Part shown: piece by piece, positions 1-64,000 of the stretch
Layout of the letters: the number at the start of each line of letters is the position of its first letter
How positions within the stretch are numbered: position 1 is the stretch's first letter
Assembly: GCA_902605865.1 (NCBI GenBank)
Contig: CACLEJ010000005.1
Coordinates: 1 to 64,000 of the forward strand
Length of the DNA: 64,000 nt
Origin: an uncultured Pelagibacteraceae bacterium
GTDB lineage: Bacteria; Pseudomonadota; Alphaproteobacteria; Pelagibacterales; Pelagibacteraceae
Reading direction: 5' to 3'
Notes under the pieces: generated by a model
Databases searched by the model: none
The model's input: the letters and a program-made list of their open reading frames with translations, nothing else
Told to the model about the DNA's origin: nothing
Program-made: the position numbers and the translations under genes

Positions 1-92
1 AAATCAATAAATTGTTTTGCTTGATGTTTTTTTTTATCTGGCCAAAGTCTTGTTCCTGCGCCACCACAAAGTATTACAGGTCTAATTTTCAT
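1..92 (-). CDS. Mannose-1-phosphate guanylyltransferase-like nucleotidyltransferase, 5' part only
   Basis: Only the first 30 codons lie in the window and the gene runs off the left edge. They read [18 protein letters not shown] and then a Lys-rich stretch ending KQFID. This is the N-terminal nucleotide-binding signature of sugar-phosphate nucleotidyltransferases, with the LWP...KQF variant typical of GDP-mannose-forming ManC/RfbM enzymes, which make GDP-mannose for surface sugars. The ATG shares one base with the ilvD stop codon (TAATG), so it is probably translated by coupling in a valS-ilvD operon. The exact sugar specificity cannot be judged from the fragment. Confidence 0.75.
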   Translation of the reverse strand, partial: MKIRPVILCGGAGTRLWPDKKKHQAKQFID

Positions 93-1810
93 TAAATATC
101 AGCGTACGTTCTAACCTCGTTTTTACCACCTGGATGCGTTGGTGCACCTTTATATGCTGGTCCAACTGTTTGTGCATATTTCCATAAAGTACCATTACCA
201 AAATTCATCTTTCTTGGTTTCCATTTTTTTCGTCTTGCACTTAATTCCTTCTTTGTAAGCCTTACGTTAATTGTGCCCTTTTTAGCATCTATATCGATGA
301 TATCTCCATTCCTTAAAAGGGCTATAGGACCGCCTACAGAGGCCTCAGGGCCCACATGACCGATACAAAAGCCTCTGGTAGCCCCAGAGAACCTACCGTC
401 TGTTATAAGGGCTACTTTCTCCCCTTTTCCTTGACCGTAGATTGCTGCAGTTGTTTGAAGCATTTCTCTCATTCCAGGACCTCCTATTGGTCCCTCATAT
501 CTTATTATAATGATATCTCCATCTTTATACTTTCTACTAATCACTGCTTTATAAGCAGCTTCTTCAGTATCAAAACATCTTGCTCTTCCTGTAAATTTTA
601 ATTTTTTCAAACCTGCTATTTTTACAATTCCACCTTCTGGAGCTAAATTTCCTTTTAATCCAACTACTCCTCCAGTTGGAGAAATTGGATTTTTATAAGA
701 TCTCATTACTTTTTGATTAGTTCTAAATTTAACATTTTTTAAATTTTCTCTCATGGTTTTTCCTGTAACTGTCATACAGTCTCCATGAATGTAACCACCA
801 TCCATAAGAGTTTTTAATAACATAGGAACTCCTCCAGCTTCCCACATATCTTTTGCAACATATTTTCCACCAGGTTTTAAATCAGCAAGATAAGGAGTTT
901 TCTTAAATATTTTTGCAACATCCATTAAATCAAATTTAATTCCTATTTCATTTGCGATAGCTGGTAAGTGCAATCCTGCATTTGTTGATCCACCAGTTGC
1001 TGCAACAATTGTTGCTGCGTTTTCTAAAGATTTTCTAGTTACTATATCTCTTGGTCTAATATTTTTTGCTAATAAATTCATTACAGCTTTTCCACTATCA
1101 ACTGCATATTTATTTCTTTCAGCATAAGGGGCAGGTGTGCCAGCAGAAAAAGGTAATGCTAAACCAATTGCCTCTGAAACACATGCCATTGTATTAGCTG
1201 TAAATTGACCACCGCATGCACCAGCACTAGGACATGCTTTTAATTCTAATTTCCTTAATGCATGAGCTGTCATTTTTTTTGATGTATATTTTCCAACACC
1301 TTCAAATACATCAACTACTGTTACATCTTTACCTTCAAATCTACCTGGTAAAATAGAACCGCCATAAATAAAAACACTTGGAACATTTAATCTAACCATA
1401 GCCATCATTAAACCTGGTAATGATTTATCACATCCAGCTAATCCAACTAATGCATCATAACAATGACCTCTAACAGTTAGTTCTGTTGAGTCTGCAATCA
1501 CATCTCTTGATATTAAAGATGATTTCATTCCCTCATGACCCATTGCAATTCCATCTGTTACTGTAATAGTACAAAATTCTCTTGGTGTTCCACCGGTTGC
1601 TTGAACACCTTTTTTGACCGATTGTGCTTGTTTCATTAAATTAATGTTACATGGAGCAGCTTCATTCCATGTTGAGACAACTCCAACAAATGGCTTAGCA
1701 ACATCCTTTTCTGTTAAATCCATTGCATAATAAAACGATCTTTGAGGAGCTTTATCAGCACCTATTGTTGTATGTCTACTTGGTAATTTTTTCTTATTAA
1801 ATTTTTTCAT
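92..1810 (-). CDS. ilvD: Dihydroxy-acid dehydratase
   Basis: IlvD dehydrates 2,3-dihydroxy-isovalerate and 2,3-dihydroxy-3-methylvalerate, the penultimate step of valine and isoleucine synthesis, in the cytoplasm. The 572-aa length is normal. Three cysteines fit the Fe-S ligands of the family: C54 (APCN), C127 (GCDKS) and C199 (SAGACGG). D86 and the DK pair at 128-129 fit the Mg2+ site. The gene starts inside the valS stop (TAATG) and its own stop overlaps the start of the next gene, so the three genes look translationally coupled. Nothing is truncated. Confidence 0.97.
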
Positions 1811-4437
1811 TATAAACCTTTTAGAGTTAATTCTATTTTTTTAACATCTTTTTCTAGATTAGCAAAGTTGCTTTTCTCCTGCTCTACTATATTTTGTGGT
1901 GCACGATCCACAAAGGATTTATTTGATAACCTAACATCAATTTTTTTCATCTCTTCACTAATTTTTGTAATTTTCTTCTCTAGTGTTGATTTGATCATAT
2001 TTAAATCAACATCTTCATCAAAATATAATTTAAATAGCTCACCATTGATGACGATGCTTGCTGATGATTTTTTTAAATCATTTTCATGAAAGTTTTTAAT
2101 TCTTCCATTTTTTTTTAGTATATTTTCGTTAGCTGATAAAAAGTTTTTATATTCTTTATTTGTGTTTTCTGTTGAAATTTCAATAAATGATCCAGGGCTA
2201 ATGTTTAATTCATTTTTAAATGATCTAATAGATGTAATAAAATTAATGATGTTATTAATTTCATCATAAGATTTTTTTTCGTGATAATCATCTTCTAGCC
2301 AATTAGCATGCATTAAGAATTCATCGCCATTTTTATCTAATTTGTTATTCAACCAAATCTCCTCTGTAACAAATGGAATAAATGGATGAAGTATTATTAA
2401 AATTTCTCTAAATATATAAGATGAAGTTTGTCTTAATTCTTTAATCTCTTCCTCATTATTAGAATTAAATACAGTTTTAGATAGCTCTAAATACCAGTCG
2501 CAAAATGAATGCCATACAAACTGATAAATATTCTTTGCTGCTTCATCAAATCTATAATTTTTTAAACTGTTTTCTGTCTCGTTTTTAACTTTTACAAGCT
2601 CAGATAGTATCCACTTATTGATTATTAATTTAAGATTTTCAGGTTTTTTAATATCACTAAAATCACACTCATTTTGCCTTAAAAAATTATTGGCATTCCA
2701 AATTTTATTTAAGAAATTTCTATAACCTTTGACCCTATCTTCTGATAATTTTACATCGCGACCAGGTGATGCCATTGATAAAAGAGTAAATCTTAAAGCA
2801 TCAGCACTATATTTTTCAATAAGTTCTAAAGGATCGATTACATTACCTTTTGATTTAGACATTTTTTGACCTTTTTCATCTCTAACTAAAGCGTGAACGT
2901 ATATATTTTTAAAAGGTTCTTCTTTTAAAAATTCTGTACCCATCATAATCATTCTAGCAACCCAAAAAAATATGATATCAAAACCGGTAACGAGAACACT
3001 TGTTGGATAAAATTTTTCAACTTCTGATGTTTTTTCAGGCCAACCTAAAGTCGCAAATGGCCAAAGACCTGATGAAAACCAAGTGTCTAGAACATCCTCA
3101 TCTCTTTTTAATTCAACATCTTTTGAATAGAATTCTTTTGCCTGTTTTTTGCACTCATCCTCACTTTCAGCTACAAATATTTTTCCATCAGGACCGTACC
3201 ATGCTGGAATTTGATGTCCCCACCATAATTGACGAGAAATACACCAAGGTTCAATATTATCCATCCATTGAAAATAAGTTTTAGACCAATTTTCTGGAAA
3301 AAATTTAGTCTTACCATTATTTACTACCTCTTTTGCTTTAATGGCTAAAGTTTTAGCATCAACAAACCATTGTTCTGTTAAATAAGGTTCAATAATAGAA
3401 TTAGATCTGTCACCATAAGGAACTTTGTTTACTAGTTTTTCTATTTTTTCTAAAAATTTTCCTTCTTCAAGATGTTTTAAGATTAACTTTCTTGCAGCAA
3501 ATCTATCTAAACCTTTATATAGGTCAGGTGCGTTGTCATTTATTTTTCCATCGGGGGTAAATATATTAATTACTTCTAACTTGTTTCTTATACCTACATC
3601 ATAGTCATTAAAATCATGAGCTGGAGTAATTTTTACTGCTCCAGTTCCTTGTTCAGGATCAGCATAATCATCTGTAATTATTTTTATTTTTCTCTTTGCT
3701 AAAGGAATACTTACAAACTTACCTACTAAATCTTTAAATCTATCATCTTTAGGGTTTACTGCTATTGCAGTATCTCCCAACATAGTTTCCGGTCTAGTTG
3801 TTGCAATTGTTATAAATTTATCAGAATTTTCTATAGGATAATTTATATAATAAAGTTGAGAATTTACTTCACGTTGATCAACTTCTAGATCAGATATTGC
3901 TGTTTTTAAAACAACATCCCAATTGACAAGTTTTTTTGCTTTGTAGATTAATTTTTTATTATAAAGATCAACAAATACTTTTATCACTGACTTAGACAAA
4001 TTCTCATCCATTGTGAACGCATTACGTGACCAATCACAAGAGCATCCAAGTTTTTTAAGTTGATTTATTATTATATCTCCATATTCATTTTTCCATTCCC
4101 ATACTTTTTCTACAAATTTGTCTCTACCTAAGTCGTTTTTTTTAAAACCATCTTTTGCAATTTTTTTTTCTACTAATGCTTGGGTTGCAATACCAGCATG
4201 ATCAGTTCCAGGCTGCCATAAAGTTTCATAATTATTCATTCTATGAAATCTGGTTAAGACATCTTGGATTGAGTTATTTAATGCATGCCCCATATGAAGG
4301 CTGCCAGTTACATTTGGTGGAGGAATAACAATTGAGAATTTTTTTGAATTTTCTTTGGGTTTGAATAATTCATTTTTTTCCCAATAATCATAGATTTTAT
4401 TCTCAACAATTTTATGCTCATATTTATCAAAACTCAT
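1810..4437 (-). CDS. valS: Valyl-tRNA synthetase
   Basis: Class I synthetase charging tRNA-Val. The ATP-site HIGH-type motif HMGH is at residues 48-51 in [13 protein letters not shown], and [12 protein letters not shown] supplies the KMSKS loop. Between them lies the CP1 editing domain ([13 protein letters not shown]). An anticodon-binding domain and a C-terminal coiled-coil tRNA-binding arm follow. At 875 aa it is of ordinary length. It opens a minus-strand unit with ilvD and faces the plus-strand tRNA-Cys across about 120 bases, so both promoters must lie in that AT-rich spacer, where I cannot pick convincing -35/-10 boxes. Confidence 0.97.
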
Positions 4438-4556
4438 TGATTTGTTTTATAAATTAATCAAATTAATAAACAATAATGAAAATCATTGCTAAATTTATAG
4501 ACTAATGATCAAAAAGGATTATACAAATGTCGATTACCAAATATTTTATATTTGAT

Positions 4557-4630
4557 GGCAACGTGGCGGAATGGTTACGCAGAGGATTGCAAATCCTTGT
4601 ATCCCGGTTCGATTCCGGGCGTTGCCTCCA
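4557..4630 (+). tRNA. trnC: tRNA-Cys (anticodon GCA)
   Basis: A full cloverleaf can be drawn. The acceptor stem pairs GGCAACG with CGTTGCC, the anticodon loop TTGCAAA carries GCA, and the T arm is CCGGTTCGATTCCGG. The discriminator is T, as expected for tRNA-Cys, and the CCA end is encoded. It lies 49 bases upstream of tRNA-Asn, probably in one transcript. Confidence 0.98.
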
Positions 4631-4679
4631 AAATAAGTATTGAGATAAATTTTAAAAAAAGTAAGTTGTGAGAAAATAT

Positions 4680-4755
4680 TCCTCGGTAGCTCAGTTGGTA
4701 GAGCAGTTGACTGTTAATCAATTGGTCGCAGGTTCGAGTCCTGCCCGAGGAGCCA
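4680..4755 (+). tRNA. trnN: tRNA-Asn (anticodon GTT)
   Basis: The acceptor stem pairs TCCTCGG with CCGAGGA. The D arm is GCTCAGTTGGTAGAGC, the anticodon loop CTGTTAA carries GTT, and the T arm is GCAGGTTCGAGTCCTGC. The discriminator is G with an encoded CCA. It ends six bases before the end of the convergent XRE regulator gene, with no terminator hairpin visible between them. Confidence 0.98.
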
Positions 4756-4761
4756 AATCAA

Positions 4762-5133
4762 CTAAACAACTTTAGAAGTATTTATTTGTGCTATTTGTAA
4801 ATTTTTTCCAAGTTTAATTTTTTGATCCTGAGTTAACTCTGAATAAACTTTTACTAAGAAGTTATAGTTTACATTCATATGTCCCTCTTTTGATTTATCA
4901 AGATTTACTAAATATTCTGAAAAATCTTCAAAAAAATAATTAATTGGAACTTTTAAATAATTTGAAAGTTGTAACAATCTAATAGAGCTTACACCGTTAG
5001 TTCCTTTTTCATACTTTTGAATTTGTTGAAATGTTACGTTTATAGCTTTTGCTACTTTAGTTTGAGTTAAACCTAGTGCTAATCTTCTTAGTTTTAGCTT
5101 ATTGCCCAGATGTTTGTTAAAATTTTCTTCCAT
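4762..5133 (-). CDS. XRE/Cro-CI family transcriptional regulator (PraR-like)
   Basis: A 123-aa DNA-binding protein with a helix-turn-helix of the Cro/CI type at about residues 10-65 (KLRRLALGLTQ, then TFQQIQKYEKGTN). The motif with FFED after it resembles the short alphaproteobacterial regulators of the PraR type. The C-terminal half has no domain I recognise. The start is supported by a GAGGGG Shine-Dalgarno about six bases upstream. It follows the aap transport genes on the same strand after 145 bases, so it may have its own promoter; a TTGACA lies in that spacer but lacks a good -10 partner. Its targets are unknown. Confidence 0.9.
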   Translation of the reverse strand: MEENFNKHLGNKLKLRRLALGLTQTKVAKAINVTFQQIQKYEKGTNGVSSIRLLQLSNYLKVPINYFFEDFSEYLVNLDKSKEGHMNVNYNFLVKVYSELTQDQKIKLGKNLQIAQINTSKVV

Positions 5134-5278
5134 TCAAGACCCCTCTTTAAATAAAATAATAATAAGAGTTAATCTAAATAGAAAACTTTATGCAAGTAAA
5201 ATAATTTTTAAAAAAAATGGTTTTTTTAACTTATTCCAAAGCTGTCAAGTAACTTTTTATGAAGTCTTTAGAATTATT

Positions 5279-6013
5279 TTAAAGAATTTGGCTTAAAAAA
5301 AGCTTAGTTCTGTCACTCTTTGGATTAGCAAAGAATTCTTTAGTGTCTGCCTTCTCAATTATCATTCCCTCGTCCATAAAAATGACTTCATCAGCAACTT
5401 CTTTAGCAAATCCCATCTCATGCGTCACAACAATCATCGTCATCCCGCCTTTTGCAAGACTTACCATTGCATCTAGTACTTCTTTAATCATTTCTGGATC
5501 TAAGGCTGATGTTGGTTCATCAAATAACATAATCTTTGGCTGCATACATAATGCTCTGGCGATTGCGCATCGTTGTTGTTGTCCACCTGAAAGTTGTCCA
5601 GGAAATTTGTTTGCTTGATCATCTATTTGAACTTTTTTTAGTTGATCTAAGGCCAGTTCTTGAGCTTCTTTTTTTGGCATTTTTTTTACCCAAATAGGTG
5701 CAAGTGTGCAATTATCTAATATTGAAAGATGTGGAAATAAATTAAATTGTTGAAAAACCATTCCAACTTCAGCTCTAATTTTTTCAATATCTTTTGTTTT
5801 TTCTGATAGTTCATTTCCATCAACAATTATATCTCCTTCTTGATGCTCTTCTAATCTGTTGATACATCTTATAAGTGTTGATTTGCCTGAGCCAGACGGG
5901 CCACATACTACAATTTTCTTATTTGCTTCAACCTCAAGATTTATATTTTTTAAAACTTGAAAATCACCAAACCATTTATTCATATTTTGAATTTTTATAA
6001 TTGGATCAGACAT
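5279..6013 (-). CDS. aapP: General L-amino-acid ABC transporter, ATP-binding protein
   Basis: The ATPase subunit that powers the Aap amino-acid importer at the inner face of the membrane. Walker A is GPSGSGKST (residues 38-46), the signature is LSGGQQQR, Walker B is IMLFDEP, and the switch His is in VVTHEMG. At 244 aa it has the usual size of polar amino-acid transporter ATPases. It begins three bases after the aapM stop and is the last gene of aapJQMP. The four-gene order is that of rhizobial aap and E. coli yhdWXYZ. Confidence 0.96.
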
Positions 6014-6016
6014 TTT

Positions 6017-7288
6017 TTATCTCTCGGTTTTGTATTTCGCCTCTAGGTTATAACTATATTTACTCATTGCATAGCATATAATCCAGAATATTATTGATGC
6101 AAAAATATATCCTTCCATAGCAAAGCCAAGCCATTTTGGATTTGTTTTTGCTAATGCAAGCATCCCTGCTAATTCAGCTAAACCAACTACAAAGATTAAA
6201 GGTGTATCTTTTACTAAGGCTAAAAATGTATTTGCTATTCCAGGTATAACTAATTTTAGAGCTTGAGGTAAAATTACAAAAATATGCATTTTCCAATAAC
6301 CCATTCCTAAGGACTTTGCTGCATCGTATTGACCTCTAGGTAGTGATTGTAAACCTCCTCTAATAACTTCAGCACAGTAAGCGGCCTCAAATAACGTTAT
6401 CGCAATAATTACTCTTACCAATTTATCCATAAAAAAATCTTCAGGCAGAAACATTGGAAACATTACAGATGACATAAATAATACTGTAATCAATGGAACA
6501 CCTCTCCAAAATTCAATATAACAAATTGATATATATTTTATTGCTGGAAGATTAGATCTTCTCCCCAATGCAAATATCATGCCTAATGGGAAACAGAAAA
6601 TTAGACAGAAAAAAGAAACTATAAAAGTAAGCGACAAACCTCCCCATGCACCAGTCTCTACCCATTGTAAACCAAACGATCCACCAGATATTAAATAGTA
6701 GATAACTAAATATGCAATAACTGGATAGATAATAACATAATATAATGCCAAATATTTTTTTAAATTATCCTTCATGAAATACCCAACAAATCCAAGTGCT
6801 ATAACTAATATAAATGCAGTGTTTATTCTCCAATGAAATTCATTAGGATACATTCCATACATAAATCTTCTGAACCAAACTTTAATATATGTCCAGCAAG
6901 CACCTGTGCCTGTACAAGCATCTTTTGAGTCGCCTGAAATAGTGGCGTCTAAAATCATCCAACTTAAAGACTGGGGAAGAGCTTTAATAATTGAAAATAA
7001 TATTAATAGAGTTAATAAAGCATTAAAATTATTTGTATTTATATTTTTATTTAATAAATCTAATGTTTTGTTTCCTGAATAATCAATTCTCATCATATTT
7101 AATCCGATTAACCCTATGATTAATGGAAACAAAGTAGTTAAGGAGCCAGGTAGAAAAGATGTTAAATTTATTTTTAAAAAAGCATTTGATATGACATCAA
7201 TTAAGCTTACTAAAACTAAAAAAGATCCAATTATAGAATAGTTTTTAATGTTATCTCTGCTAGGTTTTAAAAATTTTATTGTTTGCAT
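6017..7288 (-). CDS. aapM: General L-amino-acid ABC transporter, permease AapM
   Basis: Membrane subunit of the Aap importer. Hydrophobic segments at the N terminus are followed by a region with the family-typical GACW and YGMYP...WR features, then a His/Glu/Gln-type permease core. The ATPase-contacting EAA loop is near residue 305-330 (AEVIRGGLQSLPRGQYDAAKSLG). At 423 aa it matches the long AapM/YhdY form rather than the roughly 220-aa HisM type. Its start shares one base with the aapQ stop, which suggests translational coupling and matched amounts of the two permease halves. Confidence 0.95.
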   Translation of the reverse strand: MQTIKFLKPSRDNIKNYSIIGSFLVLVSLIDVISNAFLKINLTSFLPGSLTTLFPLIIGLIGLNMMRIDYSGNKTLDLLNKNINTNNFNALLTLLILFSIIKALPQSLSWMILDATISGDSKDACTGTGACWTYIKVWFRRFMYGMYPNEFHWRINTAFILVIALGFVGYFMKDNLKKYLALYYVIIYPVIAYLVIYYLISGGSFGLQWVETGAWGGLSLTFIVSFFCLIFCFPLGMIFALGRRSNLPAIKYISICYIEFWRGVPLITVLFMSSVMFPMFLPEDFFMDKLVRVIIAITLFEAAYCAEVIRGGLQSLPRGQYDAAKSLGMGYWKMHIFVILPQALKLVIPGIANTFLALVKDTPLIFVVGLAELAGMLALAKTNPKWLGFAMEGYIFASIIFWIICYAMSKYSYNLEAKYKTER

Positions 7289-8439
7289 TACTTTTCTTTA
7301 ATTTCGATTTTTTTGTTATACCAATTCATTATTGCTGCAATAGTTAAACTAATAGTTAGATAGGTTAGCATTGTTATTGAAACAATTTCTATTGCCTTAC
7401 CTGTTTGCATTAAAGCAGTCCCTGCAAATACAAGTACTAAATCTGGATATGCAATAGCAGCTGCCAAAGATGAATTCTTAGTTAAATTTAAATATTGGTT
7501 TGTTGTGGGTGGTATAATAATTCTTAATGCTTGAGGCATAATAACTAATTTTAAAACTTGATTTGGCGTCAAACCAACCGATGCTGCGGCTTCTTTTTGG
7601 CCTTTACTTACGCCTTCAATTCCGGCTCTGACACATTCTGCTACAAAAGTAGAAGTATATAAAGATAATGCTAGAACTAATGCTATTAATTCAGGTGGTA
7701 AACTTATTCCACCTTCGTATATATAAGAAATTTTTGATAATTTTTTAAGCTCTGGTAATTCAAATCCCAAAGATACTCCACCAAATAAAAATGACAAAAG
7801 AGGCAATACAATTAATAATGCAACCGAATAAAGAAAAACAGGAATTTGTTTACCTTGTGTGTCTCTTAATTTACTTGCGTAATTCCTTAATACGATAATT
7901 GATATTATTGCTGCAAGACCACAATATAGAAATATATTCAAATTTTCCCATATCATTGCTGGTATATAATATCCTTTTACAGTCATATAAGTTACCCCAA
8001 ACCACGCATTAGCTTTCTCTGGCATTGGTAACGCTCTAAGAGCTGCGTAATACCAAAAGAAGATTTGTAGCAGTAATGGAATATTTCTAAAAAACTCAAC
8101 GTACCACGCGGCTGAGTTTTTTATGAGATAATTTGATGATAATCTTGCTACACCAATAATAACACCTAGTATTGTACAAATAATTATACTTATAAAAGAA
8201 ACTAACAAAGTATTTAAAAGCCCAACTAGAAAAGCACGGGCATAAGAGTCTGATCCACTATATTCAATTAAAGAAAATTGAACATCAAATGAAGACTCTT
8301 GTGATAAAAAATCAAAACCAAAATCAATACCTCTATTATCCATATTGGTCTGAGCATTCAGGGTTAAAAACCCAAAAATAAGAACAACAAATAGTATTGC
8401 TAAAATCTGAGGTATAAATTTTTTTATAATGTTGTTCAT
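7288..8439 (-). CDS. aapQ: General L-amino-acid ABC transporter, permease AapQ
   Basis: The second permease subunit, pairing with AapM. It has one N-terminal transmembrane helix, a periplasmic stretch, and a permease core whose EAA loop reads AECVRAGIEGVSKGQKEAAASVG. Its 383-aa length fits AapQ/YhdX. It lies 64 bases after aapJ, and that gap contains an intrinsic terminator, so only read-through transcripts reach it. No strong Shine-Dalgarno precedes its ATG, in contrast to aapJ, which also points to much lower permease than binding-protein synthesis. Confidence 0.95.
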   Translation of the reverse strand: MNNIIKKFIPQILAILFVVLIFGFLTLNAQTNMDNRGIDFGFDFLSQESSFDVQFSLIEYSGSDSYARAFLVGLLNTLLVSFISIIICTILGVIIGVARLSSNYLIKNSAAWYVEFFRNIPLLLQIFFWYYAALRALPMPEKANAWFGVTYMTVKGYYIPAMIWENLNIFLYCGLAAIISIIVLRNYASKLRDTQGKQIPVFLYSVALLIVLPLLSFLFGGVSLGFELPELKKLSKISYIYEGGISLPPELIALVLALSLYTSTFVAECVRAGIEGVSKGQKEAAASVGLTPNQVLKLVIMPQALRIIIPPTTNQYLNLTKNSSLAAAIAYPDLVLVFAGTALMQTGKAIEIVSITMLTYLTISLTIAAIMNWYNKKIEIKEK

Positions 8440-8452
8440 CGGAGTTTATAAT

Positions 8453-8480
8453 AAAAAAAAGGGCTAGAAATATCTAGCCC
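8453..8480 (-). terminator. Intrinsic terminator between aapJ and aapQ
   Basis: On the minus strand a perfect 8-bp stem, GGGCTAGA paired with TCTAGCCC around a 4-base loop, is followed at once by eight T residues. This is a canonical Rho-independent terminator and one of the few GC-containing hairpins in the window. It sits 23 bases after the aapJ stop and before aapQ, so it should end most transcripts after the binding protein and let a fraction through to aapQMP. Confidence 0.88.
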
Positions 8481-8503
8481 TTTTTAATTAATTTGATAAA
8501 AAA

Positions 8504-9544
8504 TTATCTTGCTGGTGGTACGTATAATATTCCACCTTTAGTCCATAATTCATTTGGACCTCTATCAGGTAGAATTCCAGTGTCAGCTATATTTCTTTTG
8601 TAGCTTTCACCGTAGTTACCAACTTGTTTGATAATTCTTAAATTCCACTCATTATCTAAACCAAAAGCTGCACCTAACTCACCTTCAGCACCAACTAATC
8701 TTTTAATTGCTGGATTGTTTGAAGTTTTCATCATGTCAGCATTTGAAGAGTCAACACCATATTCTTCTGCTTCGATCATAGTATTTAAAGACCATCTTAC
8801 TATATCTTCCCAAACAGAATCACCTTGACGTACAACTGGTCCAAGTGGCTCTTTTGAAATAGTTTCAGGTAATACTACGTGATCATCTGGAGCTGACAAT
8901 TTAGTTCTTTGTGCAGCAAGACCAGATTTATCTGTAGTGTATGTATCACATCTACCTGCATCATAAGCAGCTACGACTTCATCAGCTTTTTCAAATACTA
9001 CTGGCTCATATGAAATTCCTTTAGAATCAAAGAAGTCTCTCATGTTAAGCTCAGTTGTAGTTCCTAAGTTTGTACAAACTGAAGTTCCATTTTTGAATTC
9101 ACTTGTAGATGCAATTCCTGAACCTTTTCTTACCATGAAACCTTGTCCATCATAAAAGTTTACACCGACAAACGTTAAACCAATGTCAGCATCTCTTGAA
9201 AGTGTCCAAGTTGTGTTTCTTGATAAAATGTCAATTTCACCTGAAGTAAGTGCAGTAAATCTTTCTTTTGCACTTAACGGAGTAAACTTAACTTTAGTTG
9301 CATCTCCTAATGTAGCAGCCGCAACAGCTCTACATACATCAACATCTATTCCTGTCCAATTTCCAGACTCATCTGCATTTGAAAATCCAGGTAGACCCTG
9401 AGAAACACCACATCTTACGAATCCTCTTTTTTTAGTGTTCTCAAGAGTTTTTGATTTCTTAGCAGCCATTGTTTCTGTTGAAAATGCAAATAGCACTGCA
9501 AACATAGCAACTACAGAAGTCAATTGTTTTATTATTTTAAACAT
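8504..9544 (-). CDS. aapJ: General L-amino-acid ABC transporter, periplasmic binding protein
   Basis: Family 3 solute-binding protein that captures amino acids in the periplasm for AapQMP. An N-terminal signal peptide (about residues 1-27, ending TMAA) precedes a bilobed domain with RCGVSQGLPGFS and TGIDVDVCRAVAAA. At 346 aa it matches AapJ/YhdW. The start has a strong Shine-Dalgarno, AGAGGA, five bases upstream. The terminator behind the gene and the repeats ahead of it suggest it is the highly expressed, regulated gene of the operon. Binding proteins of this kind are among the most abundant proteins in SAR11 cells, from general knowledge. Confidence 0.96.
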   Translation of the reverse strand: MFKIIKQLTSVVAMFAVLFAFSTETMAAKKSKTLENTKKRGFVRCGVSQGLPGFSNADESGNWTGIDVDVCRAVAAATLGDATKVKFTPLSAKERFTALTSGEIDILSRNTTWTLSRDADIGLTFVGVNFYDGQGFMVRKGSGIASTSEFKNGTSVCTNLGTTTELNMRDFFDSKGISYEPVVFEKADEVVAAYDAGRCDTYTTDKSGLAAQRTKLSAPDDHVVLPETISKEPLGPVVRQGDSVWEDIVRWSLNTMIEAEEYGVDSSNADMMKTSNNPAIKRLVGAEGELGAAFGLDNEWNLRIIKQVGNYGESYKRNIADTGILPDRGPNELWTKGGILYVPPAR

Positions 9545-9577
9545 TATTTTCCTCTTTTTATTATTTATTTGTTAACA

Positions 9578-9607
9578 AATTATTCAAAAAGTAATTTTTG
9601 AATAATT
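9578..9607. repeat. 13-bp perfect inverted repeat before aapJ
   Basis: AATTATTCAAAAA, a 4-base loop GTAA, then TTTTTGAATAATT. It lies 34-63 bases upstream of the aapJ start. If transcribed it would form a 5'-leader hairpin; as DNA it could be a dyad operator. It lacks GC and is not followed by a T run on the minus strand, so a terminator for tRNA-Arg is less likely. Confidence 0.75.
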
Positions 9608-9632
9608 GAGTAAAGCAGAAAGTTATACAACC

Positions 9633-9668
9633 ATCAATGGTAAAATAACCTCATCAATATTGATCAAT
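9633..9668 (-). promoter_or_regulatory. Three helically phased ATTGAT repeats upstream of aapJ
   Basis: On the minus strand ATTGAT occurs at 9668-9663, 9658-9653 and 9638-9633, so the copies are spaced 10 and 20 bases apart and fall on one face of the helix. The first copy is part of the palindrome ATTGATCAAT. They lie between tRNA-Arg and aapJ, about 90-125 bases upstream of the aapJ ATG, a position suited to an activator site. No protein can be assigned. Confidence 0.45.
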
Positions 9669-9674
9669 TAAAGA

Positions 9675-9751
9675 TGGCGCGCCCTGGAGGATTCGAACCT
9701 CCGACCCTCGGTTTAGAAAACCGATGCTCTATCCAGCTGAGCTAAGGGCGC
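9675..9751 (-). tRNA. trnR: tRNA-Arg (anticodon TCT)
   Basis: On the minus strand the acceptor stem pairs GCGCCCT with AGGGCGC. The D arm is GCTCAGCTGGATAGAGC, the anticodon loop TTTCTAA carries TCT (reads AGA/AGG), and the T arm is GGAGGTTCGAATCCTCC. The discriminator is G and CCA is encoded. AGA is the dominant Arg codon in these genes, so this is a heavily used tRNA. It lies between trkH and aapJ. Confidence 0.98.
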
Positions 9752-9777
9752 AGAAGGAAATACTTTATAATACTAAT

Positions 9778-11187
9778 TTAATTTTTGAAAAGATATTTTT
9801 TAAATAATATTAGTATTGTTAATAGCTCTACTCTACCTATTATCATGAAAATTATTAAATAAATCTTAGTTAAAAAAGAAAGATTGTAAAAGTCAAAATT
9901 CGCAAGTTCAAACATACTTGAATTAACAGTATTCATAATTGTTAAAATTGAAAGCTTAAATGAGTTTTCAAATTGAATTTCGGATAGGGTTAAGAATAAT
10001 GTCAATAAAGATAATGATACAATGAAAATAATTATTGAAAAAAAATATTTATTTATATCTGACTTTTCAGTGTTCTCATTGATCAGTGAAACTTTATTTG
10101 AATACACTTGATTTGGCTTAGTATGAGATAAAAGATTATTTATCGAAAATTTTAACAAACTCAAAATCTTTATAACTCTAATACCTGAGCTAGTTGAAAA
10201 AAAGGAACCCCCAATAACTACCATAATAAAAAAAATAAATATTAAATTATTTGGTGTATCTAGAAAAGAAGTGCCAATATTTGAAATACTGCTTGATATA
10301 GCAACTAAAATTGTAGGAAAGTTATTGGTTGAATTTAAAAAAACAAATGAAAATGAAATTACAATTAATAAATAAATTAAAAGATTAAAATCTTCACTTA
10401 AATAATTAAGTTTTTTTTTATTATAAAAGAGAAGGTTATAAATTAAAAAAAGACTAAAAAAAGATAACATCATAGAAATTGATAAAATTATTTTACTTAG
10501 ATCGCTTTCAAATAAATAATCAATTCTATTTACTGGTAAAAAACCACCAGAAGATATTATCGATAATGATAAATTAAACGCATCAAACGTTCTTAAATTT
10601 ACAATCTTAAATAAAATAAAAATTAATATGGTTAATGAAGAATAAATTATAATAATTTTTAGTGATTGTTTAAAAATTTCATTATAGTTAAAAGATAAAT
10701 ATTCTGTAAATGATTGTTTAAGGTTTTTGTCAAAAATATCAATTAGCAATAAAATTGAAAAAAGAAAATAAATTCCTCCAATCCATTGAGAGGTAGATCT
10801 CCATAATATTAGGCTTTCATCTAATTGCTTAATGTTTTCAAAAATTGTGAAGCCAGTTGAAGTAAAACCTGATATAGCTTCAAAATACGAATTTAAGAGA
10901 GATATATTTTGAATACTTAAATAATAGGGAATTGATATTATTAATGGAAAAAAAATATAACCTATTAAAACAGTAAAAATTTTTTCATAAAGAGAAATTT
11001 TTTTTATATTTTTTCTATTAAAATATAATATTAAGCTACCTGAAATAAGACTTATACTTAAGGTATAGACATAATTTTCAATATTAAAAAAAATATCAAA
11101 ATAATTTGAGTAAATTATATTAAAAAAAGAAAAAATACTTATTAAAAATAAAAAAGAACTAATATAAATAGAACTAAATTTAGTCAT
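9778..11187 (-). CDS. trkH: Potassium uptake protein TrkH
   Basis: The K+-translocating membrane subunit of the Trk system. Repeated membrane-pore-membrane units are visible, including the first pore loop SGFTSTGFT and the following WRSTSQWIGG, which is typical of TrkH. A later pore-like SNIGTSF and a Gly-rich SFFSTSSGIRVIK region follow. The length of 469 aa is close to the usual 480. It lies seven bases after trkA, its regulatory partner, at the end of the ntrYX-trkAH unit. The sequence is diverged and AT-rich, but the fold pattern is clear. Confidence 0.93.
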   Translation of the reverse strand: MTKFSSIYISSFLFLISIFSFFNIIYSNYFDIFFNIENYVYTLSISLISGSLILYFNRKNIKKISLYEKIFTVLIGYIFFPLIISIPYYLSIQNISLLNSYFEAISGFTSTGFTIFENIKQLDESLILWRSTSQWIGGIYFLFSILLLIDIFDKNLKQSFTEYLSFNYNEIFKQSLKIIIIYSSLTILIFILFKIVNLRTFDAFNLSLSIISSGGFLPVNRIDYLFESDLSKIILSISMMLSFFSLFLIYNLLFYNKKKLNYLSEDFNLLIYLLIVISFSFVFLNSTNNFPTILVAISSSISNIGTSFLDTPNNLIFIFFIMVVIGGSFFSTSSGIRVIKILSLLKFSINNLLSHTKPNQVYSNKVSLINENTEKSDINKYFFSIIIFIVSLSLLTLFLTLSEIQFENSFKLSILTIMNTVNSSMFELANFDFYNLSFLTKIYLIIFMIIGRVELLTILILFKKYLFKN

Positions 11188-11194
11188 ATTGAAA

Positions 11195-12568
11195 TTAGAC
11201 TGAACTAATTCTAAACATGTTTTCTACAACTGGCAATTGATCTCTTTTTGATAGAAGAACAACGGTATCGTCCTTTTGGAAAACATAACTTGAACTTGGT
11301 ATTATAACATTACCATCTCTTAAAATTGCTCCAATTCTAATTTCATCAGGTAAATTTGAGTCTTTTAACTGTTTATTAATCAGCTCTGAAGTCTCGATAA
11401 TATCAGCTTCTATTACCTCATATTCACCGTTCAAAATTGTATAAGCATTTTCTATAGTACCTTTATGAACATGTTTTAAAATACTTGATACTGTGTTCAT
11501 TCTTGGGTCAATTAAATCATCAATTTTTAATGACGATTGTAATAATGAATAATTAGGTTTGTTTATTAATGCCATAGTTCTTTTATCTTTCGAAAATTTT
11601 TCAACTATCACACTAACCATCAAATTATCTTCATCATCATTTGTTAAGGCTAAAACTGTTTCAACTTCATCAATATTAGCCTCATTTAAAACTTCTTCAT
11701 CTAACCCGTTCCCATTTATTACAATTGTGTCGTTTAATTCGTTTGCAATGTATTCGGCTCTGGACTTATCTTTTTCTATTATCTTAACTCTTGCGGAGTC
11801 AAATGATTGTTCAATATTTTTTGCAAGATTGAAACCAATATTTCCACCTCCTATAATTAAAATTTTATTTGAAATTTTTTCATTATGACCAAATACTGTT
11901 AAAGTTTCTTGCATTTGACCACTATTAACAACTACATATGCTTTATCATTTAGTTGAAGCTGATCTGTTTTTTTTAATAAAATAAAATTTTCATTTCTAA
12001 TAACTCCAAGAATATATGCATTCAATTTAGGAAATTTTTTAGTAAGCTCATTTAAATTTATTCCATTTATTGAACATTTTTCATCAATTAAAATTTCTAG
12101 TAATCTAATTTTGTTCTCAGCAAAAGGAACATTATCTAATGCTCCAGGAGCTTCCAATTTTCTTTGAATAGATTTTGCAATCTCAACTTCGGGAGAAATA
12201 ATATTATCAATTGGTAAATTTTCTCTATTGAATAATCCAGAGTATTTTGGGTCAAGATATTCTTGAAATCTTATTCTGGCAATCTTCTTTGGAACTTGGA
12301 ATAAAGAGAAAGCAATTTGACAAATCAACATATTTATTTCATCGTTCCTAGTTACTGCAATAATCATATCTGCATCTTTTGTGTTTGCTTTTTCTAGTAT
12401 TGCTGGGGAAGTTGCCTTACCAACAATTGCTTTTACATCTAAGGTTTCATTTATCTTTTGAATATCATCGCTAGATTGATCTATCATTGTAATTGAGTGA
12501 TTTTGCTCAATTAGCATTTTTGCAATGGTAGAACCTACTCTGCCTGCTCCACAAATAATAATATTCAT
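11195..12568 (-). CDS. trkA: Trk potassium transporter regulatory subunit TrkA
   Basis: Cytoplasmic NAD(H)-binding regulator of TrkH. It holds two tandem RCK modules. The first starts with the Rossmann motif CGAGRVGSTIA at about residue 6, and the second has IGGGNIGFNLA at about residue 240. Each is followed by a TrkA_C domain. The length of 457 aa is typical of two-module TrkA. It overlaps the ntrX stop by one base. The adjacency of ntrX, trkA and trkH is widespread in alphaproteobacteria. Confidence 0.96.
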   Translation of the reverse strand: MNIIICGAGRVGSTIAKMLIEQNHSITMIDQSSDDIQKINETLDVKAIVGKATSPAILEKANTKDADMIIAVTRNDEINMLICQIAFSLFQVPKKIARIRFQEYLDPKYSGLFNRENLPIDNIISPEVEIAKSIQRKLEAPGALDNVPFAENKIRLLEILIDEKCSINGINLNELTKKFPKLNAYILGVIRNENFILLKKTDQLQLNDKAYVVVNSGQMQETLTVFGHNEKISNKILIIGGGNIGFNLAKNIEQSFDSARVKIIEKDKSRAEYIANELNDTIVINGNGLDEEVLNEANIDEVETVLALTNDDEDNLMVSVIVEKFSKDKRTMALINKPNYSLLQSSLKIDDLIDPRMNTVSSILKHVHKGTIENAYTILNGEYEVIEADIIETSELINKQLKDSNLPDEIRIGAILRDGNVIIPSSSYVFQKDDTVVLLSKRDQLPVVENMFRISSV

Positions 12569-13923
12569 TAATTTAAGTCTTTCACACCAAGTAGTTTTAA
12601 TTTCCTATGTAAAGCAGATCTTTCCATGCCTATAAATTTTGCAGTCTTTGATATATTTCCACTGAATTTTTTTAATTGAGAAACTAAATATTGTTTTTCA
12701 AAACTCTCCCTAGCCTCTTTTAATGGAACAGTTAGTGTCTCTGTTACAGAAAAATCATCTTCAATTGATTTTGATAATGACTCCTTAATTATATTCATTA
12801 ATCTTTCATTATCATCTCCTGGCGATAATATTGCTATTCTTTCAATCAAATTTCTCAATTCTCTAACATTTCCAGGCCAGTCATAATTCAGTAAATAATT
12901 ATTATCAATAATTTTGAATTTTTTAAAATTATTTGCCTCGCAAATGTTTTCTATAAAATAATCGATTAAAATTGGTATATCATCAATTCTTTTATTTAAA
13001 GGATCAATTTTAATATTAAACACATTTAATCGGTGAAATAAATCTTCTCTAAAATTTCCAAATTTAATCTCTTGCTGAGCATCTTTACTATTAGTGCAAA
13101 TAATTCTTACATCAACTTTAATGTCGTGATTGCTATTAATTCTTTTAAATTTTTGATCAATTACTACTCTTAAAATTTTAGACTGAATCTCAAGAGGAAT
13201 TTCTGTTACTTCGTCTATTAATAATATACCTCCAGATGCTTTTTCAAGTGCGCCATAAAAAATTGAACCGTCTTTTTTTTCTTCTCCAAATAACTCGAGT
13301 TCATATTTTTTTGCATCCAAAAGTGCCCCATTGATTACTATAAATGGTCCATCTTTTCGTTTAGAGTTTTTATGAATTTTCCTTGAGATTAATTCTTTTC
13401 CAGATCCGGTAGGCCCACTAATAAATATTCTACTTTCAGATTTTGATAATTTATTTATCTGGTCTTTTATAGATAAAATGTTTGAGCTTTTTCCAACTAA
13501 TTCAAATGTATGAAAAAGTTTAGTATTTAAAGTTTTATTTTCATTTTTTAAATTGAAATTTTCAACAGCTCTATTTACAAAATTTAAAAGTCTTTCTTTA
13601 TCAAATGGTTTTTGAATAAATTCAAATGCACCAGATTTTAAGGAGTTTACTGCCATCTCAATATTTGCATGTCCTGATATCATTATTACAGGTAAATCTG
13701 GATTTTTCTTCTTTAAATGATCTAATAATAAAATACCATCATTATCACCTTTATCTAATTTGACATCAATGATCGCTACATCTGGGAGCTTCTTATCAAT
13801 TTCTGTTAATGCTTGATTAAAATTTGCAGCAAGTCTTGTCTTGTATCCCGCATCCTTTATTAACTCTTCTAAAATTAATCTTATATCTGCATTATCATCT
13901 ATTATTAAAATTTCAGCTGACAT
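12568..13923 (-). CDS. ntrX: Response regulator NtrX (AAA+ type)
   Basis: Two-component response regulator paired with NtrY. It has a receiver domain (DD at 9-10, phospho-acceptor D53, K105), a central AAA+ domain (Walker A GPTGSGKE from residue 170, Walker B LLIDE 234-238) and a Fis-type helix-turn-helix at the C terminus (GNISKTAKFIGMERSALHRKL). The sigma54-contacting GAFTGA loop expected after ELFG is absent: the stretch reads GEEKKDGSIFYGALEKA. So it probably acts through its DNA-binding domain rather than as a sigma54 activator. It overlaps ntrY by one base. Confidence 0.95.
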   Translation of the reverse strand: MSAEILIIDDNADIRLILEELIKDAGYKTRLAANFNQALTEIDKKLPDVAIIDVKLDKGDNDGILLLDHLKKKNPDLPVIMISGHANIEMAVNSLKSGAFEFIQKPFDKERLLNFVNRAVENFNLKNENKTLNTKLFHTFELVGKSSNILSIKDQINKLSKSESRIFISGPTGSGKELISRKIHKNSKRKDGPFIVINGALLDAKKYELELFGEEKKDGSIFYGALEKASGGILLIDEVTEIPLEIQSKILRVVIDQKFKRINSNHDIKVDVRIICTNSKDAQQEIKFGNFREDLFHRLNVFNIKIDPLNKRIDDIPILIDYFIENICEANNFKKFKIIDNNYLLNYDWPGNVRELRNLIERIAILSPGDDNERLMNIIKESLSKSIEDDFSVTETLTVPLKEARESFEKQYLVSQLKKFSGNISKTAKFIGMERSALHRKLKLLGVKDLN

Positions 13924-15701
13924 TATTTGTTGTAAGGGATTATAATTTGAATTTTTGCACCATTTTTATGATTTAAAAATTTAATAGATCCTTCATGATC
14001 ACTAATAATTTTATCTACAATCGATAGTCCTAGTCCAGTTCCTTTTTCTTTAGTTGTAAAATATGGTTTTATTATATCTTTGGTATTTTTATTTTTAAAT
14101 CCTGTTCCAGTATCGACAATATTGATGTTTATATAATCTCTTCTTTGTCTAATTTCTATATCTATATTTTTCTCAGTTTTGCTATCTTTTAGTGCTTTTT
14201 CTTGAATGCTTTCAACAGAATTCTTTATCAAGTTAAAAAATAATCTATTAAACTGTTCATTATCAAAATTTAATACTACTTCTTTTGACAAATGATTAAC
14301 TAATCTAATTTTAATTGAATAATCAAATTTGTTTACCAAACTAATATTTTCATTAATGATATTATTGAGGTTATTTGGTTTAAATAATGGTTTTGGCATT
14401 CTAGCAAAATCAGAGAACTCATTTACCAAATTTTCAATTTGTTTTATTTGCTTAAGTATAGTTTTGAGGTTATTTAAGTATTTTTCTTGTCTTTCATTTT
14501 CAATAGTTGGCAAATATTTTGTCTTAAGATTATCAATAGTTAATTGTATTGGGGTTAAAGGATTTTTAATCTCGTGAGCTAATTTTCTAGCAACATTTTC
14601 CCAGGCTTCATGTCTTTCATTAGTTAATAGTTTCTCTTGTTGATTCTTTAGTCTTTCAATCATTGAATTAAAATTTTTATTTAGTCGTTCCATTTCAATA
14701 TCTGCTTTTAAGTCTGGTACTTTTGTATCAAGATTTCCTCTACCAATGCTTTCTGATGCGGTTATTAAATTATTTATTGATATAAAAAAACGTGAAGAAA
14801 ATCTTATAGCAATCGTTATAGATAAAAAGAGTAGAAGTGTAACAAGTGTAACGTAAATTATAGCAAATGAAATTCTAATTCCTAAGTTTTGATTTTCTAC
14901 CGTATAGTAAAAATTTACAGCTTCCTCAGATTCGATTAGATAGTTGGATATATTTTTATCAATGTATTTTAATACATATAGAAAAGTATTATCATAATTA
15001 GATAATCTTACTACTGCTGCTGATTTATTTTCAAAAGTATTTATTATCTTTAAAGGTCTATCATCATTTTTTACCATCTGCATAGCTCTGTCCTCAATTT
15101 TTTTGTAATCTGAGTTTGCTGCAGATCTTAATAGCTTGCCGTCTTGATTTATTAAATGAAGCTGATCAATATCACGGAGAAATCTTTGAGTATTTAATAT
15201 AACTTGATATCTATCAGGGTCAGTTTTATACAATTCAGAATATTTATTTAAATCAAATGCTATTAGCACTATCTCGGACTCTATTTTATTTCTTTTTTCA
15301 TCAACATAATTTTTGGCGATTTCATATGAATTATTAACTGCCGTAGTTATTTTTTTGTCAAAATATTTATCTAACGCAAAAGAAAAAATAAATAATGAAA
15401 AAATAGCAATTAATAATGAGGGAATTAGTGTAAATAGCGCAAAAGAAACTATATATTTTCTGTTAGCAACTGAGCCTCTTACATTAATATTGTTCTTAAT
15501 GGAATTTTTAATATCAATAAATATTAATACAAAAAACAAAAGTACTAAACAGATATTAGATATAAGGAGAATTTCTAGGCTATCCTCATTAAGTTTTATA
15601 AAACTTTTATTTATAAATGTTAAAAAGGTAAGAAAACCTAAGGAAATAGTTAATATAAATATAACTATGATAAACAAATTTCTTTTTAACAAAGCAAACA
15701 T
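13923..15701 (-). CDS. ntrY: Sensor histidine kinase NtrY
   Basis: Membrane sensor kinase, probably responding to nitrogen or redox state in related species. Hydrophobic helices are near 8-30, 42-62, 82-110 and 273-299, enclosing a periplasmic region of about 160 residues. A HAMP segment follows (GRGNLDTKVPDL), then the dimerisation helix with phospho-acceptor H376 (KLAHEIKNPLTP) and an ATPase domain (NLIKNSVESI; KGTGLGLSIV). At 592 aa it is shorter than many NtrY proteins (about 720), and no clear PAS domain is seen between HAMP and the kinase core. It is divergent from ispDF, only 37 bases away. Confidence 0.95.
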   Translation of the reverse strand: MFALLKRNLFIIVIFILTISLGFLTFLTFINKSFIKLNEDSLEILLISNICLVLLFFVLIFIDIKNSIKNNINVRGSVANRKYIVSFALFTLIPSLLIAIFSLFIFSFALDKYFDKKITTAVNNSYEIAKNYVDEKRNKIESEIVLIAFDLNKYSELYKTDPDRYQVILNTQRFLRDIDQLHLINQDGKLLRSAANSDYKKIEDRAMQMVKNDDRPLKIINTFENKSAAVVRLSNYDNTFLYVLKYIDKNISNYLIESEEAVNFYYTVENQNLGIRISFAIIYVTLVTLLLFLSITIAIRFSSRFFISINNLITASESIGRGNLDTKVPDLKADIEMERLNKNFNSMIERLKNQQEKLLTNERHEAWENVARKLAHEIKNPLTPIQLTIDNLKTKYLPTIENERQEKYLNNLKTILKQIKQIENLVNEFSDFARMPKPLFKPNNLNNIINENISLVNKFDYSIKIRLVNHLSKEVVLNFDNEQFNRLFFNLIKNSVESIQEKALKDSKTEKNIDIEIRQRRDYININIVDTGTGFKNKNTKDIIKPYFTTKEKGTGLGLSIVDKIISDHEGSIKFLNHKNGAKIQIIIPYNK

Positions 15702-15738
15702 AATTTAAAAATATATTACAAAAAATTTTATAATAATC

Positions 15739-16845
15739 ATGACTAATTGTTTTATACTACTAGCCGCAGGTAAAGGTAAGAGATTTAAATCAAATAATCC
15801 AAAACAATTTACAAATTATATAAATAAACCCTTATTTATGCATTCAGTAGACAAGGCAATAAAATCTAAGTTATTCAAGTCAATAATAATTGTATCAAAT
15901 ATTCCAATTAAAAGTATTAAGGATAAATCTATTAAAGTCATTAAAGGAGGCAAAGAAAGATATCAATCATCACAAAAGGCATTAAATTTTATAAAGAACA
16001 AAAAATTTACAAATGTTTTTATTCATGATGCGGCACGCCCAAATTTCTCAATAAGATTATTAAAAAAACTAAACTTAAATCTAAAAAAGAATAAGGCAGT
16101 AGTTCCTTATCTTACAACAGATAATTCAATAAAATATAGAATTAAAAATAAAATTCAGAATTTGAATAGAGAAAATTTGCTTTTCACCCAGACACCGCAA
16201 TGTTTTAATTTTAAATATTTGTTCAATCTCTCCAAATTAAACAATAAAAAAATTACTGATGAAGCAACATTATTTTTAAACAATAAAAAAAAAATTAAAT
16301 TTATAAAAGGTGAAGAAAATAATTTTAAAATTACAACAAAGTCTGATTTAAATAAAATCAATATTCGAAATTTTTATGGAATTGGATTTGATATACATAG
16401 ATTAATTAAAAACAAAAAATTATACCTTGGGGGAATAAAAATTCCATTCCATTCAGGTCTAAAAGGTCATTCGGATGGAGATGTAATTATACATGCCATA
16501 ATAGATGGACTACTTGGTGCTATGAGAAAAAAAGATATTGGAACTCTTTATCCGAGCAACAAAAGAAGATTTCAAAATATAAGATCAACCAATATGTTGT
16601 CTCCTATTTTGAAAAATCTCGATAAAGAAGGATATTTTATAAATAATGTTGACATAAATTTAATTTGTGAAAAACCTAAAGTATCAAAATATAGAGAAGA
16701 AATTATTACTTCATTGTCTAATTTGCTCAATATAAATAAAAATCAAATTAATTTAAAAGGTAAAACAGTTGAAAAGTTAGGTTTGATTGGAAAAGAAGAG
16801 GCTATCGCATGTGAAGTGATAGTATCTTTAAATTATTATGCTTAA
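15739..16845 (+). CDS. ispDF: Bifunctional IspD/IspF (MEP cytidylyltransferase / MEcPP synthase)
   Basis: A fusion catalysing two non-consecutive steps of the non-mevalonate isoprenoid pathway. The N-terminal IspD half (about 1-210) has the CTP-binding LLAAGKGKRF and the IHDAARPN motif. The C-terminal IspF half (about 212-368) has the metal-binding GIGFDIHRL and GHSDGDVIIHAI, plus DIGTLYPSN. Such fusions are common in alphaproteobacteria. IspE is not in the window; Dxr, the first dedicated enzyme, is at 38.7-39.9 kb. Its stop overlaps the start of pgpA. Confidence 0.97.
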   Translation: MTNCFILLAAGKGKRFKSNNPKQFTNYINKPLFMHSVDKAIKSKLFKSIIIVSNIPIKSIKDKSIKVIKGGKERYQSSQKALNFIKNKKFTNVFIHDAARPNFSIRLLKKLNLNLKKNKAVVPYLTTDNSIKYRIKNKIQNLNRENLLFTQTPQCFNFKYLFNLSKLNNKKITDEATLFLNNKKKIKFIKGEENNFKITTKSDLNKINIRNFYGIGFDIHRLIKNKKLYLGGIKIPFHSGLKGHSDGDVIIHAIIDGLLGAMRKKDIGTLYPSNKRRFQNIRSTNMLSPILKNLDKEGYFINNVDINLICEKPKVSKYREEIITSLSNLLNINKNQINLKGKTVEKLGLIGKEEAIACEVIVSLNYYA

Positions 16846-17332
16846 AAAAATAAATTATTTATTTGTTACAATGTTTGGCATTGGAAAATTGCCGAGAATA
16901 CCTGGGAGTTACGCATCTTTAGTAACTGTAATCTTTTTATATATATTATTTCATATTTTTTCAGTTCCAGCAGATACTTTTTTGTTTTTTTTAGTAGGTA
17001 TTTTTATAATTTCACTTTTTGCAGTAAATTTATTTATTAAAGATTTAACAAATAAAGATCCAAAAGAGATAGTTATTGACGAGTTTATTGGTCAATCAAT
17101 ACCAATTTGCCTTTATGAAATTGCCCATAAAGAACAAACAGATCCAGCAAGGGTGCTAACCTTTTATTTTATAATGTTTATTCTTTTTAGAATTTTTGAT
17201 ATCGCAAAACCATACCCAGTAAGTTATTACGATAAAAATTTTAAGAATAGCTTTGGTGTTATAATGGATGATGTTTGTGCTGGTTTGTATGTAGTAGCAA
17301 TTCTTGTCTTTTATATGATTGTTACCTCATGA
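16838..17332 (+). CDS. pgpA: Phosphatidylglycerophosphatase A
   Basis: Inner-membrane enzyme removing the phosphate of phosphatidylglycerol phosphate to give phosphatidylglycerol. The family signature appears early as GIGKLPRIPGSYASL, followed by several hydrophobic helices, a conserved acidic DEFIGQSIP and a late DIAKPYPVSYYDK. The 164-aa length is standard. It overlaps ispDF by eight bases and pncC by four (ATGA), so the three plus-strand genes form one tight unit. Confidence 0.95.
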   Translation: MLKKINYLFVTMFGIGKLPRIPGSYASLVTVIFLYILFHIFSVPADTFLFFLVGIFIISLFAVNLFIKDLTNKDPKEIVIDEFIGQSIPICLYEIAHKEQTDPARVLTFYFIMFILFRIFDIAKPYPVSYYDKNFKNSFGVIMDDVCAGLYVVAILVFYMIVTS

Positions 17333-17799
17333 ATAAATTATCGTTTAAAATTGTAAAGCTACTGACTAAAAAAAAACTAACAGTATCCTTTGCTGAGTCT
17401 TGCACCGGAGGACTTTTAGCAAGTTCAATTACATCTATTAGTGGATCATCTAAAGTGTTTAATATGGGGTTAGTGACTTATTCCAATAATGCAAAAGTAA
17501 AATTGCTTAAAGTTCCAAAAAAAACTATTACAAAGCATGGAGCAGTTAGCTATGAAACCTGTTTATCAATGCTTAAAAATTTAAGTAAAATTAGTAAATC
17601 AAATATATCAATCTCAATCACAGGAGTGGCAGGTCCAAATGGTGGCACAAAAGAAAAACCAGTTGGCCTAGTTTATATTGGTCTTAAGAAAGGAAGTAAA
17701 ATAATTATAAAGAAAAACTTATTTAAAAGTAAAATAAGAACTTCAATTCAAAAAACAACTGCCAAGAAAGCTCTTAAAATGATTTTGAATATGTTATAA
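17329..17799 (+). CDS. pncC: Nicotinamide-nucleotide amidohydrolase (CinA C-terminal domain)
   Basis: A stand-alone CinA C-terminal domain of 156 aa that deamidates NMN to nicotinate mononucleotide, recycling pyridine nucleotide. The motifs are FAESCTGGLLASSIT, VTYSNNAK and TGVAGPNGG. The ORF track starts at 17275, inside pgpA. I choose the ATG at 17329 because it makes an ATGA overlap with the pgpA stop and the protein then begins just before the conserved domain. Its stop overlaps that of the convergent Coq10/RatA-like gene by six bases. Confidence 0.93.
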   Translation: MNKLSFKIVKLLTKKKLTVSFAESCTGGLLASSITSISGSSKVFNMGLVTYSNNAKVKLLKVPKKTITKHGAVSYETCLSMLKNLSKISKSNISISITGVAGPNGGTKEKPVGLVYIGLKKGSKIIIKKNLFKSKIRTSIQKTTAKKALKMILNML

Positions 17800-18231
17800 A
17801 CTTTCAGCTCTATTCTGAAATGCATCAGCTATTTTTTCAAGACCAAACTGAAAAGACTTGGTCATTAAAATATTCAAAAATTTATTTTTAATTTCAAAAT
17901 CTACATCAAAAGTCACCTCTGTTAAATCTCCTTGCTCCTGAAATTTCCAATTATTTTCTAAATAATTTAAAGGACCATCTATATTTGTTACAAAAATTGT
18001 GTCATCTTTTTTATTAAATTTTACATCGCTTTTATAGGTATCTACAAAAGGCCCTTTTCCAATTGTTAGATCTGCAACAATAAGTGTTAAATCTCCTTTT
18101 TGTTTTCTTTCATATACTTTTGAACCCTGGCAGAATGGAACAAATTCAGGGTATTTTTCAATATCTAAAACAAACTCTATGAGTTTATCTTTTTTGTTAT
18201 CAATTAATCTCTTAACTGATGCTTTTGGCAT
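17794..18231 (-). CDS. Coq10/RatA-like START-domain protein
   Basis: A 145-aa single-domain protein of the polyketide cyclase/START fold (Coq10_p). It begins with PKASVKRLIDNKK and has FVLDIEKYPEFVPFCQGS near residues 21-38, followed by alternating strands. In alphaproteobacteria and mitochondria this family (Coq10) binds ubiquinone and aids its use in respiration; the E. coli homologue RatA has been linked to ribosome assembly. Its place behind lipA is conserved. A quinone-chaperone role fits a respiratory marine bacterium, but the sequence alone cannot separate the two options. Confidence 0.88.
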   Translation of the reverse strand: MPKASVKRLIDNKKDKLIEFVLDIEKYPEFVPFCQGSKVYERKQKGDLTLIVADLTIGKGPFVDTYKSDVKFNKKDDTIFVTNIDGPLNYLENNWKFQEQGDLTEVTFDVDFEIKNKFLNILMTKSFQFGLEKIADAFQNRAESL

Positions 18232-19163
18232 TAATGAATATTTTTTCTATTATTTTTAAGTTTATTAAAATCTTCATCAGCATGATAAGAAGATCTTGTT
18301 AAAGGTGATGAAGATACTAACAAAAATCCTTTGGATTTTGCTATTTTTCCTAGCTCTTTAAATTCATCTGGATGGTAATACCTATTTAATGGAAAATGTT
18401 TAGCTGAAGGTTGAAGATATTGACCTATAGTTAAGAAATCAACTTCTGCAGATCTTAGATCATCAATAACTTGAATTATTTCATCTTTTGTTTCTCCAAA
18501 TCCAACCATAATTCCTGATTTTGTAAAAACATTTTTATTGAATTTTTTTGAATTTTTTAAAAGCTCTAATGATCCAAAATATCTTGCCCCTGGTCTAACT
18601 TTTACATAAAGACTTGGAACAGTTTCAATATTGTGATTAAAAACATCTGGGCTTGCTTCCAATACTCTTTTATAAGCTTCTCCTTTTCTTAAAAAATCAG
18701 GCGTTAAAACTTCGATTGTGGTATTTGGGTTTTTTTTTCTTGTTGCAACAATAACATCATGAAAATGATTTGAACCACCATCAGAAAGGTCGTCTCTATC
18801 AACAGATGTAATAACAACATGCCTTAAACTTAATTTTTTAACTGCATTCGCTATTTTAATTGGCTCAAATTGATCTAATTTTTCTGGTTTTCCTGTTTTT
18901 ACATCACAAAATGCGCATGCTCTTGTACATGTATCACCCATTATCATAAGAGTTGCGTGCCTTTTGCTCCAACATTCAGTAATATTAGGGCAGTTTGCTT
19001 CTTGGCAAACTGTTACAAGATTATCTTTATTGACAACTGTTTTAGTTAAAAAAAATTCTTTACTATTTAGTAGCTTGGATCTAATCCACTCAGGTTTCTT
19101 TTTAATAGGATTAATCGGTTTATTAACTTTTTCAGGGTGTCTTGGTCTATTTTTGATTTCCAT
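18231..19163 (-). CDS. lipA: Lipoyl synthase
   Basis: Radical-SAM enzyme inserting two sulfurs into protein-bound octanoyl groups, giving lipoyl-E2 for 2-oxoacid dehydrogenases and GcvH. The radical-SAM cluster motif is CTRACAFC. The sulfur-donating auxiliary cluster motif is [12 protein letters not shown]. The C-terminal RSSYHAD segment with its conserved serine is present. At 310 aa it is a normal length. Its start overlaps the ftsB end by 17 bases and its stop shares a base with the following gene's start. Confidence 0.97.
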
Positions 19164-19455
19164 TGTCTTTGATTATATAGGTAGTCTCGCCTTCTTTTCC
19201 AAATAAAAACTTTTCTCTTATTAATATTTCTATGAAATCTAGATCAATATTTTCTGTTAAAAGTGAATTTTTGTGCTCTAAATCTTCTATTTTGCTATTT
19301 AGAGTAATTTGCTCGTTTTTAAGTTGCTCATATATGTCTTTCTTTTCCATGTAAGAAATGAGACCTCTGTCACCATCTAATAAATTAAAGAAAAAATAGA
19401 TAAACAAGAATGTGATGATAAGAATAAAATAGTTCTTTTTTAATTTTTCTATCAT
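19147..19455 (-). CDS. ftsB: Septum formation initiator, FtsB/DivIC family
   Basis: A small bitopic division protein of 102 aa. A short basic N terminus precedes a transmembrane helix at about 9-27 and then a coiled coil at about 35-75 ([25 protein letters not shown]). This is the topology of FtsB, which bridges FtsL and FtsQ in the divisome and activates septal peptidoglycan synthesis. The position directly behind eno is shared with many proteobacteria. Sequence identity in this family is weak, so the call rests on topology and context. Confidence 0.87.
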
Positions 19456-20714
19456 TAATCAATTTTATTCATTTTGGATGATCTACCAAGATCTTCTTCA
19501 ATACGAATTAGTTGGTTATATTTTGCTATTCTTTCTGATCTAGCAAGAGATCCTGTTTTGATTTGATTTGAATTGGTACCTACTGCTAAATCAGCAATAA
19601 ATGTATCTTCGGTATCACCAGATCTATGTGAGATGATTGTTTTAAAACCAATAAGTTGAGCAAATTTTATTACCTCTAACGTCTCGGTTACAGTTCCAAT
19701 TTGGTTCAATTTTATTAAAATACTATTTGCAGATAAGTTTAGAAAGCCTATTTTTAATCTTTCAAGATTAGTTACAAAAAGATCATCACCTATTATTTGT
19801 GTTTTATTTCTTGTTCCATTTACAAATTTTGACCATGCCTTCCAATCATCTTCACCAAATGGGTCCTCAATTGATTTAATTTGATATTTTTTAATAAGTT
19901 GTAAGTATTTTTTAATTGATTGATCAACACTTATGTAATTTTTAGAATGAATTGAATATTTGCCTTTTTTAATTAATTCATTTGCTGCAACATCTAAACA
20001 AATTGATATATCTTTACCATTTTTAAAACCTGATTTTTTTATAGCTTGAACTATAAGTTTTAATGCACTTTCATTATCACTTATCATTGGTGCAAAACCT
20101 CCTTCATCACCTACATTAATAGAGTGACCAGCTTTTTTTAATAATATTTTTAAATTGTTAATTACTAAAAAACACATTCTGACAGCATCATTAAATGATT
20201 TTGCTTTATCAGGTCTAATCATAAACTCTTGTATTCTAAGGCCATTATCAGCATGTGCACCTCCATTAATAATATTCATTAAAGGAAAGGGTAGTTTAAA
20301 ATTTTTTTTAACAATAAAATTTTTATATAAAGGTATTTTTTTAACTTTTGCCGATAGTTTTTTTGCAGCCATTGATACAGCCAATATTGTATTCGCACCT
20401 AACTTTGTTTTTTGTTTAGTTCCATCTAATTTAATAAGAATACTATCTATTCTTTCTTGGTCATGGATGTTTTGATTTTTTAATTTTTTTGAAATTAATT
20501 TATTAACAGTTGCAACTGGTATTAAAACACTTTTTCCTAAGTATTTTTTATTACTCTTATCTCTTTTTTCATACGCCTCAAAAGTTCCTGTTGAAGCGCC
20601 TGAGGGACAAATTGCTGACGCACTTAAATTATTTGAAAATACTTCAGCCTCAATGGTGGGATTTCCTCTACTATCATAAACCTGTCTGGCTACAACTCGA
20701 TGTATTTTACTCAT
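19455..20714 (-). CDS. eno: Enolase
   Basis: Interconverts 2-phosphoglycerate and phosphoenolpyruvate. The substrate loop SGASTG is at about residue 38. GDEGGFAP carries the catalytic Glu, the Mg2+ Asp/Glu residues lie in SIEDPFGEDDW and IGDDLF, and the C-terminal part has LIKLNQIGTVTE and SHRSGDTEDTFIADLAVG. At 419 aa it is of standard size. It shares one base with the ftsB start. kdsA, which uses PEP, lies 49 bases upstream. Confidence 0.98.
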   Translation of the reverse strand: MSKIHRVVARQVYDSRGNPTIEAEVFSNNLSASAICPSGASTGTFEAYEKRDKSNKKYLGKSVLIPVATVNKLISKKLKNQNIHDQERIDSILIKLDGTKQKTKLGANTILAVSMAAKKLSAKVKKIPLYKNFIVKKNFKLPFPLMNIINGGAHADNGLRIQEFMIRPDKAKSFNDAVRMCFLVINNLKILLKKAGHSINVGDEGGFAPMISDNESALKLIVQAIKKSGFKNGKDISICLDVAANELIKKGKYSIHSKNYISVDQSIKKYLQLIKKYQIKSIEDPFGEDDWKAWSKFVNGTRNKTQIIGDDLFVTNLERLKIGFLNLSANSILIKLNQIGTVTETLEVIKFAQLIGFKTIISHRSGDTEDTFIADLAVGTNSNQIKTGSLARSERIAKYNQLIRIEEDLGRSSKMNKID

Positions 20715-20763
20715 TAAAAGAATAAAGAAATTAAATTTATTAAATCAATTATCAGTTCCATTT

Positions 20764-21588
20764 TTACTTTTTAACTAAATTATCTATTTCTACAATTTGA
20801 TTAATTAACTCGTCTAATTTGTCTAATGGGACCATGTTTGGACCATCTGATGGAGCATTATCAGGGTCCTGATGTGTCTCCAAAAAAATTGCTGCAACGC
20901 CTACTGCAACTGCTGCTCTCGACAAATACTCAACAAATTCTCTTTGACCACCACTTTTTTCACCTAGACCACCAGGTTGTTGCACTGAATGAGTTCCATC
21001 AAACACTACTGGATAACCATTTTTTGCCATGATGGGAATAGACCTCATATCTGAGACCAATGTATTATAACCAAAGCTTGCTCCTCTTTCGGTCACTAAA
21101 ATATTTTCATTACCACTATCAGAAATTTTTTTGGTTACATTCACCATATCCCATGGTGCTAGGAATTGACCCTTTTTCACATTAATAATTTTATTGGTTT
21201 TAGCAGCAGCAATTAATAAATCTGTTTGTCTACAAAGAAACGCTGGTATTTGAAGAACATCTACGTGATGAGAAACTAGGGAACATTGTTCTTCATTATG
21301 TATATCAGTAAGAACGGGTACGTTAATATCTTTTTTGATTTTATCAAATACAGGCAGGGAGTTTTCTAAACCAGCTCCTCTTTTGCCTTTCAAGCTTGTT
21401 CTGTTAGCCTTATCAAAAGAGGTTTTATAAATAAATCCTATATTATACTTTGTTGTAATTTCTTTAATTTTACCTGCCATGTCCAAAGCATGTTGCTCGG
21501 TCTCAAGTTGACAAGGACCAGATATTAAACAAATTTTATTTTTGTTTGAAATTTGTATACCGTTACAATTAACTATTTTATTTTCCAT
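20764..21588 (-). CDS. kdsA: 3-deoxy-D-manno-octulosonate 8-phosphate synthase
   Basis: Condenses PEP and arabinose 5-phosphate to Kdo-8-phosphate for the LPS inner core. Family features include ISGPCQLE near the N terminus, [11 protein letters not shown], the LTDIHNEEQ motif, and [13 protein letters not shown] in the middle. The 274-aa length is normal. Its start overlaps the pyrG stop by 11 bases. With lpxA, lpxD, lpxI, lpxB and bamA elsewhere in the window it shows a conventional Gram-negative outer membrane. Confidence 0.97.
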
Positions 21589-23200
21589 TAAAAGATTTTG
21601 CAGCTTTAATAAATGAAGAGAATAAAGGATGAGGATTCAAAGGTCTAGATTTAAATTCTGGATGAAATTGAACTCCAATAAACCATGGATGATTTTTAAG
21701 TTCAATAATTTCAGGTAATTGATTGTCAGGAGAAATTCCTGAAAACATCAAGCCTTTTTTTTCAAATTTTTGCATTAAATTTATATTGACCTCATATCTA
21801 TGTCTGTGTCTCTCTTTAATCATGTTGGATTTATAGATATTTTTTATGGCAGAATTATTTCTTAGTTTTGCCTCATATAGACCTAATCTCATTGTTCCTC
21901 CAAGATTTTTATCAGTTCCTTTTATAATTTTTCCATCTTTGCTCCATTCATCAATTAATCCTATTACGGGAAAACAATTGTTATCTAGTTCACTAGAGCC
22001 AGCTTTTTTAATTTTAAGAATATTTCTTGCAAATTCAATCATTGCCATTTGCATTCCAAAACAAATACCAAGAAAAGGTATTTTTCTCTCTCTTGCATAT
22101 CTGATTGCTTCAATTTTTCCTTCCGTTCCTCTTTTACCAAACCCTCCAGGTATCAATATTCCTGATACATTCTTTAATTTTGATTTAATTTCTTTTGATC
22201 TAAGTTTATCTGATTCAACTCTTACCAAGTTAACTTTAACTTTATTTGAAATTCCACCATGCGTAAGAGCTTCATCAAGTGATTTATAAGCATCTTTTAA
22301 GTTTACATATTTGCCTATCACAGCAATATTTACTGTTCTTTTTGTTTTTAAAACTATATTTGTAATTTTTTTCCAAGGGAGCAAGTTTGGTTTTTTTCTA
22401 GATTTTATTTTAAAAAATTTTAAAACCTGCTTATCTAATTTCTGATTAAAGAAACTTATTGGGGCTTCATAAATAGTTTTTACATCAACTGTTTCTATAA
22501 CATTAGCAATATCGACATTACAAAATAAGGATATTTTTCTTCTTTGATCTAAAGGAATAGACTGTTGAGATCTACAGATCACTATATCTGGTTGAATTCC
22601 TATACTTCTTAATTCTTTAACAGAATGTTGTGTTGGCTTTGTTTTAATTTCATCTGAAGATTTTAAAAATGGAACAAATGTTAAATGAATAAATAATGAT
22701 TTTGATCTACCATTATCATTTGAAAACTGTCTTATAGCTTCTAAAAATGGTAAACTCTCAATATCTCCAACTGTTCCTCCAATTTCACAAATTACAAAAT
22801 CTTCATTTGTTATATCTTTTTTTATAAACTCTTTAATTCTATTTGTAACATGTGGAATAACTTGAACTGTTTTTCCAAGATAACCTCCTCTTCTCTCTTT
22901 TTTTATGATATCACTATAAATTCTACCTGTAGTAATGTTGTCAGATTGTTTGGCTGAGATATTTGTAAATCTTTCGTAATGTCCTAAATCTAAATCTGTT
23001 TCAGCGCCATCATCAGTTACAAAAACTTCACCATGTTGAAATGGACTCATTGTTCCAGGATCAACATTTAAATATGGATCCATTTTTCTTATTCTTACCT
23101 TATAACCTTGTGATCTTAGCAAATATCCTAGTGATGCTGATGATAAACCTTTACCAAGTGATGAAACCACGCCGCCAGTGACAAATATATATCGCGCCAT
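21578..23200 (-). CDS. pyrG: CTP synthase
   Basis: Makes CTP from UTP, ATP and glutamine. The N-terminal synthetase domain opens with the P-loop [17 protein letters not shown] and has the [30 protein letters not shown] region. The C-terminal glutamine amidotransferase has the nucleophile in GICFGMQMA and the partner His/Glu in VQFHPEF. The length of 540 aa is typical. The pyrG-kdsA-eno order is common in proteobacteria. Confidence 0.98.
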
Positions 23201-23240
23201 GGAATTATGTTATAGCCAATGATTTGTAAAAATAAAAGTA

Positions 23241-23543
23241 TTAATTATTATTTTCTGGTAATTTAGGAGCATCATCTGCATTTTCTTCTATTTTATCAAT
23301 TACAGACGTGTTTGAAGGAAGATCTCCTCGTGAAATAATAGTTAATCCTAGACTACAAATTATGAATAACGTTGCAACAATAGCCGTTGCTTTAGTCATA
23401 AAATTCCCAGCCGACCTTGAAAACATAAAGTTATCTTGAGAAACTCCAATACCCAAAGCTCCGCCTTCAGATTTTTGGAACAAAACTAGCAATACTAGGA
23501 TTGCTGCTAATATTATATTTATAATTAATAGTATGTTTTCCAC
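23241..23543 (-). CDS. secG: Preprotein translocase subunit SecG
   Basis: Small accessory subunit of the SecYEG channel. It has two hydrophobic helices (about 4-22 and 55-72) around a loop containing LVLFQKSEGGALG, the most conserved stretch of the family, then an acidic Asn-rich tail. The length of 100 aa is normal. It sits five bases after tpiA and upstream of pyrG, an arrangement common in alphaproteobacteria. Confidence 0.94.
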   Translation of the reverse strand: MENILLIINIILAAILVLLVLFQKSEGGALGIGVSQDNFMFSRSAGNFMTKATAIVATLFIICSLGLTIISRGDLPSNTSVIDKIEENADDAPKLPENNN

Positions 23544-23548
23544 GACGC

Positions 23549-24295
23549 CTAATTAATTGATTTTTTCATTATATCAATAAATATTTTTTCATTTGTTGAA
23601 GCTCCACCAATCAAAAAACCATCAATATTATCGATTCTCATTAAATTTTTTATATTTTTTGGGTTTACAGAGCCTCCATATAAAATCTTAGATTTTGTAA
23701 ATTTTTTTGAAATCTTTAAGGTGTTTCTTATAAACGTAATATTTTTTTTTAAATTATTTTCACTAGGAATAATGCCTGTACCAATCGACCAAACAGGTTC
23801 ATAGGCAATTATAACTTGATTTAAATTCTTCAAATTTTTTAAACCTTCAAGTAATTGTTTTTTTAAAACATATTTTGTTTTATTTTTTCTTTTATCAATC
23901 AATTTTTCGCCTATGCATAAAATGACATTTAATTTTTCATTAAGTGCAGACTTAATCTTTAAATTAATTTTTTTATTATCATTTTCAGCTCTCGTTTCTG
24001 AGTGTCCAATTATAACAAACTTACCTCCTAAATCTTTAATCATCTTTGAGCTTATAGCTCCTGTGAAAGGTCCATAGTTTATTTGTGTATGACAATCTTG
24101 AGCACCAATTTTAATATTTGATTTTTTTGTTTTATCTACAAAAGATTTGATCAATGTATAAGGTGGACAATAAATAATATTGGCTTTGAGTTTCTTCGTT
24201 TTTGAATAACTTATTACTTTATTTAATGAATTAACCGACTTAACTGACCCAAACATCTTCCAATTAGCAATGAAATACATTTTATTATTTGTCAT
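23549..24295 (-). CDS. tpiA: Triosephosphate isomerase
   Basis: Interconverts dihydroxyacetone phosphate and glyceraldehyde 3-phosphate. Catalytic residues are visible: N11/K13 in FIANWKM, H98 in IIGHSETR and E166 in AYEPVWSIGTG. The phosphate-binding loop is YGGSVNPKNI. The length of 248 aa is normal. It diverges from the ppiD gene across 61 bases, which must hold two promoters. Confidence 0.97.
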   Translation of the reverse strand: MTNNKMYFIANWKMFGSVKSVNSLNKVISYSKTKKLKANIIYCPPYTLIKSFVDKTKKSNIKIGAQDCHTQINYGPFTGAISSKMIKDLGGKFVIIGHSETRAENDNKKINLKIKSALNEKLNVILCIGEKLIDKRKNKTKYVLKKQLLEGLKNLKNLNQVIIAYEPVWSIGTGIIPSENNLKKNITFIRNTLKISKKFTKSKILYGGSVNPKNIKNLMRIDNIDGFLIGGASTNEKIFIDIMKKSIN

Positions 24296-24356
24296 AAAGA
24301 TTAATATAATTTATATGTTTATTTTTTTTTAGATCAATAAATAAAGACTATAGAAT

Positions 24357-25778
24357 ATGATAAATAAATTAAGAGGTTTCTCAAATTCAAAATTAGCTGG
24401 AGTACTTGTCGGAATTATTATAATTCCATTTGTATTTTGGGGTATGGGCAGTGTTTTTAGTGGAGGTAATACTAACAATGTTGCTAAGATTAATAATCAA
24501 GCAATTTCATCAAAAGATTTTGTAAATTTTATAAACGAGTCAAGACTCACTAATGATATTATAAAAGCAAATATAGATAAAAATATTATTGAAAATATTT
24601 TATCAGAATTAGTATCTGAAAAATTGATTGAGATGGAAATTAAAGAATTAAATGTATCAATGTCAGAGGAAGCGTTGGCAAATAAAATAAGATCTAATCC
24701 AATCCTACTGGGTGATAATAAGAAGTTTTCAAGAGTTAAGTATGAAAAATTTCTATTAGAAAATAACTTAAGTGCTTCGACATTTGAAAATTCATTAAAG
24801 AAACAAGAGTTAAAAGAAAATTTATTTAATTATATTAGTGGAGGAATTAAGTCGCCTTATTTTTTAAAAAATAAAATATATATCAATGAAAATAAAAAAA
24901 TTGAGATCGAATTTTTAGATTTAGACTTAGTTCATGATAAAACTGCAACTAAATTAGAAGTTGAGGATTTCATTAAAAATAATCAAGAAATTTTAAAAAT
25001 TGATTTTATTGATGTGACTTATGCAAAAATTACTCCTAAAAATCTAATAGAAATAGATGAGTTTAATGATGAATTTTTTAAGAAAATTGATGAAATAGAA
25101 AATAATATTTTAAACGGATCAAATATTAGAGAAATTAATGAAATTTATAATTTTAAACTAAATGAAATTAATAATTTTGTCTTGAATGATGATTCTGATG
25201 AAATACTTGAAGAAATTTACTCAAAAAGAAACCAGGATAAAATACAACTAGTTGACAAAAATGATTATTATGTAATTTTTGAAATATCAAATATTAATAA
25301 AAAAATTCCAAACAAAAATGATCCAAAATTTTTAGAAATCGTTAAAAATAACGTAATTTTAAAAAAGAAATTTGAATTTAATAAAAGTCTTTTTGAGAAA
25401 ATTGACGAAAAAATATTTAATGATGATGAGTTTTTGAAATTATCAAAAGATACAAATAATATTAAGACTGTAACTATTAAAAACAGTAATGATTACGAAG
25501 TTTTTGACCCAGATTCTTTAAAACTTTTATACACATTACCAAAAGAAAGTTTCTCTTTAGTAACTGGGGAAACAAATAAAGTTTTTCTTACAAAAATTAA
25601 GAATATTTATTATGCAGATATGGAAAAAAATACTGATAATGTTAAAGAATATTCTACTAAAGCAAATAACGATATTATTAATGATGTTTATACATCCTAT
25701 GATCTATCTTTAAATTCAAAATATAAGGTAAAAATTTTCAATCAGACAATTGATAGAGTTAAAAATTATTTTAGATAA
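24357..25778 (+). CDS. ppiD: PpiD-like periplasmic chaperone (SurA N-terminal-like)
   Basis: A membrane-anchored folding factor for exported proteins. One transmembrane helix (about 13-32, AGVLVGIIIIPFVFWGMGSVF) is followed by a SurA_N-like helical chaperone region with the usual INNQAISSKDFVNFI start. At 473 aa it is shorter than typical PpiD (about 620). The parvulin core, normally marked by ASHIL and a GDLG-type motif, cannot be found; the middle is an Asn/Glu/Lys-rich stretch. It may be chaperone-only. Position between tpiA and trpE matches alphaproteobacterial ppiD. Confidence 0.82.
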   Translation: MINKLRGFSNSKLAGVLVGIIIIPFVFWGMGSVFSGGNTNNVAKINNQAISSKDFVNFINESRLTNDIIKANIDKNIIENILSELVSEKLIEMEIKELNVSMSEEALANKIRSNPILLGDNKKFSRVKYEKFLLENNLSASTFENSLKKQELKENLFNYISGGIKSPYFLKNKIYINENKKIEIEFLDLDLVHDKTATKLEVEDFIKNNQEILKIDFIDVTYAKITPKNLIEIDEFNDEFFKKIDEIENNILNGSNIREINEIYNFKLNEINNFVLNDDSDEILEEIYSKRNQDKIQLVDKNDYYVIFEISNINKKIPNKNDPKFLEIVKNNVILKKKFEFNKSLFEKIDEKIFNDDEFLKLSKDTNNIKTVTIKNSNDYEVFDPDSLKLLYTLPKESFSLVTGETNKVFLTKIKNIYYADMEKNTDNVKEYSTKANNDIINDVYTSYDLSLNSKYKVKIFNQTIDRVKNYFR

Positions 25779-27235
25779 TGTTGAATATTGATCTAAAGTT
25801 ATTCAAGAAAAATCACAAAAAAAGTAAAAATCAAGTTCTTTACCATTCGATAAAGTCAAGTGGCTTAAAAGAAATAGAAAATTTAATTAATAACTTCTTA
25901 AATGTAAGAAATAGCTTCGTATTCGAGTCTGTAGAAAAAGGTTTCATAAAAGGTAGATATACAATTTTTGGTAAAAATCCTGATAAGATTTGGGAATTTA
26001 ATAATAATAGCTGTGTTTTAAATTATGGAAATAAAAGAAAGAAATTAAGAGGAACCCCGAAAGATAATATTGAGAAAATAATCGAAAATTTTAATTTTAA
26101 AATACCAAGTGAATTACCACCAATTAGCTCAATTATTTCAGGTTATTTCTCTTATGATGCAATAAGATATATTGAGAAAATTCCAAATAGTGCAAAAGAT
26201 GACCTTAAAATTCCTGATGCAAGAATTTTGAGACCAAAAAATCTAGTTGTTTTTGATAATGTTAAAAAAAAATTATTTTTTATAGTTAATTGTTTTTTTG
26301 ATGAAAAAATCAAAAATTATCAAGCTAAGTATGACCAAATTCAAAAAGAAATAGAAGAAATGATTTTTTTAGCAAACTATAATTACAAAATAAATCAGTC
26401 AAAAACCAAGATATCCAAACCAAAAGTTAAATCAAATATCTCAAAAAAGAAATTCCTCAGCAATGTTTCAAAAGCTAAAAATTATATTAAAATAGGAGAT
26501 ATTTTTCAAGTTGTTCTAAGTCAAAGGTTCGAAACTGATCTAAATAAAGAGCCAATAGATATTTATAAAAAATTACGAATTACTAACCCTTCCCCTTTCA
26601 TGTATTTTTTTAACTTTGAAGATTTCCAAATTATAGGTGCGAGTCCTGAGATACTTGTGAGACTTAGAGATAATAAGATAACTATTAGACCTATAGCTGG
26701 TACAAGACCTAGAGGCAAAAATAAAAAAGAAGATAAATTTTATGAAAAGGATCTTTTAAAAGATAAAAAAGAGCTTTCTGAACACTTAATGCTTCTTGAT
26801 CTTGGAAGAAATGATACTGGAAAAGTTTCTAAAATTAACTCTGTTAAAGTAACCGAAAGTTTTAAGATAGAGAGATATTCACATGTAATGCACATAGTCT
26901 CCAATGTTGAAGGTGTATTTAATAAAAAATTTGGCAAATTTGACACATTATTAGCTGGTTTTCCTGCTGGGACAGTATCGGGTGCTCCTAAAATAAGAGC
27001 TATGGAAATTATTGATGAATTAGAGACAACGAGGCGAAAAGTTTATGCTGGTGGTATTGGTTATTTTTCTGCAAATGGCGATTTTGATACTTGCATTGCA
27101 CTTAGAACGGCAATTTCAAAAGATAAAAAATTTTATGTACAGTCTGGAGCAGGAATTGTTGCTGATAGTAAACCAATTAATGAATTTAAAGAAACAGTAA
27201 ATAAAGCAAAAGCTTTAATTAAGGCTTTGGAGTAA
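25778..27235 (+). CDS. trpE: Anthranilate synthase component I
   Basis: Converts chorismate to anthranilate with ammonia supplied by TrpG, the first step of tryptophan synthesis. The chorismate-binding domain shows IIGASPEILVRL, PIAGTRPRGK, LMLLDLGRNDTG and FPAGTVSGAPK. The N-terminal Trp-feedback region has FVFESVEKG in place of the common LLES form, keeping the Ser. The length of 485 aa is normal. The ATG overlaps the ppiD stop (TAATG), so there is no room for a leader-peptide attenuator directly ahead of it. Confidence 0.96.
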   Translation: MLNIDLKLFKKNHKKSKNQVLYHSIKSSGLKEIENLINNFLNVRNSFVFESVEKGFIKGRYTIFGKNPDKIWEFNNNSCVLNYGNKRKKLRGTPKDNIEKIIENFNFKIPSELPPISSIISGYFSYDAIRYIEKIPNSAKDDLKIPDARILRPKNLVVFDNVKKKLFFIVNCFFDEKIKNYQAKYDQIQKEIEEMIFLANYNYKINQSKTKISKPKVKSNISKKKFLSNVSKAKNYIKIGDIFQVVLSQRFETDLNKEPIDIYKKLRITNPSPFMYFFNFEDFQIIGASPEILVRLRDNKITIRPIAGTRPRGKNKKEDKFYEKDLLKDKKELSEHLMLLDLGRNDTGKVSKINSVKVTESFKIERYSHVMHIVSNVEGVFNKKFGKFDTLLAGFPAGTVSGAPKIRAMEIIDELETTRRKVYAGGIGYFSANGDFDTCIALRTAISKDKKFYVQSGAGIVADSKPINEFKETVNKAKALIKALE

Positions 27236-27238
27236 AAG

Positions 27239-27802
27239 ATGAAAATAATTTTAATTGATAATTACGATAGTTTCACATTCAATTTATATCACTATCTTTC
27301 ATCCTTTTCTAAAGTAGATGTTTATAGAAATGATAAAGTAGATCATCATTCTATTTTAAAAAAAGGGTATAACAAAATTGTAATATCTCCAGGTCCTGGA
27401 AACCCCAATCAAGCTGGAAACTGTTTAAAGATAGTAAAAAATTTATATAAAAAAATGCCAATACTTGGTGTTTGCTTAGGTCATCAAATTATTGGTCAAG
27501 TATTTGGTTCAAAGATAATTCAAGCTAAAAAACTTGTACATGGAAAAACAAGTAATATTAAAAATAAAAAAATTGGTATTTTAAAAAATTTACCAAAAAA
27601 CTTCTTAGCTACCAGATATCATAGTTTAGTAATTGATAGCAAATCCTTATCTAAAGATTTAAAAATTACATCTAGTACATCTGATGGGACAATAATGGGT
27701 GTTATGCATAAAGAATACAAAATCCATGGAGTTCAATTTCATCCTGAAAGTATCAAAACAAAATATGGTTTAAAAATTTTAGAGAACTTTGTAAAAGAGT
27801 AA
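27239..27802 (+). CDS. trpG: Anthranilate synthase component II (glutamine amidotransferase)
   Basis: Class I amidotransferase feeding ammonia to TrpE. It begins with the family motif LIDNYDSFTFNL. The nucleophile C79 is in GVCLGHQ and the triad is completed by H168/E170 in QFHPES. The oxyanion loop is ISPGPGNP. At 187 aa it is a stand-alone domain, not fused to TrpD. It lies three bases after trpE and two bases before trpD. A shared role as PabA in folate synthesis is possible, as in several bacteria. Confidence 0.96.
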   Translation: MKIILIDNYDSFTFNLYHYLSSFSKVDVYRNDKVDHHSILKKGYNKIVISPGPGNPNQAGNCLKIVKNLYKKMPILGVCLGHQIIGQVFGSKIIQAKKLVHGKTSNIKNKKIGILKNLPKNFLATRYHSLVIDSKSLSKDLKITSSTSDGTIMGVMHKEYKIHGVQFHPESIKTKYGLKILENFVKE

Positions 27803-27804
27803 AA

Positions 27805-28797
27805 ATGGATCATTTTTTAGAAAAGCTCAGAAACAAAATAAATTTAAATTTTGATGAGAGTAAAAGTGCATTTAAGATTTTAATGAATGGTGAGGCAAAT
27901 GATCAACAAATTTATGATTTTTTAACTTTATTGTCCGATAAAGGTGAGGTTTCAGATGAAATAGCTGGAGGTGTATATATATTGAGAGATAAGTCAAAAA
28001 GAGTGAAAGCTGAAAATTGCATTGATACTTGTGGTACTGGTGGAGATGGAAAAGATACTCTAAATATTTCAACAGCATCAGCGCTTTTGTTAGCAAGCAT
28101 GGGTGTAAAAGTTGCAAAGCATGGAAATAAAGCAGTTTCATCTAAATGTGGGTCAGCTGACGTTCTTGAAGCCTTAAATATAAATATCAACTTGGAACCA
28201 AATCAAATCGAGGAACAGATTGAAAATAACAATTTTGGCTTCATGTTCGCTCCAAATTACCACTCAGCAATGAAATATGTTGGTCCAACAAGAAAAAAAA
28301 TTGGAAAAAGGACTATTTTTAATATGATAGGTCCATTAAGTAGCCCGGCGCTTGTTGAAAGGCAGGTAATTGGTGTTTTTGATAATAAACTTCTAAAAGT
28401 TTTTGCAAATGCACTAAAAAATCTAAATTTAAAATTTGCATGGATTGTAAATAGTGAGGATGGTCTAGATGAAATATCACCTTACGCTAAAACTAATGTT
28501 GTGCAACTGAAGAACAATCAAATATCTGAGTTTATTATTGATCCAAATGAGTTAAATGTTAATGCTGATAATTTTGAAAATTTAGTAGGAGATGATGCTA
28601 AATTTAATTCTGATAAAATTTTAAATATTTTTCAAGGAGAAGATAATGATTTTTCAAAAGCAGTATGTCTAAATGCTGCAGCAGGATTAATAGTTTCCGA
28701 AAAATATGATGATTTTAAAATTGCTTATAATTATACCAGAGGGTTTATTAAATCTGGAGCTGCATTCAAATATGTAAAAAATATACAGAATGTCTGA
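27805..28797 (+). CDS. trpD: Anthranilate phosphoribosyltransferase
   Basis: Transfers phosphoribose from PRPP to anthranilate. The PRPP/anthranilate site appears as DTCGTGGDGKDTLNIST and KHGNKAVSSKCGSADVLEAL, and the second anthranilate site region is FMFAPNYHSAMKYVGP. At 330 aa it has normal length. Its stop overlaps the trpC start by eight bases. trpF, trpB and trpA are not in the window, so the pathway is split as is usual in alphaproteobacteria. Confidence 0.97.
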   Translation: MDHFLEKLRNKINLNFDESKSAFKILMNGEANDQQIYDFLTLLSDKGEVSDEIAGGVYILRDKSKRVKAENCIDTCGTGGDGKDTLNISTASALLLASMGVKVAKHGNKAVSSKCGSADVLEALNININLEPNQIEEQIENNNFGFMFAPNYHSAMKYVGPTRKKIGKRTIFNMIGPLSSPALVERQVIGVFDNKLLKVFANALKNLNLKFAWIVNSEDGLDEISPYAKTNVVQLKNNQISEFIIDPNELNVNADNFENLVGDDAKFNSDKILNIFQGEDNDFSKAVCLNAAAGLIVSEKYDDFKIAYNYTRGFIKSGAAFKYVKNIQNV

Positions 28798-29581
28798 AAA
28801 TATTCTTAAAAAAATAATTGATCAAAAAAAGATTAAAATTGAAAAATTAAAAAGTGAAATTGATATTAAGAACTTGATAGAATCAATTAATGAAAAGGAT
28901 GTTTTTTTTGATTTTAAGAAAAAAATACAAACTAATAACTCAGAAAATAAGATATCTGTAATTGCTGAAATAAAAAAAGCTAGTCCATCTGCAGGTATTT
29001 TGATAGATAATTACGACCCTGTAAAAATTGCAAATATATATAACTCTAAGAACGTTACTTGTTTGTCTGTATTAACTGAGGAAGACTTTTTTTTAGGAAA
29101 TTTATCTCATATTTCTGAAATTAAAAAAAAAATTGAATTACCTATTCTTTGTAAAGATTTTTTTGTTGATAAATTTCAAGTGCCTTTGGCAAAAAGTTAT
29201 GGTGCTGATGCAGTCCTGATTATATTAGCCGGTATTTCTGAAAAAACTGCAGATGAAATTTACGAGGAAGCTTTAAAACATAATATGAGTGTAATTGTTG
29301 AGGTTCATACTGTTGAGGAAGCAGAAAAATCAGTAAAATATCCTGATGCTTTGATTGGAATAAATAACCGAAACCTGAAAACTCTTAAAACTGAGATAAA
29401 TACAACTTATGATATATATAATGTTGTATCAAACCACTCTTCACCTCTAATTTCTGAGAGTGGTCTAAAAACAAAGGATGAGTTGCTTGAAATAAAAAAC
29501 AGGACCTCTATCAGCTGTTTTTTAATTGGTGAATCACTTTTAAAAAACTTGGAAAATAATAATATTTTTTCTCTTTTATAG
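28790..29581 (+). CDS. trpC: Indole-3-glycerol-phosphate synthase
   Basis: Closes the indole ring in tryptophan synthesis. This TIM-barrel enzyme shows VIAEIKKASPSAG, with catalytic Glu and Lys, and LCKDFFVDKFQV. GINNRNLKT and LISESGLKT lie at later strand ends and LIGESL near the C terminus. The 263-aa length is standard and there is no TrpF fusion. It is the last gene of trpEGDC; lexA follows after 84 bases, where moaC and moeA stand in many relatives. Confidence 0.97.
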   Translation: MSENILKKIIDQKKIKIEKLKSEIDIKNLIESINEKDVFFDFKKKIQTNNSENKISVIAEIKKASPSAGILIDNYDPVKIANIYNSKNVTCLSVLTEEDFFLGNLSHISEIKKKIELPILCKDFFVDKFQVPLAKSYGADAVLIILAGISEKTADEIYEEALKHNMSVIVEVHTVEEAEKSVKYPDALIGINNRNLKTLKTEINTTYDIYNVVSNHSSPLISESGLKTKDELLEIKNRTSISCFLIGESLLKNLENNNIFSLL

Positions 29582-29628
29582 AAATTTTCCGCAATTTTTA
29601 TAGCATTTTAGCTGTTGTATAAATTAAG

Positions 29629-29643
29629 GAACTTTTATAGAAC
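29629..29643 (+). promoter_or_regulatory. LexA operator (SOS box) GAAC-N7-GAAC before lexA
   Basis: GAAC, seven bases, GAAC starts 37 bases upstream of the lexA ATG. This is exactly the direct-repeat operator (GTTC-N7-GTTC in the other orientation) known for alphaproteobacterial LexA. It overlaps a plausible -10 (TATAGA), so bound LexA would block its own promoter. Its position also argues against the upstream ORF-track start at 29615. Confidence 0.85.
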
Positions 29644-29665
29644 ATCAATGTACTTAATTTGTTCT

Positions 29666-30349
29666 ATGTTAACTAAAAAACAAAAAAACCTGCTTCTTTT
29701 TATCAACAAAAAGTTGAGATCTACAGGTGTGTCCCCTTCATATGAAGAAATGAAAGAATCATTAAGTTTAAAATCAAAATCTGGAATTCACAGACTTATC
29801 AGTGCATTAGAAGAAAGAGGCTTCATTAAAAGATTAGCCCACAAGGCAAGAGCATTAGAAGTAATTAAGTTACCTGAAACTGCATCTGCAAATGATATTT
29901 ATAATAGTTTTTCTCCAAGCGTTATTAAGGGAGGATTAGATGAGGAAAATTTAAATAATTCTAACGATACAGAGATCCCTGTTCTTGGAAAAATTGCTGC
30001 AGGAACTCCAGTTGAGGCTATACAGAATGAAGTTTCAAGAATTCCGCTGCCAGCAAACATTGAAAAAGATGGAGAATTTTTTGGTTTAAAGGTCCAAGGT
30101 GATTCTATGATTGAAGCTGGAATTAATGATGGTGATACTGTTATTGTTAAAAAAGCAGATACTGCAGATAATGGAAAAATCGTAGTAGCTTTAATTGATG
30201 ATCATGAGGCTATGTTGAAAAGAATTAGAAGAAAAGGTAAAACTGTTGCATTAGAAAGTGCAAATAGAAATTACGAAACAAAAATTTTTGGCCCAGATAG
30301 AGTAAAAGTTCAAGGAATTCTTGTATCTTTATATAGAAACTTTCAGTAA
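29666..30349 (+). CDS. lexA: LexA repressor
   Basis: SOS repressor and self-cleaving serine peptidase. The N-terminal winged helix has [10 protein letters not shown] and [17 protein letters not shown], the form found in alphaproteobacteria. The cleavage site is A112-G113 in [11 protein letters not shown]. The catalytic pair is S147 (QGDSMIEAG) and K185 (AMLKR). I start it at 29666 (MLTKKQ...) rather than 29615, because the conserved protein begins there and an SOS box lies within the longer form. The resulting 227 aa is a normal length. Confidence 0.96.
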
Positions 30350-30368
30350 AATAGTCTAAATAAATTCC

Positions 30369-31760
30369 ATGAAAAAAGTAGCAACTAGATTTGCTCCTTC
30401 TCCTACCGGTCCTCTTCACATTGGTGGGGTAAGAACAGCTCTATTTAATTGGTTATATTCAAAAAATAAATCAGGTAAATTTTATTTAAGGATAGAAGAT
30501 ACTGATAAAGAAAGATCTAAAGAAGAACATAAGATTCAAATAATTAACTCTTTAAAATGGATGGGAATTGAACATGATGGTGAAGAGTATATCCAATCAA
30601 AAATGATTGATGAACACGTAACTATTGCTAAAAGATTATTAGAAAATGGAAATGCATATAAATGCTATTGTAGTACAGAGGAAATAGAAGAACAGAAGAA
30701 AAGAGCTAAACAAAAAAAAATTCCTTATGTGTATAATCGAAAATGGCGAGATATTTCTGAAGATCAAGCCCCAAAGGATATAAAACCAGTTATAAGATTT
30801 AAAAGTAAAATCGAAGGTACTTCTCTACTAAAAGACTTAGTGCAAGGAAATGTAGAGATTGAGAATAATACTATTGAGGATTTTGTTATTTTAAGAAAGG
30901 ATGAAACGCCAACATATAATTTATCTGCGTCTGTTGATGATCATAATATGGAAATGACACATATTATAAGAGGAGATGACCATAAAATTAATACTTTTAA
31001 ACAAATTCAGATATATGAGGCACTAGGATGGGATATTCCACAATTTGCGCATATACCTCTTATTCATACAATAGATGGTAAAAAACTATCAAAAAGAGAT
31101 AACGCTTCAACATTAGAAGATTACTCGAAAATTGGGATTCTACCTGAGGCACTTAGAAATTATCTTCTGAGGTTAGGATGGTCTTATAAAGATAAGGAAA
31201 TTTTTAACATAGATGAAGGTATAAAACTTTTTAATTTAGAGGGAATAGGTAAATCACCTTCAAAACTTGATATGAGTAGAATTCTTTCTATGAATGAATA
31301 TTACATTAAAAAAAGTGAAGAAAATATTTTGTATAAAAAGTTAAAAGAATACTGTGAGATTTATAAGGAAAAAATCAAAGTAGAAAAAGAAAATACAATA
31401 AAAAGCTCTTTGATATTTTTAAAAAACAAAGCAAAAACACTTGAAGATATATTTAACAATTCTAAATACATATTAAATGATAAAGTTGCTTTTGATGAAA
31501 AGGATAAAGAACTGATAAACGATGAAGCGAAAAAAATAATACATCTATTTAAAGAGAAGATTGCAGAATTAGATGTTTTTGATAGAGAAAATTTAGAACA
31601 AATAGTAAATGAGTTAATAAAATTGAATAATATAAATTTCAAGGGCATTGGGCAGCCATTACGAATAATGTTAACTGGATCTAAATTTGGTCCAGGAATA
31701 TATGATATAATATTGTCTCTTGGAAAAAACGAGGTAATAAAAAGATTAGGAAATATATGA
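30369..31760 (+). CDS. gltX: Glutamyl-tRNA synthetase
   Basis: Class I synthetase for tRNA-Glu, and possibly also tRNA-Gln if the cell uses GatCAB. The ATP site is PSPTGPLHIGGVRTALFNWL near the N terminus and the KMSKS-type loop is KKLSKRDNAS. FYLRIEDTDKERS and the MTHIIRGDDH region are also present. The length is 463 aa. It lies 19 bases after lexA. Its last 15 bases overlap the end of lpxB on the other strand. Confidence 0.96.
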   Translation: MKKVATRFAPSPTGPLHIGGVRTALFNWLYSKNKSGKFYLRIEDTDKERSKEEHKIQIINSLKWMGIEHDGEEYIQSKMIDEHVTIAKRLLENGNAYKCYCSTEEIEEQKKRAKQKKIPYVYNRKWRDISEDQAPKDIKPVIRFKSKIEGTSLLKDLVQGNVEIENNTIEDFVILRKDETPTYNLSASVDDHNMEMTHIIRGDDHKINTFKQIQIYEALGWDIPQFAHIPLIHTIDGKKLSKRDNASTLEDYSKIGILPEALRNYLLRLGWSYKDKEIFNIDEGIKLFNLEGIGKSPSKLDMSRILSMNEYYIKKSEENILYKKLKEYCEIYKEKIKVEKENTIKSSLIFLKNKAKTLEDIFNNSKYILNDKVAFDEKDKELINDEAKKIIHLFKEKIAELDVFDRENLEQIVNELIKLNNINFKGIGQPLRIMLTGSKFGPGIYDIILSLGKNEVIKRLGNI

Positions 31761-32876
31761 TAAAATAATATTTGATGCTTCTTCAGACGAAGAGCTAGCA
31801 GAAGTCAAGGTTTCAAGAGTTTTTTTTATTTCTTCTTTTTGTTTCACAATTAAATTTGGTTTTTTTAGAAAATAGTAAACACTTTTAAATATTTCCTCAG
31901 CATTACATTCTGATTGTATCAATTCAGGAATAACTTCTCTATTATTAATAATATTTATCATATTAACAAATTTTATACTTAATAGAAGTTTTGCTAAATA
32001 AAAATTAACAAAATTCATCTTATAGATAATTATTGATGGAACATTCATTTTACAAACCTCTAAAGAAACTGTTCCAGATTTTACTACCGCAAAAATTGAT
32101 TTTTTTAAAACTGAAGTTTTAATTTTATCATCATTAATAATTTCTAGATTTTGTATATGTTCTTTTGAATTATAACTCGATATAAGTTCTTTATTTTTAT
32201 CAGTTGCATGAAATATGAAATTATAATTGGGATCTTTGATATTCATTTTTTTAATAAAATTAATTAGAATTGGCATATGATGGTTAATTTCTGAAATTCT
32301 GCTTCCAGGAAAAATTGATATAATATTTTTTTTATCTAGAAATTGATCTATTTGGATATTTTCATTAATTTTTTTATCTAACAAAGGATGGCCTACAAAA
32401 GTATTAGTTAGTTTTTCTTTATCAAAATATTCTTTTTCAAACTTAAAAAGTAATAGAATATGGTCTAAAAATTTCTTCATTTTCTTTACCCTGCCCTCTC
32501 TCCATGCCCAAACTTTAGGAGCAATAAAATGAATTATTTTGATTTTTGGGTTTTTTTCTTTTACTAATTTTGCCACTCTTAATGTAAAATCTGGACTATC
32601 GACACTAAATAAAATATCTGGATTAAATTTCAAGATTTCATTAACTGTATGTTTTATTTTACGCTTTATTTTAAAAAAGTTTAATAATATATCAGTAAAC
32701 GCTATATAGGTTATTTCTTTTTGATCATAGATTGTCCTAATACCTAATTTTTCCAAATTTGTTCCACCAACGCTTAAAAACTCTAAATCAGATCTTTTTG
32801 TTTTTAATTGTTTTATTACCTCTGATGCTAATATATCCCCCGAAGGTTCACCTGTAAGAACAAAAATTTTTTTCAT
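31746..32876 (-). CDS. lpxB: Lipid-A-disaccharide synthase
   Basis: Joins UDP-2,3-diacylglucosamine and lipid X into the lipid A disaccharide at the inner membrane. It opens with TGEPSGDILASEVI, the GT19 signature, and contains FSVDSPDFTLRVA, HFIAPKVWAWREGR and FPGSRISEI. The 376-aa length is normal. It is the last gene of the rpsB-to-lpxB block, overlaps lpxI by four bases and converges on gltX with overlapping ends. Confidence 0.96.
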   Translation of the reverse strand: MKKIFVLTGEPSGDILASEVIKQLKTKRSDLEFLSVGGTNLEKLGIRTIYDQKEITYIAFTDILLNFFKIKRKIKHTVNEILKFNPDILFSVDSPDFTLRVAKLVKEKNPKIKIIHFIAPKVWAWREGRVKKMKKFLDHILLLFKFEKEYFDKEKLTNTFVGHPLLDKKINENIQIDQFLDKKNIISIFPGSRISEINHHMPILINFIKKMNIKDPNYNFIFHATDKNKELISSYNSKEHIQNLEIINDDKIKTSVLKKSIFAVVKSGTVSLEVCKMNVPSIIIYKMNFVNFYLAKLLLSIKFVNMINIINNREVIPELIQSECNAEEIFKSVYYFLKKPNLIVKQKEEIKKTLETLTSASSSSEEASNIILSYIS

Positions 32877-33664
32877 ATAACGATGAGAAAGAGTTTGTTT
32901 TGATTGGCATATTTAATAGAGGCTTCTTTATTTAATATAATATTTTGATTTGATTTAACCACAATTCCTTTGATGCCAACTTTATTACAATCTTTAAATG
33001 TATCGATACCTATTGAGGGTAAGTCTACCCTTAAATCTTGTTTTGCTTTAGGCAATTTTATTAAAATACCTTTTTTTATTTTGGATTTTGGCACAGATTT
33101 TATCATTTCTTTCGTACCTTTTCTTGTTTCTCTAGAAATGATCTTATTATCTCTTATAATTACTGCTTGCGTATGATTGTAAGAATTTATTTTTTTTAAT
33201 GCTCTAATGCCTTTCAGTATTTGCTCTTTTTCCAACAAATTTGGTCTAATTTTTGTATAGACTCCTTTCTTTAAAGTTAATTCTGGATTGAAAGTATTTA
33301 ATTTAATAACTTTAATTTTATTTTCAGACAAAATTTTTATTAAAACTTTTAATATTGCTGCATCTCCTAATTTTGATGCTTTAACTATTCTTGGGATATA
33401 AAAAAGTCCTTTTAAGTCTAATTTTAGTTTTGATATTTTAGGTTTAATTATATTTCCAGCAAATATAACTTTATCACATTTTTTTGATTTAATTAGTTTT
33501 AGAATTTCACCAAATTTACCTATATTTATGAAAAAACTATTCTTATTTTTTTTAAATTTATTATTTTTTGTAAGATCTATAATGAAATATTTAATCTTTT
33601 TTCTCTCTATTTTTTTTATAATTTCATTTGGTAAATCTTTTTCTCCTAAAAAAAGTCCTATCAT
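32873..33664 (-). CDS. lpxI: UDP-2,3-diacylglucosamine pyrophosphatase LpxI
   Basis: Hydrolyses UDP-2,3-diacylglucosamine to lipid X and UMP, filling the step done by LpxH in gammaproteobacteria. It is the former DUF1009 family: an N-terminal MIGLFLGEKDLP-type opening, a central VIFAGNIIKP, and the diagnostic KLPKAKQDLRVDLPSIGIDT near the C terminus. The length is 263 aa. It sits between lpxA and lpxB, its usual alphaproteobacterial place. Confidence 0.94.
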   Translation of the reverse strand: MIGLFLGEKDLPNEIIKKIERKKIKYFIIDLTKNNKFKKNKNSFFINIGKFGEILKLIKSKKCDKVIFAGNIIKPKISKLKLDLKGLFYIPRIVKASKLGDAAILKVLIKILSENKIKVIKLNTFNPELTLKKGVYTKIRPNLLEKEQILKGIRALKKINSYNHTQAVIIRDNKIISRETRKGTKEMIKSVPKSKIKKGILIKLPKAKQDLRVDLPSIGIDTFKDCNKVGIKGIVVKSNQNIILNKEASIKYANQNKLFLIVI

Positions 33665-34452
33665 TATTTGCTAGGTGGAAGAGATATAGGTCTTTTTTTA
33701 TCTGAATTTATAAAATTAAGTATTTTTTTGACAAACTTATTGTTTTTAAGATCACTATTAAGTCCATCCATATTTTCTCTATAACTATTGTTTTTAAATA
33801 TATTTTTATATGCCAATTGTATTTTTTTTATATTATCATTTGAAACTTTAGATCTTCTTAACCCAATAAGGTTTAGACCTGTTAAATTATTTCTATTACC
33901 CATTGATAAACCAAATGGAATTACATCACTCAAAACACCAGTCATTCCTCCTATCATTGCATATTCTCCTATTCTAGAAAATTGATGTATGGCACAGCTC
34001 CCACCAACTATTGCATTGTTTTGAATAGTAACATGCCCACCTACTTGAACGTTATTAGCTAAAACAATATTATTCGATATCAAACAGTCATGTGCTACAT
34101 GACAATAAACCATAAATAAATTATTATCTCCAATTCTGGTTATTCCACCACCTTGTTCTGTTCCAGGGTTTATATTTACATATTCTCTAAACTTATTGTT
34201 ATTACCAATAACTAATAAGTTTTTTTCACCTTTATATTTTAAGTCTTGAGGAGGAGTTCCAATAGATGAGAAAGGATATATTTGGTTATTCTTTCCTATA
34301 ATTGTATTTCCAATAATGTTTACATGAGAATGTAAGACCGAGTTTGGTCCTATTTCGACTTCTGGACCTATAATACAATAAGGGCCTATTTCAACATTGT
34401 CTGAAATTTTTGCTTTTGAATTAACTATTGCTGTTTTATGGATCACAGACAA
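33664..34452 (-). CDS. lpxA: UDP-N-acetylglucosamine acyltransferase
   Basis: First enzyme of lipid A synthesis, adding a 3-hydroxyacyl chain from ACP to UDP-GlcNAc. The N-terminal two-thirds is a left-handed beta-helix of hexapeptide repeats, starting IHKTAIVNSKAKISDNVEIGP. The catalytic-His region is YCHVAHDC and the later part has GLNLIGLRR, a family mark. The C-terminal helical domain is present. The length is 262 aa. A short dyad lies in the spacer before it. Confidence 0.96.
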   Translation of the reverse strand: MSVIHKTAIVNSKAKISDNVEIGPYCIIGPEVEIGPNSVLHSHVNIIGNTIIGKNNQIYPFSSIGTPPQDLKYKGEKNLLVIGNNNKFREYVNINPGTEQGGGITRIGDNNLFMVYCHVAHDCLISNNIVLANNVQVGGHVTIQNNAIVGGSCAIHQFSRIGEYAMIGGMTGVLSDVIPFGLSMGNRNNLTGLNLIGLRRSKVSNDNIKKIQLAYKNIFKNNSYRENMDGLNSDLKNNKFVKKILNFINSDKKRPISLPPSK

Positions 34453-34472
34453 TAAATAGCAAATTTATTAAT

Positions 34473-34491
34473 TAATAGTTATCAACTATTA
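34473..34491. repeat. Small AT-rich inverted repeat in the fabZ-lpxA spacer
   Basis: TAATAGTT, loop ATC, AACTATTA: an 8-bp perfect dyad 21 bases upstream of the lpxA start, in one of the few spacers of this operon longer than a few bases. There is no following T run on the minus strand, so it is not a clear terminator. Its role is unknown; it may act as a weak mRNA hairpin or a processing site. Confidence 0.5.
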
Positions 34492-34501
34492 CTACTAATT
34501 A

Positions 34502-34948
34502 TTACTTTCGATCCACAATCGTTGCCGACCACTGAGCATCTGCCATTTTTTTGTCACCTACAAATGCTGTACCTTTATATTTCCATACTCTACCGTGAGA
34601 TCTAACTGCCTCTATATTTAATTCTAAAATACAGTCAGGAATTACCGGGTTTCTAAATCTTGCTTTTTCAATTGTCATTAAAAAAACTAACTTGTTATCG
34701 TATGTAGCTTTATCCAAACCTTCTGCAGTTAGGGCGGCAGCAGCTTGTCCAAATGCCTCTACAATTAAAACACCTGGCATAACTGGCTCTCCAGGAAAAT
34801 GACCATTAACAAAAAAACTATCTTTTTTAACATTTACTATTGCTGTAGCTGAAAAAAGTTTTTTTATATTCCTTAATTCATCAATAAGAAGCATTGGCTC
34901 TCTGTGTGGCAAAAGTTCTTTTATTTGTTCTTTATTTAAATTAGACAT
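34502..34948 (-). CDS. fabZ: 3-hydroxyacyl-ACP dehydratase
   Basis: Dehydrates 3-hydroxyacyl-ACP in fatty acid elongation, competing with LpxA/LpxD for the same substrate pool. The hot-dog fold enzyme shows [12 protein letters not shown], catalytic H50 in [14 protein letters not shown] and E64 in VEAFGQAAA. The length of 148 aa is normal. It overlaps the lpxD stop by eight bases. Its placement among lpx genes is conserved across proteobacteria. Confidence 0.97.
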
Positions 34949-35918
34949 TTGATTTATTTTCCTTTAAGAAAATTCTAATATTTTTAGCAGGATATCCCAT
35001 TACTTTTGAGTTGGAAGGTATATCTTTAACAACTCCACTTCCACCTCCAATTTTAACATTGTCTCCAATCTTTAAATGTCCGGAGATACCCGCTTGTCCA
35101 CCAATCATTACATTATTTCCTATGGAAGAACTTCCTGCAAAACCAACTTGTCCTGTAATAATACAGTTTTTACCAATTTTAACATTGTGAGCTATGTGAA
35201 TTTGATTGTCTAAGAAAGTACCGTCCCCTATTATAGTATTAGACAAAGATCCTCTATCAATTGTGTTATTACAACCAATTTCAACATTATCTCCAATTAT
35301 AACAGCACCTATATGCGGATATCTTATATTTTTTACTCCAGGGAAAAAACCAAATCCTTTTTTTCCAATAACCGCTCCGTCAAGAATATTAGTGTTGTTG
35401 CCAATAATAGTATTTTTGATGACCACATTACACCCAATGTTACAATTATCACCTATAACTACATTTTGTTCGATTATTGTATTATGTCCAAGGGAGCAGT
35501 TCTTTCCAATTTTTACATTTTTTCCTACTAGTACATTTTTACCTAATTTAAGTTTAATAAATTTATTTTCTTTTACATGTCCAACATTACTATCAAAATT
35601 TTCATTTAGTGATTCTGGATAAAATAAGTTCGTTAAAACAGAAACAGACAATAAAACATTTGGAACTTCAATAATTTTTTTAGTTTTAGGAATACTTTTT
35701 AAAAATTTTTTATTTGTAATTATTAAATTAGAATTTGTTTTTTTTATTAATCCTAAATATTTTGGTGAATGTAGAAAAGAAATATCATTTTTTTGTGCTT
35801 TATCTAATTCTTTTATATCATAAACTCTTATATTTTTTTTTTGCTTTCTTAAATTTAAGCTTTTTAAAATATCATTAATTTTTATATCATTTCTTTTTTT
35901 AAAAAAAATATTTTTCAT
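34941..35918 (-). CDS. lpxD: UDP-3-O-(3-hydroxyacyl)glucosamine N-acyltransferase
   Basis: Third enzyme of lipid A synthesis, adding the N-linked acyl chain. An N-terminal uridine-binding domain (about 1-95; ISFLHSPKY) is followed by a long hexapeptide-repeat beta-helix with the catalytic-His region [12 protein letters not shown] and a final GYPAKNIR motif. The length of 325 aa is normal. It overlaps ompH by four bases. LpxC, the second enzyme, is not in the window. Confidence 0.96.
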
Positions 35919-36433
35919 TTCAAATTTAGAGTATTATTTTGATCATCTAGAAGTTTAATTATTTCGTCAGTTATATCTAGGTTTTTTTTTCCAACAATAA
36001 TGTTTTTTTTTGGAACTACTAATGAGATTGAGTTTTTATCAACATAATTCGTAATAATAGGATTTAAAAAATTTATTATTTTTTTTGTATTTTCTATTTT
36101 AACCGATTTTAAAGAATCCATAGATGTCTTTTTATTTGATTGATATTTTTTGATTTCATTTGAGAGATTATTTAGTTTCTTATTAAATTCCTGCTTTTCA
36201 AGAATATTTTGCTGAGAAAGTAATGATTTTTCCTTTTGTTTTAATTCATTTTCAATTTGATTGAATTTTGATAAATTTTTCTCTTTTAATTTTTTAATAT
36301 GATCATTCAAAGTCATTCCAAGTTCTGACTTGTTAATTATAAAATTCAAATCTAAATAAACAATTTTTGCATATGAATTGAATGTCAATATATTTAAAAA
36401 GAAAATTAAAGTTAATAGAGATAACTTTTTCAT
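35915..36433 (-). CDS. ompH: OmpH/Skp family periplasmic chaperone
   Basis: Small holdase that escorts outer-membrane proteins to BamA. The 172-aa form starts with a signal peptide ([22 protein letters not shown]), then a short strand, two long charged coiled-coil helices (about 45-110) and a C-terminal strand region. The ORF track starts at 36490, inside bamA; I choose 36433 because the signal peptide begins there and it lies one base after the bamA stop. Sequence conservation is weak, so the call rests on length, helices and the bamA-lpxD context. Confidence 0.88.
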
Positions 36434-36434
36434 A

Positions 36435-38696
36435 CTAAAAAGAAGTACCAATTCTAAATCTAAAAGACTCAGTTTTATCAGATGATTCACTGCTTAAGGG
36501 AATTGAGTATGAAAAAGATAGTGGTCCAATAACTGTAAACCAGTTTACAGCTACACCTGTTGCAGATCTGATTGCACTAGATTCTAATGAGCTATCATAA
36601 TCAACTTCCCTTAAAGTTGCAGCGTCAAAAAATAGGCTTAGATCAATGTTTTCATTACCTTGGAAAATATTAGGCAAGGTTGTATTTAAATTTATAGCAG
36701 ATGCATAATTACCACCCACATATTCATCGCCATCTTTTGGTCCAATTTTTCCAGTTTCAAAACCTCTAAGCCTACTACTAGGTATATAAATTCTTTTTGA
36801 AACTCTCACATTGTCGTCTATAGAATGAACTGCTTTAATAAAAAATTTACCTGATAAAATCAAGTTATCTGAAAGTGAATAATATCTTCCATAATTTAAA
36901 GTATTTGAAATAGAAAAATCGTCAGAATAAATAGGGAGTTCCTGTGAAAATCCAAATTTATATCCCTCTGTTGGTTGAAAGTTTTGATCTAATTTATTTA
37001 ATACAATATTATACTTAAATAAATTTTCTAGATAATCACCTTCTTGTTTTTTTTTGTGTTCAGAAGCAGTAGATGTAGTCTCTAATTTTTCGTAATAAGC
37101 TGATAGATCAAAGTTTACAAATAAATCAGAATATTGTTCAAAACCAGTTCCAACACTAAAACCAGTTCTAGATGTTTTAAAACCTCCAGTGCTCAAAAAG
37201 TCTGAATTTGAACTTTCTAGTACAGTACTTAAAGATCTATCTGAGTTTCTAAAATTTGGGTTTACTATAGAAAATCTACCTGTTAACTGATCTTCAGAAA
37301 TTGTAAAATTTGTTGACAGCTTTATTCCTTTGCCAAGATAATTATTTTCCTTTAAACCAGCTGAAATTGTAGCACCAGATGTACCTGTGCCCGCACCAGC
37401 AAAAACTTCACCTGTTGGAGCTTCTTCTACTGTAATATCAATTATTTTTTTTTGATCATTGTTAGATGAGTCTCTTATTTTAGATTTTACATTTCTAAAA
37501 ATACCTAATGATTTTATATTATTAATTGATTTTTCAAATAAAAACTTATTAAATGCATCTCCTTCATCGACTATTAAAGTATTTCGAATTACCTTCTCTT
37601 CTGTTATAAAATTTCCAAAAATATTTATTTGTTCAACATAGATTTTTTCTAAGTCTTTAAATCTAAGTTCAATATTAATATCATTATCATCTTGAACTTC
37701 TAACTCATATTTTACATCAACGAAGACGAATTCTTTTTGTAATGCAATTTTGTTAATTTCATTTAAAATGTTATCAAGTTTTTTTTGTGAAAATTTCTTA
37801 CCTTTTAACTTATTAATTAATTTTTCAATATTTATAAAGTTGAGTTCATCGAAAGTGTCATCAATTTTAAAATTAATATCTTTAAAAAAATACTTTTTGC
37901 CAGCATCTATATTAAAATTTAGCTCAAAATTTTCATTATTTATATTTTTTGCATATGACGATTTAACATTTACATTATAATACCCTTTATTTTTATAATA
38001 ATTTCTTAATAAATTTTCATCATTTTTAATTCTTCTTTCATCTAAATATTTATTCCTAGTTAAAAATTTCCAAAATTTTGCTTCCTCTGACTTAATAACA
38101 TTTTTAAGTTTAGAAGATTTGAATATCTTTTTGCCTTGAAAATTTATGTTTTTAATTTTAGCACGACTTCCCAAATTGAAATCGTATATAAGTTCCACAG
38201 AGTTATTTTGATTATCTATAATTTTAGTTTTTATATCAGAAAAATAAAAACCATTTGATCTAACAATATTTAATAAAATATTTTTTTGATCTTCCACTTT
38301 ATTTTTTAAAAAAGGGTACTTTTCACTTTTTCTAGTAATTTTTTTTATTTCTTCAAGTATTGTCTTATTTTTTACGCCATTAATTTTAATAGATTGTATA
38401 ATTGGATTTTCATCAATTTTTATTTCTAAAGATTGATTTAAAATTAATATTTCAACATTTTTGAAATAATCAGTTTCATAAAGATTTTTTATCGCTATGT
38501 TTAAATCATCATTTGATAATTCTATTCCAGTTTTAAGACCAGAGAACATGATAATTGTTTCATCAGAAAGTCTTTTATTTCCCTTTACATTAATTTCATT
38601 ATAAATGTCAGCATTTAGTACTGAAAAATTTATTAATAAAAAAAATGTAATTATTAAATAAGTTTTATTTATGAGTTTCAAAAATAAATTTTTCAT
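36435..38696 (-). CDS. bamA: Outer-membrane protein assembly factor BamA
   Basis: The pore of the BAM complex that inserts beta-barrel proteins. A signal sequence (about 1-29) precedes five POTRA repeats (about 30-420; first is NEINVKGNKRLSDETI) and a 16-strand barrel domain. The conserved VRGF-type loop is seen as SRLRGFETG. The chain ends in the aromatic residue F (RIGTSF), as BAM substrates and BamA itself do. The length of 753 aa is typical. It overlaps the dxr end by four bases, with no rseP gene between. Confidence 0.96.
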   Translation of the reverse strand: MKNLFLKLINKTYLIITFFLLINFSVLNADIYNEINVKGNKRLSDETIIMFSGLKTGIELSNDDLNIAIKNLYETDYFKNVEILILNQSLEIKIDENPIIQSIKINGVKNKTILEEIKKITRKSEKYPFLKNKVEDQKNILLNIVRSNGFYFSDIKTKIIDNQNNSVELIYDFNLGSRAKIKNINFQGKKIFKSSKLKNVIKSEEAKFWKFLTRNKYLDERRIKNDENLLRNYYKNKGYYNVNVKSSYAKNINNENFELNFNIDAGKKYFFKDINFKIDDTFDELNFINIEKLINKLKGKKFSQKKLDNILNEINKIALQKEFVFVDVKYELEVQDDNDINIELRFKDLEKIYVEQINIFGNFITEEKVIRNTLIVDEGDAFNKFLFEKSINNIKSLGIFRNVKSKIRDSSNNDQKKIIDITVEEAPTGEVFAGAGTGTSGATISAGLKENNYLGKGIKLSTNFTISEDQLTGRFSIVNPNFRNSDRSLSTVLESSNSDFLSTGGFKTSRTGFSVGTGFEQYSDLFVNFDLSAYYEKLETTSTASEHKKKQEGDYLENLFKYNIVLNKLDQNFQPTEGYKFGFSQELPIYSDDFSISNTLNYGRYYSLSDNLILSGKFFIKAVHSIDDNVRVSKRIYIPSSRLRGFETGKIGPKDGDEYVGGNYASAINLNTTLPNIFQGNENIDLSLFFDAATLREVDYDSSLESSAIRSATGVAVNWFTVIGPLSFSYSIPLSSESSDKTESFRFRIGTSF

Positions 38697-39862
38697 TTTC
38701 TATAAAAATATACGTCCAAATAATTATTAACTTTTTTTACCATATTTTCTATTTCATTTATATTTTTTGGAGAAATTTTATAGTATTTAGTAAAATAAGG
38801 TTTTTTTAATAATTTTAACAACATTTTATGAATAGAAATATAAGATATAGATTTTTCTAAATACATTTTTACTAATGCATCGTTAATAGAAACTAAAATT
38901 ATCTCAAAAAAAGTGTTATTAAATTTATAGTTCAAAATCTTTAATAATGGAAAATTTTTAATATTGGGTTGAATAAAGTTTAACCCATTTAAGTTTGTAA
39001 ATTTAAAATTATTATTTATAGGATTAATATAATTATTTTTTTGATACAATGAATTTAAAATTGGGATCTCCATAGTAGTATCATGTGCTAACAGCTTTGA
39101 TATTCCAGTCTTAAAACTTACTATTGCGTGAATGTAAGATTTAGGATGAATTAATATTTCAAATTTATCAGTTTCTAATTCAAATATTTTTTTTGCTTCA
39201 ATTACTTCAAAAATTTTATTCATCATTGTAGCAGAATCAATTGAGATTTTTTTTCCCATCTTCCAATTGGGATGCTTAAGAGCAAGTTTTGGGCTTACGT
39301 TTTTTATATCGTTTAAATTTTTATTTAAAAAAGGACCTCCAGAAGCGGTTAAATATATTTTTTTCACATTCATTTTATTTTCTTGATCTAACAACGACCA
39401 GATAGAAAAATGTTCAGAATCTAATGGAATAAATTTTGTTTTATTTTTCTTAAGTTGTTTTTTTATAAATTTCCAACCACAAATAATTGACTCTTTATTA
39501 GCTAATCCCAAATTTTTAGTATATTTAATTACATCGATTGTTGGTTTTAATCCATGAATACCAGATATTGCACTTACTGCATAATAAGATTTTTGTTTAT
39601 TCTTTTTTAAAGCCTCATCAATACTAAAAAAAACATTTATTTTTTTTTTTTTAAAAATATGTTCATGCTTGAGATACTTATCTTTATTAAATATAACAAT
39701 ATCTTTAACTTTAAATTCTAATGCTTGATTATATATTTTATGTATATTTTTATTGGTTGATAAAAGTTTAATTTTAAATTTATTTTTGTTATTTTTTATT
39801 ACATTTAGTGTTGATTTACCAATAGAGCCTGTTGACCCTATTATTATTATATCTTTTTTCAT
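38693..39862 (-). CDS. dxr: 1-deoxy-D-xylulose-5-phosphate reductoisomerase
   Basis: First committed step of the MEP isoprenoid pathway, forming MEP with NADPH. The NADPH loop is GSTGSIGKSTLNVI at the N terminus, the metal site is PLDSEHFSIW, and SGGPF and KMGKKISIDSATMMNK are substrate-binding motifs. The length is 389 aa. The coding strand holds a run of 13 A residues (39652-39640) encoding part of a Lys stretch, which remains in frame. It lies one base after cdsA. Confidence 0.96.
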   Translation of the reverse strand: MKKDIIIIGSTGSIGKSTLNVIKNNKNKFKIKLLSTNKNIHKIYNQALEFKVKDIVIFNKDKYLKHEHIFKKKKINVFFSIDEALKKNKQKSYYAVSAISGIHGLKPTIDVIKYTKNLGLANKESIICGWKFIKKQLKKNKTKFIPLDSEHFSIWSLLDQENKMNVKKIYLTASGGPFLNKNLNDIKNVSPKLALKHPNWKMGKKISIDSATMMNKIFEVIEAKKIFELETDKFEILIHPKSYIHAIVSFKTGISKLLAHDTTMEIPILNSLYQKNNYINPINNNFKFTNLNGLNFIQPNIKNFPLLKILNYKFNNTFFEIILVSINDALVKMYLEKSISYISIHKMLLKLLKKPYFTKYYKISPKNINEIENMVKKVNNYLDVYFYRK

Positions 39863-39863
39863 G

Positions 39864-40517
39864 TTATAGTGAGTAAATAATTATACCTAGAGGTAAAGCT
39901 AATAGCATGCCATCAATTCTATCAAGAATTCCCCCATGTCCTGGCAATATTGAACCAGTATCTTTGATTTTTGCCAACCTTTTAAAATAAGAAATAACTA
40001 AGTCACCAATTTGAGAAATAAATGAAATCATAATAATAAAATAAAATAAATTTATATTCAATTTGATAGTATCACTCATAACTTCAAAATAAATATACCC
40101 TAAAAATAAAGAAAGTATAATTGAACCTAAAAAGCCAGAGTAAGTTTTATTTGGGCTGATTTTAGTTATTTTCATGCCGCCTATTAACTTTCCAAAGAAA
40201 AAACCACCTATATCTGTTGATGCGCATATAACTAATAAAAATAGTAATATTAACTTATTAGATGAGAAAGATGGAATTAAAAATAAATAAATTACTAATG
40301 AAAAATATGTCATATAAATAAATACTAATAAAATAGTTAAAAATGTTTTAAATATATTTCTCTTATAAATTCTACTAAATATTTTAACAAATTCATCTAT
40401 AACCAAAAAATTAACAATAAATATTAATATGCACAAAATGTTAATACTAATAAATGAAAGAATAATGATAAATAATAAAAATAAAGATGTTAAAAATCTT
40501 TTACTAAGTTCACTCAT
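39864..40517 (-). CDS. cdsA: Phosphatidate cytidylyltransferase
   Basis: Makes CDP-diacylglycerol, the precursor of all phospholipids, in the inner membrane. Several hydrophobic helices are followed by the family signature SYFKRLAKIKDTGSILPGHGGILDRID near the C terminus, with the metal-binding Asp residues. At 217 aa it is shorter than E. coli CdsA (about 285) because N-terminal helices are fewer, as seen in several alphaproteobacteria. It overlaps uppS by four bases. Confidence 0.94.
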   Translation of the reverse strand: MSELSKRFLTSLFLLFIIILSFISINILCILIFIVNFLVIDEFVKIFSRIYKRNIFKTFLTILLVFIYMTYFSLVIYLFLIPSFSSNKLILLFLLVICASTDIGGFFFGKLIGGMKITKISPNKTYSGFLGSIILSLFLGYIYFEVMSDTIKLNINLFYFIIMISFISQIGDLVISYFKRLAKIKDTGSILPGHGGILDRIDGMLLALPLGIIIYSL

Positions 40518-41194
40518 TTTATTCCACCAAAATTTCTTCTAGTACGTTTGAATTTTGAAATTATTTTTCTAAAATCATTTTTGTTAAAATCAGGCCATAA
40601 TTTATCAATAAAAAAAATTTCTGAATAAGATGCTTGCCATAATAAAAAATTACTTAATCTATATCTATTCCCAGTTCTTATTAATATTTCTGGATCTGGA
40701 ATATCATTAGTGTATAGATTTTTTGAAATATTTTTTTCGTTAATTGGTATTGATAAGTTGATTATTTTTTTTATAGAATTAATTATTTCTTCTTTTGATC
40801 CATAATTTAATGCAATATTTATTTGAATTTTTTTGTTATTTTTTGTTTTTTTTTCCGCATTAAATAGTTTTTTTTTAAGTGAATTTGGAAACTTATTAAT
40901 ATTACCTATAACATTTAGTTTAATTTTTTTTTTAAAAAGTTTATCCAGTTGTTGGTCGATGTATTTTTCAAGCAAATAAATTAGAAAATCTATTTCTTTT
41001 TTTGGTCTTTTCCAATTTTCAGTTGAAAATGTGTATAGTGTTAAATATTTAATATTATTAGAAATTGATTCTTCTATTATTTTTTCAACAACTTTTACTC
41101 CAGCTGTATGACCATAATTTCTTGATTTTTTCTTTTTTAAACCCCATCTTCCGTTACCATCCATAATAATGGCGACATGTTTTGGTAAACTCAT
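40514..41194 (-). CDS. uppS: Undecaprenyl diphosphate synthase
   Basis: Adds eight isopentenyl units to farnesyl diphosphate to make the C55 carrier for peptidoglycan and LPS. The active site is visible as HVAIIMDGNGRWG at the N terminus, with LTLYTFSTENWKRP and a late PDPEILIRTGNRYRLSNFLLWQ. The length of 226 aa is slightly short for the family. It overlaps frr by four bases and feeds the same carrier pathway that ispDF and dxr supply. Confidence 0.96.
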   Translation of the reverse strand: MSLPKHVAIIMDGNGRWGLKKKKSRNYGHTAGVKVVEKIIEESISNNIKYLTLYTFSTENWKRPKKEIDFLIYLLEKYIDQQLDKLFKKKIKLNVIGNINKFPNSLKKKLFNAEKKTKNNKKIQINIALNYGSKEEIINSIKKIINLSIPINEKNISKNLYTNDIPDPEILIRTGNRYRLSNFLLWQASYSEIFFIDKLWPDFNKNDFRKIISKFKRTRRNFGGIK

Positions 41195-41742
41195 ATAGTC
41201 ATTATTTCATTTTCTTTTGTAATAACTCTCTCATCTATAACTTTTATTTGCTTATCGGTATAGTTCTGGATAATTTTTTCATTTTTTTTTAGATCGTCTT
41301 CTGAAATTTCTTTATCTTTGAGTAATTTTTTTAATTCATCATTTGCTTCTCTTCTAATATTTCTAATTGATATTTTGCATTTTTCTCCCATTGATTTAAT
41401 AATTTTTTTTATCTCAGTTCTTCTTTCTTCGCTAAGGTCTGGTACTGGTAATCTTATTAATTGGCCATCAATTTGAGGGTTAAGTCCTAATTCTGATTTC
41501 TTAATTGCCGAATCAATTAATGAGACATTTGTGGTATCCCATACTTGAATATTGATTGTTCTTGGTTCTGGCGTTGTAATGCTTCCTAATTGATTTATTG
41601 GCATTTTTTGTCCATAAACATCCACTTTTACAATATCCAACATGTTGGCATTTGCTCTGCCTGTTCTTAATGAGCTTAATTCACTTTGAAAAACTTCATA
41701 AGTTTTTGACATTTTATTGTTATATTTTGCCTCCTCAAACAT
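41191..41742 (-). CDS. frr: Ribosome recycling factor
   Basis: Splits post-termination ribosomes together with EF-G. This 183-aa protein has the family-typical SSLRTGRANANMLDIVKVDVYG, PINQLGSITTPEPRT and PPL-equivalent LIRLPVPDLSEERR, then a long helical C-terminal half. It overlaps tsf by one base. In most bacteria pyrH lies between tsf and frr; here there is no room for it. Confidence 0.97.
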   Translation of the reverse strand: MFEEAKYNNKMSKTYEVFQSELSSLRTGRANANMLDIVKVDVYGQKMPINQLGSITTPEPRTINIQVWDTTNVSLIDSAIKKSELGLNPQIDGQLIRLPVPDLSEERRTEIKKIIKSMGEKCKISIRNIRREANDELKKLLKDKEISEDDLKKNEKIIQNYTDKQIKVIDERVITKENEIMTI

Positions 41743-42593
41743 TACTCACCTATTTTTAGCCTAATAAAATTATTAATATGTAAATTAGAAATTTCTAAGT
41801 TTTTTATAACATCCTTAACCTTCATTTTTGGCTCCATTACCCAATCCTGCGTCATCAAACTATTTTCGTCTTTAAATTTATTAATTTTACCTAAACTAAT
41901 TTTCTTTGCTATATCCTCTGTTTTGCCTAAATTTTTTAATTCTTCCTCAATTAAATTAACCTCTTTATTTATTATTTCTCTATCAATCTGATCTGCATTT
42001 AACGCTATAGGATTTAATGCTGCTATATGCATTGATAATTGTTTTCCAAATGTATTAATTTTATCAGATTTCTCATTAGTATTCAAAGATACTATTACAA
42101 TTAATTTTGATACATTATCTTTAATTACTGAATGTTGATAAGCAAAATTTCTTGAATTTTCATGAGCTAAAGTCTTTGCTCTCCCAATTGTTATTTTTTC
42201 TCCAATTTTTGCTATTAAGGCTACAAGATTTTCATCAACAGTTTTATTATTCTTCATCTTAGATTTTTTTAAATCATCGATATTTGAAGAGTGATGATTA
42301 TTTAGTTCACTTAATTCTTTAACAAACTCAATAAAATCCTCGTTTTTTGCAACGAAATCAGTTTCACAATTTACTTCAATTAATGACATTTTTTTCTCAT
42401 CCCCTGAAGTAACTATAACTCCCTCTGATGCATTTCTAGACATTTTTTTTGAAGCCTTAGCTATTCCTTTTACTCTCAAGATTTCAGCTGCCTTGTCTAA
42501 ATCACCATTTGACTCTTTTAATGCGGCATTACAATCTTTAAAGCCTGCACCTGTGGATTTTCTTAATTGTTTTACTTTTTCTATATCGCTCAT
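41742..42593 (-). CDS. tsf: Elongation factor Ts
   Basis: Nucleotide exchange factor for EF-Tu. The UBA-like N terminus has [19 protein letters not shown], which contacts EF-Tu, and the core has [14 protein letters not shown]. The C-terminal LMTQDW and VKDVI segments complete the dimer domain. The length is 283 aa. It follows rpsB after 28 bases and is probably co-transcribed and co-controlled with it, as in E. coli. Confidence 0.97.
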
Positions 42594-42621
42594 TTCATGT
42601 CCTGTAATAAAATTAGTTTTT

Positions 42622-43410
42622 TTAATTGAGTTTTTTTTCTATTTTTGTTTCTTCAGATTTTTCGGGGTTTAAAGTCTCAATCTTTAAATCTTTAGTATCT
42701 TTATCACTGACAGTGTCCTGTGGTGCTTCTTTTTTAGCATTAAGAATTGTTTCTTTTAAAAGTGAACAATACAAATCAATAGACCTTCTTGCATCATCAT
42801 TTCCTGGAATGGGAAAATCAATACCATCCGGATTAGAATTTGTATCTAAAATTGCAACTATTGGAATACCCAGTTTAACTGACTCTTTAATTGCTAAAGA
42901 TTCATAATTTGTATCAATTATGAATACTAGATCGGGTATTTTTTTCATTGATGATATTCCACCAAGTGATCTTTGTAATTTATCTCTTTGACCACTCATT
43001 TTTAGCAATTCCTTTTTAGTAAAGCCTCTATTCTCTGATTTTAAATCAGATTCTATTTTATCAAGTTTTTTTATTGAGTTAGATATTGTTCCCCAATTTG
43101 TAAGCATACCTCCTAACCATCTATAATTAACAAAATATTGATCCGTTTCATTTGCAAGTTCTGCTATTGCTTCTGATGCTTGTTTTTTAGTTGATATAAA
43201 TAATATTTTGCCACCTGATGAGATTGTTGAATAGACTTTTTCTAAGGCTATTTTAGTTAACTCAAGTGTTTGTGTTAAATCTATTATATGAATAGAGTCT
43301 CTTTTTCCAAAAATAAACTTCTTCATTTTTGGATTCCATCTTAAAGTTTTGTGGCCAAGATGAACGCCAGCTTCTAATAATTGTTCTATTGTTAGGTTTG
43401 GTATTTTCAT
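42622..43410 (-). CDS. rpsB: Ribosomal protein S2
   Basis: Protein of the 30S subunit. The family opening [30 protein letters not shown] and the later [20 protein letters not shown] and IPVVAILDTN-like stretch are plain. The ORF track starts at a GTG (43434); I choose the ATG at 43410 because the protein aligns from there and GGGA lies about nine bases ahead. That gives 262 aa. The C-terminal tail is acidic and Lys-rich, with low complexity. A candidate regulatory leader lies immediately upstream. Confidence 0.96.
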
Positions 43411-43480
43411 ATTTTTTCCCGGTTGTGCCACCACAATTACTGCCTAAAAAGGACCGGAGGTATAAAACCAGAAATTGTGT
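43411..43480 (-). promoter_or_regulatory. Candidate structured 5' leader of rpsB (pseudoknot covering the Shine-Dalgarno)
   Basis: On the minus strand CACAATT (43479-43473) can pair with AATTGTG (43438-43432). TCCGGT (43458-43453) in the enclosed loop can pair with ACCGGG (43423-43418) just before the start, making a pseudoknot that covers the GGG of the Shine-Dalgarno. A competing hairpin, TTGTG-GTGG-CACAA (43436-43423), uses the same bases, so two states are possible. This is by-eye folding. S2-controlled leaders of rpsB are established in E. coli; the extension to this sequence is inference. Confidence 0.55.
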
Positions 43481-43506
43481 GCGTATTAATTTACGGAACT
43501 ATTTAC

Positions 43507-43536
43507 AAAAAAAAGAGAAAAAAACAAGTTTTTTTT
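43507..43536 (-). terminator. Weak candidate terminator after dnaE
   Basis: Starting in the dnaE stop codon, a run of A residues, a CTTG tetraloop and a run of T residues can form a 7-bp A-T stem, followed by CTC and eight T residues. The stem has no GC pairs, so it would be feeble, but its place between dnaE and rpsB fits a boundary between two transcription units. Confidence 0.35.
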
Positions 43537-46500
43537 AGAGAACATCAATATTTTCCTCATTTCTCATTAAATTTAGCATTTTGTGGTCTATTTTTCTTTT
43601 TTCATTCAATTGAAAAGACATTCTTTTTTTATCAACTTCAACATCTATTATTACTTTAGTCTTGCCTGCTTCTAAACTTAATTTATTAATTTTTACAATA
43701 TCTTTTATATTTTTAATTTTTATTATTACTTCATCTAATGGCTTATCAATCACCTCTTTCATAGAGATGATTTTTCTAATATTAATTTTTTTTTGTGTTT
43801 TATTTTCATCTACATAATTTTTAACTAGTGTAATCATTACAGAATTACCTTCAATGAGTATTTCTCTATTAGTTTCAAAAACATCTGAAAAAACAAATAA
43901 TTCAAAAACACCAGATAAATCAGAAAATTTGATTATTGCATAAGAAGTTCCTTTTTGTGTTTTCTTTTCTTGAACCTTTAGTATTGTGGATGCAATATTT
44001 GAACTTAAAATATTTTCATTTAAATTAAACTTTTCATAATCGATAATATTATATTGATTAAAAAGTGATCTATACTGATTTAGAGGGTGGTCAGAAATAA
44101 AGAAACCCAAGGTTTCAAATTCTTTCGATAATTTAACATCTAAATTCCAATCTTCAATAATATTTAAATAGGTCACATCGTTTTCCTCTTTAAATAAATC
44201 TATTTGGTTTGCAGAATTATTTTCAAAGGTATTTTTTGATTTTAAAATAATATTAGGAATAGAATTGTATAATGATTGTCTATTCTTATTCAAATTGTCA
44301 AAAGCTCCAGCTTTCACTAGACCCTCCAACTGTAATTTGTTTATGTCTTTTGGGTTAACACGATTTATAAAGTCTGTAAGGTCTTTGAACTCTCCATTTT
44401 TAGTTCTCTCTTCTACAATATTTGAAATTGCTTCAAATCCAACACTTTTAATCGCTCCTAAAGCGTATAGAAAATTTTTGCCATCAGAGGAGAAGTCAGC
44501 ATAGCATTTATTAATATCTGGACGAATTATATTTATACCCAATCTTTTAAGTTCCTCATAAAATTCACTTAATTTTTTTTGGTTTGAAAGCTCCATCGAC
44601 ATAGATGCAGCAAAAAACTCATGTGGATAGTATGTTTTTAAAAATGCAGTCTGATATGCTATTATTGCGTACGCAGCTGCATGACTTTTATTAAATCCAT
44701 ATTCAGCAAATGGTTCAATTTTCAAAAAAATCCCTGCCGCAATATCTTTACTTATTCCATTATTATGTGCTCCCTCAACAAATCTTTCTTTTTGCTTTTC
44801 AAGTTCTGCTCTTTTTTTTTTACCCATAGCTCTTCTTAATATGTCTGCTTCACCTGCTGTGAATCCAGATAAAACTTGGGCAATTTGCATAACTTGCTCT
44901 TGATAAATAATCACACCATAAGTTGGTTTTAATATCTCCTCTAATTTAGGGTGTAAATAGTCAGGTTCTCTCTTTCCATGTTTGCAATCGTTATAAATTG
45001 GGATATTGCTCATAGGACCAGGTCTATATAAAGCAACTAATGCAATGATATCCTCCAAATGATTTGGTTTCATATTGATTAAAGCATCTTTCATTCCAGA
45101 ACTCTCCAGTTGAAATAATCCAACCGTTTTACCACTAGACAAAAGGTCAAAAACTTTCTGATCCTCGTAATTAATAGTTTCAATTTTAAAATTTGGGTGT
45201 TTTTTTTCTATAAGTTTTTGAGACTTATTAATTACTGTTAAAGTTTTTAAGCCCAAAAAGTCAAATTTAACTAATCCGGCATTCTCAGCTGAATACATGT
45301 CAAATTGTGTAGAAGGTAGTAATAAATCTGCAGACGAATCCTTATACAAAGGGACGGTCTCTGTTAATTTTTTGTCTGCTATAACAACGCCAGCTGCATG
45401 AGTTGCAACATTTCTATTTAAGCCCTCAAGTTTTAAAGATAGCTCGATTAGACGACTAACTCTTTTATCCTCATTAATTAGTTTTTGTAATCTTGGTTCT
45501 ACATTGATGCTTTCTTGTAGAGTTAATGGTCTAGATGGATCAAATGGTATCATTTTACAAATGCTATCTATAAAACCATATGGCAATCCTAACACACGTC
45601 CAACATCTCTTATAACCATTCTAGCTTTAAGTTTTCCAAATGTTATAATGTGAGCGACACTATCCTTATATTTGGTTGTCAAATATTTAAAAACTTGATC
45701 TCTTTTTTCCTCGCAAAAATCTATATCAAAATCAGGCATTGAGATCCTATCAGGGTTTAAAAATCTCTCAAAAATTAAATTAAATTTTATTGGATCAACA
45801 TCAGTTATAGACAAACACCAAGCAACAAGCGAACCTGCTCCTGATCCTCTTCCAGGACCAACTGGTATATTATTATCTTTTGCCCACTTTATATAATCTG
45901 AAACAATTAAAAAATATCCTGAATAATGCATCTCAGTTATGATTTTTATTTCATGATTTAACCTATCTTTATAGTTTTCTTTAATTTCAATATTATTTGA
46001 TATTTTTTTTATAAGCTCTGGATCTTTTTTAAATTTTTCTTCCAGTCCATCAAAAGAATCCTTTTTTAACTTATCATCAACACTTACTGTATTTGTGCTA
46101 ATTTTGGGAAGTATAGGTTTAGAAGTAATAGGTCTAAAATCACATCTATAAGGTAAATTATAATTATTTTCTAATGCCTCGGGCAGATCTTTAAAAATCT
46201 CTGACATTTCAGTTGAAGATTTGAAGTAATGATTATCTGTTAGTTTTAACCTTTTTTGATCATTTATGTAAGTTTTTTGACCAATACACATCAATGCATC
46301 GTGAGCTTCATGCATCTCCTTATTCAAATAGTAAACTTCATTAGTGGCTATGATTGGTATTTGATATTTTTTTGAAAGATTAAGATTAAAGACTTCAAAT
46401 TCTTTTTCATTTCTATCACCATGTCTTTGAATTTCTATATAAAAATTTTCTTTAAAATTGCTATTTAAAAGTTTTATTAATTCGTCTATTTCATCAATTA

Positions 46501-46939
46501 ATCCTTTATTAAAAATATTACCTATCAAATTATTAACTGCTCCAGAAAGAACAATTATCCCATCACTATATTTTATTAAATCATCTATCGAACAATGTGG
46601 ATCATCAGTATTGGCAATTTCTAAATAAGCTTTTGAAGAAAGTTCAATTATATTTTTATAACCAACATAATTTTTAGCGATAAGTGGAATAAGTCCATAA
46701 GTATTTTTAAATTTAAATTGAAGTTGCGATCCTATGATTGGTTGAGTTCCTACAGATGAAATATTTTCAGAAAATTCTAATGCACCTGATAAATTATAAG
46801 TATCACTTAAACCTACTGATTGTATCTTGTTTTTCTTACAATACTCTTTTAGATTTTCAATTTTTAATGCACCTTCGCAAATTGAATATTGAGAGTGAAT
46901 TTTAATTTGATTAAAAGATTTTTTTTTAGGCTGTAGCAT
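43535..46939 (-). CDS. dnaE: DNA polymerase III alpha subunit
   Basis: The replicative polymerase. An N-terminal PHP domain starts at IKIHSQYSICEGALKI. The palm carries GPGRGSGAGSLVAW and the catalytic acidic cluster PDFDIDFCEEKR. An OB domain near the C terminus (about 1000) follows a clamp-binding motif, QIDLF, in the Asn-rich linker near 920. The ORF track starts at 46960; I prefer the ATG at 46939, giving 1134 aa, since only a few residues normally precede the PHP strand. Either start overlaps the lolD end. No strong Shine-Dalgarno separates them. Confidence 0.95.
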   Translation of the reverse strand: MLQPKKKSFNQIKIHSQYSICEGALKIENLKEYCKKNKIQSVGLSDTYNLSGALEFSENISSVGTQPIIGSQLQFKFKNTYGLIPLIAKNYVGYKNIIELSSKAYLEIANTDDPHCSIDDLIKYSDGIIVLSGAVNNLIGNIFNKGLIDEIDELIKLLNSNFKENFYIEIQRHGDRNEKEFEVFNLNLSKKYQIPIIATNEVYYLNKEMHEAHDALMCIGQKTYINDQKRLKLTDNHYFKSSTEMSEIFKDLPEALENNYNLPYRCDFRPITSKPILPKISTNTVSVDDKLKKDSFDGLEEKFKKDPELIKKISNNIEIKENYKDRLNHEIKIITEMHYSGYFLIVSDYIKWAKDNNIPVGPGRGSGAGSLVAWCLSITDVDPIKFNLIFERFLNPDRISMPDFDIDFCEEKRDQVFKYLTTKYKDSVAHIITFGKLKARMVIRDVGRVLGLPYGFIDSICKMIPFDPSRPLTLQESINVEPRLQKLINEDKRVSRLIELSLKLEGLNRNVATHAAGVVIADKKLTETVPLYKDSSADLLLPSTQFDMYSAENAGLVKFDFLGLKTLTVINKSQKLIEKKHPNFKIETINYEDQKVFDLLSSGKTVGLFQLESSGMKDALINMKPNHLEDIIALVALYRPGPMSNIPIYNDCKHGKREPDYLHPKLEEILKPTYGVIIYQEQVMQIAQVLSGFTAGEADILRRAMGKKKRAELEKQKERFVEGAHNNGISKDIAAGIFLKIEPFAEYGFNKSHAAAYAIIAYQTAFLKTYYPHEFFAASMSMELSNQKKLSEFYEELKRLGINIIRPDINKCYADFSSDGKNFLYALGAIKSVGFEAISNIVEERTKNGEFKDLTDFINRVNPKDINKLQLEGLVKAGAFDNLNKNRQSLYNSIPNIILKSKNTFENNSANQIDLFKEENDVTYLNIIEDWNLDVKLSKEFETLGFFISDHPLNQYRSLFNQYNIIDYEKFNLNENILSSNIASTILKVQEKKTQKGTSYAIIKFSDLSGVFELFVFSDVFETNREILIEGNSVMITLVKNYVDENKTQKKINIRKIISMKEVIDKPLDEVIIKIKNIKDIVKINKLSLEAGKTKVIIDVEVDKKRMSFQLNEKRKIDHKMLNLMRNEENIDVL

Positions 46940-47609
46940 TGATGATTTGTATACTACCATTATTCATCATAATTTTACAATCTGCCATATTTGCAAAATA
47001 TCTATTGTGAGTTGCAAAAATTATGATTCTTTTTTTATTTTTTAAATTAAATAGGATTTTAAAGATAAGTTTTGCATTTTCAAAATCTAGACTGCCAGTT
47101 GGCTCATCAGCTAAAATAATATCAGGATCATTAATTAATGCCCTAGCTATGGCAATACGTTGATTTTCACCTCCAGATAATTCATTAGGAAAATAATTTA
47201 TTCTTGTTGACATACCTACATTTTTTATTAATTTTTTTGCAAGATCTACGGACTTTTTTTTTTCTTTAGTAATTAGTAAATTAGGCAAGTATACATTTTC
47301 TAAAGCTGTAAAATCTGACAATAGGTTTTTGTCTTGATAAATAATTCCAATCTTCTTAGCTCTAATTAAATCATTTTCAACTTTATTATTTAATTTTATT
47401 TTATTACTACTTATTTCAATTGATCCTGTCGTAGGGTTATCAATTAATGATAGTAAATTTAATAAAGTCGATTTTCCAGATCCAGATGGTCCAATAATAG
47501 AGTAAGTTTTTCCAGATTCAAAACTAAATGAAACATCATTTAAAACTTTTAGAGATTTATTTTTCTCATATTTTTTTGTTAGATTTTTTATTTTAATATA
47601 ATTATTCAT
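46926..47609 (-). CDS. lolD: Lipoprotein-releasing system ATP-binding protein
   Basis: ATPase of the Lol complex that extracts lipoproteins from the inner membrane for delivery to LolA. Walker A is [14 protein letters not shown], the signature is LSGGENQRIAIARAL and Walker B is IILADEPTGSLD. The length of 227 aa is typical of LolD/MacB-type ATPases. It overlaps lolC by eight bases and dnaE by at least 14. The lolC-lolD-dnaE order is conserved in alphaproteobacteria. Confidence 0.95.
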   Translation of the reverse strand: MNNYIKIKNLTKKYEKNKSLKVLNDVSFSFESGKTYSIIGPSGSGKSTLLNLLSLIDNPTTGSIEISSNKIKLNNKVENDLIRAKKIGIIYQDKNLLSDFTALENVYLPNLLITKEKKKSVDLAKKLIKNVGMSTRINYFPNELSGGENQRIAIARALINDPDIILADEPTGSLDFENAKLIFKILFNLKNKKRIIIFATHNRYFANMADCKIMMNNGSIQIINATA

Positions 47610-48813
47610 ATTTAAGAGTTTTAACTGTATCTAAAGAAGATGCTTTTGAAGCTGGGTATATAGACACTAAAATTGTAGCAATTATTGAACAAAGGGAGAT
47701 TATTATTATTGAAACTATATTTATTTCAGAAGGCATAGAATTTAAAATATAAATATCTTCTGGAAAAAGAGAAATACCAAATATATTTGAGATAAATTGT
47801 CTAATAGTTTCTATATAAATAGAGAAAAGAGTTCCAACAGCCACTCCAAATAGTGTTGCTGATGTTCCTATAAAAAAACCCACTAAAAAGAAGATTTTTT
47901 TAATAGATTTATTTGATACCCCAATTGATTTTAGTATGCCTATATCTCTTGTTTTATTTTTAACTAAAATTGTAAGTCCAGATATTATATTGAATGCTGC
48001 AACAATAATTATCAAAGATAAAATTATAAACATAACATTTCTTTCCACTTTCAAAGCTGAAAATAATGATTTATTCATATCTGACCAAGTATAAACTAAC
48101 GCTTCTGGAAATAGAGCTGTTAAACTTTTTTTATGAAATTCTATATTTTTTGGATCCTTAAAATAGAATTCTAAAAACCTATCTTCTTTATTTTTATTAA
48201 AAAAACTCTCCAGTGTTTGTAAATTAATATATGCAATATTTTCATTATAGTCTGACAAACCACTATCAAAAATTGATACTATTTTAAAGTTTTCTTGTTT
48301 AGGAAGTGTGCCAACTAAAGTTTGAATTCCTACAGGAGACATAACTGTAATTATATCACCAACATCAACATTTAAATTAAAGCTTAATTCTTTACCAATT
48401 GAAATATTGTTATTATTTAAGTTTTGCGATCCAAAAAATTCTTTATTTTTTACTATTTGAAGGTTTCTGAAATCACTTTCTAAATATCCTTTTAAGAAGA
48501 CCCCCTTCGTAATATTTTTATTCAATATTACTGCTTCTCCATCATTTGAAATTATATTTTTTGTCAAATCCAAACCCTGAATATATTCCAGTGGTTTATT
48601 TACTGGTTGAACTACTGCATGAGCATTAAAACCTACAATTTTACTTATTAATTCAGTTCTAAAACCATTCATCACTGACATAACAATGATTAGAACCGCA
48701 ACACCTAATGAAATACCTATAAAAGAAAAAATTGAGATGATATTTAAAAAACCATCATTTTTTCTAGTTCTTAAAAATCTAAATGTAACTTCTCTTTCTA
48801 ACTGTGAGATCAA
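47602..48813 (-). CDS. lolC: Lipoprotein-releasing system permease LolC/LolE family
   Basis: Inner-membrane permease of the Lol exporter. It has one N-terminal transmembrane helix (about 24-46), a large periplasmic MacB-PCD-like domain (about 50-245), and three helices in the C-terminal FtsX domain, with KTRDIGILKSIGVSNKSI as the ATPase-coupling region. The length of 403 aa fits LolC/LolE. Only one permease gene is present here, so LolD probably works with a homodimer of this protein, as in other bacteria with a single hybrid permease. Confidence 0.93.
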   Translation of the reverse strand: MISQLEREVTFRFLRTRKNDGFLNIISIFSFIGISLGVAVLIIVMSVMNGFRTELISKIVGFNAHAVVQPVNKPLEYIQGLDLTKNIISNDGEAVILNKNITKGVFLKGYLESDFRNLQIVKNKEFFGSQNLNNNNISIGKELSFNLNVDVGDIITVMSPVGIQTLVGTLPKQENFKIVSIFDSGLSDYNENIAYINLQTLESFFNKNKEDRFLEFYFKDPKNIEFHKKSLTALFPEALVYTWSDMNKSLFSALKVERNVMFIILSLIIIVAAFNIISGLTILVKNKTRDIGILKSIGVSNKSIKKIFFLVGFFIGTSATLFGVAVGTLFSIYIETIRQFISNIFGISLFPEDIYILNSMPSEINIVSIIIISLCSIIATILVSIYPASKASSLDTVKTLKYE

Positions 48814-50138
48814 TTTGATTTAGCTTTTAAAATTTGTAACGTAACTTCTTCGATATTTAATTTTTGAGTTTCTCCATTAATTTCGTTAAACTCAAATAAA
48901 TCTCCATCAGTTTGATTTCCCAAAATCAACTGATAAGGAATACCGATTAAATTAAATTTTCTAATTTTTGCAGAAATATTTTCTTCAGTATCATCTATAA
49001 TGGCATCTATATTTTTAGATTTTAAATATTCAAATATTTTTTTCGATTTTTCTAAATTTGATGTATCATTTTTTTTAATCATTGGAATTATTGCACAATG
49101 ATAAGGAGCAACTGATATTGGCCATTTCATTATTCCATCTTTATCGTTGTATTTAGCCTCAATTATGGCACCTACTAGTCTTGATACACCTATTCCATAA
49201 GATCCCATTTTAACAAATTCTTTTTTACCATTAAAATCTACTGCAGCATTCATTGGTTTTGAATATTTATCTCCAAAATAGAATATATGACCTACTTCAA
49301 TTCCTTTTGTATTTACTCTAAATTCTTCCGGTACTACTTTTTCAAATTCTTTCTTGTCAAACTTCTCGTCTGTAACAGAATAAAATTTTTCATATTGCTG
49401 TCGTAAATTAGTAAGCGAATTTTTTTCTAATAAAGTAGACGAGCTATTCACATCAAATATTCTTTTATCTGTGTATATTTTACTTTCCCCAGTATCAGCA
49501 AGAATTATGAATTCATGGGAAAGATTTCCACCAATAGGTCCTGTATCTGCTGCCATTGGTATTGCTGATAAATTTAATCTTTTAAAAGTCCTTAAATATG
49601 AGAGAAAAAATTTATTATATGAAAAAAGAGCCTCATCGTCATTTAAATCAAAAGAGTAAGCATCTTTCATATAAAATTCCCTGCATCTCATAATTCCAAA
49701 CCTTGGCCTAAGTTCATCTCTAAATTTCCACTGAATATGATATAATAGCTGTGGGAGTGATTTATAAGATTTAATACTTGATCTAAATATTTCTGTTACA
49801 AGCTCTTCATTGGTAGGTCCATACAACATTTCTCTATTTTGACGATCTTTAATACGCAACATCTCTTCTCCATAATCATCATATCTTCCACTTTCTTTCC
49901 AAATTTCTGAGGATTGAATTGTTGGCATTAGAATTTCCTGAACGCCAATTCTATCCTGCTCTTCTCTAACAATTTGCTCTATTTTTTTCATAACTTTGAA
50001 ACCGAGTGGTAACCATGAATAGATTCCAGCTGATGATTGTTTTATCATTCCAACTCTTAACATAAGCTGATGAGATTTAATTTTGGCTTCTGTAGGATTA
50101 TTTTTAAGAATTGGTACAAATGATTTTGAAAAATACAT
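48810..50138 (-). CDS. proS: Prolyl-tRNA synthetase (short, editing-domain-free form)
   Basis: Class II synthetase for tRNA-Pro. Motif 2 is RPRFGIMRCREFYMKDAYSF and motif 3 is GSYGIGVSRLVGA, with a C-terminal anticodon-binding domain. At 442 aa it is the alphaproteobacterial type, lacking the roughly 180-residue insertion (INS) that edits Ala-tRNA-Pro in the E. coli enzyme; a stand-alone YbaK/ProXp protein would have to do this elsewhere. It overlaps lolC by four bases and follows rnj. Confidence 0.96.
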   Translation of the reverse strand: MYFSKSFVPILKNNPTEAKIKSHQLMLRVGMIKQSSAGIYSWLPLGFKVMKKIEQIVREEQDRIGVQEILMPTIQSSEIWKESGRYDDYGEEMLRIKDRQNREMLYGPTNEELVTEIFRSSIKSYKSLPQLLYHIQWKFRDELRPRFGIMRCREFYMKDAYSFDLNDDEALFSYNKFFLSYLRTFKRLNLSAIPMAADTGPIGGNLSHEFIILADTGESKIYTDKRIFDVNSSSTLLEKNSLTNLRQQYEKFYSVTDEKFDKKEFEKVVPEEFRVNTKGIEVGHIFYFGDKYSKPMNAAVDFNGKKEFVKMGSYGIGVSRLVGAIIEAKYNDKDGIMKWPISVAPYHCAIIPMIKKNDTSNLEKSKKIFEYLKSKNIDAIIDDTEENISAKIRKFNLIGIPYQLILGNQTDGDLFEFNEINGETQKLNIEEVTLQILKAKSN

Positions 50139-50146
50139 TTTATTAT

Positions 50147-51805
50147 TTAAATTCTTACCAAGTTTATATTTGTTAGTGGTTTTTTCCCAGTTTTTTCTTT
50201 TGAAAATTTACGACAAGTTATTTTAAGAGCATCAATGAGATTATCTTGTTGTTTTGTGTTGTTTAATGAAAATGTTTTAATAGTTCTTTCTATTTCTTCC
50301 TCTAATCCATAAATAAACTCATCATTCTCATATACTGGTAGACCTCTAAAAGTAACCAAAGGTTTATTGTGAATGTTGCCTTTTGGTGTAATCATAATTG
50401 TAGCTTCTAAAAATCCATTTGATGAAATATTTCTCCTTTCTTTTATTGATCTAGAGTCTTCCTCTACTGGAATATTTCCATCTAAATAAACTCTTCCACT
50501 TGGTGCTTTGTCATAGACTTCTGGTTTTTCTCCAGGATACAACTTAACAATATCACCGTTCTCTACTTGAACTGGGTATTTAACTTGCATTTCTTTTGCA
50601 AATTCAATGTGCTCTATCATGTGTCTATGTTCTCCATGAACTGGGATAACAGCTTTTGGTTTAATCCAATTATACATATCTCTAAGGTCTTCACGGTTAG
50701 GATGTCCAGAAACGTGAATATATTCATTGTCTTCAGATATGACTTCAATACCTTCTTTGACTAAATTATTATGTAACTTATACAATTTCTTCTCGTTACC
50801 TGGTATAATTTTAGAAGAAAAAACTACAGCATCATTTCTTTCTATATAGACATCTGGGTGAGTATATTTAACTATCCTATTCATAGCTCCCATTGGTTCT
50901 CCTTGGCTTCCAGTACACAAATAAACAATTTTTTCTCTAGATATATTTTTTGCATCTCTTGGATCTACTGGATCAATTACATTTTTAAGATAACCACATT
51001 GTCTAGCTGCTTTAAATATTCTATGCATAGATCTTCCCACTAACGAAATATGCCTTCCAGTTTGTTCTGCACAGTAAAAAACGGTTTCCATCCTAGCTAC
51101 ATTGGATGCAAATGATGTAACAATTATTCTTTTTTTTAATCTTTGAAAAACCTTAAGTAAATTTTTACGAACATCAAGCTCTGAGCCTGCTCTTCCTGCA
51201 CTAAATACATTTGTAGAATCGCAAATCATGGCTAATACCCCCTCGTTACCTATTTCTTTTAATCTTTCAGAGTTAATGTTTCCACCTATTAAAGGATCTG
51301 GATCACATTTCCAATCTCCAGTATGTAGTATATTCCCAGCTGGTGTTTGTATTCTAAGACCATTAGGTTCTAATATTGAATGAGTAAGTGTAACAAACTC
51401 TATTTTAAAGGGATCTAGATTTATTGTACTGTTAAGTTCTACTATTTTTAAATAATCAGTTATATCAATTTTTTTTTCTTTAAATTTTTCAGTAATTAAT
51501 ACTGAAGTAAATGGTGTAGCATAAATTTTACATTTTAATTTTGGCCAAACATGAGCAATAGCTCCAATATGATCTTCATGAGCATGTGTTAGGACTATAC
51601 CTAGCAAATCATCTTTTTTATCAATTATAAATCCTGGATCTGGATATATGATGTCAACACCAGGTACTGTATCATCTGCAAATGTAACACCAACGTCAAC
51701 AATAATCCATTTTTGATTATCTGGCTTACCATATGCGAATAGGTTCATGTTCATTCCTATTTCACCAGATCCTCCTAGAGGACAAAATAATAATTCATCT
51801 TTCAT
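50147..51805 (-). CDS. rnj: Ribonuclease J
   Basis: Metallo-beta-lactamase/beta-CASP ribonuclease with 5'-3' exonuclease and endonuclease activity in RNA processing and decay. It begins with LLFCPLGGSGEIGMN. The zinc site is LTHAHEDHIGA, with later ICDSTN and beta-CASP motifs including HVSGHPNREDL and PVHGEHRH. The length of 552 aa is normal. RNase J is widespread in alphaproteobacteria. It lies between coaX and proS, the conserved alphaproteobacterial place. Confidence 0.96.
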   Translation of the reverse strand: MKDELLFCPLGGSGEIGMNMNLFAYGKPDNQKWIIVDVGVTFADDTVPGVDIIYPDPGFIIDKKDDLLGIVLTHAHEDHIGAIAHVWPKLKCKIYATPFTSVLITEKFKEKKIDITDYLKIVELNSTINLDPFKIEFVTLTHSILEPNGLRIQTPAGNILHTGDWKCDPDPLIGGNINSERLKEIGNEGVLAMICDSTNVFSAGRAGSELDVRKNLLKVFQRLKKRIIVTSFASNVARMETVFYCAEQTGRHISLVGRSMHRIFKAARQCGYLKNVIDPVDPRDAKNISREKIVYLCTGSQGEPMGAMNRIVKYTHPDVYIERNDAVVFSSKIIPGNEKKLYKLHNNLVKEGIEVISEDNEYIHVSGHPNREDLRDMYNWIKPKAVIPVHGEHRHMIEHIEFAKEMQVKYPVQVENGDIVKLYPGEKPEVYDKAPSGRVYLDGNIPVEEDSRSIKERRNISSNGFLEATIMITPKGNIHNKPLVTFRGLPVYENDEFIYGLEEEIERTIKTFSLNNTKQQDNLIDALKITCRKFSKEKTGKKPLTNINLVRI

Positions 51806-51812
51806 ATTTTTT

Positions 51813-52553
51813 TTAATTTATAGCTACTCTTAAGATACCTTTAATTGTTAAATTTTTATCAACCGTTTTAATACCTTTAATTGATGATTTAAATAAGTGT
51901 GCAAATCCACCTGTAAGTATAATTTTAAACTTCTTTCTAGTTTGTTTTAAAATAAGTTTAATTATATTTTCAATTAAACCAGTATAACCATGATAAAAAC
52001 CAGCTCTTACAGCAGTTTTAGTGTTTTTGCCAATGACATTTGCAGTCTTTTCTAGCTTTATTTTAGGTATTAAAGAGGCTTTATCTATTAAATTTTTCAA
52101 GGAAAGTTCTACACCCGGCGCTAAAACACCACCAATATAATCTTTTTTAATAACAATATCAAAATTGGTAGCCGTTCCAAAATCAACTATAATATAATTA
52201 AACCTACTATCAATAACTGCAATCGCATTAGCTAAACGATCAGAACCAATTTGCTTTCTATTGACTTTTATATTTATAAATTTTTTTAAATTACATGATT
52301 TCAATTCAACACAGTTCAATTTAGTAATTTCTTTAATAGTTTTTTTTATTATTTTATAAGAGTAAGGGACAACCGAGCTAAAGAGTACTTTTCTAAGTTT
52401 AGAATTATATTTTCTTAAAAATAATAATTTTTTATTGACAAATTTTTTGTTTAAATTTTTCTTATGAATTTTAATATTTTTGATCAATTTTAATTTGTTA
52501 TTATATAAACAAATCTTAATTGTAGTATTTCCAACATCTCCAATTAAATACAT
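51813..52553 (-). CDS. coaX: Type III pantothenate kinase
   Basis: Phosphorylates pantothenate in the first step of CoA synthesis. The ASKHA-fold enzyme shows the phosphate-1 loop as DVGNTTIKI at the N terminus, GSDRLANAIA in the middle, DFGTATNFD as phosphate-2 and LTGGFAHLF near the end. The 246-aa length is usual. CoaX is not feedback-inhibited by CoA in characterised members. It lies three bases after birA and seven bases before rnj. Confidence 0.95.
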   Translation of the reverse strand: MYLIGDVGNTTIKICLYNNKLKLIKNIKIHKKNLNKKFVNKKLLFLRKYNSKLRKVLFSSVVPYSYKIIKKTIKEITKLNCVELKSCNLKKFINIKVNRKQIGSDRLANAIAVIDSRFNYIIVDFGTATNFDIVIKKDYIGGVLAPGVELSLKNLIDKASLIPKIKLEKTANVIGKNTKTAVRAGFYHGYTGLIENIIKLILKQTRKKFKIILTGGFAHLFKSSIKGIKTVDKNLTIKGILRVAIN

Positions 52554-52556
52554 ATA

Positions 52557-53081
52557 TTAAACTCCAAATGAGTGTAAGTTTTTTTCATACATTAATTTAA
52601 TTTCTTTAAATAATTCAAGTCTTTTTAATTTTTTATTTGTATAATTATTTAAAAATGTAGTTGGATAATTATTAATTTTTGGACTACTAGAAACATTAAT
52701 TCCAATTCCTACAATTAAATATTTTCTATTCTGCTTAAAAATTGTTTCTTGCAAAATTCCACAGACCTTTTTTTTATTAATTAATATATCATTAGGTTTT
52801 TTTATTAGAATTAAAGTGTTTATTTTTTTATAAATTATTTTTTTTATTATTTTTAAATTTAAATTTATTATTTTTGATAATGATAATTTTTTACTAATTT
52901 CAAAGAAGACTGATAAAAACAAATTACCTTTTATAGATATCCATTTATTTTTTCTTTGTCCTTTACCTTTTATTTGTTGATCTGTTAAAATTATTCCTCT
53001 TTGATTGCCTTGCTTAATTAATCTTAGCGCTACATTGTTGGTGCTTTCAACTTTTTTATATAAATATTTTTTTAATTTCAT
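52557..53081 (-). CDS. birA: Biotin--[acetyl-CoA-carboxylase] ligase, catalytic domain only
   Basis: Attaches biotin to carboxylase carrier protein. The catalytic domain shows VESTNNVAL, the biotinyl-AMP loop as KGKGQRKNKW (usual form GRGRRGR.W), IKKPNDILINKKKVCGIL and GIGINV. At 174 aa it has no N-terminal DNA-binding domain, and the small SH3-like C-terminal domain present in most ligases (total about 240-260 aa) is missing: the chain ends SFGV soon after the core. It shares one base with nuoN. Confidence 0.92.
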   Translation of the reverse strand: MKLKKYLYKKVESTNNVALRLIKQGNQRGIILTDQQIKGKGQRKNKWISIKGNLFLSVFFEISKKLSLSKIINLNLKIIKKIIYKKINTLILIKKPNDILINKKKVCGILQETIFKQNRKYLIVGIGINVSSSPKINNYPTTFLNNYTNKKLKRLELFKEIKLMYEKNLHSFGV

Positions 53082-54496
53082 TAGATCATGGTAATTTTAG
53101 ATACTATTTCTGTTATGCCACTCGGATATATAAAGTATGCTAAAATAAATATTGTTGAAATAGCTAAAGTAATTTTTAATCCTAGATTGTGCGATGTTTC
53201 GTATTCTTCTTTTTCTGGATCAAAATATATAATTTTTATAATTCTTAGATAATAAAAAGCTGCAACTACAGTTGCTAATAATCCAACAATTGCTAAAAAA
53301 TACATTGACTGTTCTATGACAGCTAAAAAAACATAAAATTTTGCAAAGAAGCCTGCTAGAGGAGGTATTCCAGCTAAAGAAAATAAAACTATTAATAATG
53401 AGAAAGATAAAATTGGATGTTTTTTAGAAAGCCCAGATAAATCCTCTATATTCTCATAATATTTATCATTTCTCTTAAGCATAAATAAGCAGCTAAAAAA
53501 GGCTAAATTCATTACCAAATAAATAGATATATAAGTAATAGAACTTTGTATTCCTTGGTTGCTAACTGTTGCTAATCCAGCCAACGCATAGCCCATATGA
53601 CTGATTGAACTATAAGCAATTAATCTTTTTAAATTTTTTTGACCTATGGCTGCCACAGCACCAAATATCATTGAAGCTATTGAAATAAATACAATTATAG
53701 TTTGCCACTGATCATTCATATTAGCAAAAGGTGTGTACAAAAACTTTATGAATACAGAGAGTGCAGCTATTTTTGGAAGTATAGCAAAAAATAATGTTAC
53801 AGATGTTGGGGAGCCTTGATAAACATCTGGAGCCCACATATGAAAAGGTACAGCCGATATTTTAAATGCAAGACCAACTAAAATAAAGACTATCCCAAAC
53901 GTGGTACCATAATTAAATTCAGTAGAGTTTATAAGTATTTGATCAAAATTTGTACTTTCAGAAAATCCATAAGTTAATGAACACCCATATAACAGCAAAC
54001 CAGATGATAATGCGCTAAGAACAAAATATTTTAGTCCAGATTCTGTAGAAAGTAAATTGTCCCTATTAAAAGATGCAAGAACATACAAAGCTAATGATTG
54101 TAGTTCAAGGCCCATGTAAAAAACAATTAAATCATTTGAACTTATCATTATCATCATTCCCAAAATGCTGCTTAGAATTAGGATTGGGTACTCAATTTTA
54201 TTTAAATTGATAACTTGGATATATTTGGATCCAGTTAGCATTACAAAAATTCCAGATCCAACAAGTATAATCTTCATGTAATTAGACAAATTGTCTATTA
54301 AATATGATTTATTGAATAAGTAAATTGTATCTAATGAGCTGAGATTTATTATTAGTGCCAATAAAATAACTAACGATATATTAGATAAATTATAAATTAA
54401 ACTTGCACTATTTTTTTTGAAAACTCCAACTAGTAAAAATAACATTATAGATCCCGATATGAAGATTTCAGGTAATATATATTGAAAATTTTCCAT
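53081..54496 (-). CDS. nuoN: NADH-quinone oxidoreductase subunit N
   Basis: Antiporter-like membrane subunit of Complex I. It has about 14 hydrophobic helices. The key proton-channel residues lie in YMGLELQSLALYVLAS (Glu), VGLAFKISAVPFHMWAPDVYQGSPT (Lys) and IAYSSISHMGYAL. The length of 471 aa is typical. It is the last nuo gene, with one-base overlaps on both sides, and birA follows directly. Confidence 0.97.
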   Translation of the reverse strand: MENFQYILPEIFISGSIMLFLLVGVFKKNSASLIYNLSNISLVILLALIINLSSLDTIYLFNKSYLIDNLSNYMKIILVGSGIFVMLTGSKYIQVINLNKIEYPILILSSILGMMIMISSNDLIVFYMGLELQSLALYVLASFNRDNLLSTESGLKYFVLSALSSGLLLYGCSLTYGFSESTNFDQILINSTEFNYGTTFGIVFILVGLAFKISAVPFHMWAPDVYQGSPTSVTLFFAILPKIAALSVFIKFLYTPFANMNDQWQTIIVFISIASMIFGAVAAIGQKNLKRLIAYSSISHMGYALAGLATVSNQGIQSSITYISIYLVMNLAFFSCLFMLKRNDKYYENIEDLSGLSKKHPILSFSLLIVLFSLAGIPPLAGFFAKFYVFLAVIEQSMYFLAIVGLLATVVAAFYYLRIIKIIYFDPEKEEYETSHNLGLKITLAISTIFILAYFIYPSGITEIVSKITMI

Positions 54497-55992
54497 TAGT
54501 CTTTTGATGCGAGGTTGTTAATTAAATCAAGGTTGTACATGTTTAAAGTATTCTCGACTGATGCTTCAATTGAATTCATTAAAGGCTCTGGATAAAAACC
54601 AAAAAATAAAATTGGTATTACTAAAGCTGATAAAGTGATAATTTCAAAAGTTTTTAAATCTTTCATACTTTTAAGCTCTTGATTATTCATTTCACCAAAA
54701 ACAACCCTTTTAAATAGCCACAGCATATATGCTGCTCCTAAAATTACTCCCAAACTTGCAATCATCGCTACTAGGATGTTTTTCTCAAATGCACCCATTA
54801 AAATTAAAAATTCTCCAATAAAACCTGTTGTTCCAGGTAGTCCTAGAGCTCCTAGCGTGAATACCATAAAAACAATTGCATATCTTGGCATTATGGAGAC
54901 TAAACCGCCATATTTATTTATTAGTCTTGTATGATGCCTTTCATAGACAACTCCAACACTCAAGAAAAGTGCTGCAGATACAAGTCCATGACTAATCATT
55001 TGGAAAATACTTCCCTCAATACCTTGTTGGGTCATTGTGAAGATACCCAATGTTACAAATCCCATATGTGCAACTGAGGAGTATGCTATGAGTTTTTTCA
55101 TATCTTCTTGCATCAAAGCAACCAGAGATGTGTAAATAATTGCAATTAAACTTAAGATATAAACTAACATTGTGAAATTTTCAGAAGCTATAGGAAATAA
55201 TCCTAGCGAAAATCTAATAAATCCATATCCAGCCATTTTAAGCAATATTGCTGCTAGCAATACAGATCCAACAGTTGGAGCTTCTACATGAGCATCTGGC
55301 AGCCACGTATGTACTGGCCACATAGGAGTTTTAACTGCAAAAGAACTGAAAAATGCTAACCATAATAAATTTTGATATTCAGCCTTTATGCCAAGTTCAT
55401 AAAGTTTTTCAACATCAGTGGTTCCTGTTATCCAATAGATTGAAATAATAGCAACCAACATAAGAACCGATCCTAATAAAGTGTACAGAAAAAATTTAAA
55501 AGCCGAGTAGACTCTTCTTTCTCCACCCCAAATACCAATTATTAAAAACATTGGTATAAGACCTGCCTCAAAAAATAAATAGAATACTACTAGATCAAGT
55601 GAGCAGAAAACACCAATCATAAATGTTTCCATTATTAATATGGCAATTAAGAAATCTTTAAGTTTATTTGTAATTGTAGCATTAACTGAAATAATACAAA
55701 TTGGAGTTATGAAAGTTGTTAATATTATAAATAAAATTGAAATACCATCTATTCCAACTTTATAATTTATAAATCCTGATAACCATTCTCTATTTTCTAC
55801 AAACTGAAAGTCTACTAAATTTTTATCAAAGACATACCAAAGATATAAAGATAATAAAAAATTTGCTAAAGAAATAAATAAAGCTACATATTTGGAACTT
55901 TGATATTTTCCACTTGATGATTTTGTGAATAATATAAATAAAGCACCTATTGTTGGTAGTAAAATTAAGGACGATAAAATAGGAAAGTTCAT
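54496..55992 (-). CDS. nuoM: NADH-quinone oxidoreductase subunit M
   Basis: Antiporter-like proton-pumping subunit of Complex I. It has about 14 transmembrane helices with the channel Glu in LFFEAGLIPMFL, the Lys in AVKTPMWPVHTWLPDAHVEAP and LIAYSSVAHMGFV. The length of 498 aa is normal. It shares one base with nuoL and one with nuoN, which should keep the membrane-arm subunits in equal amounts. Confidence 0.97.
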   Translation of the reverse strand: MNFPILSSLILLPTIGALFILFTKSSSGKYQSSKYVALFISLANFLLSLYLWYVFDKNLVDFQFVENREWLSGFINYKVGIDGISILFIILTTFITPICIISVNATITNKLKDFLIAILIMETFMIGVFCSLDLVVFYLFFEAGLIPMFLIIGIWGGERRVYSAFKFFLYTLLGSVLMLVAIISIYWITGTTDVEKLYELGIKAEYQNLLWLAFFSSFAVKTPMWPVHTWLPDAHVEAPTVGSVLLAAILLKMAGYGFIRFSLGLFPIASENFTMLVYILSLIAIIYTSLVALMQEDMKKLIAYSSVAHMGFVTLGIFTMTQQGIEGSIFQMISHGLVSAALFLSVGVVYERHHTRLINKYGGLVSIMPRYAIVFMVFTLGALGLPGTTGFIGEFLILMGAFEKNILVAMIASLGVILGAAYMLWLFKRVVFGEMNNQELKSMKDLKTFEIITLSALVIPILFFGFYPEPLMNSIEASVENTLNMYNLDLINNLASKD

Positions 55993-57905
55993 TAGTTTAA
56001 TATCAGTATTGTTAGTAAAACTGAAAATCCAATCAACATAACAAATGCATATTGATAAATAAATCCAGATTGAAATTTGACTGCCTTAATTGATAAATTT
56101 TTAATTACACTTGAAATCCCATCAGGACCAAATTTATCTATTATTGATCCATCAACTTTTTTCCATAAAAACTTTCCAATTTTTTTTGAAGGATTGACGA
56201 ACAAATAATCGTACATTTCATCGAAGTACCATTTCTTAACTAAAAATTGATAAATTGGCTCATTCATTTCTTTCAGTCCATTTACTATTTTTGTGTTTTT
56301 TAGATATAAATAATAAGAAAATGGAATTGCAGAGGTAACAAGTATAGGCGTTAAAAACAAAAACCAAGTTGGTGGATGATCTGTGCTTAGTGGTTCTAAA
56401 AATTTTATAGATTGAGCCCAAAATTCATATGCTATCTCATGACCTATAAACAAACCTTTAAAGGCCATACCTGCAAAAATAGCACCTATTGCTAAGATAA
56501 TTAAAGGAGCAATCATAACAAAAGGAGACTCGTGTACTTTATCAATACTAAGTTCTTTATTGTTAAAATTACCATGGAATGTTTTAAATATAAGTCTCCA
56601 AGAATAAATTGAGGTTAATAAAGCTGTAACAATACCCACAAAAGCTGCGAGCATTCCAACTCCATTTCCTCTTAGGTACGCGAATTCTATTATTGCGTCT
56701 TTGGAATAGAAACCTGATAAAAATGGAAAACCTGTTAAAGCAAGAGTTCCTATGAGCATTAATACATATGTGTATGGAAGTTTCTTGATAACTCCACCCA
56801 TTTTATTTATATCTTGTTCGTCATGAAATGAATGAATTACAGCACCAGCTCCTAAAAATAGTAAGGCTTTAAAAAAAGCATGTGTAAATAGATGAAACAT
56901 CGCAACATTATAAGCACCTACCCCAGCAGCAAAAAACATATAGCCTAATTGACTACAAGTAGAATAAGCAATAATTTTTTTAATATCATTTTGAACAAGT
57001 GCAACTGTTGCTGCAAAAAAAGCAGTAGTCATTCCAATTATGGTTATAACTGTTAGAGCTAATGGAGAGTATTCATATATAGGTGAGCATCTGACGATCA
57101 GAAATACTCCGGCAGTTACCATTGTTGCAGCGTGAATTAATGCAGATACTGGCGTTGGGCCTTCCATAGCATCAGGCAACCATGTGTGTAATAAAAATTG
57201 AGCCGATTTACCCATTGCTCCAATTAATAAAAGTAAACAAATCAAATCAATAATTTCTATATTAATACCAATGAAATTTATTTTTTTATCTAAAATATTT
57301 GGGATTTGTTCAAAAACCTCGTCATAATTGACTGAACCAAAAATATAAAAAATCAGAAAAATTCCTAGCGCTAAACCAAAATCACCAACTCTATTAACAA
57401 CAAAGGCTTTTATTGCAGCCTTGTTTGCACTTTCTTTTTTAAACCAAAAACCAATTAAAAAATATGAGCATAAACCTACACCTTCCCAACCAAAAAATAG
57501 TTGAATAAAATTATCTGAACTTACTAAAGTTAACATTGCAAAAGTAAATAAAGACAAATATGCCATGAATCTTGTTTTATGAGGATCGTGTGACATATAA
57601 CCAATTGAATAAATATGAACCAAGGCTGAAACAAAATTTACTACAACAAACATAACTGCTGATAAAGCATCAATTTTTATTGACCAGTTAACATTTAATG
57701 TTCCAGAATTGATCCAAGTAGCTATAACAAGATTGTTTGAATAATCTGAACTAATAACTTTATACAAAACAATTAAAGAGAGTATTGCTGAAATACTAAC
57801 AAACAAACTTGTCAAAACTTGAGAATTTCTGTCTCCTATTTTTTTTCCAAAAAAACCACTAATTACAGATCCTATTAGAGGTAGAAATAAAATTAGGTAT
57901 TCCAT
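55992..57905 (-). CDS. nuoL: NADH-quinone oxidoreductase subunit L
   Basis: Distal proton-pumping subunit of Complex I. About 14 antiporter helices (GWEGVGLCSYFLIGFW; KSAQFLLHTWLPDAMEGPTPVSALIHAATMV, of which the Lys and His are channel residues; IAYSTCSQLGYM) are followed by a long amphipathic lateral helix and a final membrane anchor near 615-637. The length of 637 aa is normal. It starts one base after nuoK. Confidence 0.97.
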   Translation of the reverse strand: MEYLILFLPLIGSVISGFFGKKIGDRNSQVLTSLFVSISAILSLIVLYKVISSDYSNNLVIATWINSGTLNVNWSIKIDALSAVMFVVVNFVSALVHIYSIGYMSHDPHKTRFMAYLSLFTFAMLTLVSSDNFIQLFFGWEGVGLCSYFLIGFWFKKESANKAAIKAFVVNRVGDFGLALGIFLIFYIFGSVNYDEVFEQIPNILDKKINFIGINIEIIDLICLLLLIGAMGKSAQFLLHTWLPDAMEGPTPVSALIHAATMVTAGVFLIVRCSPIYEYSPLALTVITIIGMTTAFFAATVALVQNDIKKIIAYSTCSQLGYMFFAAGVGAYNVAMFHLFTHAFFKALLFLGAGAVIHSFHDEQDINKMGGVIKKLPYTYVLMLIGTLALTGFPFLSGFYSKDAIIEFAYLRGNGVGMLAAFVGIVTALLTSIYSWRLIFKTFHGNFNNKELSIDKVHESPFVMIAPLIILAIGAIFAGMAFKGLFIGHEIAYEFWAQSIKFLEPLSTDHPPTWFLFLTPILVTSAIPFSYYLYLKNTKIVNGLKEMNEPIYQFLVKKWYFDEMYDYLFVNPSKKIGKFLWKKVDGSIIDKFGPDGISSVIKNLSIKAVKFQSGFIYQYAFVMLIGFSVLLTILILN

Positions 57906-57906
57906 T

Positions 57907-58218
57907 TTATCCTTTTAAATTTTTAATCTCTTCAACTCTTATTGTGTCTGAATTTCTAAAATAAACTACAATTATGGCTAATCCGATAGCAGCTTCAGCA
58001 GCTGCAACTGTTAAAATAAATAGTGTAAATATTTGCCCACTTAAATCATTAATAAATATAGAAAAGGCAACAAGATTTATGTTAACTGCTAGTAAAATTA
58101 GCTCAATACTCATTAAAATAACTATTACATTTTTTCTATTAAGGAAAATACCCACAACACCAATAGTAAATATAATTGCAGCTAATGTTAAATAATGTCC
58201 TAAACCTATGCTAAGCAT
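57907..58218 (-). CDS. nuoK: NADH-quinone oxidoreductase subunit K
   Basis: Small membrane subunit (103 aa) with three transmembrane helices. The conserved Glu residues of the central proton path are visible in [11 protein letters not shown] and [12 protein letters not shown]. It corresponds to mitochondrial ND4L. It overlaps nuoJ by eight bases. Confidence 0.97.
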
Positions 58219-58846
58219 CTATTTTAACCCCTTTATTTCTCTCAGCCTCAACTAAATCAACACCTTCATCTCTTTCTCTAGAAATTTGCTTAATATAACT
58301 TTGTCTTTTAACTCCGGCTCTTTCTCTATAAGTTAAAACAATTGCTCCTATCATAGCAACTAACAAAATCATTCCTGAAATTTGAAATAGAAGTATATAA
58401 TCTGTATATAAAACATTTCCAATAGACCTAGTATTAGTGACTTCAGTAGATATATTTATTGAAAGGCTATTTAATAAGTCAGGTTTATATTTCCATCCTC
58501 CAATTACAATTATAAGTTCAAAAAAAATAATTAAGCTAACTAATAAGCCAACTGGTATATGAGTTCCACCATCCCACCTTGAGCTAAACCACTGACCTTT
58601 TTGTTCAGCCACATTTAACATCATCACAACAAATAAAAAGAGAACTGCAACAGCTCCAACATAAACTATAAGCATTATCATGCCTAAAAATTCTGCACCT
58701 ATCATAATAAACAAACATGATATGCTAATGAAATCTAGAATTAAAAAAAATACAGAGTGAACAGTATTTTTTGAGACTGTTACCATGACTGCAGAAATAA
58801 TAGCTATTAAGGAGAAAATATAGAAGAAAACTGAGTGTGCAATCAT
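58211..58846 (-). CDS. nuoJ: NADH-quinone oxidoreductase subunit J
   Basis: Membrane subunit equivalent to mitochondrial ND6, 211 aa, with five helices. The conserved third helix region, with its pi-bulge, is [23 protein letters not shown]. The C-terminal tail after the last helix is charged and cytoplasmic. It lies four bases after nuoI. Confidence 0.97.
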
Positions 58847-58850
58847 AAGA

Positions 58851-59336
58851 TTACCTGTGGGAACTATCAGCCTTTATATTGGCAGCTAAAATGTTTTCCC
58901 ACCTATCTCCATTTTCCAAGAGTTTTTCTTTTGTATAATAAAGCTCTTCTCTCGACTCTGTCGCAAATTCAAAATTAGGACCTTGGACAATCGCATCTAC
59001 GGGACAAGACTCTTCACAAAGACCACAATATATACACTTAAGCATATCAATATCATATCTTACAGTTTTTCTACTACCATCATCTCTTTCCTTTGACTCA
59101 ATTGTAATAGCTTGAGCTGGGCATACAGCTTCACAAAGCTTACAAGCTATGCATCTTTCTTCACCGTTAGGATATCTTCTAAGAGCGTGCTCTCCTCTAG
59201 ACCTTGTACCTAATGATCCTTTTTCAAAAGGATAATTAATTGTCTTTTTTGCCTTAAAAGTCTCTTTTATTGCAATTAATAAACCAGTCACAAAATCAAT
59301 CATGAATATAGTTTTTAATAATCGTGAAATTTTCAT
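58851..59336 (-). CDS. nuoI: NADH-quinone oxidoreductase subunit I
   Basis: Peripheral-arm protein carrying clusters N6a and N6b. Two 4Fe-4S motifs are complete: [16 protein letters not shown] and [16 protein letters not shown]. An N-terminal amphipathic helix docks it to the membrane arm. The 161-aa length is normal. It starts directly after the nuoH stop, with no gap. Confidence 0.98.
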
Positions 59337-60338
59337 TTATTTCCCTGGTAGCAAATCAAAATATAGTAAAAAACTTGAAGTTAAAACAACATAAAACAGT
59401 GAAAATGGGAGAAATATCTTCCAACCAAGCTTCATTAATTGGTCATATCTGTATCTTGGTACAGTTGCTTTAACTAGCGCAAATAAAATAAATAAAAATA
59501 ATATTTTAAAGATTAACCAAAATGGACCTGGGATAACATTAAATGGGAAGATATCTATTGGAGATAACCAGCCACCCAAAAATAAAACTGCTCCCATTGC
59601 ACACATTAACAGAATGTTTGCGTATTCTCCTAACCAAAACATAGCATACATCATCCCTGAATATTCAGTTTGATATCCTGCCACCAATTCTGCTTCTGCT
59701 TCTGGTAAATCAAATGGAGGACGGTTTGTTTCTGCTAATGCAGAAATAAAAAAAATTACAAACATAGGAAACAAAGGAATTACAAACCATAAATTTTGTT
59801 GTGCCATAACGATGTCACTTAAGTTTAAAGATCCAACACATAAGAGAACATTAATTATTATAACTCCTATTGAAACTTCGTATGAAACCATTTGCGCAGC
59901 AGACCTGATTGCACCTAAAAAAGGATATTTAGAATTGGATGCCCATCCACCCATAATTATTCCATATACACCTAATGATGAAACAGCAAAAAGATATAAA
60001 ATACCAACATTGATGTCAGCTAGAACAAAATCCTCTCCAAATGGAATTACAGCCCATGATATTAATGCTAATGTCATTGTAACAACAGGAGCTAATACAA
60101 ACACAAGTTTGTTTGAACTTGCAGGTATTATTATTTCTTTAAATATATATTTTAATGCATCTGCTAGTGATTGAAATAAACCGAACGGGCCAACAACATT
60201 GGGTCCTCTCCTTTTTTGAACAAAGGCCCAAACTCTTCTATCAAGCCAAACTATCATTGCCACAGAAACTAAAACAGGTACTAATAAAAATAAAATTTTA
60301 TAAACTTCAGTAAATAATATTGAAAAATAAGAGTCCAT
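59337..60338 (-). CDS. nuoH: NADH-quinone oxidoreductase subunit H
   Basis: Membrane subunit (ND1 equivalent) lining the quinone chamber. About eight helices; the loop [21 protein letters not shown] and the acidic [24 protein letters not shown] are the family marks of the quinone site. The length of 333 aa is normal. It shares one base with nuoG. Confidence 0.98.
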
Positions 60339-62365
60339 TAACCCTCAGTTCCAGTTTTTTTCAAATTAGCTCTTGCATATCTACACTCTGACATTGTTTT
60401 GGATGCACGAGCAATGGTATTAGAATAGTAATAATCAATATCTTCAACTAATATTTTTTCATCTTTCAAATTATATTTAGGAACTTCAAAATTTTTAATA
60501 TTTTCATTATTTAAATAGTTTTGCATATTTTTTAGTAGTTCATCTTTATTACTAAATAGAAGATTTCCTTGGATAAAAGAAGATAATTCATTAATTATTT
60601 GCCAATCTTCTTTAGCTTCTCCTGGAGGATAAGAAGCTTTATATGCTTTTTGAAGCTTTCCCTCTAAGTTAGTGAAATATCCATCTTGTTCAGTATATGC
60701 AGCTCCAGGCAATATAAGATCTGCCATATCTGCACCATTATCACCATGACTTCCAATATAAATTATAAATTCATTATTTTTTTTAATTTTGAGGTTATCT
60801 TGACCTAATAAAAAAATAACTTTTGCGTCACCATCCTCAATTTTTTTTAGAGTTTTATTACTTCCATTATTTGAGGAAAAAATACCTAAATCATAAGAAC
60901 CAACGGCTGATGCATCAGTTGATAAAATATTCAGTGCATTCCAATTATTATCAATTTTATTAATACTAGTTAAATACCTTTTTAACTCTTCAAATATGTA
61001 TGCGCCGTTGTTACTATTTAATATTGATTGACCTAAGATAATTATAGGTTTTTCTGCACTGGCAATTTTGTTTGAGAGATTGTGTTCATTTTTGATTATT
61101 TTATCAATTACTTTTGAATTATTTTCTAAAACTTTATAAGGATAAGTTAAATCACCCACATCCTCTAAAGAAAATATTTCAGTTTTATTTTTTAAATAAG
61201 TTTTTCTTATTCTTGAGTTTAATATAGTTGCCTCAAATCTAGGGTTTGTGCCTATTAGTAATATAAGATCACTTTCTTCAATCCCTTCTATGCTAGAATT
61301 AAATAAATAATTTCTTCTGTTTTCAAAATTTATATAAGTATGTTTAGCTCTAGAATCTAAATAACTAGAATTTAATGTTTTTTGAAATAGGTTTTTAACA
61401 GCAAACATAGTTTCCATGTTTGTCATATCACCAGTTAAACCAACTATTTTGTCGGGTGATGTTGTTGAAATTTTTTCTTTTATTTTTTTGTATGCATCTG
61501 GCCAACTTATTTCTTCAAAGTTTCCATTATTTTTTATAAATGGTGTGTCTAATCTTTGATTTTTTAAACCATCGCATGCATATCTTGTTTTATCAGAAAT
61601 CCACTCCTCATTAATTTCCTCATTAATTCTTGGTAAAACTCTTTTTACTTCCCAATCATAAGTATCCACTCTAATGTTTGACCCAATAGCATCCATTACA
61701 TCGATAGTTTCTGTTTTTTTTAGTTCCCATGGTCTAGCCTCAAATACATAAGGTTTAGAAGTTAAGGCGCCTACAGGACACAAGTCTATTACATTTGCTG
61801 ACATTTCGGACTCCATTGATTTCTCCAAATAAGTTGTGATTTCCATGTTTTCTCCTCGGCCAATTGCACCTAACTCGGGTACACCTGCTACTTCTGTGGC
61901 AAATCTTATACATCTAGTACAATGAATACATCTTGTCATTTGGGTTTTTATTAATGGTCCCATATATTTTTCAGGTACATATCTTTTATTTTCTTTAAAT
62001 CTTGATTTATCAATTCCATAAAACATAGATTGATCCTGTAAATCACACTCACCACCTTGATCACAAACAGGACAATCCAAAGGATGGTTAGCCAGTAAAA
62101 ACTCCATCACACCTTTTCTTGCTTTTTCAACTTTTTCTGTATTTGTTTTAATAACCATTCCTTCGGCTGCAGGCATTGCGCATGAAGCTATAGGTTTTGG
62201 TGATTTTTCCATTTCGACCAAACACATACGACAATTTCCAGCTATGGAAAGTTTCTCATGATAACAAAATCTTGGTATTTCAGCTCCGGCTTGTTCACAA
62301 GCTTGGAGTACAGTAAGACCATCTTCAACTTCGATATCAATATCGTTTACTTTTAATTTAGGCAT
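60338..62365 (-). CDS. nuoG: NADH-quinone oxidoreductase subunit G
   Basis: Large peripheral-arm iron-sulfur subunit. The N-terminal 2Fe-2S ferredoxin domain has [29 protein letters not shown] gives the His-ligated N5 cluster and [10 protein letters not shown] gives N4. The rest is a molybdopterin-oxidoreductase-like domain without cofactor ligands. At 675 aa it resembles mitochondrial NDUFS1 and alphaproteobacterial NuoG rather than the 900-aa E. coli form. It overlaps nuoF by eight bases. Confidence 0.97.
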
Positions 62366-63689
62366 TTTCCTTTTCTAACAAATGTTGATCAACAAGGTAT
62401 GGAATATTTTTATTTTTTTTCACAACAGGGTCAAATTTATTTCTTTCAAGTATTTCATCTTTAAAATGTCTGATTAATCCTTGAACTGGCCAAGAGGAAC
62501 CTTCACCAAATGCACAAATAGTGTGACCTTCTATTTGTTTTGTTACATCAAAGAGCATATCTACTTCATCTGGAGTTGCCTCACCTGCTGCCATTCGTTC
62601 CAACATTCTCCACATCCATCCAGATCCTTCCCTACATGGAGTACACTGACCACAACTTTCATGTTTATAAAATCTAGCTATTCTTGCCATACACTTAATA
62701 ATATCTTGATCATTATTGATCACAACGATACCAGCTGTTCCTAGTCCTGTTTTATTTTCAACACAAGCATCAAAATCCATTTTCATATTGTCACAAATTT
62801 CTTTAGGTAACATTGGCATTGAAGAACCACCAGGTATTACAGCTTTGAGATTGTCCCATCCACCAACTACACCTCCAGCATGAGTTTCAATTAATTCTTT
62901 AAGTGGAATTCCCATTTCTTCCTCTACATTACATGGGTTATTGACATTTCCAGAAATACAGTAAATTTTTGTTCCAGTATTTTTAGGTCTTCCAAGTGAA
63001 CTAAACCATTTTGCACCTCTTCTTAGAATTGTAGGGACAGCTGCAACAGTTTCAACATTATTAATTATAGTGGGACATCCATATAATCCAATTAATGCAG
63101 GAAATGGTGGCTTTAATCTTGGTTGTCCTTTTTTTCCTTCCAAACTCTCCAATAGTGCTGTTTCTTCACCACAAATGTAAGCGCCAGCGCCATAATGAAT
63201 ATAAATGTCTAAATCCCATCCTGAATTTAAAGCATTTTTACCAATTAAATTATTTTTATAAGCCTCATCGATTGCAGTTTGTAGTTTTTGCCCTTCATTA
63301 AAATATTCACCTCTAATATAAATATAACATTTATGGGCATTTACTGCGTAAGAAGCAATTAAGCATCCTTCTATTAATTTGTGAGGTTCAAATCTTAATA
63401 TATCTCTATCTTTGCATGTTCCAGGCTCAGACTCATCAGCATTGATAACTAGATAGTGTGGTCTAGATCCTACTTCTTTAGGTGCAAATGACCATTTTAG
63501 ACCAGTTGGAAAACCAGCTCCACCACGTCCTCTAAGCTCAGAAGATTTAACTTCATTGATTATCCACTCTCTTCCTTTTTCTAAAATACCTTTTGTTCCA
63601 TTCCAATCATTTCTTAATTTAGCAGATTCTATATCAGCACCACTATCATTGTATAAATTTTGAAATATTCTATCTTCGTCTTTAAGCAT
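62358..63689 (-). CDS. nuoF: NADH-quinone oxidoreductase subunit F
   Basis: NADH-binding subunit with FMN and cluster N3. The nucleotide site is [16 protein letters not shown]; the FMN region is [18 protein letters not shown] with IYIRGEY; and the N3 ligands are in [12 protein letters not shown]. The length of 443 aa is normal. It overlaps nuoE by eight bases and forms with NuoE the electron-input module. Confidence 0.98.
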
Positions 63690-64000
63690 TTTTGTTTCCT
63701 AATAAAGTTTTTCTATTGTTAACTGGTTCTGCATTTATTCTTCCAGAATAAGATCCTGGTTTTGGGATTTTATTTTGGTATATCGTCTCAATTATTTCTT
63801 CAAGTTTTTTATCATTCAAATCTTCATAATAATCCTCATTAACTTGCATCATTGGTGCGTTAACACATGCACCCAAACATTCAACTTCCATCCAAGAAAT
63901 TTTTCCATCTTCAGATAATACATTTTCTTTTTCAGATATTTTTTTTTTACAAACTTTTACTAAATCATAAGCTCCTCTAAGCATACAAGGCGTTGTAGTA
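63682..64000 (-). CDS. nuoE: NADH-quinone oxidoreductase subunit E, C-terminal part
   Basis: The gene continues past the right edge. The ORF track begins at an internal Met (63984), but the frame stays open to the edge and reads [10 protein letters not shown]. This is the start of the 2Fe-2S (N1a) motif, whose first Cys lies just outside. The second ligand pair is seen in [11 protein letters not shown]. About 106 codons are present out of an expected 200 or so. The order nuoE-F-G-H-I-J-K-L-M-N is standard, with nuoA-D presumably further upstream. Confidence 0.96.

Follow-up and report, generated by a model that had tools for sequence, protein, structure and literature searches.

The question raised by this locus is what the 124 bases in front of rpsB are for. 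The window, i.e., the whole analysed stretch of 64,000 nucleotides, belongs to a Pelagibacteraceae (SAR11) genome of 1.24 Mb that is 94% complete. On its minus strand, dnaE (ending at 43535) is followed by the 124-base spacer, rpsB and tsf. Same-strand gaps in the window have a median of -1, and 79% of them are 20 bases or less, which bears out the remark in a preliminary description of this DNA that intergenic spacing is tight elsewhere. The 73 bases next to rpsB (43483-43411, minus strand) have a G+C content of 44%, against 28% for the window, and sequence comparison strongly supports that they are a structured, pseudoknotted cis-regulatory leader of this gene. The genes concerned are:

42622 to 43410, minus strand: rpsB, encoding ribosomal protein S2, with its ATG start at 43410 (from the list of open reading frames).
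41742 to 42593, minus strand: tsf, which comes second in the operon and encodes EF-Ts; identified by its translated sequence.

The longest reading frame would start rpsB at GTG 43434; this was ruled out by an in-frame stop before ATG 43410 in the nearest relative. Three leaders of one SAR11 genus (L062, L063, L072) are followed by TTG at the position of the ATG. Further along the strand, pyrH (UMP kinase) is usually found between tsf and frr. It is absent from the tsf-frr junction in the window (41191-42593), and likewise from L003, L009, L017, L026, L027, L029, and L030. In 58 Pelagibacteraceae genomes the pyrH_bact cut-off is reached by no protein; the weak matches fall in AA-kinase frames some 350-425 aa long, which likely encode aspartokinase and glutamate 5-kinase. 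There is a cmk gene, scoring 136 bits and so barely above its cut-off, and at a guess it might supply the missing UMP kinase step.

Divided into its structural segments, the leader reads CGC-A-CACAAUU-UCU-GGU-UUUAU-ACC-U-CCGGU-CCU-UUUU-AGG-CAGU-AAUUGUG-GUG-G-CACA-ACCGG-GAAAAAAU-AUG, and the following elements are recognised in it:

43473 to 43483, minus strand: 5' strand of helix P1, CGC-A-CACAATT, with a bulged A at 43480; covaries with the 3' strand.
43429 to 43438, minus strand: 3' strand of P1, AAUUGUG-GUG, after which comes an invariant G (43428); covaries with the 5' strand.
43459 to 43469, minus strand: hairpin P2, GGU (43469-43467) with ACC (43461-43459); pair types change within SAR11.
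43443 to 43452, minus strand: hairpin P3, CCU (43452-43450) with AGG (43445-43443); short, and different in relatives.
43453 to 43457, minus strand: 5' arm of the pseudoknot, CCGGU, at the P2/P3 junction; outside SAR11 both arms change together so that the pairing is kept.
43419 to 43423, minus strand: 3' arm of the pseudoknot, ACCGG, 8 nt from the start codon and so at the position of a Shine-Dalgarno sequence; placed by comparison of leaders.

The inner helix of P1, CACAATT (43479-43473) with AATTGTG (43438-43432), has 7 bp and had been noticed earlier; beyond the bulged A it is extended by CGC (43483-43481) pairing with GUG (43431-43429), giving 10 bp in total. The pseudoknot had been described as six pairs, TCCGGT with ACCGGG. 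These do form here, as five base pairs between CCGGT (43457-43453) and ACCGG (43423-43419) plus a U43458.G43418 wobble, but the sixth pair fails in 60 of 107 SAR11 leaders. All three complementarities of the preliminary description are thus present, although they do not make up the whole structure, since P2 and P3 had been missed.

Taken alone, the sequence gives a folding z-score of -0.3, and in dinucleotide shuffles a 7-bp helix is found in 17% of cases, or in 4.7% if it must also be crossed by a helix of at least 6 pairs. Folded on its own, the sequence has a minimum-energy structure, UUUCUGGUU with AACCGGGAA, that was rejected since by inspection it is incompatible with other SAR11 genera. 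P1, P2, the pseudoknot and the conserved position are instead established by comparison of sequences, the single sequence being barely above chance.

A search of 147 Pelagibacteraceae genomes yielded 115 rpsB upstream regions, and the leader is present before every one of the 115 rpsB genes found. The 32 genomes with no rpsB match are all less than 90% complete or more than 5% contaminated; one match, lying at the end of a contig, starts within the gene, and two come from the same genome. The leader occurs once per genome in the SAR11 genomes searched. Of 98 genomes in the order, 89 have a match at E <=0.001 to a model built from the SAR11 leaders (R1); in the source genome this model gives a single match of 84.5 bits, the next best having 13.6.

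In a MAFFT alignment of 108 distinct leaders that was not fitted to the structure (A1), two-sided changes are seen at six of ten P1 pairs and three of four P2 pairs. The alignment contains 199 cells with such changes, against 88 (sd 8.5) when shuffled and at most 77 in slid versions. The number of pairs showing a two-sided change is ten, a count equalled in 87 of 500 shuffles, so that it is the cells and the score, and not the pair count, that carry the evidence. P2 displays the pair types UA, GC, CG, and AU at one position and GC, AU, and GU at another. In relatives P3 is longer and different, for instance CUGC:GCAG or CCAC:GUGG in a listing of best hairpins, and MAFFT misaligns it between genera.

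A tree-aware test, a home-made approximation of R-scape and not R-scape itself, was applied to a 39-column core drawn from the leaders of SAR11 and further Alphaproteobacteria, with 123 distinct rows. The pattern did not place five sequences, which had been left out of the core, and one of them (L182) was re-added by hand. APC-corrected G statistics were compared with 300 sets in which the substitutions of each column had been re-dealt over the FastTree branches. The top eight of the 741 column pairs all belong to P1, six of them with E <=0.07; the 5' anchor of the core was chosen in part for how it pairs with the 3' strand, a bias in favour of P1 from which A1 is free. The compensatory changes across SAR11 that the preliminary description had proposed to look for are accordingly found in P1 and P2, with the pseudoknot nearly invariant within the group.

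P1, the bulged A and a GGNGG sequence are the most constant parts of the leaders. The opposed pair beside the bulge (43482/43430) is mostly non-Watson-Crick and apparently changes in step (G.U, G.A, A.A, A.C). In 67 non-SAR11 alphaproteobacterial leaders U4 is found with C or U and never with A (Fisher p 2e-5, uncorrected for relatedness), and in the tree-aware test the pair comes seventh of 741, with an E of about 0.5. It is possibly a protein contact. Leaders L112, L113, and L116, from one SAR11 genus, lack the C after the bulged A and have CGCAGAGGAAA with UUUCCUCGGUGG, so the bulge region has been rebuilt in that genus.

The pseudoknot pairing CCGGU:ACCGG is invariant or nearly so within the Pelagibacteraceae, some of the unpaired cells in the alignment being alignment shifts, and covariation is therefore untestable inside the family. 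Outside it the arms have been re-paired as CUGGU:ACCAG, UCGGU:ACCGA, CGGCU:AGCCG, CGGGU:ACCCG, UGGGU:ACCCA, and AUUGU:ACAAU, and the pairing in Escherichia coli is GGGGU:ACCCC. On the alphaproteobacterial tree, alignment pair 35-80 of the pseudoknot changes from CG to UA on two branches. The linker before the 3' arm is mostly four bases long in the wider set, where 34 of the 52 leaders with a recognisable P1 have a perfect 5-bp pseudoknot at a linker of 4 or 5, against a mean of 8.2 and a maximum of 17 in shuffles, these counts being best-match searches uncorrected for relatedness.

The leader is the already known rpsB motif in its SAR11 form. This motif was described in 2009 from Cand. Pelagibacter ubique with P1, P2, P3, and a pseudoknot between J2-3 and a 3' extension (Meyer et al., PMC2704228), and it is the structured Pelagibacter leader to which the preliminary description had alluded. 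Cand. P. ubique has a P2 of 3 bp, and gammaproteobacterial leaders were also placed in the motif (PMC2704228). The intergenic region before rpsB of strain HTCC 1062 was given as 873155-873283 (PMC2704228), and in a genome that is kin to the source genome (G026) rpsB starts at 873284, which fits these coordinates. The gene, the genus (by genome kinship), the position, P1, P2, P3, and the pseudoknot are the same. The short P2 and minimal P3 of Pelagibacter are found here as 3 bp and 2-3 bp, and the pseudoknot between J2-3 and the 3' extension is present and covaries outside SAR11.

An Rfam search, one of the checks suggested beforehand, matched RF01815 (rpsB) over its full length with 33.2 bits (E 4e-5 in 300 bases) at a relaxed threshold, the cut-off being 40, and the leader lies directly before rpsB, as members of RF01815 do. 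It differs from the recognised members in that the source leader and all SAR11 genomes searched score below the cut-off: none of 147 SAR11 genomes passes it, against 28 of 114 genomes of the class. The founding P. ubique leader (G026) also falls below 40 bits, with 33.3, and the cut-off is therefore too strict here. The threshold thus hides the rpsB motif in the very lineage of its discovery.

The E. coli leader t44 (tff, RF00127) has the same P1 with a bulged A, GUGGAGG, four-base linker and pseudoknot register, whereas it has a longer distal helix, a separate Shine-Dalgarno sequence about 15 nt after the pseudoknot and an Rfam family of its own, and is missed by RF01815. R1 matches it weakly (14.8 bits, E 0.036), and a DNA search of E. 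coli with the SAR11 leader gave no match, as expected at such a distance. From their sequences we infer that the SAR11 and E. coli rpsB leaders are homologous, and RF01815 and RF00127 appear to be parts of a single homologous family of leaders. Rfam gives both the type 'Gene; sRNA' despite their location in the cis leader of rpsB.

A transcription start downstream of 43458 would speak against such a leader, as was pointed out in advance. A conserved promoter-like signal is instead found upstream of it:

43523 to 43528, minus strand: -35-like CTTGTT of a putative promoter; CTTG/TTG is kept before the leader across SAR11 genera.
43500 to 43505, minus strand: -10-like TAAATA of the putative promoter; a weak consensus match in the source genome.

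The two elements were placed by eye, and the best pick of the script is a slightly different pair. A pair of CTTG and an A/T-rich element upstream of the leaders has a mean score of 9.78, against 8.38 (sd 0.13) in shuffles, the related sequences being non-independent. A promoter consensus scan of the window alone found nothing. Transcription is predicted to start near 43492.

In 105 of 115 SAR11 leaders, 6-9 nt separate the 3' arm of the pseudoknot from the start codon, and in 109 of 115 no Shine-Dalgarno tetramer follows the arm. Among 95 leaders from other Proteobacteria, arm and start are a median of 17 nt apart, and 84 of these leaders have a separate Shine-Dalgarno sequence; it is absent in the other 11, and overlap of the arm with this site is thus not unique to SAR11. 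All 20 leaders of a sister family in the same order have ACCGGAG, where GGAG lies at Shine-Dalgarno distance and overlaps the arm. The 16S 3' end of the source genome retains CCUCC. However, Shine-Dalgarno use looks low in the source genome (9 of 51 open reading frames, with naive starts), which weakens the argument for a hidden ribosome-binding site. The searched text of Meyer et al. (2009; PMC2704228) makes no mention of the overlap, and a pseudoknot arm lying on the ribosome-binding site in SAR11 would be a modest, testable addition to the known motif.

In E. coli, excess S2 represses rpsB-tsf and S1 is needed for this (review, PMC10931766), in agreement with what the preliminary description had stated about S2 control in that organism. 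By analogy, the SAR11 leader too very probably allows S2 to repress its own synthesis, S2 binding in SAR11 being what we infer from E. coli. An S1-like gene is found in the source genome (418 bits over the full length, below the family cut-off of 577). The reading we favour, at a probability of roughly three in four, is that the leader is a cis-acting RNA operator of rpsB-tsf that responds to S2, and in which locking of the pseudoknot hides the ribosome-binding site. Transcription probably begins a little upstream of P1, and P1 with its 10 bp and one bulged A closes a junction carrying the short P2 and P3. CCGGU at the P2/P3 junction pairs with ACCGG directly before the start codon. S2 in excess over 30S subunits would then bind the fold (in E. 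coli together with S1) and lock the pseudoknot. With its arm at the Shine-Dalgarno position, this would hide the ribosome-binding site directly, S2 translation would fall, and the output of EF-Ts would fall too via coupling. The pseudoknot leader of the S4/alpha operon offers a likeness of working only (PMC10931766); protein, gene and fold differ, and no homology is claimed.

In this order the arm occupies the place at which the ribosome has to dock, so a locked pseudoknot would block initiation. S2 operator and ribosome-binding site may be fused in this order, the arm being itself the site that pairs with 16S rRNA, and occlusion by S2 would be direct and simpler than in E. coli; this part is put forward tentatively, at somewhat less than an even chance. 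The same S2-regulated leader could instead follow the E. coli route, with S2 (and S1) acting on P1 and the bulge and the overlap arising only from genome shrinkage, a serious contender although short of even odds. In E. coli the ribosome-binding site is reported to lie outside the S2 operator, the repression mechanism is described as unclear, and deletion of the bulge far upstream removes control (review, PMC10931766), so the hiding of the site in SAR11 may be incidental. The constancy of P1, the bulged A and GGNGG agrees with this route, as do the requirement for the bulge in E. coli (PMC10931766) and the tendency of SAR11 RNAs to be short, whereas the narrow spacing from pseudoknot to start in SAR11 and the retention of the overlapping GGAG in the sister family argue against it.

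A response of the leader to an input other than S2, such as EF-Ts, a small molecule or S1 by itself, is improbable, as is a role as translation enhancer. High-affinity binding of S1 to pseudoknots has been reported (PMC10931766), but the homologous E. coli leader answers to S2 (PMC10931766) and the motif stays before rpsB.

The preliminary description had further proposed a two-state switch between P1 and an alternative hairpin:

43423 to 43436, minus strand: alternative hairpin UUGUG-GUGG-CACAA; present here, not conserved.

The complementarity of TTGTG (43436-43432) and CACAA (43427-43423) is real, but it does not hold up as a conserved switch. It is complete (G.U allowed) in 9 of 115 leaders, all from the same genus as the source, and is missing from most SAR11 genera; pairing over all leaders is 51.9%, against 52.3% in shuffles, and no covariation between the two strands was found across the 115 leaders. 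Such a switch is therefore highly unlikely, and the regulated event is more likely the formation or locking of the pseudoknot. Two other candidates were also rejected. The RNAalifold alternative CCNCCG:UGGNGG has no two-sided change, and the CC before CCGG is by inspection lost outside SAR11. The junction CCUCC was considered as an anti-Shine-Dalgarno decoy, but other SAR11 genera have CUACC, CACC, or CGCC in its place. Chance complementarity in an AT-rich spacer, which would be in line with the folding z-score and the shuffles containing similar crossing helices, is excluded for practical purposes by conservation and covariation across Proteobacteria.

In E. coli the operator through which S2 represses its own operon reportedly leaves out the ribosome-binding site (PMC10931766). 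The SAR11 leader, a natural minimal version of 73 bases with the pseudoknot placed over this site, would be a handy test case for the S2 mechanism.
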